Positions 1 to 64,000 of a DNA stretch of 64,000 nt are shown here, piece after piece (position 1 is the first letter of the stretch; every line of letters starts with the position of its first letter). Source of the DNA: Cloeon dipterum (taxonomy: Eukaryota > Arthropoda > Insecta > Ephemeroptera > Baetidae); assembly GCF_949628265.1 (NCBI RefSeq), contig NC_088786.1, positions 41,809,681 to 41,873,680 of the forward strand, given 5' to 3'. Under the pieces are notes generated by a model. The model was not told the DNA's origin. It searched no databases and saw nothing but the letters and a program-made list of their open reading frames with translations. The translations under genes and the position numbers were made by a program.

Positions 1-207
1 TAAAATCGATTAAAATCATTACGAACATACATAAAATGCGGCAAAAACCGTACATTGTCTAAAGTTCAAAACCATTTACTAATTTATATAATTACAAGAA
101 GTCCAACAGAATCAAAGTTGCCAACATAATAAGTTATGTTTTGCACTATTCTCTTTTTTCCTTGGCTATCTATTTAAAGAAGATATCTTAAATTTCTTGA
201 AATGTCA

Positions 208-3200
208 TTAAAAAACAATTTCCAGCGTACCAAAATTCTTGGTATTCAACACATCTACGGCAGTTTGCTTTAAAAAAAATTAAACAAGTACGAAACGAAA
301 TTATAAATATACTTACATCGACTTCGCAGGGATAGTTTTCTGAGAGCCAACAACGTCGGCGCGCGGGAACACAACCGATTGGAGGGGACGACTGCAATAA
401 TTTTGACATGATTCAGGAAGTATAAAATATAATTTTTATCATACGATTGATCTATTATCATAATTTCTTATGATTATTGCCGAAACCACGCTAGGCACCT
501 TCTGTTGGCAGCACTTGTACATTTCGTAGGCAGTCGTGCAATCATCATTCAACTCTGAATCAAAGAATTAGATCGTTCTCAAAGTGCAATTAAAAAATTC
601 AGACTAATTGCGCTGCACTGGAGGAAGGCAGCCATTGCCTGTTCAAGCAAAACAGGGCTTTCCTGGGCTACCAGTTCTATTTGCCGCAAAACTTCCATGC
701 TCATTGCCTTTCCAAAGTCAAACTAAAAATTAAAAAAATCTTTAAAGCGTTCCAAAAATAAATAAAAAACAAACCAATCCCATTTCAGACCCAACGCATT
801 TTATGAAGCACTGAAAAATTTTTAAATTGTTTTTTATTTAATCCAGGTTGAAATTTAACCAACCATCAGGTTCCGCGAGACGCTTGCCGCAAGGAAGGCA
901 GTCACGTTAAAAAGCAGGTCAATTTGTTCTGAAACAAAATTAATTTAAAATCAGAATCACTGCCGAATTTTTATGTCAATTAACCTAAAGGCACATTCCA
1001 GATTTCTGCGCATTCCATCTCCATAGCCACGTTGGGAGTGGCTTTTTTTCGAATCTCACAAAGCGGATTTTTCTGTTCTGCACAGTCGGCTGTTGCAAGC
1101 AGGGACGTTCCGTTTCTAACCTCGAGATAAACGCAGGCAAGACCTGCCTTTGGATGGCCAACCTTCCACTTGATTTCGGGGGAGACAAAGTCCCGATCCC
1201 TCGAGCACCACCGGAATTTTGAGGGGCAACCCTGGTCCGTTCCAGACAGCCAGAAGTCACCATTTCCCTCTGGATTTTTTAATTGTTTAAAAGATGCCAG
1301 AGTAAAATATTCCCTCACTGTTGATGAGTTTAGAAAAGCAATTCAATTTTCCAGCAGACTCCATCGAGGCCAGGGTCAGACCGATTTCGCAACATTTATC
1401 CCGAGCTGCGGTCCAGCTTTCCTGAGATTTCGGGTATTATAAAATAGGTCAAACCTATTAAAAAATATTCTACCGCGCTTTTGGTGAAGTTTAAAAACAT
1501 TCGTCCACATCCTTCGTACCACTCTCCATAACTGAGATATACTATATATTTAAAAACGTTATTAGCCATTATTTCACTCTCTTCAACGAGAATTAACCGA
1601 CCTATTAGATTACCTTCAACATCAAACAGAGGAGACTTTAAAACAATTTAATTTTATTTTAAGTTTAATTAATTATATAAATTTAACTAATCGTTGGCAG
1701 CTCTTAGTTGGACAAGATGCAACACACAGCGTAGGAGGTTTGATGATCAGAGACTAAAACATTAAAAAAATAATTGAAATCCGCATTTGTCTCATTTAAA
1801 TACTTTGCACGCGAAACTGTAATGGTTAGCACAGTTCCTGTCGGATAAGATTGCTCCTGTTGCATTCAAAATCTTGCGAAAGTGGATGCAGCTCTCATTG
1901 CCGCCTTTATTGTCTGGCTGTCCTTTCTCCCACGTGAGGCCTAGGTTAAAAATTGCCGGACCAAAGGGCTCGCACCACGACCATTGACCGGCTGACGAGC
2001 CCTTAATCGTTCCTGAGGTCCAGAAATTTGAGGTTGCCTTCCAGTTGGCTAGTAAATATGTTCAAAGTTCATTATCATAAGGAAAAAAATAATTTCTGTC
2101 TTAAAATGAAATCTCCAAAATCAAGAAATCACTTTTTGTAAAACTAGTCAGGGCGTTCTGCTCAGCCAGATTATCCAAATTGATCGCCTCCATTCCCAAA
2201 GCGCAACAATGCGCGTAGTTCTCCAACCAAGTCATCTAAAACAAATAAATTATTTGTAATATAGCCTTCTCTCTTGATTTTTTATATTAATTGATCAAAA
2301 CCGGTTGATTTCCAAAGAGATAAGTGTAGTTTCCGATGGCAGTCCAAAACCCGTAAGAGGGCGAATCTAGAATAAAACGAAGTATATTCATTTGTATCTC
2401 AATATATCCTAAATTTACCCTTCAAGCTTCCAGAAGAATCAAATAAAGAATTCTAAAATTTGATTTTTAAGTAAATAAATTTCCCTTTTAAAAAAGTCCA
2501 AACCTTTTTGATGCAAACGTCGCTGCTAGGACACTCAACGGTGTACTGGCAGATAAACGGCAGGCTCTCATTGCAGTATTTGTGCACCAAGCCATTGACA
2601 GAAGTGGCAGAAATGGCGAATGCCAAACAGTGTTCTGCAGGGGTTGGTGCTACCGTTGTCGAAAGCCAGAATTTATTCGAGGAAATCAACGTGGGAGACA
2701 TGTTGTAGCCCGTCGAACACCACGAGTACTGACTCAACGGCGCACAAAGCGGATCCACGTTCGAGCCACTCGTCCAATAAGTTCCGGCTGACGAACATAA
2801 TTCTTAGGCTGTTTGATAAAATCATTTTAAATTCTAATTTACCGCTCAAGCTTGCCAAGCAGTCAGACTCCTCGAGAGAAGTTACGGCCAGGAGAGTCAT
2901 GTTCATCGCCTTGCATCGCAATCCGGCCTCGTTTCTCGGCACCTTATTTTTTAATCAAATTTATTCATTTGAATTAATAAGAAACTCATTGATACATTAA
3001 CGTTTGAAACGTAATATTTCCTATTTGTGCACTTTAGTGGAACTTTTACTGAGCCATCGGCTGAGATTTAAGATTTATTACTCTTCAGATTATAATTTAT
3101 TTATTTTTGTTCAAACCTGTGTTTGGCATTGATGTTGGATTCTTTAAATCGAATAGAATTGGTAATAAGTAATCGTGTTTAACTTAATTGTATTATTAAA

Positions 3201-3401
3201 ACATGTATAGTGAAATTGGCAAATGATTGGAAACGTATTTTAGTTCCTTGCCAAAAATAGTGATAGAATCTTTCTAGTTAAATTCGTGAATTACCACCAA
3301 GTAGTTGTTGAAATCTGCACAATCCAGAAGACATGGAAGAGGCTAGATCCATGTAGGAATTTCTTAAAAATTTTGTTCAATATCTCTCATTGGCTTATAC
3401 A

Positions 3402-3439
<38 letters not shown>

Positions 3440-6400
3440 TGTTGTTGTTGTCGTCGTCGTCATGGTTGTTGTTGTCGTGGTAGTAGTTGTAGTAGTGGTT
3501 TTTGAAGTAGTGGTTGTAGATTTTGAAGTCGTAGTGGGTGTTGTGGTTGTAGTGGTTGTTGGTAAAGAAGTTATAATAGTTGTTGCTGTTGTAGTAGTTA
3601 GAATGCTTGTAGATGATGTCGTTCTAGTGGTTGTTCCAATTGACAGTCTAAAAGCACATCTCTGTATTGAAACAAAAAATTGCAAGATGTACAGAAATTT
3701 TTACGTAGGAACTGGAGTGGTTGGAGAAGTTCGCTTAATGGTTGTCACAGGAGTAATCGCTCTGAATTGAATTACTTCTTATAATTTCTTGGAGTAGTTT
3801 AAATAGAAACTATACCTTTTCTTCGTAGTTGTAGCTTTGACGGTGGTTTTCGTTCCTGGAGGATCAGGCACCTCGCAAACAAAGTTGGAAACCATATCGC
3901 ACGATATTCCTTCGAGACCCAGAGCGCTAAGACCAAGACAGTCGCCGTCTTTTGACGGGTCTTTGGGTGGGAGAAGCGCAGAGGCCAAATCTCCCAGCCA
4001 ATCGGTGCCCCCGTCGGTGACCTTTTCCATCGAGGTCAAGAACGTGGTTGCTGACAGGCCTAATAAGAGAAAGGATGCCATCAAGAATTCTGTATGGCAG
4101 TCCATAATCACCAATGTCTCCGAGAAAATCCTTAACTGGGTCGAGCTCAGCGATCGAGCCGAGAGACATAAGCTCCAGACCATTGTCTTTGCAAATGGTT
4201 GTAGCCTCGGGAATCGTAGCACGGTTCTCGGGAACTATTAAGTTTTTTCCCCCAACGAAGTTCAGAACAGCTAATTCAAGATGATTATAAAACAAGAATG
4301 ATATTTAAAATAATTCGAACCATCTTCAATTGAAGTCAAAGAGTCCAAACCCCTGGAAAAATATATTTAAGAAAACTTTCTTTAAAATATCGTAAAAATA
4401 ACATAGTTGATGCATCATCCTCCTTCGGATTTTCGCAAACAAAATGGTTTTTAGAATCGCACGAGGCGTTGAAAAATTTATTCTTCTGTTGCACAAGGCA
4501 ATTTCCCGGACCTCCAGGAGGAGTGCCAGATCCCCAATCCGATAACAATTTTGCTCCTTCCGAAATTAGAGATGAGAAAGACGAGAAAACCGGGCTATCG
4601 AGCAAATCTACAGACACAAGTTGTGAAAAAAGAGAACAATACATGCAGTTTAATTTATGTTACCAATATACTGCAAATAATTTGAAATGTTTTCAGCTTC
4701 GATCGGGCTGTCTAAAGAAGCTATCTCCATCTGGTCCTGTTCGCAAATTTTCTTGGCATCAGAGAAAGTAGCCTGTCGATTTAACTCGTAAATATTTTAG
4801 CTTTTCTTAAAAGTTAAAAGTCACCATCTCCTCTGGGAACTTGTACTGTTTCGCTCCGATCTTGACCTTTTTGTTAGTAGGTGCTAAAATGTGGTTTTGA
4901 TGTTTAGTTAAACTTATTTAATTTTTTGGTTTACAATTGAATTCTGTCCGCCATGCTGAAAAGTATCACGTGATTAAAACATGAGGTGTTTCACAGGAAG
5001 AGTTCGTTGGGGAATTCCACGAATAAAGGTAAATTAGTTTTAAATAATTTGAAGAAACACAATGTCAAAAAGTAGGTATGAATTTTAAAATTTGAAACTG
5101 AAATACCGTCTGTTTTTTTCGTGGCTTTTCTGAAAGATTTATGCACTCTAGTTTTAATATTAGAAATTAATTCCAAAATTTACGGTTTCGTGGTGGTTTT
5201 TCTTGGCGGACGAGTCGTCATTCCCGGTGGGTCCGGCACCTGGCACACGAAGTTGGAGACGGTGTCACACGATATTCCCCCGAGACCTAAAGCGCTAAGA
5301 CCGAGACAGTCGCCATCTTTTGCGGGATCTTTGGGTGGGAGAAGCGCAGAGGCCAAATCTCCCAGCCAATCTGTGCCCCCGTCGGTTAATTTCGTCATTG
5401 CGGTCAAAATTGTGTCCGTCGGAATGTCTAAAAATTAATTAGTGATATATTTGGAAACCTTATAAATGGAAATACCAATATCGTTGATAAAGTCCTGCAC
5501 TGGTCCGAGTTCGACGAGTGAGCTCAGGGACATGAGTTCTAAGCCTTCGTCCTTGCAAATGTCTTTCGCCTCGGGAATCGTTGCTAGGTCTTCGGGGATC
5601 AGCATATTTTTTCCGTTAATAAAATTCAGAACCGCTAATAACGATATGTTAAATGAAAACACAAATTAAATAAGAGCTAAATACAATCTCCGATTGAAGA
5701 CAAAGAGTCCAAGCCCCTATACAAGTGGGACGTAACTAATTGTTTTCGGTCAGGACAAAATTTACTCATCCTCTTTGGAATCTTCGCAGATGAAATTGTT
5801 TTTCGCTTGGCATGATCCGTTGAAAAACTTTCCTCCCTTTTGCACCAAGCAATCTCCAGGCCCTCCGGGAGGACTTTCAGTTCCCCAATTCGATAATAAT
5901 TTCGCTCCTTCCTCGATCAAAGACGCAAAAACTGGTTCGTTCGACAAATCTGAACAAAAAAATTTAAATTGGAACAGCCTCAGTGCCAATATAATTTTAT
6001 TAACCTATATACTGCAAATATTCTGAAATCTTTTCAACTTCAAATGGACTGTCGAAAGATGCGATCTCCATCTGGTCCTTTTCGCAAATTTTCTTGGCAT
6101 CGGAAAAAGTAGCCTAGTTAAATATAGATAAGAGTGTACTTCTCTCTTGCTGGGATTTATTATTTACCTTGGCAAAAGGAAACTTGTACTTCTTATTGCC
6201 AATTTTAACCTTTTTATGGGAGGGTGCTGTTGATATCTAATTATGATTTAAACTCTTATATATATGTTTAAAAAATATTTACAGTTGTACATCGTGCGCC
6301 AACCTATAAAATTAATTTCATAAAATATGACGTAGAGATTCAAGCGGATGTGGTGTTCGCGATGGAAAATTTTATTCCGCGAATATTAAATTTTTTAAAA

Positions 6401-6989
6401 TCGCTGAAGCAGTGCAGAACGTTCTCGTCAACAGTTTCAACATTATATAAAATCATAGGGAAAATGATAAGAATCTGAGTTTATACCATTGTGTTTTGAC
6501 GTGCCATTTCTGCAAGATATTATAGAATTACAATTAAATATTTTAGGTAATTTTAAATTAAATTTGCCTGTTTTTATTTGATTTGAAGCATTTCTTGTGG
6601 CCACAGCATTTGATTATGTAAGATCTCCGTGTTGAAGTGGTTTGAACTTAAAAGATATTCAATAGAAATGGCGAAGAGAAGAATTTAAAAAAAAAAATTT
6701 GTGTACTTTTGATGATTTGGCGCCGGTCCAGAGGGGCTGTTATGCTGATTATTTTGCCTTTAGTTTTGATTCCTGTGGAAGTGTTCCGGTCTATTTTACT
6801 TAATTATGTTTGAAAATTATTAATTTTTCATTTAATTTACGAACCAGCAACCAATTTCTTGGAAGATCCTTTCTTCGTGTCTGACTGAGCCTGAAAAAAA
6901 GTGTATTAATTTGGGTACTCACTCCAATTCTCAAATAATACGAGAAAACAGAGAAAAATGCAGAAAACAGCAAATTTTGGAGAGCTCAT
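208..6989 (-). CDS. Secreted multi-CTLD protein with C-terminal OBP-like domain (gene A)
   Basis: Multi-exon gene read right to left. The first exon encodes a hydrophobic signal peptide (MSSPKFAVFCIFLCFL) followed by AQSDTKKGSS in the next exon, with a likely cleavage after AQS. Small basic exons follow at about 6840-6890, 6500 and 6565-6625 (KCCGHKKCFK). Degenerate CTLDs 1-4 lie at about 6240-5770, 5720-5180, 4885-4400 and 4350-3830; they carry PPGGPG where sugar-binding CTLDs have EPN/QPD. A poly-Thr linker spans about 3690-3390. CTLDs 5-7 lie at about 3350-2510, 2370-1790 and 1720-1010; CTLD 6 keeps a GQPDN motif. The last exons (about 1030-208) encode an OBP-like domain containing CFIKC, LQCSA, DDCTTAYEMYKCC and a short Cys-rich tail ending in QTAVDVLNTKNFGTLEIVF. 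Estimated length is about 1.2-1.3 thousand residues. The CTLD calls are secure; the exact exon set is a manual reading. All seven CTLDs plus the OBP are assumed to be one transcript because no start signal separates them. Confidence 0.78.
3395..3560 (-). repeat. Poly-threonine coding trinucleotide tract (gene A linker)
   Basis: The plus strand reads as runs of gtn triplets. On the coding strand every triplet is ACT, ACA, ACC or ACG, so the protein is an almost pure threonine run. Mixed synonymous codons set it apart from a simple slipped microsatellite. Such tracts usually form O-glycosylated, mucin-like spacers; here it separates CTLDs 1-4 from CTLDs 5-7. Confidence 0.85.
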
Positions 6990-7876
6990 CGTTAAAGCAA
7001 ATTAAGTTTTCGAAGCAACGGCAGGCATGATACTGGTGGAATTGGCACAGCACATGCAGCGGTGGAGCAATTGCTTTTCCTGTGCCAGAGTTTTCGACGG
7101 AAGTGAGTCGACTGCGTATTTCACGAGAAATTGCGAGGCCATATCAGCGTCAGGAATCGAGGCGCGTTGGAAAATTAATTTAATTTTCCATCATATGCGC
7201 AGCTCAAATTCGTTGTGGAATAAAATTTTAAAATTTAACGACAGACAGCCACCCTGAGGAATTATTGGTTGCTCGCGTTCCTCTGGAATTTTTTGATCAG
7301 GTCTCTCAAGGGGTTGCTTTTCTTTACTGGGGAAATGGGTGATCTAGGGGGAACAAATCTTGGGAGGAAAAAAACTAATCGCGGCACTAAACAATTATAG
7401 AGAACATCAACAAATTTATGGTTATCAAAATTTGAACTCAAATCAGATGATTCATTAGATGTTTTACTTCAGAAACCTTTGGTTTGGCTTTATATAAGAC
7501 TTTTAGAACACTAAGTTATTTTATTTCACAGCTTAATCCACAATTTAAAATTTTTACGTTAACTTAGCAATCTCACAACGTTGTACTTGAACTCAGCTTA
7601 CGGATTTACAATCGTTTATCTTTACAAATCAATTAGACAACTCAAATCTTTCTCTCTAAACTTTTCGACAAAGTCGGCGTGCTTGATCAGACCCTGACTC
7701 CAAGCACCTTAATTATGCACAAAAACCACAGACTTATCAAACTTGTCTGTGTGCACGCGGCGGACTTTCACGTCTAGCTCGCTATATGTCGGTGGCGTTT
7801 GCTCGACGCGGGAAACAAGATTCGGGCAAAAGCCAGCAGGCCACCTGATGCTTTACCTTTCTCTTCTTGCAAGTGC

Positions 7877-7915
7877 GATAAAAAGCGAGCGGCTGTGTAA
7901 TTCTCACAGTTAAGA
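7877..7915 (+). promoter_or_regulatory. Possible plus-strand TATA/initiator pair, copy 1
   Basis: GATAAAAAG at 7877-7885 is followed about 27 bases later by TTCTCACAGTTAAG, which resembles an arthropod initiator. The same arrangement is kept in the duplicate at 16576-16613. No plus-strand gene was recognised downstream before the minus-strand fragment at 8101, so the function is unknown and the call rests on spacing and duplication only. Confidence 0.3.
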
Positions 7916-8100
7916 ATTGATCTCGAATTAGCTTTTTGCTATGAAAGACCACGCAAAACAGAAATTAACAAATCTATAGTTATCCAATAAAAATGCATCG
8001 GTGAAATATTTAAAACTGTTTTTATTCAAACCACTCATTTTTCACGCAAGAAAACGATGCAAAGATCAAAATATGGAATATGGATGGGAAACAATTTTTC

Positions 8101-8522
8101 CTATGCCTTTACACAGACAAAGGAATAGAATATGTTAAGCAAACTAGCGTATTTCTGCGGATTCATGTAATTGTCAGTGAGGTTCGGAAACGAGAACGAA
8201 TATAGACGATTCGAGTAAAGGTCCAAAACGATGATCGACTCCTCACAGGGATAAATTTCTGAGTACACATCATCGTATGTTACATCCTGCAAAACTTTGC
8301 GGCTGTTGCACCACACCTCGTGCGTCGCGCTGATGAACTCCGTCTCGCCAACGAACGCATTACCCACAGCAGCTGCAACGAGCCATCCTTTTTATTTCTG
8401 ATTTGCATAAGAAAATTTCGCTTACAAATGATATTATAGAGCATCGCATATTCTGCCTTGGTCTCAGGCTCCATTAGCTTCATTCCCAGGGCACAGCAGT
8501 GTTTGTATATATCCACTGGATT
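8101..8522 (-). pseudogene. Partial C-type-lectin-like gene (two terminal exons)
   Basis: Exon 8522-8426 encodes NPVDIYKHCCALGMKLMEPE followed by TKAEYAMLYNII, the start of a CTLD with the family CCALGM motif. Exon 8372-8101 continues AVGNAFVGETEFISATHEVW.. and ends ..FYSFVCVKA stop. No upstream signal-peptide exon is visible between 8523 and the 3' end of the next lectin gene at 8859. It is therefore a truncated paralog, or alternatively an extra terminal exon pair used by gene B. The open frames across both exons argue against long decay. Confidence 0.5.
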
Positions 8523-8858
8523 CTGTTATGTTTTTTTTTTAGATTTTTTACTGTGAGGCCGTGAGATGGTTAATTATATGCAGTGAAATTTAGATACTCG
8601 TTTTGTGACCCTTTAAGATCGTTATGAGCATTTCAATGAGTTTGAAACATTACTTAAAATCACCTAAGACCGTCTAACCTCATTTTCAACGATTTAAATA
8701 GACAAGTCTAAAGTTCACAGCCATATATACTAATTTTGATTGATTACATGTAGTCCAGTATTATCAACGTCACCAAAATAGTAAGTTTTGTTTCCTATTA
8801 TTTTCATGTATCCTTTGCTATCTATTTTCCGAAGAAAAGTACTAAATTTATTGCAATC

Positions 8859-11800
8859 TCAAGAAAAGTGCTGCATACCACGACCATACAAATAAAGCTC
8901 CTCTCTGGCAGTGTCCTTTAAACAGAATCAAACAAATTCGAAACAAAATATTAAATACATACATTAAGTTCGCAGGGGTAGTTTTCTGAGAGCCAACAAC
9001 GACGGCGCGTGGGAATACAACCGATTGGAGGGGAAGACTAAAAGTCATTTTAGAATAAATTAGGCAGAAATTAATATCTTTTTCTTACGATTGATCCATT
9101 ATCGTAATTATTATATATTATTGCCGAAACCACGCCAGGCGCCTTTTGTTGGCAGCACTTGTACATTTCGTAGGCAGTCGTGCAGTCGTCATTGAACTCT
9201 GAATAAATGGATTAAATCGTTCTCAAAATGGAATTGATTAAATGCAAACTAATTGCGCTGCACTGGAGGAAGGCAGCCATTGCTTGTCCAAGCAAAACAG
9301 GATTTTCCTGGGCTACGAGTTCTATTTGCCGCAACACTTCCATGCTCATTGCCTTTCCAAACTCAAACTAAAAATTGAAAAAATATTTAAAGCGTTCCAA
9401 AAATAAATAAAAAAAACATACCAATCCCATTTCAGACCCAACGCATTTTATGAAGCACTGAAAAAATTTTAAATTGTTTTTTTTTTTAAATTCAGGTTGA
9501 AATTTAACCAACCATCAGGTTCCGCGAGACGCTTGCCGCAAGGAAGGCAGTCACGTTAAAAAGCAGGTCAATTTGTTCTGAATCAAAATTAATTTAAAAT
9601 CAGAATCACTGCCGAATTTTCCTCTCCACCTGAAGGCACGTCCCAGATTTCTGCGCATTCCATCTCCATAGCCACGTTGGGAGTGGCTTTTTTTCGAATC
9701 TCGCAAAGCGGATTTTTCTGTTCTGCACAGTCGGCTGTTGCAAGCAGGGACGTTCCGTTTCTAACCTCGAGATAAACGCAGGTGAGACCTGCCTTTGGAT
9801 GTCCAGTCTTCCACTTGATTTCGGCGGGAACAAAGTCTCGGTTTCTCGAGCACCACCGGAATTTTGAAGGGCAACCCTGGTCCGTTCCTGAGAGCCAGAA
9901 GTCGCCATTTACATCTGGATAATTTAATTATTATAAAATTGTCAGAGTGAATTTGTCCCGCACTGTTGACGAGTTTGGAAAAGCAATTCAATTTTCCAAC
10001 CGATTCCATCGAGGCCAGCGTCATGCCGATTTCGCAGCATTTATCCCGAGCTGCGGTCCAGTTTTCCTGAGATTTCGAAGGGTAAATTTTAGATTACAGT
10101 TAATTTAAAAACGATTTACCGCGCTTTTAGTGTAGTCTAAAAACATTCGTCCACATCCTTGGTACCAGCCTCCATAGCTCTGATAGTCTTTTTTATTTTA
10201 AAAACGTTATTGACCTTATTACACTCTCTTCAACGATGGTTAACAAACCTTTTAGCTCATCCAGATTGGAACGTGGATTATAGTTAAATAGCATGTACTT
10301 AAAAAAGAATTTAATTGGACTTTTAATTAAAATGATTATATATTAATTTAACTGATCGTTGGCAGCTCCCAGTTGGACAAGTAGCAACACACATCAAAGG
10401 AGGTTTGATGATCAGAGACTAAAATATCAACAGCTGTTTAATCGAAATTCGCAATTCTCTCATTCAAATACCTTGCACGCGAAACTGTAGCGGTTTCCAC
10501 AATTCCTGTCTGACAAGATTGCTCCTGTTGCATTTAAAATAAAGCGGAAATGAATGCAGTTCTCATTGCCGCCTTTTTTGTCTGGCTGTCCTGTCTCCCA
10601 CACGAGATTTTGGGTGAAAATCGTCGGACCATTGGGCTCGCACCACGACCACAGGCCTGCCGACGAACCTTTCGACGTTCCTGAAGTCCAGAAATTCGTC
10701 GTTGCCTCCCATTTGACTTGTAAATGTAGATAATATGTTCAATATCATAAGAAAAAGTTGAATTGCAGTCTTGTTATGTATAATTATCCCTTTTAAAATA
10801 TGTCCTATGAATAGAAATATTACTTTTTGTAAATCTAGTAAGGGCATTCTGCTCGGCCAGATTTTCGATATTAAACGCCTCCATTCCCAAAGCACAACAA
10901 TGCGCGTAGTTCTCCAACCAAGTCATCTGAAAAAAAATAAAATGTCCCCCTTTTCTATTTTGATTCTGAATAATCGAGCAAAACCGGCTGATTTCCAAAG
11001 AGATAAGTGTAGTTTCCGATGGCAGTCCAAAACCCATAAGAGGGCGAATCTACAATAGAACGAAGTTTATTAATTTGTATCTATCAATATATCCGAAATT
11101 TACCAATCAATTTTCCAGAAGAATCAAATAAAGAATTCTAAGATTGTATCTTTAAGTAAAAATGTATCTTTGAAATATAATTTCCTAACATTTTTGATGC
11201 AAACGTCGCTGCTAGGACACTCAACGGTGTACTGGCAGATAAACGGCAGGCTCTCATTGCAGTATTTGTGCACCAAGCCATTGACAGAAGTGGCAGAAAT
11301 GGCGAATGCCAAACAGTGTTCTGCAGGGGTTGGTGCTACCGTTGTTGAAAGCCAGAATTTATTCGAGGAAATCAACGAGGGAGACATGTTGTAGCCCGTC
11401 GAACACCACGAGTACTGACTCAACGGCGCACAAAGCGGATCCACGTTCGAGCCACTCGTCCAATAAGTTCCGGCTGATGAACATATATTTCTTAGGATGT
11501 TTTATAACTCAATTTAAATTACCACTCAAGCCAGACAAGCAGTCAAACTCCTCGAGGGAAGTTACGGCCAGGAGAGTCATGTTCAGCGCCTTGCACCGCA
11601 ATCCAGCCTCGTTTCTCAGCACCTTATTTTATAATCAAATTTATTGATTCGAATTGAGATTAAAATAATTGTTACATTAACGTTTGAAACATAATATTTC
11701 CCATTTGTGCACTTTGGTGAAACTTTTGTTGAGCCATCAGCTGAGATTCAGAGGATTCAAAACTGTATTTTATTTTTTAAATTTAATTTTGTTCAAACCT

Positions 11801-12043
11801 ATGTTCGGCATTGCTGTTGGACTCTTTAAAAGAATAGATTTAGTTAATTAAAAATAAATATGGTTAAATGGGCCGATTGGAAATCATCAATGTTCGTAAC
11901 CACAAATGAAAATGTCAGTTTTTAAAATTTCGAATTACCGCCAAGAAGTTGCTGAAATCTGCACATTCCAAATAACACGGAACGGGCTACAATTCCAGAC
12001 TTTTTAGTGAAAAGAGTTTAAAAATTCATATGCTTTTACAGTA

Positions 12044-12076
<33 letters not shown>

Positions 12077-15000
12077 GTGGTTGTTGTTGTGGTTGTTGTC
12101 GTCGTCGTTATGGTTGTTGTTGTCGTCGTCGTCGTCGTGGTTGTTGATCTAGTGGTCGTTGTTGATGGCGCAGTGGTTGTAGTTGTTGATGTCGTAGTGG
12201 ATTTTGCAGAATTTGTTGTAGTTGGTAAAGTAGTTATAGTAGTGGTTTTTGTAGTAGTTAAAATGCTTGAAGATGATGTCTTTCGAGTAGTTGTTCCAAT
12301 TGACAATCTAAAAACAAATCTCTTTAACGAAAAAAATTGCAAAATATATAAAAACTTTTACTTAGGAATTGTAGTGGTTGGAGAAGTTCGCTTAATGGTT
12401 GTCACAGGAGTAGTCGCTCTAAATTAATTCATATAACATCACGTAGTAATCTAAATTGAAACTACACTTTTTCGTCGTGGTTGTGGCTTTGACGGTGGTT
12501 TTCATTCCTGGTGGATCAGGCACCTCGCAAACAAAGTTGGAAACCATGTCGCATGAAATCCCCTCGAGACCTAGAGCGCTGAGACCGAGACAGTCGCCAT
12601 CTTTTGACGGGTCTTTGGGTGGGAGAAGCGCAGAGGCCAAATCTCCCAGCCAATCGGTGCCCCCGTCGGTGACCTTTTTCATCGAGGTCAATAACGTGGT
12701 TGCTGAAAGGCCTAATGAGAGCGAGCATTTAATCAAGTATTCCTTTGAGCCGTTCTAAATCACCAATGTCTCCGAGTAAGTCTTTTACAGGGTCAAGCTC
12801 AGCGATCGAGCCAAGAGACATAAGCTCAAGACCTTTGTCTTTGCAAATAGTTGTAGCCTCGGGAATCGTAGCACGGTTCTCAGGAATTATTAAGTTTTTT
12901 CCCCCAACGAAGTTCAGAACAGCTAATTAAAGATAATTATAAAACAAACATGATATATATATAAAATATTTCGAACCATCTTCAATTGAAGTCAAAGAGT
13001 CCAAACCCCTGGAAAAATATATTTAAGAAAACTTTCTTTAAAATATCGTAAAAATAACATAGTTGATGCATCATCCTCCAACGGATTTTCGCAAACAAAA
13101 TGGTTTTTAGAATCGCACGAGGCGTTGAAAAATTGTTTCTTCTGTTGCACAAGGCAATTTCCCGGACCTCCAGGAGGAGTGCCTGATCCCCAATCCGATA
13201 ACAATTTTGCTCCTTCCGAAATTAGAGATGAGAACGACGAGAAAACCGGGCTATCGAGCAAATCTACAAACACAAATTGTGACAAGAGAAAAATACATTT
13301 TAATTTCTCTAACCAATATACTGCAAATAATTTGAAATGTTTTCAGCTTCAATGGGGCTATCTAAAGAAGCTATTTCCATCTGGTCCTGTTCGCAAATTT
13401 TCTTGGCATCTGGGAAAGTAGCCTGTCGATTTAACTCGGTAATATTTTAGCTTTTCTTAAAAATTAAAAGTCACCATCTCCTCTGGGAACTTGTACTGTT
13501 TCGCTCCGATCTTGACCTTTTTGTTAGAAGGTGCTGTAATGTGGTTGTGATAATTAGAGTTAAACCTATTTAATTTTATATGGTTTACAATTGAATTCTG
13601 TCCGCCATGCTGTAAAATATCACGTGATTAGGACATGACGTATTTCAACTGAATAAGTATTCGTGAGGGAAACAAGAATTCCACGAATTATGGTAATTAT
13701 GGTTTCATAAAATTTGACGAATTGCAACGTCAACAGTTAGGTATGATTTTAAACATTGAAAACACAAATACCGTCTGATTTTGTCGTAGCTTTTCTAAAA
13801 GATATTATTACGATAAAAATTTTGATGCAATAAAGTTTCGAAATTCACGGTTTTGTGGTGGTTTTTCTTGGCGGACGTGTCGTCATTCCCGGTGGGTCCG
13901 GCACCTGGCACACGAAGTTGGAAACCGTGTCACACGATATTCCCCCGAGACCTAGAGCGCTGAGACCGAGACAGTCGCCGTCTTTTGTCGGGTCTTTGGG
14001 TGGGAGAAGCGCAGAGGCTAAATCTCCCAGCCAATCGGTGCCCCCGTCGGTTAATTTCGTCATTGCGGTCAAAATTGTGTCCGTCGGAATGTCTAAAAAT
14101 TAATTAGTGATATATTTGGAAACTTTATCTATGGAAATACCAATATCGTTGATAAAGTCCTGCACTGGTCCGAGTTCGACGAGTGAGCTCATGGACATGA
14201 GTTCTAAGCCTTCGTCCTTGCAAATGTCTTTCGCCTCGGGAATCGATGCTTGGTCTTCGGGGATCAGCATATTTTTTCCGTTAATAAAATTCAGAACCGC
14301 TAATAACGATATGTTAAATGAAAACACAAATTAAATAAGAGCTAAATACAATCTCCGATTGAAGACAAAGAGTCCAAGCCCCTATACAAGTTAGACGTAA
14401 CTAATTGTAAGTTTTTAATCAGTACAAAATTTACTCATCCTCTTTGGGATCTTCGCAGATGAAATTGTTTTTCGCTTGGCATGAACCGTTGAAAAACTTT
14501 CCTCCCTTTTGCACTGAGCAGTCACCTGGTCCTCCGGGAGGATTTTCAGTTCCCCAATTCGATAATAATTTCGCTCCTTCCTCGATCAAAGACGTGAAAA
14601 CTGGTTTATCCAACAAATCTGGACAAAAATTCTATAAATTGGAACAGCCTAACAGCCGAAATATTAACCTATGTACTGCAAATATTCTGAAATCTTTTCA
14701 ACTTCAATTGGACTGTCCAAAGATGCGATCTCCATCTGGTCCTTTTCGCAAATTTTCTTGGCATCGGAAAAAGTAGCCTAGTTTAATATAAATAAGAGTG
14801 TGCTTCTCGCTTGCTGGGATATATTATTTACCTTGGCAAATGGAAACTTGTACTTCTTATTGCCGATTTTAACCTTTTTTTGGGAAGGTGCTGATAATAG
14901 TTATCTTAGTAAGATTAAATTTTTATATTTATTTCAAAAATATTTACAGTTGAACATCGTGCGCCAACCTATAAAATTGATTTCATAAAATGTGCGGCGT

Positions 15001-15610
15001 AGATTCAAGCGGAAAGAGTAAATTTTTAAAAATTGAAAAAGCAGTGCAGAAAACACACGTCACAAGTTTTCAACGTATATTAAATTATTCGGAAAATTAT
15101 AACAATTTAAATTCTCACTTTTCTGTTTTGATGTGCCATTTCTGGAAGAAGTCATAACTTCAATTTAATATTTTAAATAATTTAAATTATACTTGCCTGT
15201 TTTTATTTGATTTCAAGCATTTCTTGTGGCCACAGCATTTAATTATGTAAGATCTCCGTGTTGAGGTCGTTTTAACTTGAAATATATTCAATAGATACGA
15301 CGAAGAGAGGAAATAAAAAATAAAATTTATATACTGATGATTTTTCGGTCCAAAGGGGCGGTTACACTGATAATTTTTCCTTTAGTTTTGATTCCTGTGG
15401 AAGAGTTCCGGTCTATTTTACTTATTTGTGTTTTAAAATGATTAATTTTCCATTATATACGAACCAACAGCTAATTTCTTGGTGGATCCTTTCTTTGTGT
15501 CTGATTGAGCCTGAAAATAAAGTCTATACTCTGGGAACTCTCTCAAATTATGAAAATCATACGAGAAAACACAGAATTATGCAGAAGAGAGCAAATTTTG
15601 TTGATTTCAT
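8859..15610 (-). CDS. Secreted multi-CTLD protein with C-terminal OBP-like domain (gene B)
   Basis: Tandem paralog of gene A with the same exon order. The start exon MKSTKFALFCIILCFL ends at a GTATGA donor and joins AQSDTKKGSTKKLAVGS. CTLDs 1-4 occupy about 14890-12480, the Thr-rich linker about 12320-12040, and CTLDs 5-7 about 12000-9630. OBP-like exons were placed exactly: 9577-9513, 9457-9422, 9367-9250, 9198-9089, 9037-8963 and 8915-8859. After the first cysteine (MEMEC) the six-cysteine spacing is C-x30-C-x3-C-x42-C-x8-C-x8-C, within the classical insect OBP range. The tail contains GCIPTRRRCWLSENYPCELN and ends DTAREELYLYGRGMQHFS stop, so the last exon differs from gene A. A CC doublet follows the sixth cysteine. 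Probable roles are extracellular ligand or microbe recognition; this is family-level inference. A 5' leader (CAGTATCATGCCTGCCGT on the minus strand) is conserved upstream of both start codons. Confidence 0.8.
12040..12200 (-). repeat. Poly-threonine coding trinucleotide tract (gene B linker)
   Basis: Equivalent of the gene A linker. Nearly all triplets are ACN on the minus strand, with a few APS, RS and I interruptions on the 5' side. Length and codon order differ from gene A, as expected for a slippage-prone but threonine-constrained tract. Confidence 0.85.
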
Positions 15611-15639
15611 CGTTAAATCAAATTAAGTTTTCGAACTGA

Positions 15640-17238
15640 CGGCAGGCATGATACTGATTTTGATGCTAGAAGCAGAGCACATCGGTGGTGCTTTTTTCCT
15701 GTGCCAGTTTGTGTGACGGAAGTGACGAGGCACTCGTGTTTGCTGGAGCGAACAGAAAATTCCACGAGAAATAGCAAGGCCATATTGCAGCGAAGCGAGG
15801 CACGTTGATAAATAAAATTAATAAAATTTCATATCATGTGCAGCTCAATCACGTGTTTTTCTCTCTTTCGGAATAACATTTAAAAAATATTTTATTGGGT
15901 CAAACCGGTGTGGGCGTCCAGAGTATTTGGATTCCCAGCGGATTGTTAATGAAGAAGATTGATCTAAACGAAGGCATATTATGATTTTCATGCTTGTTTA
16001 TATAAGTTGAAAGGGGTTGGAAGTAAGAATTTGAACTGTGAACCATTAAATAATAACAATTATGAATATCACGTGGTAGCATTGGAATCAAATTATCGGC
16101 CAAGAATTGATGTATCGCGATAAGTTATGCGGATTTGAATATGCACTATCACTTTGCGAATCAAATTGGCACTGTTAAAGTTGTTGCTTACCCCTGGTTA
16201 AGCTCGATTATCGAAGATATTATCCGGTTGCTCAACACACGAAACACGATTCTAGAAAGACGGTTGCGGAACTCCAAGATGGGGGCGTGGTGCTAGTTGA
16301 GCTTGAGTTTTGGTGGCGCTGCAGTGCAGAGCGCGAAGAAGTCAAAACCAAGATAATATTTGTGCGCGGACAGGGAAACGGATCAAATATAGCAATTCGT
16401 CTATTGATGGTTGAGAGCAGTTTTAAAACCAATTTCCGAGAGTAAATAATGTAAATGACACATTTTACATTAAGGAGAAGAGAATAGTGCCCCAGTGATG
16501 GTGATAAGATAACAAGATGGGGGCAAAAGGTAGCAGGTCACCTCTACTGCTTGACCTTTCTCTTCTTACAAATGCGATAAAAAGCGAGAGCGACAGTGTC
16601 ATTCTCACAGTCAGCATTGATCTCTTCAGTATTTCCCAAATTTAAAAACACAAATAAGATTTTTTATAAAAAAAGGCGGAAATAAAAGAACATTATTCTT
16701 TACCAGGGTTGAAAAAAACCGAATTACAACTCTATGCATTAATTTCAACCGGTTTTTATACCGTTACCATATTAAAGGCGGCCTTGATCAAAAACCGGTA
16801 CTTTAATTCCGGTTAAGAAATCTAACACATTATTTAAAACATATACAAATCGTAAATAATTACATTTAACACACTAATTATATTGATTTATGATCTAAAT
16901 TGCTGAGAAAAAGGAAAAATCCGTCCGAATATTGGAATTTTAGCGTAAAACCGTGTAGGATCTTGTAAAGTACCGGTACTTTTATTCATCTCCTTTGCCC
17001 GCCTCCTGCCCGTCGCGCTGTCGCGGTCAGCTGTGATCGTGAACAACACCGCGAATTCGGTCTTGCCCTCTATCCACATTTTCTGCCGACTTTTCCGCTT
17101 GCCAGCGGATTTCCGCCCGAATGGAGCACCCCAGCTGACCCCAGTGACACTAACTGCACGCTCCCGAGAATTCGCGCGGGACGTCACCGATATTTTGTTT
17201 ACATTCGCGTTCATGTAAACAAACGGCGGCGCGCAGCG
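15640..17238. other. Intergenic region between lectin gene B and BLM
   Basis: 15640-16640 is the duplicated upstream flank of the lectin gene. 16680-16830 holds several short ACCGGTTTTT/AAAAACCGGT inverted motifs. The last ~250 bases before 17239 become GC-rich and are the likely BLM promoter and 5' UTR. No gene recognised. Confidence 0.6.
16576..16613 (+). promoter_or_regulatory. Possible plus-strand TATA/initiator pair, copy 2
   Basis: GATAAAAAG at 16576-16584 and TTCTCACAGTCAG about 27 bases downstream; duplicate of the pair at 7877. The nearest plus-strand gene is BLM at 17239, whose leader could in principle start here, but the same pair upstream of the other lectin copy has no BLM, so a shared lectin-flank element is more likely. 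Confidence 0.3.
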
Positions 17239-24550
<7,312 letters not shown>

Positions 24551-24588
24551 AGACTCGTAATTTATTTTTGTAACAAAACCCAAGTGTA

Positions 24589-24594
24589 AATAAA
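24589..24594 (+). terminator. BLM polyadenylation signal
   Basis: AATAAA 39 bases after the BLM stop codon, followed by a TTTCTATTTTTTATTTG U-rich stretch. Confidence 0.7.
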
Positions 24595-24663
24595 CTCTGT
24601 TCATTTCTATTTTTTATTTGCTGAAATTTAATTCCGCCCTTTGGCTAGAAAAATAACAAAAAA

Positions 24664-24806
24664 GTGTGGTCGTAATGCTAAACAATAATATGTTCGGACG
24701 AGAGTTTGACTCCGCACCTTAAGAGATTTGTTTTAAGGCCAGACCACAAAAACCGAAGAGAAAAAGGCCGTGAAATGAATCTCCCGCTCCAGCATTAGCT
24801 GTTTTT
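24664..24806 (+). ncRNA. Candidate small non-coding RNA unit, copy A
   Basis: Starts GTGTGGTCGTAATGCTAAAC, has GGCCAGACCACA internally (perfect TGTGGTC/GACCACA pairing) and ends CAGCATTAGCTGTTTTT. At ~143 nt it is shorter than the other copies because part of the first loop is missing. No conserved reading frame across copies. Confidence 0.5.
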
Positions 24807-25742
24807 GCCTTATAAATTAGTAAAGAAATGTTTAATTGCTGAAAAATGCAGAGGTGAGGTTGACTAATTTATTGAAATTAATGTGGTTTTTTCTTAATTT
24901 TAAAATAAACAAAATTTAAAACCTATAACGTTTTATAATAAATTTTCAACAAGTTTGCGCTGTTAAAAAATTTGTTTGTCGCACAATTTTTCAAATCAAG
25001 GCAATAGATGTCGCCAAGCTGCACAGGAAAGGAAAAATATGCTAATGTCAAGTTTTTTTTTTTAATAATAATTACATTTTTGTAATTTTAGTTGGAAGCA
25101 AAAATTTTTAATTTTAAAGATAGCTGAAACACAATTTATTTAATAAAATAAAACCGACCAAAGATTGTGATGCTCCGTTATTAATGAGAAAATTCTAAAT
25201 TTTAATTATGAAAAACGTGTTTTTTGCCCCCAATAAATTTTGATTTTTCAGTTTTTTCGGTCAGATTTAGTTATTTCAATTAAATATTTGGATATAGTTT
25301 TGGAGAGGATTGAAATAAACCCTCAATATTATGAAAATATGAAAGTGAGAATAAAAAAAATACTAAATTTGTTGAGTCTTAATTTTTTTTAAATTGCTGA
25401 TTTTCGAGAGGGGTGTGTGTTTGGCCTGATTAAAATTCACCTGTTGAGAGTAGCGTCAAAAACTGCTTAAATTCAGAAAGCGAATTATGTTTCCAGTGTT
25501 TTCAGCTGGCCATTAGAGAACGTTCAAATATTTTGGGGAAAAAATTAAGTTAATTGAAGAATCATCTCAGATAATTTGTTTTTTCATTTACATAATTTAT
25601 GTGATTTTTAAGAGTAAACTCGGACCATTATGCGAACATTTCAATTTTTTGTATTAAAAAAAATGATTTTTGTGATTTTGCATCAGCATTCGTGCTAGTA
25701 CAGTGCGTGCCCTTCCCGGACGGGGACACAAAAATACAAAAA

Positions 25743-25925
25743 GGTGTGGTCGTAATGCTAAACATATTCGGAGTGCTTAAACGAGAAATTGTGCAGAAAA
25801 GTCAAATTAATGACCAAATGCCGCACAAACTCCGCCCCATAAGAGTTTTGGTTTAAGGCCAGACCACAAACAACGAAGAGAAAGAGGCCGTCAAATGAAT
25901 CTCCCGCTCCAGCATTAGCTGTTTT
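25743..25925 (+). ncRNA. Candidate small non-coding RNA unit, copy B
   Basis: Same architecture as copy A, ~183 nt, ending AGCATTAGCTGTTTT. Preceded by an upstream module (ATCAGCATTCGTGCTAGTAC, then a GC-rich stretch and an A-rich ACAAAAATACAAAAAG) shared with copies C and F. This resembles a PSE/TATA-type layout but is not a recognised consensus. Confidence 0.5.
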
Positions 25926-26297
25926 CGCCTTAAAATTTATTCAACCAATGTTTAATTGTTTAAAAGTCCGAAGGTAAAGTTGACTAATTTATTGAAATTA
26001 TTGTGGTTTTTTCTTAATTTTAAAATTAAAAAAAATTAAAACCTGTAAAGTGTTATAATTTTTCAACGAGTTTTCACTGGTACTAAATTTTTTGTCGCGT
26101 TTTTATTCAAATCTGCGCAATAGATGTCGCCAGGATGGACAGGAAAGGATCAAACCAGAAGAAAATGATAATGTCTAAAATATTAAAAATAAAAATAGAT
26201 TTTGATTATTTCTGTTATTGGCATCCGGGGTTCAGCATTCGTGCCAGAACAGTGCACGCCCTTTCCTCCCCTCGAACAGGCATAAAAAATACAAAAA

Positions 26298-26475
26298 GTG
26301 TGGTCGTAGTGCCAAACATTATGAACCCAAACGAGAAATTGGGCAGAAAAGTCAAATTAATGACCAACGGCCACAAACTCCGCACCATAAGAGCGTTTGT
26401 TTAAAAGCCAGACCACAAAAACCGAAGAGAAAGAGGCCGTGAAATGAATCTCCTGCTCCTGCATTGGCTGTTTTT
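26298..26475 (+). ncRNA. Candidate small non-coding RNA unit, copy C
   Basis: ~178 nt. The GCTAA near the 5' end is GCCAA here, and the 3' arm TTAGC is TTGGC, a paired change. Ends GGCTGTTTTT. The upstream module CAGCATTCGTGCCAGAAC plus CATAAAAAATAC is present. Confidence 0.5.
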
Positions 26476-27434
26476 GCCTTATAATTGAAATTAATAAATG
26501 TTTAATTGCTCAAAAGCCTGAAGATAAAGTTTACTAATTTATTTAAATTAATGTGGTTTTTTCTTAATTTTAAAATAAACAAAATTTAAAATCTATACCG
26601 TGTTATAATAAATTTTCAACAAGTTTGTGCTGTTAAAAAAATTGTTTGTCGCACAATTTTTCAAATCTAGGCAATAGATGTTGCCAAGCTACACTGGAAA
26701 GGAAAAAATGTTAATGTCAAGTTTTTTTTTGAAAAAATAAAATTAGATTTTAAAATTTTAGTAGGGAGCAAAAAAATAATTTTATAGAGACAGCCAACAC
26801 TTTATTTAATAAAATAAAATCCATCAGAAATTGTGAAGCTGCGTTATTAAAGAGAAATCTAAATTTGAATTATGAAAAACGTGTTTTTGCCACCCCCAAT
26901 AAATTGCACTTTTAATTTTTTACTCTTTTGGTCAGATTTTGTTACCTTAATTAGATTTTTAAAGAGGGTTGAAACCAACCCTCATCTTTAGGAATTTAAT
27001 TGCTTCCAACGCGAGCACAAATTAAGAAAATTTGAAAAGTGAGGAGATTAAAAATAGTAATTTTTTGTCTTGAAGGCTTTTAATTATTTTATTTTTAAAA
27101 ATGCAGATTTTTGAAAAGGGTGTGTGTTTGGCGTGAATAAAGGTCAGCAGTTGACATTAGCGTCAAAAACTGCCTTAATTCAGAAAGTGTAACAAATTTA
27201 CCATTTTCGCACAAGGTTCGTCTGAAAATTTCAGCTGGCCATAAGTTAAGTTAATTTATTCAAGAATCGTCTCAGTTTTTTAAATTTAAATAATTTCTAT
27301 AATTTTTTTAAGGTAAACTCAAACCGATATGATTAGGGTTGGGAATTTTAGTCGATTTTTTATTTTTATTTTTTTTGCGACTGTTTCTAAAGTTATGACA
27401 GGGAAAAACTAAATAAATAAAAAATGACAAAAAA

Positions 27435-27618
27435 GTGTGGTCGTGTAATGCCAAACATTATGTTTCATAAGGGACAAGAAATTGTGCAGAAAAGTCAAAT
27501 TAATGACCAGATCCACAAACTCCGCACAATAAGAGTGTTTGTTTACAAGCCAGACCACAAAAACCTAGAAAAAGACGCCGTAAAAATGAATCTCTCGCTC
27601 CAGCATTGGCTCTTCTTG
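27435..27618 (+). ncRNA. Candidate small non-coding RNA unit, copy D
   Basis: ~184 nt, GTGTGGTCGTGTAATGCCAAAC to CAGCATTGGCTCTTCTT. It keeps GCCAA/TTGGC pairing and GTGGTC/GACCAC pairing, but the terminal T-run is broken (TTCTT) and one arm pair of the 3' stem is lost, so it may be inactive. Confidence 0.45.
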
Positions 27619-28042
27619 CCTTATAATTTAAATTAATAAATGTTTAATTGCTGAAAAATCCGAAGGTTAAGATTAATAATTTGTTGACGTCTTTGCGATT
27701 TTTTCATAATATTAAATTAAACAAATTCTAAAATCTATACCGTGTTTTAATAGATTTTTAACAATTTAAATAAATTTTTTCGCATGATTTTTCAAATGTT
27801 GCCAAGCTGCACAGGAAAATTGATGAAATCATAAAAAAAGATAAATTGTTAATCAGGTGTTCAAAAATGATCTAAATTAAACTTCCGCGGAGACAAACTT
27901 CGAAGGTCATGCCACTTAATTTGAATAAATTTCAATGAATTCCTGCGTATCGAAGGGATCAAAAATATTAATTAAAGAGATGAATGATTAAAAAATAATT
28001 TCAATTCTGCCCCTTGGCTAATAAAACTAATAAAATAAAAAA

Positions 28043-28215
28043 GGGTGGTCGAAATGCCAAACGCCGCATGGGACGAGAAATTTTGCGGGAAAGTCAAATT
28101 AATGAGCAGATCCACAGTTCCGCACAATAAGAGTTTTGTTTACAAGCCAGACCACAAACACCGAAGAGAAAGAGGCCGTGAAATGAATCTCCCGCTCCTG
28201 CGTTGGCTGTTTTTG
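28043..28215 (+). ncRNA. Candidate small non-coding RNA unit, copy E
   Basis: ~173 nt, GGGTGGTCGAAATGCCAAAC to GCGTTGGCTGTTTTT. The upstream sequence (TGCCCCTTGGCTAATAAAAC) matches that of copy A rather than B, C and F, giving two upstream types in the array. Confidence 0.5.
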
Positions 28216-28865
28216 CCTTATAATTTATTTAAGAAATGTTTAATTGCTGAAAAATGCGGAGGTGAAGATTAATAATTTATTAAAGTCTTTGGGATTTTTT
28301 CATAATATTAAATTAAACAAGATTTAAAATCTATGCCGTGTTATAATAAATTTTCAACGAGTATTCTTGCACTGCTTAAAATTGTTTTTCTCGTTTTCAA
28401 ATGTAGGCAATAGATGTCGGCAAGACGCAAAGGAAAGAATGAAATCATAAAAAAAGATAAATTGTTAATCAGGTGTTAAAAAAATTATCTAAATTAAACT
28501 TCCGCGGGGACAATCTTCGAAGGGCATAGGTTAATAAATTCAGCAGTTGATAAAAGCGACAAAAATACTGCCTAAATTCAGATAGCTCATTAAATTTCCA
28601 ATTTCTTTCCTACTGAGAAATTTTTTCTAAAATTTACCATTTTCGCACAAAGTTGGTCTGAAAATATTAACAGAACCGTTAATTTAAAATAAAAATTAAA
28701 CGGTTCAAAAAATTAATTTAAAAAATATTAAATATTAACATGATTTTATCGACAGTCATATCAGGTAATTTATTTTTTCATTTAAATAATTTATGTGATT
28801 TTGCATCAGCATTCGTGCTAGTAAAATGCGTGCCCTTCCCGGACGGGGATACAAAAATACAAAAA

Positions 28866-29042
28866 GTGTGGTCGTAATGCTAAACATGGCAGGGCTTGGA
28901 CGAGAAATTGTGCAGAAAAGTCAAATTAATGACCAGACCCACAGTTCCGCACCTTGAGAGTTTTGTTTAAAGGCCAGACCACAAACACCGAAGAGAAAGA
29001 GACCGTGAAATGAATCTCCTGCTCCTGCATTGCCTGTTTTTT
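28866..29042 (+). ncRNA. Candidate small non-coding RNA unit, copy F
   Basis: ~177 nt, with GTGTGGTCGTAATGCTAAAC at the start and TGCATTGCCTGTTTTTT at the end. It has the B/C-type upstream module almost unchanged. The GCTAA/TTGCC arms no longer pair fully. Confidence 0.5.
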
Positions 29043-29319
29043 GCCTCATAATTTATTAAACAAATGTTAATTTGCAGAAAAATCCGGGGGTAAAGTTGAA
29101 TAATTTATTGACGTCGCTGAGGATTTTTCGTAATATTGAAATAGAGAAAACGTGGAAATGCGGGAAACCGCATTTAAAGTCATTGAGGGAAAGGCCAGCA
29201 ATTATTTCTTTTTTCGTCGCTGTCCCCCAGCACACTGAATTATCGTCGCGCGAGGTAACGATAGGAGAAACTGTTTATCAACGCGCGCCGGCCTGCTGGC
29301 ACTTTTATTCGTGCGAGAA

Positions 29320-30652
29320 ATGCCGTCGACGAAGGTTTATTTGCTTCTCTGTTTTCTCTGCACTACACCTTTCAAAGGTACGAACATTTAATATTCGTTT
29401 AGACCATAACTCTTATTTTCGATTGCAGTGTTGGAAGGTCAAGTGATTTCCGACGAAAACCCAACAGACTACCCCTACCTGGTAATAATCTAAGTTTCTG
29501 AGCCCACCAATCGATTCCTGAGGGTCGAATTAGTTTGAATTGATGTTTTTTCCGTTAAAACGGTGCAGCGCGACGTGCGAACTTTTATTTCCCGCCAAAA
29601 CAAATGAATGCAAGAAGTGCGCACGCGTCACAGCTGGTTTGAGCACTTGCAGAGAGAATTTCTTTGTCAGATCCAGCCTGCTATCACGCATGCGTACTTC
29701 TCGCATTCATTTTTTTGGCGGGAAATAAAAGTTCGCACATTACGCTGCTCTTTTTTAACGGAAAAACATCCAATTTACCAAATTCGACCCTCAGGAATCG
29801 ATTGGTGCGCTCAGAATCTGCGTCAGGACGATGTTTAAATAGAATTTTGGGTCTGAACACCAGGTTAAGCTGCTGTTGACTCGTTCAGCGCCTTGGATCA
29901 CCATTCCTGGACTGGTGGTCAGCAGCCAGATCGTTTTAACTTCATCTCTCGCATCCTACGCAATGTAAATGTGACTCGTCCCTTTTCGAATAGATTTATA
30001 TTTGAAATTAATTCACTCAGGTACACTGACGTCACGGTCGTGGATCAGCTGGGCGTGGCTCGGCCGGCAGCCAAGAGTGTAAACATCGTTTTGGACGCGT
30101 TCACGTACTACAAAGTGTGCCGAAAGTTCCAAGGCGTCGAGAATTATTACTCCTTGAACGAGTCTAGCTTCAACGACCTTTCGGCCTCCGTTCCTGACGC
30201 CCAGCTGGTTTTTTACAACACCTCCTCGGTAAATCACATAATTCTGAATTTTGATTATTCGATATTTAATTTCCTTTAAAGCCCATTCCGAGGAACGTCA
30301 CCGTCTCTGTGATGAGCGAAGATGAATGCTTGGCCACGTTTAGCACTGCTCCAGTCGACGTTTCGGAGGTTATTTGCATGACCGGCCAAACCGCACCTGG
30401 ATTCTGCGCGGTCTGATTTTTATTTTATTTTGTTAATTGCTACATTAACCCTTGCATAAATAGCCTTTTGTGGACGATGCTGGAAGTTACGTGCTTTATC
30501 CGGTGATTGCGATTGGAGGACAAGTGCACGGATTCACTTCTCTTGTGGGTTGCAGCGGCTCTTTCCTCACGGGCGAGCGCTGGGTGTTCACGAGAATCGC
30601 TCATTTTCGCGAAAACTTGACCATGGCCCTTTCTCAAGTGGTCAACTACTAA
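29320..30652 (+). CDS. Secreted serine protease homolog without catalytic residues
   Basis: Six exons: 29320-29377, 29429-29481, 29864-29964, 30021-30228, 30282-30410, 30464-30652 (738 nt, 245 aa). The N-terminus MPSTKVYLLLCFLCTTPFK is a signal peptide. The mature part begins near QVISDENPTDYPYL, the position of the usual IVGG/IIGG start. GLVVSSQIVLTSSLAS aligns with the trypsin GSLI..WVLTAAHC block, so the catalytic His is gone. VDDAGSYVLYP stands where GDSGGP is expected, so the catalytic Ser is gone too. The C-terminal GERWVFTRIAHFRENLTMAL resembles the PGVYTRV..Y..WI end of chymotrypsin-fold proteases. Cys content is low. It is most likely a pseudoprotease; insect homologs of this kind act as regulators or recognition factors in haemolymph, but no specific role is visible. 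A foldback element occupies most of intron 2, starting 10 bases after the donor. Confidence 0.75.
29491..29841. mobile_element. Foldback MITE family 1, copy 1
   Basis: Long near-palindrome. The left arm runs from TTTCTGAGCCCACCAATCGA through TTTTTTCCGTTAAAA and TGCGAACTTT to ACAAATGAATGCAAGAAG; the right arm is its reverse complement ending CGATTGGTGCGCTCAG. Related copies lie at 31062-31460 and 49228-49610. No coding capacity. Confidence 0.8.
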
Positions 30653-31061
30653 GATTTATCCGGAAATAAATTTTTAAATAATTTCCTGGGCATTTCAAAA
30701 TGATTTTTTATTTAAATGAAAAATAAGAAGCAGTGCAGAGAAAAGGCAGAGTGAATGTCATATGGACTGATAAACGCAGCAGTGCTTTTAAAAATAAATT
30801 TTCAAGGTTGAGGAAAAACGCATGGCCGCCGCCGCACAACCTGATAAGCACTTACTGTCAGCACACACGCAAATTAACTGCCTTTGTCACGGAGACCAGT
30901 GGCCTTTACAGCAGAAAAGACAGATTTTTACGGTCTAAATATCATTTTTTGGATGTGTTCGTCAAATTCCCGCAGCAAAATGATCTTCAGCGTGCTCCTC
31001 TGCTTCAAAATCCTCTCACGCGTAAGAAATTTATTTATTTCCGACCTTTTATAATTTTCTA
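30653..31061. other. Spacer without recognised gene
   Basis: AT-rich DNA after the protease homolog. An open frame starting at 30733 runs into the adjacent foldback element, has no family resemblance and is not supported. Confidence 0.6.
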
Positions 31062-31460
31062 TTTAAAAATGAGCGCCTTTGACGAAGTTTCCGAGCCCAC
31101 CAGTCGATTCCTGAGGGTCGAATTAGGTCAAGTGGACGTTTTTTCCGTTAAAAAAGAGCAGCGCAACGTGCGAACTTTTTTCCCGCCAAAACAAAATGAA
31201 CGTATTTGCGAGTAGTGCGCATGCGTCAGAGCTGGTTTGAGCCCTTGCAGAGAGACCACCTGTACGAATGACTTCTTTGTCACATCCAGACAGCTCTCAC
31301 GCATGCGCAGTCCTCAAAAATAGGTTCATATCGTTTTGGCGGGAAAAAAGTTCGCACGTTGCGCTGCACTTTTTTAACGGAAAAAATATCAATTTTAACT
31401 AATTCGACCCTCAGAAATCGATTGATGGGCTCAGAAATTTCGTCAAAGACGGTATTTAAG
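31062..31460. mobile_element. Foldback MITE family 1, copy 2
   Basis: Left TTTGACGAAGTTTCCGAGCC and right GGCTCAGAAATTTCGTCAAA are inverted partners, each followed inward by GAATCGA/TCGATT, CCGTTAAAA/TTTTAACGG and TTCCCGCCAAAAC/TTTTGGCGGGAA. The centre contains ACGCATGCGCAGT. Confidence 0.8.
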
Positions 31461-31753
31461 CTTTAACCTATGTTCGCAGTTACGTGATTTTATCATTGAA
31501 TTTAAAAAAAAAATCACTTTTTTCAGTTGGCAAATGATGATCTCATTAAAAGAGACCTTAATTCTTGCAATTTCAGTTATTAAAAAACTTAAAAATCAAA
31601 TTAATCTCTTTCCAATAAAAATCGATCGATAAATCGATATTTAGAATCGATATCCCGTGTGGAAATAAGCCCGTTCTTTACCTCTTCTTTCTAATCCGAC
31701 GCATAAATCGCTTGGATGACACGAATTTCGACGGAGGAATTCGTCGCTTGAGA

Positions 31754-33719
31754 ATGCCAGACTCGCGAGACGAGCAGCCGGCGCATTCGAGTCGAAACCA
31801 GCGACGAGAAAAGATGAACGGAGTAACGCAGGACGTGAAACCTGATGAAATCACCGTTAATTTTGGCTCTCGCTGGTCCCACAGGCAGGTATGTTCACTA
31901 ATTTTTATAGTTAAATCATTAATCCAGCGCGCTTGAAGGCCATGCGTGCGCAAAAAGTGCACCTGATGGCCTGCAGTCCGTACATCAGGAAGCTAATCGA
32001 TCAACAACCTAAAGGGCCCATCACCATTGACAATGTCCAGCCCGAAATTTTCAAAGTTTTGCTGGAGTGAGTTGATTTTTTAATTTTATTTTCGTATTGG
32101 TCGAAAATATATTTTTGTCCGGCAGGTTTATCGCGCACATGAGATTCGAGTGGGCGAACTACATGAATATGAGATACTTCATCATGCTGGCCGACGCGGC
32201 CGAAAAGCTGCAAGTTTTTTGTCTCGGAAAGGCTTGCGCCGAGGCCATCGAGGGCAAGCTCACCGATAAAAACATTTGGGACATTTACGGAGAATACTCG
32301 GACATCAAATTCGTCGCCGAAACTTGCGAAAAGGTAAATTAAACATTTGTGTCGCGGAAAAATGACAAACCAAACATGGCGCCCCGCCCCCTTTTATATC
32401 CCTCTGCATCGCGCGCACGAGTGAAGTTTGTTCCAGGTGGTAGACCTTTCCGAGAGCTAACTTCACTCCGATAAAGTGGGCGGGGCTTCAGATAGGCCAT
32501 TTTCCCGCGGGACGAACGAATAAATCGTCTCACAATTCAATTATTTTTAATTATAGAGGTTGGCCAAGAACACGGAGATGCATCTGCAGCTTCCAGGGTT
32601 CTTGGAAATCAAACCTGAGGCTCTGTCCAAGTTCCTGACCCTGGATGAGATGGAAATCAATTCAGAAATGACCTTGATCCTGGCTAGCATCAACTACGCC
32701 GAGGCACAAAAAAATCCTCGGTAAAATAATTCAACTGGCCTTATAAATTGTTAATCTTAAACCATTCTCTGCAGGGAGGTGTTCCGCAAGTACGCCCTGC
32801 CGCACCTGCGCCTGCTGACTCTGAAGTTGATCGAGCTGCCTCTGAAGCTTGAAGAATGGCTGAATGAGGACGAAAGGATTTTCATCAGCGAAAAGCTGTT
32901 CTGCGGGAAGCCGCTGCTGCCGTACGAGGAAGTTGCCGAACTCAAGGACACCTTGTGCGGCATCAACAAGAATAGGAAGCCTGGAAATGTTCGCACCCTG
33001 ACCATACTGAAGGAGGAAAGAATCCTGGGATTGGTCGAACAATTCCTCTTAAGCCAGTTTTTCTTGATTCCCAGCTGCGAGGAACACCTCTTTTCCATGC
33101 AGTTCAAGGCCAACAAATGTTTGCTAATCAAACAATTGGAGGTCTTCTGCCCACTCCACCTGGATTCTGAGGATTTCGTCTGTAATGACCTGATTGCCAG
33201 GTAAAAACCGCAGTAAATTTATGGATAAATATAATTTAACAATTCGAACCTCAGGTTGACCAGAAATGAACAGGAATTTGTCAGGTTCAGTGACGGTTAC
33301 AAGATGCTGGCCACTGTCAGGGTCCACGACATGCTCGATGAAAAAATGGAAAATCATTTCGGGCCAATGGACGAGCACCCCTTGTAAGATTCTCCCCTTT
33401 TGTCCGTTTTAAAACATTTAAATAAATTTTTCTGCTCAGCCTGAACCACTGGACAACATTCAAACTGGGCGTTCTCGTGAGAAAGGGTCGCGTCGCGACC
33501 TTGGAGGTGCGTGTCTGCGGCAAGTGGACCATGCGTCTCATAGAAAGGTCGGCGAAGCGCATCCTGAAGGGCAGCGGCACCTCCGTGACAGAGGCCCTGA
33601 GCGAGTTCAAGATTGAGCACAAACACACCATCAACGGCGGAGATTTCAAAGCTGTTAAAAGAACTGAAAAGGATAGCATATCCACCATCTTCAAGAGCAT
33701 GGACTTCATTACCTACTAG
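31754..33719 (+). CDS. BTB-BACK domain protein, paralog 1
   Basis: Exons 31754-31888, 31939-32066, 32126-32333, 32557-32720, 32775-33200, 33255-33383, 33440-33719 (1470 nt, 489 aa). The N-terminal BTB region includes EITVNFGSRW, then HLMACSPYIRKLI (the usual H-x-L-x-SPYF position), ITIDNVQPEIFKVLLEF and AEKLQVFCLGKACAEAI. The BACK-like part follows: FLEIKPEALSKFLTLDEMEI and VFRKYALPHLRLLTL. The C-terminal half (VFCPLHLDSED.., LNHWTTFKLGVLVRKGRV) is beta-rich and may correspond to the PHR-like part of BTBD-type proteins; that assignment is uncertain. BTB proteins of this class commonly act as Cullin-3 substrate adaptors. The first intron acceptor (TTGAAG) is inferred by frame. A canonical AATAAA lies at about 33758. 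Confidence 0.75.
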
Positions 33720-34061
33720 AGACGCCATTCAAAGAATTTGTTTTGGTTTTCTCGTGAATAAATCTAGATTTGTTACCTAAATTTTGGTTTTCTATGCCTG
33801 ACACCCAAAAAAAGAATTCAAAATTATAAGAGTCAAAAATAACAAGAAGGAATTCCGTGACTGGAGAGAGAAAGAAGGAAATTGCTAGAATATATCTCGA
33901 ATGCCAGGCGTCTGCAGCGACCAAATAACTGAGGAAGAATCCTGGCAATGCCAAACTCGCTTGGAATGTGCTGTCGAGAGGTTGAACAGACTGACAGAAA
34001 GAGACTCATTCGAGTGAATTCAACCGTCAAGAGAGCAGCAAATCCTGATTTTGTTGAAGAC

Positions 34062-35660
34062 ATGGAGGAAAAAGCCCTAGCTAAGCTTCCTAAGCTTAAT
34101 TTAGGTCCGGAGGTTTCAGATGCCGTCGTCGAGTGAGTAGCTTATTAATTCTTCAGGATATTATCAAGAATTTATTTTAAAACTACCTTTTCAAATAGTT
34201 TCCTCGATATTGTGAGAAGATTCCAAGATGTTGAAGGTTGTATCAAGCTGGCGAAAGCGGCCGAATTTTTGCAAGTGAAGAATCTCGGAGAGTTCTCGTT
34301 GACGTTGCTGAAAACCTTGTTCGAACAAAACCGCGGATACATCTGGAGGGCCCTGACCAACGGCTACAAGGTCCAGTTCATCGCCGACGCGTGTGTCGAG
34401 GTACAAACTTTATTAAATTCTTCGACAGGATTTTAGAGTTTTTAAATTTCAGAGGCTGTCCAAGAACACGGAATCAATGTTGGAATGCAAAGAATTCCTG
34501 GAGATCCGACCCGAAGCCTTGGCTTTTTTCTTAGCCATCGAAGGGTTGAACATCGACTCTGAATTTACCCTGGTGAAGGCCAGTATCAGATACGCCAGGT
34601 CCAATGGAAAGAGCGATGAACACGTGAAGTAAAAAGGAGTCTCCTTTAATTGAACATCACAATTAAAATCCTTTCAGGGAGTTGTTTCAGAAATACGCCC
34701 TTCCGCACCTCCGTGTGCTGACCCTGACGTATCAACAGCTGCTCCAGGTCAACGAATTCCTTACTCTGGAGCAAGCCTTGTTCCTGCACGACAACTTGCA
34801 GAATAAGGAGCCCCTTCTGACCGTCGAGGACCTTCCTGAAATCGAGAAGAGTTTTTCCTTAAACAAGAAGCGCAGGTTCCCTGATACCTGCTGCACCCTG
34901 ACCGTGGTGCCTGAGGAAGACGTTCTGCCCCTGACGACCGTCTTCAAAGAGGGAATGTTCTCCGTGTGGCCGTCGGAGGAGAACAAGTTTGTGATGGCCT
35001 TTGAAGCCACCACCAAATTCGTCATCAGGCGAATCGAAGTCTTCTGCCCTTTGGACCTGAGGGGAGAAAGCGACTTCCTCGATGAAAATCTCATGAAGAG
35101 GTAATTAATCGATCTCTTTTTGGTTGCAATACTAATTCGCGGTTTTCAGGTTGAGAGAAAGTGAAATCGACTGCGATTCTAAAATAACCACGCCCCTGAC
35201 GGTCAGGATTAAAATCAGGGAAAATCAGGGAACTCTTAAGGGACAACTTATTGAGGAAGTCATCCTGGACAAACCAAAGGAAGAGATCTAGTAAGCAACA
35301 CATTTAAATGCGTTTTAAAGAACTTGCCCCAATTCGAATTTCAGCTTGAACAGCCAATGGGCTTCGTTCTACGGAGCAATTAAGGTGCCTGAATCAACCA
35401 AGGTGAAGCTGAAGGTGTCCTACAAAGGCAGGGTGAGCCTGCGCCACTTCGAGACCAACGTGGAGCGCATCATCCAAGAGAATGATCGTTGCGTCCGAAA
35501 GCTCTTCGACAACGTGGAGCTGGACCAGTTCTACAAGGACGGCGAGAACGGCTTCAGATGCGTCAGGGAGGGCGGCATCACCGTCTTCAAGGACATCCAC
35601 GTCTGTCCTTGCGACAAACCTGATGACGTGACCAGTCCAGCCGAAAAGAATTCGAATTAA
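34062..35660 (+). CDS. BTB-BACK family protein, paralog 2 (short BTB)
   Basis: Exons 34062-34132, 34199-34400, 34453-34628, 34678-35100, 35150-35290, 35345-35660 (1329 nt, 442 aa). The start MEEKALAKLPKLNLG was chosen because paralog 3 begins similarly (MERETLEKLLSR). The frame is open upstream to an ATG at 33948, so a longer form of 480 aa is possible. The front half of the BTB domain present in paralogs 1 and 4 is absent. BACK-like exons (FLEIRPEALAFFLAIEGLNI, FQKYALPHLRVLTLTYQQLL) and the C-terminal module (VFCPLDLRGESDFLDENLM, DNVELDQFYKDGENGF, FKDIHVCPCDKP) are intact. Exon positions and phases match the other three genes. Partial duplicate in inverse orientation at 37290-37866. Confidence 0.78.
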
Positions 35661-35869
35661 TTTGTTATTGCGTTGCGGTTAGTTTCAAATAAACACGTTA
35701 TTGCTGGAAACTGTCCGAATTTTTTTTAAAAAGTTTAAACTCGAAATTGTATTTCGCAACAAAATTGTTAAAATTCCATAGAGAATCTCGGATGCTTAAT
35801 AGGAAGACGGAGAGAATCAGGAAAAATCCCAGGAATAGCTCAAGTTTTACGAATGCCAAATATCCTATG

Positions 35870-36560
35870 AATTTGCCAGTACCTCGCGAATAATGCTGCG
35901 ATATTCGAAGAGCATGCCAATTATATAAGTTACCCGCGTTTTCAGCAGCCAGCAGATGAGCCGCCGAGGAATGAGGAATGCAAGCATCGATGTCAGCTGA
36001 TCAACTCTGAACTGACGCGTCGCAGCATCCCTCTCCTTTTGCGCTCGCACTGCCGCCAACCACACAAAATTAACCCTCCAATTATTTATGTTGTTGCTTT
36101 TATTATTACAGCCTTTTTAAACGTTTGAAACATTGCAAAGCAACAAAATTCAGTCTTGTTAATTAAATTAATCACCCCTGCTGCAGCCCTGTTTTTGTTC
36201 AATAATTTCCCACCACTCTGTTTGGTTGGCAAATAAATAATTTCGCTAAATTCACAGAATGCCAATGACGTCACGGCGTCACGGCGTGTTTTTGTTTGTT
36301 TCCAACAACTTCAAGTTCTCAGTGCCTTGACCTTTGACCCATTTCTGAGCTTTTTTCCATCAAGTAACTATACATACTTTTATTCTTGTTTATATTTTGT
36401 GGCTATCTCAAAGTTCCCTAAATTCAGACATATTTATTTTATTTTCCTAACCTTTTTGGCCGAACTTCTTTGCCTCTGCTGCGTAAAAACAATTTCCCAA
36501 AAAATTCTTCCTGTAGTTTTGTACTTTTAATGAACATAATACTTTAGATAAAATGACTGG
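35870..36560. repeat. Segmental duplication downstream of BTB paralog 2
   Basis: Alignable with 41520-42190, downstream of BTB paralog 3. Shared landmarks are CGCCAACYACACAAAATYAACC, CCCACCAMTCNGTTTGGTTGGCAAA-like sequence and CATCAAGTAACTATACATAC followed by TTTTTGTTTATATTTTGTGGC. This shows that a unit of gene plus 3' flank was duplicated to give paralogs 2 and 3. Confidence 0.7.
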
Positions 36561-37289
36561 GACAAGTCCAATATGTTGCAAATTTTGCGATTGTCAATTT
36601 AATTAAAAATTAAGAGAGTAAATCAAAATGAAGGTGGAACTTCAGTATTCTTGGCATGTGTTGGAATTTTTTGGACCAATGTTGACCCCAAAATATTAGA
36701 ATTAAATCCTTAGAATAGCCCAATTTAACAGAGGCGGTCAAAATGTGGGACTTTATTAACAATAAGTTTTCAAACTTGGGCTTCTAGTTGAGAAAAATTT
36801 TTGTTTTTTGTGTCTCAAATTTGGTCTGTGACTATATGGGATTATTGGAAAACTTGGAGGACAAAAGGTAGGTAATAAACGCGATTTTAGATTAAAAAAT
36901 TAATCACATATCAAAGGACAAAAATAATTCAACTCTGCTCTTTGAATTATGACGTCCTTGTGGTGTCGAAAAGTGCCCCTTTTTTGTCCTGGAAGAAAGC
37001 TACAGCTTTTGCAGGTGACAGTAGAGACATCTGCGCAAACCCAGCAAGAGCAGTGAAGCAGAGAGCAGTCACGTGATTCATTCACGGTTTTTTGAAGAAG
37101 AAATGTACAAGTTTAATAGCTAATAAGTATATAGAGAATATTTATTTAATGCAGCAGCCATCAAGTGTTTTTTAAGTTTTAAACGTTGAAAAAATAATGT
37201 AAGACGTTTGAAAAATAAAGTTTAGTGATCTAGAATCAATCAAGTCCTTAATTATACCTGCCCTTTATCTTCAAATAATTGAATTTGCT
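36561..37289. other. Spacer without recognised gene
   Basis: AT-rich. 36970-37080 resembles 45285-45350 (GACAGYAGAGACMT..CAAGARCAGTGAAG..AGTCACGTGAYTCA), a short dispersed repeat containing a CACGTG palindrome. No gene seen. Confidence 0.55.
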
Positions 37290-37866
37290 GCCCTCAGGTC
37301 CAAAGGGCAGAAGACTTCGATTCGCCTGATGACGAATTTGGTGGTGGCTTCAAAGGCCATCACAAACTTGTTCTCCTCCGACGGCCACACGGAGAACATT
37401 CCCTCTTTGAAGACGGTCGTCAGGGGCAGAACGTCTTCCTCAGGCACCACGGTCATGGTGCAGCAGGTATCAGGGAACCTGCGCTTCTTGTTTAAGGAAA
37501 AACTCTTCTCGATTTCAGGAAGGTCCTCGACCGTCAGAAGGGGCTCCTTATTCTGCAAGTTGTCGTGCAGGAACAAGGCTTGCTCCAGGGTAAGGAATTC
37601 GTTGACCTGGAGCAGCTGTTGATACGTCAGGGTCAGCACACGGAGGTGCGGAAGGGCGTATTTCTGAAACAACTCCCTGAAAGGATTTTAATTGTGATAT
37701 TCAATTAAAGGAGACTCCTTTTTACTTCACGTGTTCATCGCTCTTTCCATTGGACCTGGCGTATCTGATACTGGCCTTCACCAGGGTAAATTCAGAGTCG
37801 ATGTTCAACCCTTCGAGGGCCAAGAAAAAAGCCAAGGCTTCGGGTCGGATCTCCAGGAATTCTTGG
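37290..37866 (-). pseudogene. Inverted partial copy of BTB paralog 2
   Basis: The reverse complement matches 34489-35062 almost base for base. It covers the end of exon 3, the 49-base intron and most of exon 4. It breaks abruptly after CTTTGGACCTGAGGG on one side and before AAGAATTCCTGG on the other. Only a few differences were seen (for example CCTLTVV to CCTMTVV and LAIEGLN to LALEGLN). Intron retention shows a DNA-level event rather than retroposition, and the high identity shows it is recent. No start exon or promoter, so it is probably non-functional as a protein gene. Confidence 0.85.
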
Positions 37867-38284
37867 TGGCAATACGGAAAATTTATAGTTGAATCGATTA
37901 ATTCAGACTTTTAACAACAATTAGAGGATACCTTTTGGGTTTGCGGAAGTGCAAAGGGGCAGTTTTGTTGATTATTTTATTTTATATTTTCCCGCACTAG
38001 CTCGGGAAAACGGCTGGAAACCACCCTGACCAACCAAACATCAGCTGCAGTTGCCACATGTGAAAATTTCCGTTAAGGAATTTTAAGGTTTGGAGCTCGA
38101 CAAACGCGAAAATCTGCTAAAAATTAATATATTTCTCGGTTTCAAAACGTAAAATTTCCATTTCTCAAACACAAAACACTCAGAAAATTCGAAATAATTC
38201 TAAAGACCGATCGCCGATCAGCTGGCAAGCCTGGCTCCCGTGCTCGTCAGCGCCAACTGGCGGTAACTAGGCGAAGGACGGCAT

Positions 38285-38443
38285 AAGTAGGATGCTCGTG
38301 CAATCCGACATATTTACAAGCGAGGTGCTTAAGCACCTCCTCCAATGACGTCACACCGCAGTCTTTCTGGCAGTAAGAGTCGTCATTGAAGGAGGGGCTT
38401 TGAAAAACATCTGTGAATATGTCGGTGAATGCCAGTCCTACTT
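38285..38443. mobile_element. Foldback element family 3, copy 1
   Basis: The left arm from AAGTAGGATGC through CGACATATTTACA to CACCTCCTCCAATGACG is mirrored by CGTCATTGAAGGAGGGGC through TGTGAATATGTCG to CCAGTCCTACTT. Arms are about 60 bases around a centre of about 30. A related element is at 45829-45950. Confidence 0.7.
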
Positions 38444-39163
38444 AAACCGTGCTCATTGGTGTATTTCTTCTCCCATCTTGGAAGTGTTGTGTTTGTGTCA
38501 GCTGATCTGTCTTCGAATTACTCAATTTTAAACAAATTTAAGGTGAGTTTGTTATTATTCTTGATAAAATTATCCCAATTACCCCAATTACGCTACGTAC
38601 ATACAGCAGTAAATTTAAACGAGTAGCCGGCTTTCTGTGGCGGCAAATAACGGCTGGATGAATCAAAATATTCACGCTCATAAACATCACGTGCGCTTAC
38701 CAGAGACAGAAAAATTCTAATTGCGGGTAATTCACGACTTAAAGATAACCCGACCTGAGAGATCGGTCCCGTGGCGTGTTTTTTATGCTTGTTTACAAAA
38801 TTATGATATTGGCCTACACTTTGCCGCCCAAATAATGGGCAATAAATCGACTTGGACATTCCACCTTCTTAAGAAACACTCAGAAATGTAGTAACATGAA
38901 TCAAAAAGCGATGATAGCTCAATATTTATTGATCTTGTCACGCATATTAGTCATTAAACCTGCTAATTAGTTTATTCATGCCGTTGTTCTGAAAGGTGAT
39001 TCAAATTTGCCGCGCAAAGCCAGTTTATTGGCAACACCGCTCCCCTCCACACCTAACACTGTACAATGCTATCCTTATGCCCAGCGTTGCCATTTTCTTT
39101 CAAGGTTGCGTTGCCGTACACCGCCCCAGAAGCTGAATATTCTGATTTTCCTGAAAGCTGAAC
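38444..39163. other. Spacer upstream of BTB paralog 3
   Basis: No exon homologous to the first BTB exons of paralogs 1 or 4 was found here, supporting the short-BTB reading of paralog 3. No other gene seen. Confidence 0.55.
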
Positions 39164-40746
39164 ATGGAGAGAGAAACCCTAGAAAAACTTCTGTCAAGAT
39201 CGGTTAAAACAATCGAACCGAAGATTGCAGAAGCCATCATCGAGTGAGTAACCTATTTTTCAGGTTGTCACGAATTTATTGTAATACAACAACGCTTTCC
39301 AAACAGTTTCCATGAGATTTTAAACAGATTCAAACATATCGATGATTTGATTAAGCTGGCGAAAGCGGTCGACTCTTCGAAGATAGAGCATCTAGGAGCG
39401 CTTTTGTCGACGTTGCTGAACCGAAAGTTCGACGAAGACACCGGAAACGTCTGGAAAATCCTGAGCCACGGCTACAATGTCAACTCCATCGCCGACGCGT
39501 GTGAAAAGGTATTAATTTTCAATTCTTCAACAGGATTCTAGAGAGTTTTTAAATTGCAGAGGCTGTCCAAGGAAACAGAATCCATGTTGGCTTGCAAAGA
39601 ATTCCTGGAGATCCGACCCGAAGCCTTGGCTCGTTTCTTGACCTTCGAGGAGATGGATATCGACTCCGAATTTATTCTGGTCCAGGCCAGCGTCAGATAC
39701 GTCTGGTCCAATGGAACGTGCGATGAACGCGTGAGGTAAAAGTCTCATGTATTAAATTTACTATGAATTAAATCTTTTTTAATTAGGCATTTATTTAAAA
39801 AATACGCCCTTCCGCACCTCCGTCTGCTGACCCTGAGTTATAAAGAGCTGCTCGAGGTCAGACACTTTCTTACCCTAGACCAATCCTTGTTCCTGCACGA
39901 CAACTTGCAAAAGGAGCCTCTTTTGACCGCCGAGGACCTTCCTGAAATCGCGAAGAGCTTGTCCTTGAGCAAAAAGCACAGGTCTCCCAATTGTGAGATG
40001 TACACCATGACCTTCGTGCCTGAGGAAGACGTTCTGCCTCTGACGACCGTCATCAAAGAGGGATTGTTCTCCGTGCTGCCGTGGGAGGAAAGCATGTTTG
40101 TGCTGGCGTTTGGCGCCACCACCAAACTCAACGTCAAGCGAGTCGAAGTCTTCTGTCCTTTGGACTTCAGAGTAGAAAGCGACCTCCTGGATGAAAATCT
40201 CATGGAGAAGTAATAGATTGTAATAATGGTTGCAATCTGAGTAATATTTTGCGGTTTTTATGCAGCTTGAGAGAAAGGGAACTCGACTACGATTCTATAA
40301 GAACCTCTCAGATGACGGTCAAGGTCAAAATCAGGCATCAGGGAAAGCTCGAAGTCATCACTCTGCGAAATCCAATAAAGGAAGACATCTAGTGAGTTAA
40401 AACGTTCTAAATTATGAAATTATTTTAAATTTTGCTTTAAAACAGTTGGGCTTCATTCGACGTGAACGTCGTGGTGCCTGCAACGGCCAGGGTGAAGGTG
40501 AAGGTATCTTACAAAGGCAGGGTTGCCCTGCGCTACATCGAGAGCAATGTGAACCTCATGGTCAAAGAAAATGATCGCTGCGTCAGAGAGCTGTTCGACA
40601 ACGTTGAGCTGGATCAGTTCTACAAGGACGGAGAGAACGGCTTCAGATGGGCCAGGAAGGACGCCATCACCGTCTTCAAGGACATCCACGTCTGTCCTTG
40701 CGACAAACCTGACTTGTTTGATCCAGTCGAAACGATTGTCTACTGA
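39164..40746 (+). CDS. BTB-BACK family protein, paralog 3 (short BTB)
   Basis: Exons 39164-39243, 39307-39508, 39560-39735, 39787-40209, 40266-40391, 40446-40746 (1308 nt, 435 aa). Closest to paralog 2: MERETLEKLLSRSVKTIEPK at the start, CKEFLEIRPEALARFLTFEE, FKKYALPHLRLLTLSYKELL, VFCPLDFRVESDLLDENLME, DNVELDQFYKDGENGFRWAR and FKDIHVCPCDKPDLFDP. Most of the BTB fold is missing, so Cullin-3 or dimer contacts through that domain are doubtful. All introns are short and at the family positions. Reading frame intact. Confidence 0.78.
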
Positions 40747-41179
40747 TTTTTAGCATTGCCCCACCGAGAAAAAAGTGCAGAATTTCTCGAGCTACATTTT
40801 TATTTATTTTAGTCTGTAACCCAGAATTTTGAAATATACAATGAAACGCTTTTTGAGAATATTAAAAAATAATAGCTGCTAGAATTACCACTCTAGATAA
40901 TTTACTTGACCTTTAAATAAAAGAATAGCATAGCAACTTGTGACGGATAACTTTTCAGATGCGAAGACTGCAATGTAGAGACTCTCTGACGGGTAAAGAC
41001 GACAAAGCACTGTATTCCTTTTCACAGGATGAAGACAGGACAGACCAATTAAAAGTCCACGCGCAGGTATGGCGTCTGGTAGAGTACGGTGGGAAAGTTT
41101 CAAACGTAAAATGAAAATGACTTGGAAAATTTGTCATGAAAATTAATAATTTTGCGGTTTATTCTTTATTGTGCTCATC
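40747..41179. other. 3' flank of BTB paralog 3
   Basis: AT-rich, with ATTGCCCCACCGAGAAAAAA at about 40750, of which CCCCACCGAGAAAAAAGT recurs exactly at the breakpoint of the DUS3 fragment near 63553. No gene seen. Confidence 0.5.
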
Positions 41180-41240
41180 TTTTTTATCCCTGTCCTCTCG
41201 GAGCGGGACGGACGCGCACTGCACTAGCACGAATGCTGAA
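41180..41240 (-). repeat. Isolated reverse copy of the small-RNA upstream module
   Basis: On the minus strand this reads TCAGCATTCGTGCTAGTGCA, then GTGCGCGTCCGTCCC, then CTCCGAGAGGACAGGGATAAAAAAG. It closely matches the sequence directly upstream of units B, C and F at 25680-28865. No unit body (GTGGTC..GACCAC) follows it. Confidence 0.6.
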
Positions 41241-41519
41241 ACCCGCGGGGTGCGAATAACACCGCGAACGGATAACATGGGCTCACAAGGCCGCACAGGG
41301 ACCCAGCCCACTCAAGGGCCACTTGCCTCCGCACCGAGGACTGCATTGAAACGCTAGACATTCGTGTCCCGTGAAGCCAAATCACGCATGCTGGAAAGGT
41401 GCAAACCAGCCCGTTGAGCAATTTGAGCATTTCGAGTCACTAAACCAACCACTTTTTGCGAGATCTGACGCATTTTGGGTAGCCAGTATTAGATATATCC
41501 CAACTGCTTGTTATTGTCA
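41241..41519. other. GC-rich spacer
   Basis: Locally GC-richer than its surroundings, adjoining the isolated upstream module. No open frame with family resemblance and no RNA gene recognised. Confidence 0.4.
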
Positions 41520-42190
41520 GCTGGAGGGCTGGATCACGTGAGCCAGCAACTTGAAGTTACCCGCGTTTTCTACCAGCCAGCTGGGGCCAGTAAAATAGCT
41601 CCACGCATCGCTTTAACCGACGCATCACAGAGCCGCCAACTACACAAAATCAACCCTGCAAATATGAATGCTAATATTTTGATTATAAATGGCTTTTTTA
41701 AAGTTTTAAGCATGAAAAAGCGACAACCTTTGACCTTGTTATTGAATTAAATCATCAAAACTCTGTGCTTCTCAAGCCCAGTTTTTTTGTTTACAATGAA
41801 TATCCCACCAATCAGTTAGGTTGGCAAAGAAACGCTAACCCGCCGGCTCAGATTTGTTTCGAATTCTGTTGAGTAATATCGTGCGTGTGCGTGTGGTTCT
41901 GTTGCGTAACTCCCGAGTTGTCAAAGCGCTTTATTGCCGCACTTTTGAGCTTTATCCATCAAGTAACTATCATACTCATTTTTTTGTCTATATTTTGTGG
42001 CTTTTTAAAATACGCAGTTTTTAATTTTATTTTCTTAACTTTTTGGCCTTAATTATTTTTTGTAAACAAAACAAATCTTCTCAAAAATAGCTTCTTCCGG
42101 TTTTTCTGAATTTTTAATTAATTTTATAAATGAAAGAGAACATGACTGGAATAAATCTTAATGTTACAAACGCCAAATTTAAGTAAAAAT
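41520..42190. repeat. Segmental duplication downstream of BTB paralog 3
   Basis: Partner of 35870-36560; same orientation and same position relative to its BTB gene. Diverged by substitutions and small indels. Confidence 0.7.
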
Positions 42191-42369
42191 AATTAAGACA
42201 GAAAATTCCAGAAGGTGGGAGGTTGGAGTCCTTTGCGGCATTGGAGGTCGATTGGACGCGTTTTTTCAGCGTGGCAGTTATATTTGCTTAAATTGTTCAT
42301 AGATGGAGTTTGAATCTCTGGAATGGGGGCGTTCCCTATTTTAACGAATTCTGTTAATGAAAGGTGGAC

Positions 42370-42965
42370 TGTAACTCTTGACTGCGTTGAGATATCACCT
42401 TGAAATTTGCACTGTCCAACCTAGTTTTCGATCCTGAACAACTTTTGCATTTACAAAAATATCGCAGGTCAAAGGTCAAGGTCACCTTTTGCGACATTTT
42501 TTAGAAAATTCAAAATTAAGGGATGATTGCCCCTAAGGGTTTTTTGGGGTTCAGGGCTGAAATGTAGCCCGTGAAATTCTGCACAAGCACACCAAGTTTA
42601 ATAGGTGCAATCGCGATAGTTTTGCTCCAATTCCAATTTTAACATTAAAAACTTTGTCTATCGATATAAATAATCGATATTTATGGTCTGAAAAAATATC
42701 GATGCTAAAATATCGTCCTATATAACCGATATAACCTATGTTAAGCTACGAAAACTATCGATAAAAATCGATAAATATCGTCAGAAAAACATCGATATTA
42801 AAATTCGATTTTTATTTGGCCATGACTGCTTTGAGCAGCGATTTCGCCTCTCGATCGTTAAGTTGATTTTTTTCGCATTTCAATTGCTTAGAAACAGCAA
42901 GGGTAGACCAATGAAGGTCAAAATTGACCTTCAGGGTCTATCCCTGACGTGACCCTGAGATAAAA
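42370..42965 (+). repeat. Dispersed repeat, second copy with TATCGATA insertion
   Basis: Matches BLM intron repeat 21513-21930. Between about 42657 and 42830 it contains repeated ATCGATA motifs (ATCGATATTTATGG, AATATCGATGC, ATCGATAAAAATCGATAAA) absent from the other copy, which look like a separate small insertion. Confidence 0.7.
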
Positions 42966-43123
42966 TTTTTAAACCATTTTCTATGAATTTCTGCCTGATA
43001 TTTAAATGGTTCAGAATTTGATTAAGATCCTTAATAGAATATCTTGATTGTCTCTAGGTGAAAATTTTTCTCTAGCGGACTTCCTGCTACTCTCGAGTGA
43101 AAACCATCGCTATAAAGAAGAAG

Positions 43124-44974
43124 ATGCGTCAAAACATGAGAGACTTGACGGACAAAAACACCGTCATCCTCCGATATGGTTATGTAAAAACCAAAACCAA
43201 AAACAAAACCGAAACCGAAACCGAATCCTCAGTAGTTTTTAAATAATAATTTATACTTCTCCTATTAATTGAATTAATTTTCGTAGGAACGTGAGAAAAA
43301 AGAGATGGACAAAAACATACTGATGGATTCATGCGAATATTTTAGAGAAGTGATCCCGAAAAGCAAAAACGGGGAGATAAATGTTTATTTCATAGATAAA
43401 CTGACCTTCAGGAAGGTCATAGAGTAAGTTTATTGAGAATTTTCAAGGATAATAAAGCTGATCCATTTCTCTATTCTTGCAGTCTCCTCGAGAACCAAAA
43501 CAGCAGTTTGGATAATGAAGACGACATTTCAAATGTTTTAATCCCACTGACTGAAGCAGCACTAAAGCTTAGATGCAGTACGATCCTAGAAAAGAGCATC
43601 ATAAGACTGCTCGAAATCGTCAACATAAATAACGTCTGGAAAATTTACAACGGATGTTACCAATACGAACCCATAGCCCGAAGCTGTGAGCAGGTATTTT
43701 TAAATTGGTTCTCCTTAAATAACAAAAGGTTCATGCTTGTTTTAGCTGCTGTCCGGACGTACGCTCGATTTGCTGGCTCAACCGGAATTTCTCGAGATTA
43801 AACCTGACACCCTTGCTCAATTTTTAAAACTAGACAAGATGGAAATCAATTCGGAACTGGATCTGTTTAAAGCCTGCGACAGGTACGCACGCTCCAGGGA
43901 GAACGTCAATCAAAGGTACAACTATAATTCTTAATTGGTTTCATTTCTATGATTATATTTAATTTTTTAAATAGGGCTATATTCCGTAAATTCGCACTTC
44001 CGCACCTGCGACTGTTGACCCTGACGGAAATCGAACTTTTCTTCAACGCAAGCTTCTACCTAGAACCTGTAGAAACTCTTTATCTCAACTACCACCTGAG
44101 ATACAGTCGCTTTCATCTTCCGGGGGTAGAAGCGGAAGGTTTATTTTGTTTGAACAACAGCCAGAGAAAGCGGGATGGATCGTGCGACATGATCATTGTA
44201 CCTGACACGGAAATTCTGGATCTGGGACGAATCTTCATGGAGGCTAAGTGCTGCGACATTCCCAAGGGCGTGGTTCACAAGTTCGTCCTTTTGTTTGAGG
44301 CAAAGAAGAGAATCCGAATCCAGAGAATTGACTTCTTCTCTCCTCTGTCCCTCGGCGCGGAGGTATTGTCTCAACCAAATATATTGAAAACGTAAAGACA
44401 GTCCATCCAATTTTGATTTTCATTTAACTTTCGAATTCACAGTTTGCAGGAAAGAGAGAAGCAGAAGATTCAATCTTCACTTCCAAAGGTGAAGGTAGAA
44501 TTCAAGGTCACCGTTGAGGGTGAAGCACAGCCTCTGATGGAAGTCTGTCAACGCTACATTGTCTTGTAATTTATTTATATTTTGGCATGAATAAGAAATT
44601 TTAACCCTTATTTAATTTTCAGGAACAAATGGACAAGTATTAATCTAAACGCTATTGTACCTGAGAACGCACGAGTGACCTTGGAGGTGGAATTCCGCGG
44701 TAAGTTGATCTTCCGGAAATTCAACAAGACTGAAGACTCCATTTTCGAATGCAACGCTCCCTCAATCAGAGAAGTTGTGGGAAATTTGTTGCTGGGACAC
44801 AGCGTCAACAATGAAGACGGTTCTGTCCACGTGGTAGACAATGCCACCACTGTCTTCAAGAGCGTCCACGCCTGCACCGTGGACAGCCGTCCTGAACTCG
44901 TCTTGGAGATGGACGAAGCGCGATCCTTAAGCTCCAAATTTGAGAGAATGGGAATCAAAAGGAGGAGTATTTGA
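43124..44974 (+). CDS. BTB-BACK domain protein, paralog 4
   Basis: Exons 43124-43183, 43287-43423, 43483-43693, 43746-43915, 43975-44391, 44443-44565, 44623-44974 (1470 nt, 489 aa, the same total as paralog 1). The first exon MRQNMRDLTDKNTVILRYGY and the second (EMDKNILMDSCEYFREVIPK) restore a full BTB domain with the SPYF-equivalent SCEYF. BACK-like FLEIKPDTLAQFLKLDKMEI and FRKFALPHLRLLTL follow. The C-terminal module is the most diverged of the family and lacks the CPCDKP end (VFKSVHACTVDSRPELVLEM). AATAAA overlaps the 3' end region at about 44980. The first exon is short and depends on a GTAAAA donor, so the start is less certain than the rest. Confidence 0.72.
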
Positions 44975-45423
44975 TGAATCAAATAAAAAATTCATGATCT
45001 CACTTAGCTTAATGCTTTTATTTATCAATTTACACACAAAATGGGTAATTTCGAACACTCAGGGAGGTTTTTCAAGGAATAACTACAAAAGGGCGAATCA
45101 TGAACGTAGCAGAGATAGTATTAAAAAAAATACAAACAGCAGACTTGTGTCTTCGTTTGACTCTTAAAATTTTCATTAACTGAATTCGGAGCACGCAATT
45201 AATTTTAGTTTTGATCAATTTGTTGACTTTGAAGAGAAAAATGTGCAAAATGTAAGCTCTGTAAACACTCACCCTTCCCTTTTTGTCTTGTGTGGAGGCG
45301 ACAGCAGAGACCTAGCAAGAACAGTGAAGCTGCGAAGTCACGTGACTCAATGCCGCCATCTCATTGGCCTTGCAGCAATTAAATGCGTGCCTGCTCTCTT
45401 GTTTACAAATAAATTCCAACCCT

Positions 45424-45713
45424 TTATCAAAACCAGCCCCTGTTCACTCAATGGCGCGAAAATGCGCCAGCTAAGAAGTTCTGCAGCCACACACAGGTGG
45501 CAGATCGATAGCTTTTTAAGCCAATCAGAGGCTTATCACGGGCAGAGGGAAGCGAAGAGGGGCGTGTGTGCCGAGTTTTTCGTGGGCGTAACAAGCAACT
45601 AACTCCGAGACGGCCTCTGATTGGCTGAAAAAGCTATCGACCTGCCACCTGTGTGTGGCTTCTTAGCTGGCGCATTTTCGCGCCATTTGAGTGAACAGGG
45701 GCTGTATCAAAAC
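45424..45713. mobile_element. Foldback element family 2
   Basis: The left arm 45424-45532 (CCAGCCCCTGTTCACTCAAT .. GCGAAAATGCGCC .. GCCACACACAGGTGGCAG .. GCCAATCAGAGGC) and right arm 45613-45713 (GCCTCTGATTGGC .. GCCACCTGTGTGTGGC .. GGCGCATTTTCGCGCC .. AGTGAACAGGGGC) are near-perfect reverse complements around an 80-base centre. This could form a ~100-bp hairpin. Confidence 0.85.
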
Positions 45714-45828
45714 TCTCTGGCGATTGCCGCGCTATGCTCACGTGATGTTTATTTTTCTTGTTGTGAACGTAAAGTTGCACGCTGCAGTGCTGCCACTAAC
45801 AGCTGGCAGCGTGGACTCCAACAGATTT

Positions 45829-45950
45829 TTTTTGAAGCCCTACCTCTATTTAATGACGTCACTTACTGCCAGCAAAACAGCGCGGCTGCAGCAGGAGGGG
45901 CTTCAAATACGTCTGTAAATATTTCGGAAACCGCCAGTCCTGCTCCTTAC
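45829..45950. mobile_element. Foldback element family 3, copy 2
   Basis: TTTGAAGCCCTACCTC..TTTAATGACGTCA on the left and GGAGGGGCTTCAAATACGTC on the right form inverted arms. The right part GTAAATATTTCGG..CCGCCAGTCCTGC matches 38410-38440. Confidence 0.6.
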
Positions 45951-46293
45951 TCACAATAGGTTGCGGCCAGCAGCTGTTCAGTACCAACGCTCCCAACGCT
46001 AGTGAAAAGTGAAATCCAACCGTTGAGAAACAAAGCACGAGGCATCTGGTGACAAAAAAGGGCTGTGCGCTGCCGTGAGTTTGTTTTATTACGCACGAAT
46101 AACGTGTGCTGCTACTCAATTTATCCTGCCTAACCGCTCAGAAAGCCACAAAAGCGAGATTCAACTTTGATTTGTGAGTAAACTGGCATCGAGAGCAGAG
46201 CAACGGTGACACATTTTCTGAGGTGTTTATAAAAGTCTCACAATTCTTTCCTTATTTTTACTAAATCAATCCAAAGCACGGATTCGCCCAACA

Positions 46294-47448
46294 ATGGTTC
46301 ACTGTCCCTTCTGCTACGCCATTTTGTGGGGCCGTGGCATCCCCGTGTCCGATTTGGCTCCGCTAACTCGGGATGGCTTATCTACCTACCGAGAAATTGT
46401 GAACGATTATCTCTTTAATGTCGAGCTGGATGAGAGTTACAGCGTTTGCCACGACTGCTTCGTCAAACAAAAGTGAGTTTTTATAACAACCATGCCATAA
46501 TTTTTTCATTAAATTCACCAGTTGCATGAAGCCGTAAGTGTTCGAAGCCACCAACAGATGGCGCCACCGTATACTCTTAAAATTATAGTTTTGTGGTACT
46601 TCCGCTCCGATTTCAGCCTCAATCCTGCCACTGGGCTTTCTTTTGAAGTGCTGGAAACCAAAATCAGTCCACCCATTCAACGTATAACCATCGAAACAGA
46701 TTTTTTTTAATTAAAAAATTGTTTTTCACGAATCGACGGCGATTGGCTGAACCGATTTTGGTTTTCAGAACGTCAAAAGAAAGAAAATTAAGTGAAGAAT
46801 GCATAATTAGCAGGATTGAGTCTTAAATCGCAGCGGAAGTGCCTGAAATTAAATTAATTACCAAAGTCTACGGTGGCGCCATCTATTGGTGGCTTCGAGT
46901 ATTAAGAGTTTATTTAACTATTGAATAAATTAAATTATTTTTAAAAGGTTCCAATTAAGAAATCAGGTGGAAAATGTAGCAGCTGTTCAACAAAATCTGG
47001 AGACGCCGAAGAAAGACATCAGTTTCGGGTTTTTTTCCGGTACGTTAAAATTTTTAAGTATCGTAATTATTAAATGAACGATCTTTGCATATAGAAAAGC
47101 TGGAAACATCTGGTAAAAAGGCGAGGCGACGACGGGTCTTGACTAACTGCCGCAATTGCAAGTTGGACTTTGACATTACAACCCAAATGCAATTTAATGG
47201 ACAATTGGACGTTAATAATTACCTTTGCCCATGCTGCAAAGGGAATAAAGGGTACATTTTTCACTCAACTAGTCAGACAGGCTTTTTATTAAAGGTTTTT
47301 TCTGTTTAAGGTGGATGATAGCAAGTTTCCGGCAGAAGGGGCGCACTTTCCAAAGACCTTATTGCTATTAGGACGAATTGTGCGATGCCAGCAAGAATAC
47401 CTAAATTTTAAAAACCGACTACAAAGTCAATTAAATAAAAAGGTTTGA
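46294..47448 (+). CDS. Small CxxC zinc-binding protein, ZAD-like N-terminus
   Basis: Exons 46294-46472, 46948-47039, 47095-47251, 47322-47448 (555 nt, 184 aa). Exon 1, MVHCPFCYAILWGRGIPVSD..ESYSVCHDCFVKQK, has two CxxC pairs about 50 residues apart, the layout of an arthropod zinc-finger-associated (ZAD) or treble-clef domain. Exon 3 has NCRNCKLDF and YLCPCCKGNK, a second pair of CxxC knuckles after a basic KKARRRR stretch suggestive of nuclear import or nucleic-acid binding. The last exon is LGRIVRCQQEYLNFKNRLQS, probably helical. Its acceptor (GATGATAG) was chosen because it keeps the frame. No known family member is recognised with confidence. Intron 1 hosts a foldback element. Confidence 0.55.
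46540..46901. mobile_element. Foldback element family 4, copy 1 (intron 1 of the CxxC gene)
   Basis: Left TTCGAAGCCACCAACAGATG GCGCCACCGTA and right TACGGTGGCGCC ATCTATTGGTGGCTTCGA are inverted termini; internal ACCAAAATCAG/CTGATTTTGGT-like and TCAATCCTGC/GCAGGATTGA pairs extend the foldback. Confidence 0.75.
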
Positions 47449-47554
47449 TCTAATTCGAGCTCGAATATTATCAATATATGGCTTTAAAATACCATTTTTC
47501 TAAAATTCTGCACTGTCTATGCACATAACATCCAATTCCCCAAATCATCAGTTG

Positions 47555-47790
47555 TTTTCAAAGCCGCCAACAGATGGCGCCACCGTAGACTTCCGATTTT
47601 AAGGCACATCCGCTCTGATTTCAGACTCAATCAAGCCACAGTGCATTCTTCACTTAATATGCTTTCTTTTGACGTGGTAACAACCAAAATCAGTACAGCC
47701 ATTCGCCGTAGAAACATTGGAAAATATTTTTTATTTCAAAAAATAGTTTTTCACGATTCTACGGCGGTTGACTTACCTGATTTTGGTTTT
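47555..47790. mobile_element. Foldback element family 4, copy 2 (3' part lost)
   Basis: TTTTCAAAGCCGCCAACAGA followed by TGGCGCCACCGTAGAC through GTTTTTCACGATTCTACGGC matches copy 1, but the right terminus is missing and is replaced by the family 5 repeat at 47791. Confidence 0.65.
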
Positions 47791-47921
47791 CTGCAGAAGG
47801 TTTCAAATTGGGTCACGCATGCGCAGTAGTGAGTTTCATCCTCCCTATGAGATAAAGAAGTGATTTGAACATACTGCGCATGCTTAAGACGCGCACAAGT
47901 TTACTGCGCAGCTTCAAAATG
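47791..47921. repeat. ACGCATGCGCAG repeat family 5, copy 1
   Basis: CTGCAGAAGGTTTCAAATTG, then GGTCACGCATGCGCAGTAGT and, near the other end, CATACTGCGCATGCTTAAGA and TTTACTGCGCAGCTTCAAAA: loosely inverted ends about 130 bases apart. Closely repeated at 48257-48389. Confidence 0.65.
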
Positions 47922-48546
47922 GGCAAAAATTCAAACAACTATAAAAATGTATATTTTAACCCTTTGAAAGCCTCTATTACTTGATTGATTTTTAATGAAA
48001 ATAGCTTCAGCACAGTTAATATTTTTGTTATTTCTTTACTAAGTAAGAGCTGATTACGACGGTAATTGGCGAATCGACCGTAAGATGGCACATCAGGCTA
48101 AAGAAAATGTAACAAAATACGCGGGAATGAAATTATTAGGCCAGCACGCCTCTTTCTCGACGCTTCTGATTGGCCTCCATTATTTCGACGCCATATTGAC
48201 TTCTGACCGGCGAAAACCAACAGAGATCGCAACCCGGCTTCCGGTGGGAATTGCGACTGCGCAGAAGGTTTTAATTTGGGTCACGCATGCGCAGTGATGA
48301 GTTTTGACCTCTCAGTGATATAGACAAGCGATCTGAACATACTGCGCATGCTTCAGATGCACACAAGTTTACTGCGCAGCTTCAAAATGCTACCTGTGTT
48401 TATCTTATTTACATGTCAAGGTGTACTAAATGAATAAATCACCAAGGGCAATATATTTCGTAACAAAATTGACTTTTCCTTTAATAAATACATCCCACAG
48501 CGAAATTTCCTGAATCATTCTTGACTATTCATAAATTATCCCAAGG
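47922..48546. other. Spacer between CxxC gene and ankyrin gene
   Basis: Contains the second family 5 copy and otherwise AT-rich sequence; the last ~60 bases are the 3' UTR side of the minus-strand ankyrin gene. Confidence 0.5.
48257..48389. repeat. ACGCATGCGCAG repeat family 5, copy 2
   Basis: CTGCGCAGAAGGTTTTAATT to TTTACTGCGCAGCTTCAAAA; nearly the same as 47791-47921. Its termini are better preserved as inverted repeats (CTGCGCAGAAG../..CTGCGCAGCTT). Confidence 0.65.
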
Positions 48547-51113
48547 TCAACAACAAACAGACTTGAAGTATCGCAATTTGTCGCTCTGTCCATGGGGGAC
48601 GAGCTGCCAGGCCAAGAGATTGGAAACGTTGCGTGCTTTGGTGTCGACGCCTTCCTGGACCAGCCACTTGCAAAACTCAAGGTCGGCCATGTGTGCTGCC
48701 AGGTGCAGAGCCGTCATTCCCCAAATATTCGATTCTTTGATTAAATGCTTCCTTCGCTCGTGAACGAATTTAGCGCCGGCGAACTTGTTTCTCATGACGC
48801 AGAAGTGCAGCAGGTTCGATTGGTCAACGCGCACCTCCAGGTTGGCGCCGAGATCGACCAGCTCCTCCACCACGTCCAAATTTCCCTGTTCCAGGGCCAC
48901 GTGTAGAGGGGTGTAACCGCGATTATCCTTCAACCCCTCGTCCACGCCCGCGGAATGGAAGAAACGGACGAGTTGCCGCGCGTGCTGCTCGTTCAGAACT
49001 GCGCAGTGCATCGCATTGTATCCGTTTTCCTTGCAAGGGTCCATCAACCTGGCGCCTGCCTCGAGCAACCACCTGATTTTGAGAAAAAAATCGTTATAAA
49101 TCGGTTGGAACGAAGAAACTGCTACATATTTTTTGTCTATTCAAAAGGAGCGACAAGAACGCTGGCGACCAATCAGATTAAGGGAGCTGTTCTCTGATTG
49201 GCTGTGAAATGTGCGACATAGTGCTGCTTAAATAACGTATTTGACGAAGTTTCTGAGCACGCCAATCGATTCCGGAGGGTGGAATTAAGTAAAGTGGAGG
49301 TTTTTGGCGACCAAAAAGTCCAGCGCGGCGTGCGAACCTTTTTTCCCGCCAAATTAATATAAAAGCGAGAACTGCGCATGCGTCAGGGCTGGCTGTATCC
49401 GACAAAGAAGTCATTCGTACAGGCGATCTCTATGCAGGTGCTCAAACCAGCCCTCACGCATGCGCACTTCTCGCTTTTATCTTGTTTTGGCGGGAAAAGA
49501 GGTTCGCACGTCGCGGTGAATTTTTTAACAGAAAAACGTCAATTTTACCTAATTCGACCCTCAGGAATCGGTTGGTGTGCTCAGAAACTTTGTCAAAGAC
49601 GGTCTTTAAGATCGCGACGACAGCGCCACAGTGACAAAGCTGCTACTGTCGCTGTGGCGCTGCTGTTTCGCGGCCTTCTCTTGATTGGTCAGTGTTGTTC
49701 TTGTGGCTCTTCCTGATTGGTTCAGGTTCAGACGCCTAGATAAAGGGTTGCTATTCTCCCTCGTAGTGTCGAATAATCTTTACTGACTTTTGGCGAGATC
49801 ATACATGCATCAGATATTACAAAAATGATGTCCTTTCCTTACCTGCACATTTCTTCCCCTGCAAACTCCGCTGCCAGGTGGAGAGCCGTCCTTCCTCCCT
49901 TCCCCAGACGCTCGATCAAGTTTTCGTCAATTCGGTGCACGAACTGGGCCCCTTTCAGGTCATTTTGGCACACCAGGTAGTGTAAGAGGTTCAAACCGTG
50001 GACTTCTACCCTGACATTGGCACCGAGGCGCACAAGAGCCCTGGCAACCTCCAGATTCTTGGCTCTCAGGGCGTTGAAGAGGGGAGTCTGTCCCAGAACG
50101 TCTTTGGCGTCGATATCCAAACCTATTGAGAGCAAAAAGTGGACAACCTGAGGTCCATGGAGCTTGTTCAGGGCGGCGTAGTGCAGGGCGATGCAGTTTG
50201 TCTCCTCGTGAGCGTCATCGGACCTGATTCCCTTCTCCAGGAGCCACTGGCACATTTCTTTAGTGGAGCGCTCAGCCGCGACGTGCAACGCGTTTTTCTT
50301 ATTCATGAAATTCAGCCCAAAAACCTGCTCAGGCAGCAGGGTGTGGACGAACCTGGCGCTCTCCAGCCTGTCATTGGCGATGCAGAACTGAAGAAGGTGC
50401 TGCCCGACCTTTGCGCCGACCTTGAGCAACGCTTGCGCTGCCGCCAGGTTCTGCCGCAAAAGGGCCCAGTGCAGGGGCGTCTCTCCTCGCAAGGTCTTAG
50501 CGTTCACGTCCAGCAGGTTGGACAGGGACAGCACCAGAACCTCCGCGTGCCTCTCGTTCCGCACGGCGTGGTGCAGGACGGTGGCGCCCTGGACGGTGAC
50601 GTCCCTGGGATCGACTCCCCGCCGCATCAGCCAGTCGCACATTTCGGGACCGGCCACCTCCACGGCCAGGTGCAGCGGATTCCTCCCCTCCGAGTCGGTG
50701 ACCCTGAGCAGCGAAGGGTTTTTCTCCACAACCACCATGGCAAAGTTGAGTTTGTCCCTTTTCAAGAAGTGCCCCAGCAAATTGCTCTGAAGAAAATTGG
50801 CCAGTTTGAAGTTGAACGTCCTCAGGGCGTACTCGAGGGCGTCTTCGCCGTCCACGTCCTCCGCGGTCAAACTCAGGCCGTGCGACGAGACAAAATGCTG
50901 GATGATGTCGAAGCCGTGCACCTTGTTGACGGCTGCGAAGTGCAGAAGCGACACTCGCAGCTCGGTCTTCCTCTCGGGGCGGCCACCTTGCTTCAGCAGT
51001 TGAAGACAGCTTTCCAGGTCGCCTTCCTTTGCTGCCAGCATCAGCGGCGTCGCGCCGACCTGCAGCTTTCGCAGAAATTGGCTCGTTTCCGCCATCGTCA
51101 TGAACGACTCCAT
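48547..51113 (-). CDS. Ankyrin-repeat protein
   Basis: Two exons, 51113-49843 and 49072-48547, sum to 1797 nt (598 aa). The protein is almost entirely ankyrin repeats, roughly 12 to 14 by eye. Signatures include GATPLMLAAKEGDLESCLQL, GRNPLHLAVEVAGPEMCDWL, GATVLHHAVRNERHAEVLVL, GETPLHWALLRQNLAAAQAL, KNALHVAAERSTKEMCQWLL, GQTPLFNALRAKNLEVARAL, GYTPLHVALEQGNLDVVEEL and GMTALHLAAHMADLEFCKWL. No death, SOCS or ion-channel domain is visible, so it is probably a scaffold. Exon 1 is a single 1271-nt open frame. The 770-bp intron contains foldback MITE family 1 copy 3. The start is the ATG giving MESFMTMAETSQFLRK; the open frame has no better upstream candidate. Confidence 0.85.
49228..49610. mobile_element. 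Foldback MITE family 1, copy 3 (ankyrin gene intron)
   Basis: Left TTAAATAACGTATTTGACGA AGTTTCTGAGC and right GCTCAGAAACTTTGTCAAAG ACGG are inverted. Internal TTCCCGCCAAA/TTTTGGCGGGAA, ACTGCGCATGCGT/ACGCATGCGCA and TTTTTAACAG pairs match the other copies. Confidence 0.8.
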
Positions 51114-52439
51114 GTTTATTCTGTGCTAAAACGGAAACCAAATTTGTTACGAATGTGGAAATTGTTAAGTTGTAAATAATTTGTTTTTTTCTGTTAGTTT
51201 TTAAACCTTGAATAGCGGAAGAGATAAAATAGATGTAGTTTGGAATCGAAATTTGTTTTTTAATCATTTTTCCTACTGTTAAAAAACACTTACTAAATTG
51301 CGCTGTTATCCTCAAATGGTTGAAATCAACTTGGAAATGTTACTGCACGGCTGAAACAATGAATAATATTCATAAAATTGAACAGCTTATTTTTGTGTGG
51401 TTATAGAAGCAGTAAACACTTTTGTACCGAACCAAAAGCAGTGATATTATTTGTCTAGCTGGTTTCGTTATAAAATTGTGTGTGAGTAAGGTGAGTAAGA
51501 AGTGTGGTCTAACGGAAAGAACACGATATGTGTCTTGTGCAATCCAAACAACAACAATTTATTAAATACTCACGGGTCATTCACGTGCTGTGTTGAAACC
51601 ACTTGGATAAAATGCGTTCTTCCCAATTCTTTACTCTTTCAAAACAAATGAAATAAACAACGGCTGCCTGCGTTTGATGGCGTGGGCATTTGACGCATGC
51701 GCCTTCAGCTCAATTTACCACCACAATGCTCTCTCCTATCACGAATGCCGCTTTGCCGCGCAATTTAATTTTAAATCTTGCCGCGCTATTGGCAAGCGCC
51801 CCAAGCGGCAAACCAGCTCAACAGCTCACAATCAGCTGCTGCCGGATGCTGCACATGGAGAGGATGGACCGATGGAATGATTCGGCAGAAATCCATTGGT
51901 ATCGGCGTAATCAGATGTAAGCATCGTCCAATTTAAGTTTTATCGTAATTTTTAGCTATTATTTAGCCGGTTAACATTAGTAGTCTTTTATCAAAGAATT
52001 TGCGTGATAACTATTGAGTCGCATTCGTGCCTAATGGAGATAATTTTCCATCGTACGCAATTGGAAATTTGAATTTCTAATTTTGTTCCTGCAGGAAGTG
52101 TTCAGACAAATTTTGTGTGAACATTTGAGAAAAATTTGCAATGGGGAAAAACTGGAAATTTAATCGGTTTTTTTTGCCGCTATTATCAACTGGTGAGTTT
52201 TTATCAGGCCAAACGCTGATCCCTTTCCAAAATGTGCTATTTTTGAAACAATAAAAATAACTTTTAAGACTCGAAAGTACAATTTTTATCTTCTCACAAA
52301 TTTATTTTCAGAATTCTTCATGTCCCCGGCCGGATGACATCAATTTCCTTTTCTCTAAAAAGAGTTCGTAACCAGTAAAATTAAAAAAAAAACGGATTTT
52401 GGGGCACTTATGGTCAGAAGCACTTGGAAAAAATAGGCC
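51114..52439. other. Spacer upstream of the ankyrin gene
   Basis: AT-rich with a short GC-richer part at 51670-51870. Probably contains the minus-strand ankyrin promoter. No other gene, RNA or repeat copy recognised. Confidence 0.5.
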
Positions 52440-52971
52440 TGGCTCAGGAGTTCGACGGGGCCGTACTACCCCGCGTTTGAAAGCTCATCTACAGGAACGG
52501 CAAGCCAACGACGGACGGATTTTTGCGTCCTCAGGGACCAAGATGTTCTGGTCGGAACGTCGAAAAATTGAATTAAAAAATGGTCTATAAAATAATTTGA
52601 CTCTCCCCTAACACATTTCCTGACAAAATCGATCCCCTGGTGCGCACCCAAAAGTCGTTATAAGGACAACATTTGATTTTTCTCAGTGAAACACATGCAA
52701 AAATTGAAAATATTTAATGCTTTATTTATTTTAGACAATTTTCGAATTAAATTCTAGCTCGACAGTTTTCCACGTGCTAAAGCTTAAATTCTGTAATACT
52801 AATTCTAAAAGCTGTTAAAGGTTATTTTATTCTATAATAATTGGGTATTCTGCGGGTAACTTTACTCATTAAAATTAATCTCGTTTAGGCGGCCGATCGG
52901 AAATTTTCTTTTTGTAAAATTTGTAAAATTTAAACATCACCAGCAATTTTTTAATCAAAGCGATATGGTGT
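52440..52971. repeat. Duplicated 3' flank of the zinc-finger family, copy 1
   Basis: Matches 59400-59960: GACGGGGCCGTACTACCCCG, TTTGCGTCCTCAGGGACC, TTTTCCACGTGCTAAAGC, TAATTGGGTATTCTGCGGGT and TCGTTTAGGCGGCCGATCGG. It shows that the zinc-finger genes were duplicated together with about 550 bp of downstream DNA. Confidence 0.8.
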
Positions 52972-53408
52972 TCAGACAGCTTTTAGCATTTTCTTGTGCA
53001 CTGTCGTGTCGTGCTTCTCCTTTTCTTCCGCGTTTATAAAGTACATTAATATAGTGCATGGGATATGCAATTCACACTTTGGGATGGCCGACAGTGGAAC
53101 ACCTCCTGCACAAGATCGGATGTGTGCAGCACCATTATTATCTACTGGTTTTGAATTTTTGCAGAACGGATAGACTGTAGAAGCGACACGTTTTCCTAAA
53201 CTTGTCTTCTTTCATACTTTCTCTCTATCAACAACATGATCCTTCTCTATGTGATCCTCCAACTCTACCGGCGATCCGAATTCTCGTCCGCAATAGTAAA
53301 CCATGCAAAAGTGCTGGTTAGAAACATGTCTACGCAAATTTCCAGCAGAACCGTCAAATTTGGAATCACAGTGTGGGCACTGAAACTTATTCTCATCCTC
53401 CGATGCAT
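52972..53408 (-). pseudogene. Zinc-finger family pseudogene (last exon only)
   Basis: It begins like the other last exons (DASEDENKFQCPHCDSKF, NQHFCMVYYCGREFGSPVEL) but has an in-frame TGA right after DHVVDREKV. Beyond it the frame still reads family-like sequence (CELHIPC..MYFINAEEKEKHDT), with the third finger altered to VYPFC and a two-residue insert. No clear upstream exons were found before 53893. It would encode at most two fingers, so probably a pseudogene. Confidence 0.75.
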
Positions 53409-53892
53409 CTGGAAAGGGAAAATAAAGAGAAATGAAATTAAGATCATGAATATTTATTAGATATTAATGCAATCGGATTTACAGTTAAGCCCGCTGTGTT
53501 CTGTACTAGCTCTTGATTTGGTTTACAAAGATTTTCTCGCAGTTTCTGCCCTCGAGGCTCACACAATTTGCTATTTCTGACAGAGAGGCGTTCGGGCTTT
53601 TGTAGGGTCATATTAAAATTCTTATTATTAAATTTTGAACTCGTAAAATTGCATGACATTGAACGATAAAATTAAGAAGAGTTTATTTCAACACTCATTC
53701 CACGTCAAATTTAGTTCTTTGTTAATAATTAAGTTGTGAATCCCCAAAAAATGAATCATTGAGGTAGCAAATGGAATAATTATTCCTTTTTGTAAATTTT
53801 TACAACAGCAGGAAATATTTCTTATCAAACAGAAGTTTCAGGATTGCCAATCAGCATATTTCCAATAAAAAAATGCCGATTAAATAAATCCC

Positions 53893-55329
53893 TTATGGTT
53901 TTTTCTTGTGCACTGTCTCGTCGTGCTTCTTCTTATCATCCGCGTTTCTGAAGTACATAGCGCATGGGATATGCAATTCGCACATTTGAATGTCCTCTAA
54001 TGCTGATTCACGGCGTGCTATACAAATTCGGAAGTGGGATCGAACAGCATTTGATTGAAATGAATCTTCGCAGAACGGACAGACTGTAGAAGGATAAAGG
54101 ATTTCTTCTGTTGGCCATTTTAACACTTTGTCTCTATCAGTCTTGTGATCCTCCTCTAAGTGATCCTCCAGCTCTTTCAGTGTTTTGAATTCTCGTCCGC
54201 AATAGTAAACCATGCAAAAGTGCAAATCATCGTGCTGGCTAGAAATATGTGTACGCAAGTCGTAAGCAAATTTGTATTTTTTGTCTACACAGTGAGGACA
54301 CAGCAACTTCTGTTTTTCCTTCGAAGCACCTAGGAAAGGAGAAGAAAGTGAAAAGTGATGATTTGGCTTTCGATGTACCAATCAAATCGTGCACCAAATA
54401 TTAATCCATTATTTACTTACTTTGGGAAGATCTGGCAGTTTCAGCGCCAGGATTTCCTAAAAATAAGTAGGAATATTTGATATTTTATAACTTTAACATT
54501 CAGATTTAATTTTCTATTTTTACCACTCGCAAATTGAGGATAAAGCAGCAGATGATTTTGATTTGTTGGAACCAGGTGCTGTGTCCAAAACTTATTCATA
54601 GTATCAAAAGCACTCATTTGTCTTTGTAAACATTCTTGGTTCGCAAGATTTGCAGATTGAAAAGCCGCGTGTCCTCCGGAAGCGGTTGCAATCGGCTGGG
54701 CTGGAGTCGCCCGCTGCTCTTGGCGTCTCTGTTCGGGTCGATGCACACTTGGCGAAGTTCCAGGCATGTAATTGGCCCCTAATTTTAGAAATGTCAAAAT
54801 GTGTTCATGATTGAAGGCTCTAAAGTGTAGTTACATGGAGCTGAACTAGTCGAGGCGTGAGCAATTCCGACCCCAAATTCCATCCTTCTTTGTCTTTTTG
54901 CTGGATTCCCCTCTCCTGACCGATTTGTGTTTTCTCGTCGATTTAGAGGACCGGTGGAATAATCAGATCCTCTTGGGCGTTTCCTAACTGCAATTTTTAA
55001 AAACTTAAGAACCGAAAACGGGATTTTTAAGAACTAAAAATATCATTAATTGTTTCAAATTGTAGCTCACGAATTGAAACATAAAATGGAAAAATTAGGT
55101 TAAATAAAAATTAATGTACACACCTGAGAGATCTAGTGGTTGGTCCATTTGCTGCTGCGACTCTGGTTTTCGTAGAATTCGAATTATTTCCTCGTCTTCT
55201 GACCCTGCACTGAATTTTTTTTATAAATTAATAAGTGAAACCAAATTATGGCCAAATTATTTCTTACCTTTCATCAGGGTCTGAGATAGGGGCCGCGCTC
55301 GTCGTTGGCTTTTCCTCAAATCCAGACAT
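53893..55329 (-). CDS. C2H2 zinc-finger protein with CtBP motif, gene A
   Basis: Exons 55329-55268, 55209-55124, 54987-54835, 54778-54524, 54456-54421, 54329-53893 (1029 nt, 342 aa). Start MSGFEEKPTTSAAPISDPDE. Exon 2 ends QMDQPLDLS, a PxDLS CtBP-binding motif. Exon 3 holds two basic clusters (VRKRPRG, NPAKRQRR) that look like nuclear localisation signals. Exon 4 is Gln/Pro/Ala-rich and disordered. The last exon carries four atypical fingers: LLCPHCVDK..HISSQH, FCMVYYCGREF..HLEEDH, TVCPFCEDSF..HFRIC and CELHIPCAMYF..HDETVH. Spacings of CxxC, Cx4C and Cx5C differ from the canonical TFIIIA linker series, so DNA binding is likely but not certain. Probable nuclear repressor. The promoter region is shared with genes B and C. 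Confidence 0.78.
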
Positions 55330-55435
55330 TTCACAGCAGCCGAGAGTAAACGCAAAACACGGTATTAATACTCAGGGAGTGAGAATGATTGACTGACAAA
55401 AGGTTGGCTCTGCCACGAAAATCCTAACAATGGCA
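55330..55435 (-). promoter_or_regulatory. Conserved promoter-proximal region, zinc-finger gene A
   Basis: Reading toward the gene: GCCAACCTTTTGTCAGTCAA, TCATTCTCACTCCCTGAGTA and TTACTCTCGGCTGCTGTGAA directly before the ATG. The same blocks precede genes B (58724-58803) and C (62307-62383). TCAGTCA is initiator-like. The tight conservation compared with the introns suggests function, or simply recent duplication. Confidence 0.45.
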
Positions 55436-57302
55436 AGCTGCATTTCCAACCCTCTAACAATAACCCGGATTCTTTGGAATTCTCGTACTTAGAATTGATG
55501 AAATTTCATGCGCTCTTGCGCTGCATTTTTTCCCTTTACGTAACAATACAAATATTTCTGGCCTTGGGGAGAGTGACCATCAGCGAAGTTTTTTCCCCCG
55601 AATGCTTTACTAATTATTTCTTCAAATTTTAATTCATTTGTAAATGACGTATTTTATGCCTCATTGTGTAAGTTTTAGTAGCATGAAAAGCCACGGCTAA
55701 TTTGAAGATTGTTTTTAAACGGCTTCAAAAATTAAATATAATATCGTAAATAATTTGGTGCTTCGCATTTATTTCCTTTAATTTCTAACTTTTTATACAG
55801 TGAATAACAGATTTCTCCTATTTTTTATTTACAGGCTATGACTCAAATTGCGAATTAACGACACAGAGATCATTAAATCATCGCATTTTCATTTATAAAA
55901 AGAATCTCACAGAGCATCGCCTCTTTTCGTCTGTTTAAACTGAAATTTCAATAGGTGGGACGAGTTTTCTGGCAGTGTTTTTGCCAATCTTTTATAAAAA
56001 ACCGTTAAGCACTATCAAATTTTTTTTTGAAAATTTTTAAAATCTCAAAGTGTTGATAAAACCACTGAAATTTTAGCACCTTGCATTTACGTTTCGAAAA
56101 ATGACCAGTTTTCAAATATTGGAAAGCCGATAATTCGCTCCTTAATCGATTATGAAGTGTATTATTTTGGGTTTAGGCAGCGAAATGGTAACGAAATGAT
56201 GCATTTTTCTTCAAAAATATGTTACTATCGAACCGATTTCAATTCAAAGCAATTTGTTTCTCGAGAGCAGTGACGTCACAGGGGGGACGGTTGAACACTG
56301 GCCTGGTTTGTAGTTTAAAAAAAAGCAAAACTATGCAACGTTCGCTTCCTGGAAGTCGAAACAGATGAATACCACAATAAGAACACTTTTGAATTGATAG
56401 GCTGAGGAGCATTGAACTGCTTAATCTCTGATATAACTGATGAAAATTAAAAATTAAGGTAAATAAAGAGACAAATTAGATCCAAACCTGATATTCTACG
56501 GGTATTTTGCAATTTTATCCGCTGAAGTCCATTTCGAAATTTGTTCAAAACGGCAAAGATCCGTCGTTTAAATGTGGGTCCTTTGGAATAAGCACATCAA
56601 AGGAAATATCAAGAATTAAAAATTGTCCCGCAATAGTTAAGGGCGTTAAGGAATAAATAAAATTACACAATGGTCTACACGACTCACTTTCCGACAATTT
56701 TTTTATCAATTTTCCGCTGTGACAAGGAGGAAGATTTGTTAATGCAAATGACAAAGTTTAAAAAGACCATTGTAGGAGTCGTAGTCGGACGATTGAAACA
56801 CGAAAAGTTCTATCAATTATACTGCTTAACTTTATTCAACAAAATAATAGTGGTCATTTTGAAATCTGCAGTTTGAACTTTACGTCTCTAAGTCAAAGTT
56901 ATTTTTTACTTTGAATGATTAATTGGAGTGATATTAGGGTTTTATTTACTGTCAGAATTTACAGTATAATGCTATATCAATTCCGCCAAATCAAATGCTC
57001 ATTTAAAATTAAATTACTTCTAGAAATAGCTGGATGGCTTTTTACAAATATATTTAATTTTTTCTTTCATAAACAAAATATTCATTTCGGTTTTATATTT
57101 GTGTTGTCATTAATAAAAAAGGAAAATTTTAATTTGGACTTATTTTATTTCAAATTGTGTTTCATTGTACACGAACTTACAAAACTAGTTAATTAATCTA
57201 TTGGTATTTCTAAAAGATTCATTTGTTACATTTAATTGTATCACTCAATATAAAATTTGAGCTTGTTAAAAGGGAACCGCAGACTAAATAAATCCCTTAT
57301 GG
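55436..57302. other. AT-rich spacer without recognised gene
   Basis: 1.9 kb. The part next to the promoter resembles 58800-59230 and 62390-62830, that is, duplicated upstream flank. The open frames here are low-complexity and have no family resemblance. A GTGACGTCAC palindrome lies at about 56270. Confidence 0.55.
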
Positions 57303-58723
57303 TTATTTCTTGTGCACCGTCTCGTCGTGCTTCTTCTTTTCATCCGCGTTTTTGAAGTACATCGTGCATGGGATATGCAATTCACACTCGTGGACGTCCG
57401 ATGCTGAGTCACGTTCTAAACAAGTTCGGACGTGGCCAGGAGCAGTATTTGATGGAATTGAATTTTTGCAGAACGGACAGACTGCGGAAGGATGAAGTTC
57501 TACTCCAGTTCTCTCTCTTAACACTTTGTCTCTATCAGTCTTGTGATCCTTCTCTATGTGATCCTCGAGCTCTTCCGGTGTTCCGAATTCTCGTCCGCAA
57601 TAGCAAACCATGCAAAAATGTAAACCTTTGTGCTTCCTATAAATATGTCTACGCAAATTGTTAGCGGAGGACAATTTATCTACACAGTGAGGACACTGCA
57701 ACTTCTGTTTTTCCTTCGATGCACCTAATAGGAAAGGAGAAGAAAGAGAAACGTGATGATTTGGCTTTCGATGTACCAATCAAATCGTGGAACAAATATT
57801 AATCCATTATTTACTTACTTTCTGAAGATCTGGCAGTTTCAGCGCCAGGATTTCCTAAAAATAAGTAGGAATATTTGATATTTTATAACTTTAACATTCA
57901 GATTTAATTTTTCTATTTACCACTCGCAACTGGAGGAGAGAGCAGATGATTTTGATCTGTTGCAACTTGTGTCTCAAACTTAGTATCAAAAGCACTCATT
58001 TGTCTTTGTAAATATGCTAGGTTCGCAAGATATGCAGCCTGAAAAGCCGCGTGTCCTCCGGAAGCGGTTGCAATCAGCTTGGCTGGAGTCGCCCGCTGCT
58101 CTTGGCGTCTCTGTTCGGGTCGATGTAAACCAGGCGCGGATCCAGGCATGTAATTGGCCCCTAATTTTAGAAATGTCAAAATGTGTTCATGATTGAAGGC
58201 TCTAAAGTGTAGTTACATGGAGCTGAACTAGTCGAAGCGTGAGCAATTCCGACCCCAAATTCCGTCCTTCTCTGTATTTTTGCTGGATGCGGCTCCCCAG
58301 AACGATTCGAGTTTTCTCGTCGGCTTTGAGGATCGTTTGAGTAATCAGATCCCCTTGGGCGTTTCCGAACTGAAATTGTTCAAAATATAAAAAGTGTCTC
58401 TAGATATAGTGATTTTATTATAACGGGATTTTTAAAAACGGAAAAACGTTGATTAAAATATAACTTTTATAAATGGAAAAATAAAAAATAAAATGTTTAA
58501 ACCAAATTCCCGAACATACCTGACAGATCTAGGGGTTGCTCCGTTTGCCGCTGCGACTCTGGTATATGTGGACTAATTTCCTCGTCTTTTGGCTCAGCAC
58601 TGAATTTTTTTACATAAATTAATCAGTTAGGAAACCAAATTTTGGCCAAATTATTTCTTACCTTTCATCAGGGTCTGAGATAGGGGCCGCGCTCCTCGTT
58701 GGCTTTTCTTCAGATCCAGACAT
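57303..58723 (-). CDS. C2H2 zinc-finger protein with CtBP motif, gene B
   Basis: Same six-exon plan as gene A: MSGSEEKPTRSAAPISDPDE; AEPKDEEISPHIPESQRQTE then QPLDLS; VRKRPRGSDYSNDPQSRREN; GANYMPGSAPGLHRPEQRRQ; NPGAETARSS; and a last exon with four fingers (LQCPHCVDKLSSANNLRRHI, FCMVCYCGREFGTPEELEDH, AVCPFCKNSIPSNTAPGHVR, CELHIPCTMYFKNADEKKKH). Finger ligands are kept although linker residues differ. Estimated 330-340 aa. Likely a nuclear repressor by the same argument as gene A. Confidence 0.76.
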
Positions 58724-58803
58724 TTCACAGCAGCCGAGAGTAAACGAAAACACGAGTTTACTCGCAGGGAGTGAGAATGGCTGACTGACAAAAGGTTGGC
58801 TCA
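58724..58803 (-). promoter_or_regulatory. Conserved promoter-proximal region, zinc-finger gene B
   Basis: Same blocks as upstream of gene A (CTTTTGTCAGTCAGCCATTC, CTGCTGTGAAATG). Confidence 0.45.
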
Positions 58804-59399
58804 GCTACGAAAATCCCAATAATTCGAAGCAAATTACCTTTCGGCTGCATTTCCAACTCTTTAACAATAATCAGGATTGTTTGGAATTCTCGTTTTGGGA
58901 ATTGATGAAATTTCATGCGCTCTTGCGCTCCTGCATTTAATTTTACGTAACAATACAAACATTTTGTGAGCTTGGAGATGAACCACCAGCGAAGTTTTTT
59001 CCTGAATTCTTTTCTCATTTCTAATTTTAGCTTCTATTCGTTAATTAAAGAAACAATTTTCAAAAAAATTTACGTTTTAATTGAATTTTAATTGTTATTT
59101 GTACCTCATAAAGAACTTTTTTGGCATGAAAAATGTGGACTAATTAGAGGGTAGTAATTAAATGGCTTCAAAAATTTGTATCAACTTTCATAAATAATTT
59201 GATGCTTTTTTCACATACTTTTATAAATTTCTAATTTTATGAGGCCATTAAAGGGTCGATTTTGGTAATGTTCAACATGGAATTTTGTGGGCGTCATTTT
59301 AATTTTTGGTTCGGACCAAACCTTAGGGCCCGAGCTATTTATTTTCAAAGTCGGAAAAACGTTGATTTTCAGCAATTTTAGAGTTCGGAGGACTGTTCA
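58804..59399. other. Duplicated upstream flank, no gene
   Basis: Resembles 55436-55900 and 62390-62830. No coding or RNA feature recognised. Confidence 0.55.
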
Positions 59400-59960
59400 A
59401 CGGGCCCCAGGGGCCCGACGGGGCCGTGCTACCCCGCGTTCGAAAGCTCATCTATAGGATAACGGTAAGCGTATGACGGACGGATTTTTCGCGTCCTCAG
59501 GGACCGAGATATTCAGGTCGAAAAATTGAAAATCCCGCTTAATTTGTTTCTAAAAATGATCTTTAAAATCATTTAACCCTCTTCTAAGACTTTTCCTGAG
59601 AGTATCAACCCCTATGGTTCTCGCACCCCTAAGTCCTTTTAAGGAAAACATTTAATTTTCTCACTGAAACACAAAAATTGAGGATTTTTAATGCTTTTTA
59701 TTTTTAGACAATTTTCGAACTAAATTCTAGCTTTACAGATTTCCACGGGCAAAAGCTTAAAATCTATTTAACTAAATCTAAGAGCTGTTAAAATTGTATT
59801 TTATCCTACAATAATTGGGTATTCTGCGGGTAAGTTTTCTCTTAAAATTGAATCTCGTTTAGGCGGACGATCGGAAATATTCCATTTGTTTAAATTTTAC
59901 ATCCCCAGGAATTTTTTAATCAAAGCGATGTTAGTGTTCAGATCGCTTTTAGCATTTTGA
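59400..59960. repeat. Duplicated 3' flank of the zinc-finger family, copy 2
   Basis: Partner of 52440-52971, lying directly downstream of gene C in the same relation as copy 1 to the pseudogene. Confidence 0.8.
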
Positions 59961-59971
59961 TTAAAAGTGAA

Positions 59972-62306
59972 CTAGGAGCTAGACTTTTCAAATCCCTTGT
60001 GGTTCTTGTGCACTGTCTCGTCGTGCTTCTTTTTATCATCCGCGTTTCTGAAGTACATCGTGCATGGGATATGCAATTCACACTTGCGGACTGCCGATAA
60101 TGAGTCACATGCTGAACATTTTTCGAAGTGTTGGAGAATACCAGAAGCTGATAGTGACTTTTCGCAGAACGGACAGACTGTAGAAACAAATCGTTTTCCT
60201 TTAGTTCTCTCCTTTAACACTTTCCCTCTCTCTTTCTCTTTGTGATCCTTCTCTATGTGATCCTCGAGCTCTTCCGCTGTTACGAAATCTCGTCCGCAAT
60301 AGTAAACCATGCAAAAGTGCAGTTCATTGTGCCATCTAGAAATATGTGTACGCAAGTCGTAAGCTCTGGACAATTTGTCACCACAGAAAGGGCACTGCAA
60401 CTTATTTTCATCCTCCGATGCATCTGAAAAGGGAATAAAATGAAAAATAATACATTTAATTCTTTCACGATCATTTTTAGAAAATTATGATTTATACCTT
60501 CCGGAAGCAGGGTCATTTTTCTGGAAGATTTGGCCCTTTCAGCAGCAGGATTTACTAAAAACGTGACAGAAAATCAATCATTTTAGAATATTTCAGAATT
60601 TCCTATTGTTATTTTTCTGTTTACCACTCAGAACTTGCGAGGGCCTGTGAAGGTTTTGATCTGTTGCAACTTGGTGCTGTGTTGCAAACGTAGGATTCAT
60701 TTGTTTTTGGTAATAATGTTCTTGGCTTAGAAAATATGCAGCCAGACAAGCCACGTGTCCTCCCGAAGCGGTTGCAATCGGCTTGGCTGGAGTCGCCCGT
60801 TGGTCTTGCTGGCGTCTCTGTTCTATACCAGGCGCGGATCTAGGCATGTAATTGGCCCCTAATTTTAGAAATGTCAAAATGTTCAAGATTGAATGCTCTA
60901 AAATGTAGTTACATGGAGCTGAACTAGTCGAAGCGTGAGCAATTCCGACCCCAAATTCCGTCCTTCTCTGTATTTTTGCTGGATGCGTTTCCCCAGAACG
61001 ATTCGAGTTTTCTCGTCGACTTTCAGGATCGTTGGAATAATCAGATCCTTCTGGGCGTTTCCGAACTGCAATAAAATTGATACAAACGTAAAAAAAAGTT
61101 TCTCTATGAAGTGATGGCGGGATTTTCAAAAACGAAAAAATCGTTGTTTCAAATAATGGCTAATAAAAGAAGTATAAGCTCAGGGGGCAAAAATTTTGCT
61201 AAGATTTTAAGATTATCATAATTCATCTCATCAGGACCAGAAGCTTTGCCCCTTTTCATTTTTTGAAGGGCAAGATAATAACTTCTTCCTCCATGATGGA
61301 AAGAACTCTACAGACTCTCGATAATTTTCCAGTAATGCTTCTAAAAATGAGCTTAATAATAAATTCATCCAATCATTCAAATTAAGGCTAAAAAATTATT
61401 ACAAAATGAAAAAATTAGGTTAAACTAAATAAATGCATCTGGAAAAGGGTAGAGAGAAAATCAATAATTTCAGAATATTCAAGAATTTCCTAATTATTTA
61501 TATTTACCTCTCGGAACTTGAGATGGCATGAGATGATTTTGATTTCTTTCAGCTTCGTGCTGCGTCCAAAATTCAGGATTGAGAGAATATTGTTTTCGAA
61601 ATTTTTGGTTTCCAAAATATGCAGCCTGGAAACCCGCGTGTCTTCCCGAAGCTGTTGCTATCGGCTGGGATGGAGGGATCACTTGGCCTTGGAATCTCTG
61701 TTCGGGTCGATACAAACGTGGTGCAGTTCCATGCATGTGATTGTCTCCTGTTTTAGAAATATTAACATTCTAACTATTGATGGTTCTAAATTCTTCTTAC
61801 GCTGAGCTGAACTGGTCGAGGCGTGAGCAATTCCGACCATTAATTCCGTCATTTTTTGTCTTTTTGCCGGATGTGACTCCCCAGAACAATTCGAGTTTTC
61901 TCGTTGGCTTTGAGGATGGTTTGAGTAATCAGATCCCCTTGGGCGTTTCCGAACTGAAATCGTTAAAAAAATAAAAAGTGTCTCTAGATATTTTGATTTT
62001 ATTATAACGGGATTTTTAAAAACGGAAAAACGTTGATGAAAATAAAACTCAAGAATTATGAAGAAAGAAAAATAAAATGTTTAAACCAAATTCCCGAACA
62101 TACCTGACAGATCTAGGGGTTGCTCCGTTTGCCGCTGCGACTCTGGTATTTGTGGACTAATTTCCTCGTCTTTTGGCTCAGCACTGAATTTTTTACATAA
62201 ATTAATCAGTTAGGAAACCAAATTTTGGCCAAATTATTTCTTGCCTTTCATCAGGGTCTGAAATAGGAGCCGCGCTCCTCGTTGGCTTTTCTTCAGATCC
62301 AGACAT
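59972..62306 (-). CDS. C2H2 zinc-finger protein with CtBP motif, gene C (duplicated internal exons)
   Basis: The start MSGSEEKPTRSAAPISDPDE at 62306 is followed by AEPKDEEISPQIPESQRQTE-QPLDLS (about 62190-62105), a first exon-3 copy (RKRPRGSDYSNHPQSQRENS.., about 61955-61800) and a first exon-4 copy (HMHGTAPRLYRPEQRFQGQV.., 61745-61508). Then comes a second exon-3 copy (VRKRPEGSDYSNDPESRREN.., about 61070-60912), a second exon-4 copy (NYMPRSAPGIEQRRQQDQRA.., 60858-60626), a small NPAAERAKSSRKMTLLPEG exon (about 60555-60498) and a last exon with LQCPFCGDKLSRAYDLRTHI, FCMVYYCGRDFVTAEELEDH, TVCPFCEKSLSASGILQHFE and CELHIPCTMYFRNADDKKKH, ending GFEKSSS. Either one gene with duplicated exons 3-4, or two partial genes where the downstream one lacks its own first exons. 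Confidence 0.6.
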
Positions 62307-62383
62307 TTTACAGCAGCCGAGAGTAAACGAAAACACGAGTTTACTCAGGGAGTGAGAATGACTGACTGACAAAAGGTTGGCTC
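62307..62383 (-). promoter_or_regulatory. Conserved promoter-proximal region, zinc-finger gene C
   Basis: Third copy of the family promoter (CTTTTGTCAGTCAGTCATTC, ACTCTCGGCTGCTGTAAAATG). Confidence 0.45.
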
Positions 62384-63267
62384 TGCTACGAAAATCCCAA
62401 TAATTCCAAGCCTTTCCGACGCATTTGCAACTCTTTAACAATAACCCGGATTGCTTGGAATTCTCGTTCTTTGAATTGACGAAATTTCATTCTCGCTCAA
62501 ATATCAAACGCTGCATATTTTATTTTACCTTTAACAAAACAAATATTTTGTGGCCGCCAACGAAGTTTTTTCCTGAATTCTTTGCTCAATTCTTTAAAAA
62601 TTGGCTCCACTTTTTTCTAAAGAAATAATTCCAATGAATAATTTAGGTTTCAACTCAATAGTTAATTACTATTTGTGCCTCATAAAATACTTTTTTAGTA
62701 TGAAAAATCACGGCGTATTTGAGGATATTTTCTAAACGGCTTCGAAAATAAAGATAAAATTAAATAAAATATCGTAAATAATTAGTGCCTTTCGAATTTT
62801 ATTAAATTTATAATTTTACGGAACACACACAACAGATTTTCCTTTTTATTAATTTACAGACTAAGTGAATCAAATTGCGTTGCGATTGTTCATCTTCGCC
62901 GCGTGTGAATTTAAATTTTATCGGAGTTGTCCGAAACTGCACACGATTACTGATTTTTTTTTCTGAGAAAGTTGCGTTGTCTATCCAATGAGACTCTTAC
63001 GCTATTTTAAACTAATTTTTTCCTTCAAAATTTACTAATCGTTAAGATTGTTACTATTTTATATAAAAATGTTGAGTTTAAGAGTTAAAAAATTAGCTAA
63101 ATAAATTTGTACTTGGCAAAAAAATATAACTGGACTGATTTTACAGGTAAAATCAACTATTTATTTCGTAGCCGAGCAGCAAGCCTCTGCCATATTTTCG
63201 GTTTGATTAAATTTAATGTTATTTCCCACTTTAATATAATCGGACTCGACCTTTTTTTGCTTTTGAG
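62384..63267. other. Spacer before the DUS3 fragment
   Basis: AT-rich; the first 400 bases are duplicated zinc-finger upstream flank. No exon for the N-terminal two thirds of DUS3 is visible here. Confidence 0.55.
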
Positions 63268-63555
63268 GTCGCGGGAGCAGAGGTACACAAAAATGGCCGA
63301 CTGGGCGTACATCGACGAGTGCGCGAAGGCCGCTGCCCCCGTGCCCCTCTTCGGCAACGGCGACATCCTCTCCTACGAGGACTATAAAGCGAAACGCGAA
63401 ATGTGTCCCAACGTGGCAGGTCAGTTCAAATGACTCTAACCCTTTCCCGCCTTTAATTTATTTCCATTTTTAGGCGTGATGATCGGCAGGGGCGCGCTGA
63501 TGAAGCCGTGGATCTTCACAGAGATCAAAGAGCAGCGGCAGTGGGACATTTCCCC
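63268..63555 (+). pseudogene. Fragment of tRNA-dihydrouridine(47) synthase 3-like gene
   Basis: Exon 63268-63419 encodes [20 protein letters not shown] then [20 protein letters not shown]; after a GT..AG intron, 63475-63555 encodes [26 protein letters not shown]. This is the C-terminal half of the FMN-binding TIM barrel of DUS3, which reduces uridine 47 of tRNA, including the conserved GNGD and RGAL..PW segments. Upstream exons with the CCCH finger and the catalytic Cys are absent. Downstream, the helical domain is replaced after WDIS by GC-rich repeats. Most likely a truncated copy; an exon trapped between repeats in a longer gene running off the window cannot be excluded. Confidence 0.65.
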
Positions 63556-63574
63556 ACCGAGAAAAAAGTCAACC

Positions 63575-63727
63575 AAAAGGTGCCCATTGGGTGCCCGCGT
63601 TCGGTCACCCGGCTACCCCCCGTGGGCACCCAGATGGGCACCCATTGGTTATACCGCATGTCCAACCCTTCGGGCACCCGCGAGTGGTCATGCCCAGAAT
63701 TCGGGCACCAATTGGGCACCCTTTAAA
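63575..63727. mobile_element. GGGTGCCC foldback repeat abutting the DUS3 fragment
   Basis: AAAAGGTGCCCATTGGGTGC then CCGCG on the left and CGGGCACCCGCGAG .. GGGCACCAATTGGGCACCC TTT on the right form inverted arms, with further GGGCACCCA units between. GC-rich in an AT-rich setting. Confidence 0.65.
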
Positions 63728-63868
63728 TAACCGTTCTTAGAATCTCTTAATTTGTACATAAAAAGTATAGCTTAATTCAGGGAGCGTAATAAATGAGAGG
63801 CCGAGAATATTCGTTGACCAAAAGCTAACCATCGGGTGCCCGGCTGAGGTTACCACCAGTGGGCAGCC

Positions 63869-64000
63869 AATGGTTACCTTTTGGCTACCTTTTATCTAGG
63901 GCTGTCAGGTGGCAGGTCGATTGACTCTGTTCGTTAAAAAAGATAAATTTGTAGCGCAAAATGACAGCCCTAGGTAAGAGGTAGCCAAAAGGTAACCATT
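63869..64000. mobile_element. GGTAACC/GGTAGCC foldback repeat at the window edge
   Basis: Left arm AATGGTTACCTTTTGGCTAC plus CTTTTATCTAGGGCTGTCA; right arm TGACAGCCCTAGGTAAGAGG plus TAGCCAAAAGGTAACCATT up to the last base. Arms of about 39 bases around a ~55-base centre. The element may continue beyond the window. Confidence 0.7.

Follow-up and report, generated by a model that had tools for sequence, protein, structure and literature searches.

A family of predicted C-type lectin and odorant-binding protein chimeras in the mayfly Cloeon dipterum

The window analyzed here, a 64,000-nt stretch of the Cloeon dipterum genome, contains two genes on the minus strand (genes A and B) that raise the question of whether an odorant-binding protein (OBP) domain can be built into a protein made of C-type lectin domains (CTLDs). 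An OBP is ordinarily a protein in its own right, and OBPs are regarded as small soluble carriers. The first-pass annotation of this DNA had described a classical six-cysteine OBP signature after the seventh CTLD, and we found its spacing, C-x30-C-x3-C-x42-C-x8-C-x8-C, to be exact in both genes. In gene A, the junction exon (985-1269) holds the C-terminal half of CTLD7 (..CEIRKK) and OBP Cys1 (MECAEIW; 1012-1010) in one open frame. It is followed on the same strand by OBP exon 2 (864-928), the segment before C2; by exon 3 (775-810), with C2 (810-808) and C3 (798-796) in the motif CFIKC; by exon 4 (605-722), with C4 (617-615) near its end; by exon 5 (445-554), DDCTTAYEMYKC, with C5 (540-538) and C6 (513-511); and by a cysteine tail (317-391), PPIGC..RRRCWLSENYPC. 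The cysteines were located by eye. Gene B repeats this arrangement, with the CTLD7 end and Cys1 in a junction exon at 9630-9914 and OBP exons 2-5 plus the cysteine tail within 8963-9577 (9577-9513, 9457-9422, 9367-9250, 9198-9089 and 9037-8963). The six exons of each gene have AG/GT borders and form a single stop-free frame, and the introns of both genes are GT-AG from the end of CTLD7 through the OBP.

A profile search of the joined exons, proposed with that annotation, placed both genes above the 22-bit cut-off of PBP_GOBP (PF01395). The OBP part of gene A scored 41 bits (E=2.3e-10) and that of gene B 38.2 bits (E=1.7e-9), each with one wrong residue in the query (E for K), and a corrected, longer C-terminal segment of gene A scored 38.9 bits (E=1e-9). 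In the spliced C-terminal segment of gene A, Pfam reported PBP_GOBP beside three Lectin_C stretches; with the Thr-rich part set aside, gene A gave one PBP_GOBP stretch in its C-terminal half and none in its N-terminal half. Thirteen paralogous OBP domains, a subset of the 21 loci that we spliced, each matched PBP_GOBP individually (13/13, E<=0.01; 32.8 bits for the first member). Searched against the PDB, the profile of these 13 paralogs reached E<=0.01 with 15 distinct sequences (best 4.8e-8); two of them, chains from Anopheles, carry locus names alone, and the rest are named as odorant-binding proteins. The Pfam match and the PDB profile match rule out a chance cysteine pattern.

Classical OBPs have a six-helix fold with disulfides C1-C3, C2-C5 and C4-C6. 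The domain described here resembles classical insect OBPs (PF01395) such as LUSH in its six-cysteine spacing, its Pfam match and its profile match to solved OBPs, but it has no signal peptide of its own, lies between CTLD units and carries an extra cysteine tail. Plus-C OBPs also have extra cysteines, with a proline directly after C6; the family shares the extra tail cysteines, but the residue directly after its C6 is G or C in 19/19 aligned loci. Double-domain OBPs and D7 proteins likewise hold an OBP fold inside a longer secreted protein, as two joined OBP domains with no CTLD, whereas the family has one OBP stretch.

The first-pass annotation had the protein end in the OBP domain. The OBP is indeed present after CTLD7, but the cysteine tail, a linker exon and a CTLD-like unit, which we call CTLD8, follow it. 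In gene A, the linker exon (231-267, phase 0 to 1) precedes the first CTLD8 exon (96-169), and the remainder of CTLD8 lies to the left of the window (L023:181-606); reading through the CTLD8 exons meets an in-frame stop, which disappears once an intron of 63 nt (by eye) is spliced out. In gene B, the linker exon (8885-8915) was placed by eye by analogy with gene A, and the CTLD8-like exons occupy 8104-8821 (8821-8748, from about 8522, and 8391-8104; first two borders by eye). The join of the last two of these exons was not found in gene B; L022 and L025 are open through that point. The CTLD8 main-exon pattern was present in 19 of the 21 sources, and the two that it missed, L031 and L041, were matched by tblastn (8.1e-18 and 0.001, respectively). 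The L025 copy of CTLD8 had no Pfam match and the profile comparison of CTLD8 with CTLD7 was weak (hhalign probability 26%, E 7e-4, 30 columns), the name CTLD8 being based mainly on position and a CC..G pattern. The downstream CTLD8 in genes A and B and across the genome rules out a C-terminal position for the OBP. The tail after OBP C6 follows the pattern PPxPC..RxCW..PC (window 317-391; L022-L041), and in most aligned loci it has three cysteines, an odd number.

We searched the genome (G000; 190 Mb, 10 contigs) exon by exon and set the border between strong and weak matches at a gap in the E-values. With the junction exon of one paralog as query, there were 390 candidates, of which 150 were scored and 97 were strong matches (E<=2.6e-24); OBP exon 5 gave 96 strong matches (E<=1e-5) and 26 weak ones, with all 125 candidates scored. 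A junction exon precedes every strong exon-5 match (96/96) by 420-2500 nt in the same orientation, and 96 of the 97 strong junction matches are accompanied by an OBP exon. The weak exon-5 matches are individually non-significant (E 0.007-0.8) and were counted through pairing only: 21 of them paired with 20 distinct weak junction matches, and eight of these 20 pairs were read, all eight with correctly ordered CTLD and OBP exons, the other 12 being counted from paired matches. At four of the five unpaired weak matches (L050-L053) the OBP exons are preceded by a CTLD7-type exon, and the fifth (L054) is rearranged. CTLD8 gave 93 matches, 91 of which are located 555-3909 nt downstream of OBP exon 5, and a CTLD8 match lies downstream of 90 of the 96 strong OBP loci. 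The total is at least about 120 CTLD7-OBP loci (96+20+4, of which 24 are diverged), a lower bound from which 33 loci (21+8+4) were read. The domain is kept in genes A and B, as the earlier description of two tandem copies held, but that count was far too low, and the main new point is the scale of the family, with the OBP internal. It was also right that the fusion is not a one-off annotation artefact, which the 96/96 junction pairing and the 90/96 CTLD8 pairing rule out: both recur genome-wide.

The strong matches are spread over four chromosome-sized contigs, and the largest tandem clusters among the strong loci contain 22, 14 and 8 junction exons. L041 (C4:29308000-29317900) consists of two tandem members with identical spliced CTLD7-OBP proteins, a recent duplication. 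The rearranged member L054 (C3:13741500-13744000) has OBP exons 3-5 and lacks the junction exon. At G000:C2:6339498-6380408, four equal-score CTLD matches lie about 13.5 kb apart, each with in-frame stops. PF01395 used as a genome query found 1 exon only, probably because the OBP exons are short. The genome also has at least one stand-alone OBP, which we take to be OBP59a-like, at L040 (C3:3621000-3630900; minus strand, about 5510-4280); it has a PF01395 exon match above cut-off, and in the 9.9 kb retrieved there no CTLD match fell below E 0.05. Distant stand-alone OBPs would escape the exon-5 query, and the family count covers fused loci, not the fused share.

Twenty of the 21 distinct spliced loci are open from the junction exon to the tail, with splice sites picked using expected positions and phases and with L035 manually assigned a GC donor. 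L038 (C1:37194165-37195036) has one in-frame stop, in OBP exon 3, and is a possible pseudogene. Three sequences were left out of the 19-locus alignment, namely L038 for its stop, the second L041 copy for its identical protein and gene A of the window as the same locus as L023. The six OBP cysteines are invariant in 19/19 aligned loci (by eye). Median dN/dS was 0.15 for CTLD7, 0.23 for the OBP and 0.34 for the tail, calculated only from pairs with dS 0.03-1.5 (43, 54 and 77 of 171 pairs, respectively), and the highest single tail value was 1.02. The CTLD7 and OBP distances are correlated (r=0.68). The OBP part is under purifying selection and is kept as protein together with the lectin part.

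The sugar and Ca2+ motif of C-type lectins is EPN or QPD plus WND. Of 22 distinct CTLD6 copies inspected by eye (diverged loci not included), 21 have QPD at the sugar site, and the WND-like calcium position of CTLD6 is S/T-D; an automated CTLD6 tally of 23/23 was set aside because it also counted EPN elsewhere. We propose that the CTLDs, above all CTLD6 with its QPD, would bind glycans and so hold the protein on a surface, mucus or a microbe, and that the OBP domain would take up a small hydrophobic ligand. The result would be a tethered capture or delivery protein serving chemosensation or the surface defence of an aquatic insect. Judged from sequence, the family likely consists of secreted modular lectin-OBP chimeras that are glycan-tethered and carry hydrophobic ligands, and the balance leans modestly towards an OBP part that retains ligand binding. 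The OBP is embedded between lectin units, and an N-glycosylation-type sequon (N-V/A-S/T) lies in its second segment, OBP exon 2 (e.g. window 864-928), in 16 of the 19 aligned domains, which would also suit a mere helical spacer or disulfide scaffold within a lectin, with ligand carrying lost. Such a loss is possible but doubtful, given the low OBP dN/dS median, the retention of all six cysteines in every aligned locus and the general PBP_GOBP model, which still recognizes all 13 members given to it.

We assembled the upstream part of gene A, all on the minus strand, with this layout. Exon 1 (6923-6989, GTGAGT donor) encodes a putative signal peptide, MSSPKFAVFCIFLCFLVLFENW (by eye), and is followed by N-terminal exons (6487-6880) with a Cys motif exon, 'N4' (6646-6568; IKCCGHKKCFKS, GC donor), the borders of these being set by hand. 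CTLD1 and CTLD2 (5107-6226) are subfamily-specific and CTLD3 and CTLD4 (3816-4883) are alike to them. Thr-rich, mucin-like exons (3401-3761) lead to CTLD5 (2419-3060), CTLD6 with the QPD motif and a Cys linker exon (1688-2366), a short exon leading into CTLD7 (1614-1635) and the CTLD7 N-terminal exons (1319-1541). The signal-peptide exon of gene B (15554-15610) was found as a match to exon 1 of gene A. As first annotated, seven CTLD units lie upstream of the OBP by sequence likeness (CTLD1-4, the Thr-rich stretch, CTLD5-7); Pfam reported three Lectin_C (PF00059) stretches per half of gene A, with 65 bits (E=1.3e-17) for the N-terminal half and 54.7 bits for the C-terminal half (cut-off 22.6). 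The tandem CTLDs, the mucin-like stretch and the QPD in one CTLD are shared with multi-CTLD secreted proteins and receptors (PF00059), from which the family differs by containing an OBP domain. The Thr-rich, mucin-like exons are made of ACN repeats and differ in length between gene A (3401-3761) and gene B (about 12004-12357, minus strand).

The gene A model comprises 20 N-terminal and 19 C-terminal exons, stop-free and beginning with the signal-peptide-like exon, with borders placed by hand to preserve the frame. The phase at the end of the Thr-rich exon does not fit that of CTLD5, and continuing in frame runs into a stop; the model therefore lacks a small exon or an alternative splice site between the two. 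The same mismatch, together with signal-peptide exons that were matched within the window only, would fit a locus of two genes, an N-terminal mucin-like gene with CTLD1-4 and a second gene with CTLD5-8 plus the OBP. We consider such a split unlikely. CTLD1-4-type units were found only in A, B, L022, L024, L025 and L026, and in 13 of the 14 fetched regions without CTLD1-4 matches CTLD5 is preceded by the N4 exon at a distance of 0.9-1.7 kb, which argues for a single gene in that N4 and CTLD5-8 seem united; in L034, the 14th region, CTLD5 gave no match. In addition, visual inspection of the stretch from 3401 to 3060 revealed no second signal-peptide exon. The layout of the family would then be a signal peptide, an N-terminal Cys motif, optional CTLD1-4, a linker region (Thr-rich in A and B), CTLD5-6-7, the OBP with its cysteine tail and a C-terminal CTLD-like unit.

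The junction between CTLD7 and the OBP bears on whether the OBP exons could instead form an independent gene that has a promoter and a start of its own. In favor of separate genes, OBPs usually stand alone, and an intron separates CTLD7 from Cys1 in several diverged members. In gene A, however, the last CTLD7 cysteine (..LCEIRKK) and OBP Cys1 (..MECAEIW) share the uninterrupted exon 1269-985, so there is no space for a separate OBP start or signal peptide, and no signal peptide lies between CTLD7 and Cys1 in the main family. Genome-wide, 96 of the 97 strong junction-exon matches are stop-free to the query end, past Cys1; the exception (C1:41343016) ends at query position 81. With Cys1 in the exon and frame of CTLD7, the OBP of genes A and B is not a small free-standing protein with an adjacent signal peptide, and a separate OBP gene was rejected for these loci. 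With the CTLD7-OBP-CTLD8 order repeated throughout the genome, we regard separate genes as highly improbable. The secreted CTLD-OBP chimera of the first-pass annotation is supported by the signal-peptide-like exon, the in-frame fusion exon, both Pfam domains in one spliced segment, purifying selection and the size of the family, but with the OBP internal, not terminal. Genes A and B very probably encode this lectin-OBP architecture. Finally, L038 with its stop (1/21 spliced) and the rearranged L054 might hint at an assembly artefact or dead duplicates, a reading that we give almost no weight against strong matches on four chromosome-sized contigs, 20/21 open loci and dN/dS medians far under 1.

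The diverged loci suggest how the lectin-OBP chimera arose. We checked seven of 13 diverged loci (L044-L048, L050 and L051), chosen because their junction match ended at or shortly after ..ICE, and in all seven CTLD7 and Cys1 are on separate exons, with a phase-0 boundary intron (by eye; GC donor in L051). In L042 and L049 the junction exon is unbroken through Cys1, so the boundary intron is not present in all diverged loci. The OBP-plus-tail cassette ends at a phase-0 intron, and an intron directly before C2 is common to the family OBP and the stand-alone OBP at L040. Because the module is symmetric (0-0) with introns at both borders, we favor exon shuffling through phase-0 introns as the most likely way in which the OBP module would have been inserted between CTLD7 and CTLD8. 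The first intron, between CTLD7 and Cys1, would then have been lost in the main family, which would have grown by tandem duplication after the OBP insertion.

Chemosensory surveys count OBPs by domain. If most OBP domains here sit in multi-lectin proteins, such counts need re-reading against the whole protein, as do claims of gill olfaction in mayflies. The main text of the C. dipterum study, based on a 180-Mb assembly, gives 191 OBP genes, a very large OBP family like the one described here; it records gill expression for 82 of 167, counts 25 as gill-specific, and has 0 occurrences of the word 'lectin' (PMC7250882). The study of another mayfly, Parafronurus youi, lists only 10 OBPs (135-252 aa, nine classic and one atypical) in the same insect order, and 'lectin' has 0 occurrences there (PMC13205551). 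For the damselfly Calopteryx splendens, four OBPs are described, three of them fragmented (PMC5381652). We found no description of a CTLD-OBP fusion in the titles and abstract openings among the literature matches listed, which leaves its absence from print unproven. The published 191-gene expansion may largely be the lectin-embedded OBP family of about 120 or more loci. We see an even chance that the mayfly expansion consists mostly of lectin-embedded, glycan-tethered, small-molecule-binding surface proteins, a tandem-duplicated recognition repertoire and not ordinary odorant carriers. The family suggests that a surface-binding protein acquired a built-in carrier for small hydrophobic molecules and was afterwards duplicated many times; a lectin-tethered ligand carrier, if true, would join glycan recognition and small-molecule binding in one chain.

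Elsewhere in the window, Rfam and tRNA scans gave 0 matches. A gene at about 17600-20000 on the plus strand is presumably a RecQ/BLM-type helicase by motif, and a 428-aa open frame on the minus strand (49839-51125) resembles ankyrin repeats by eye.
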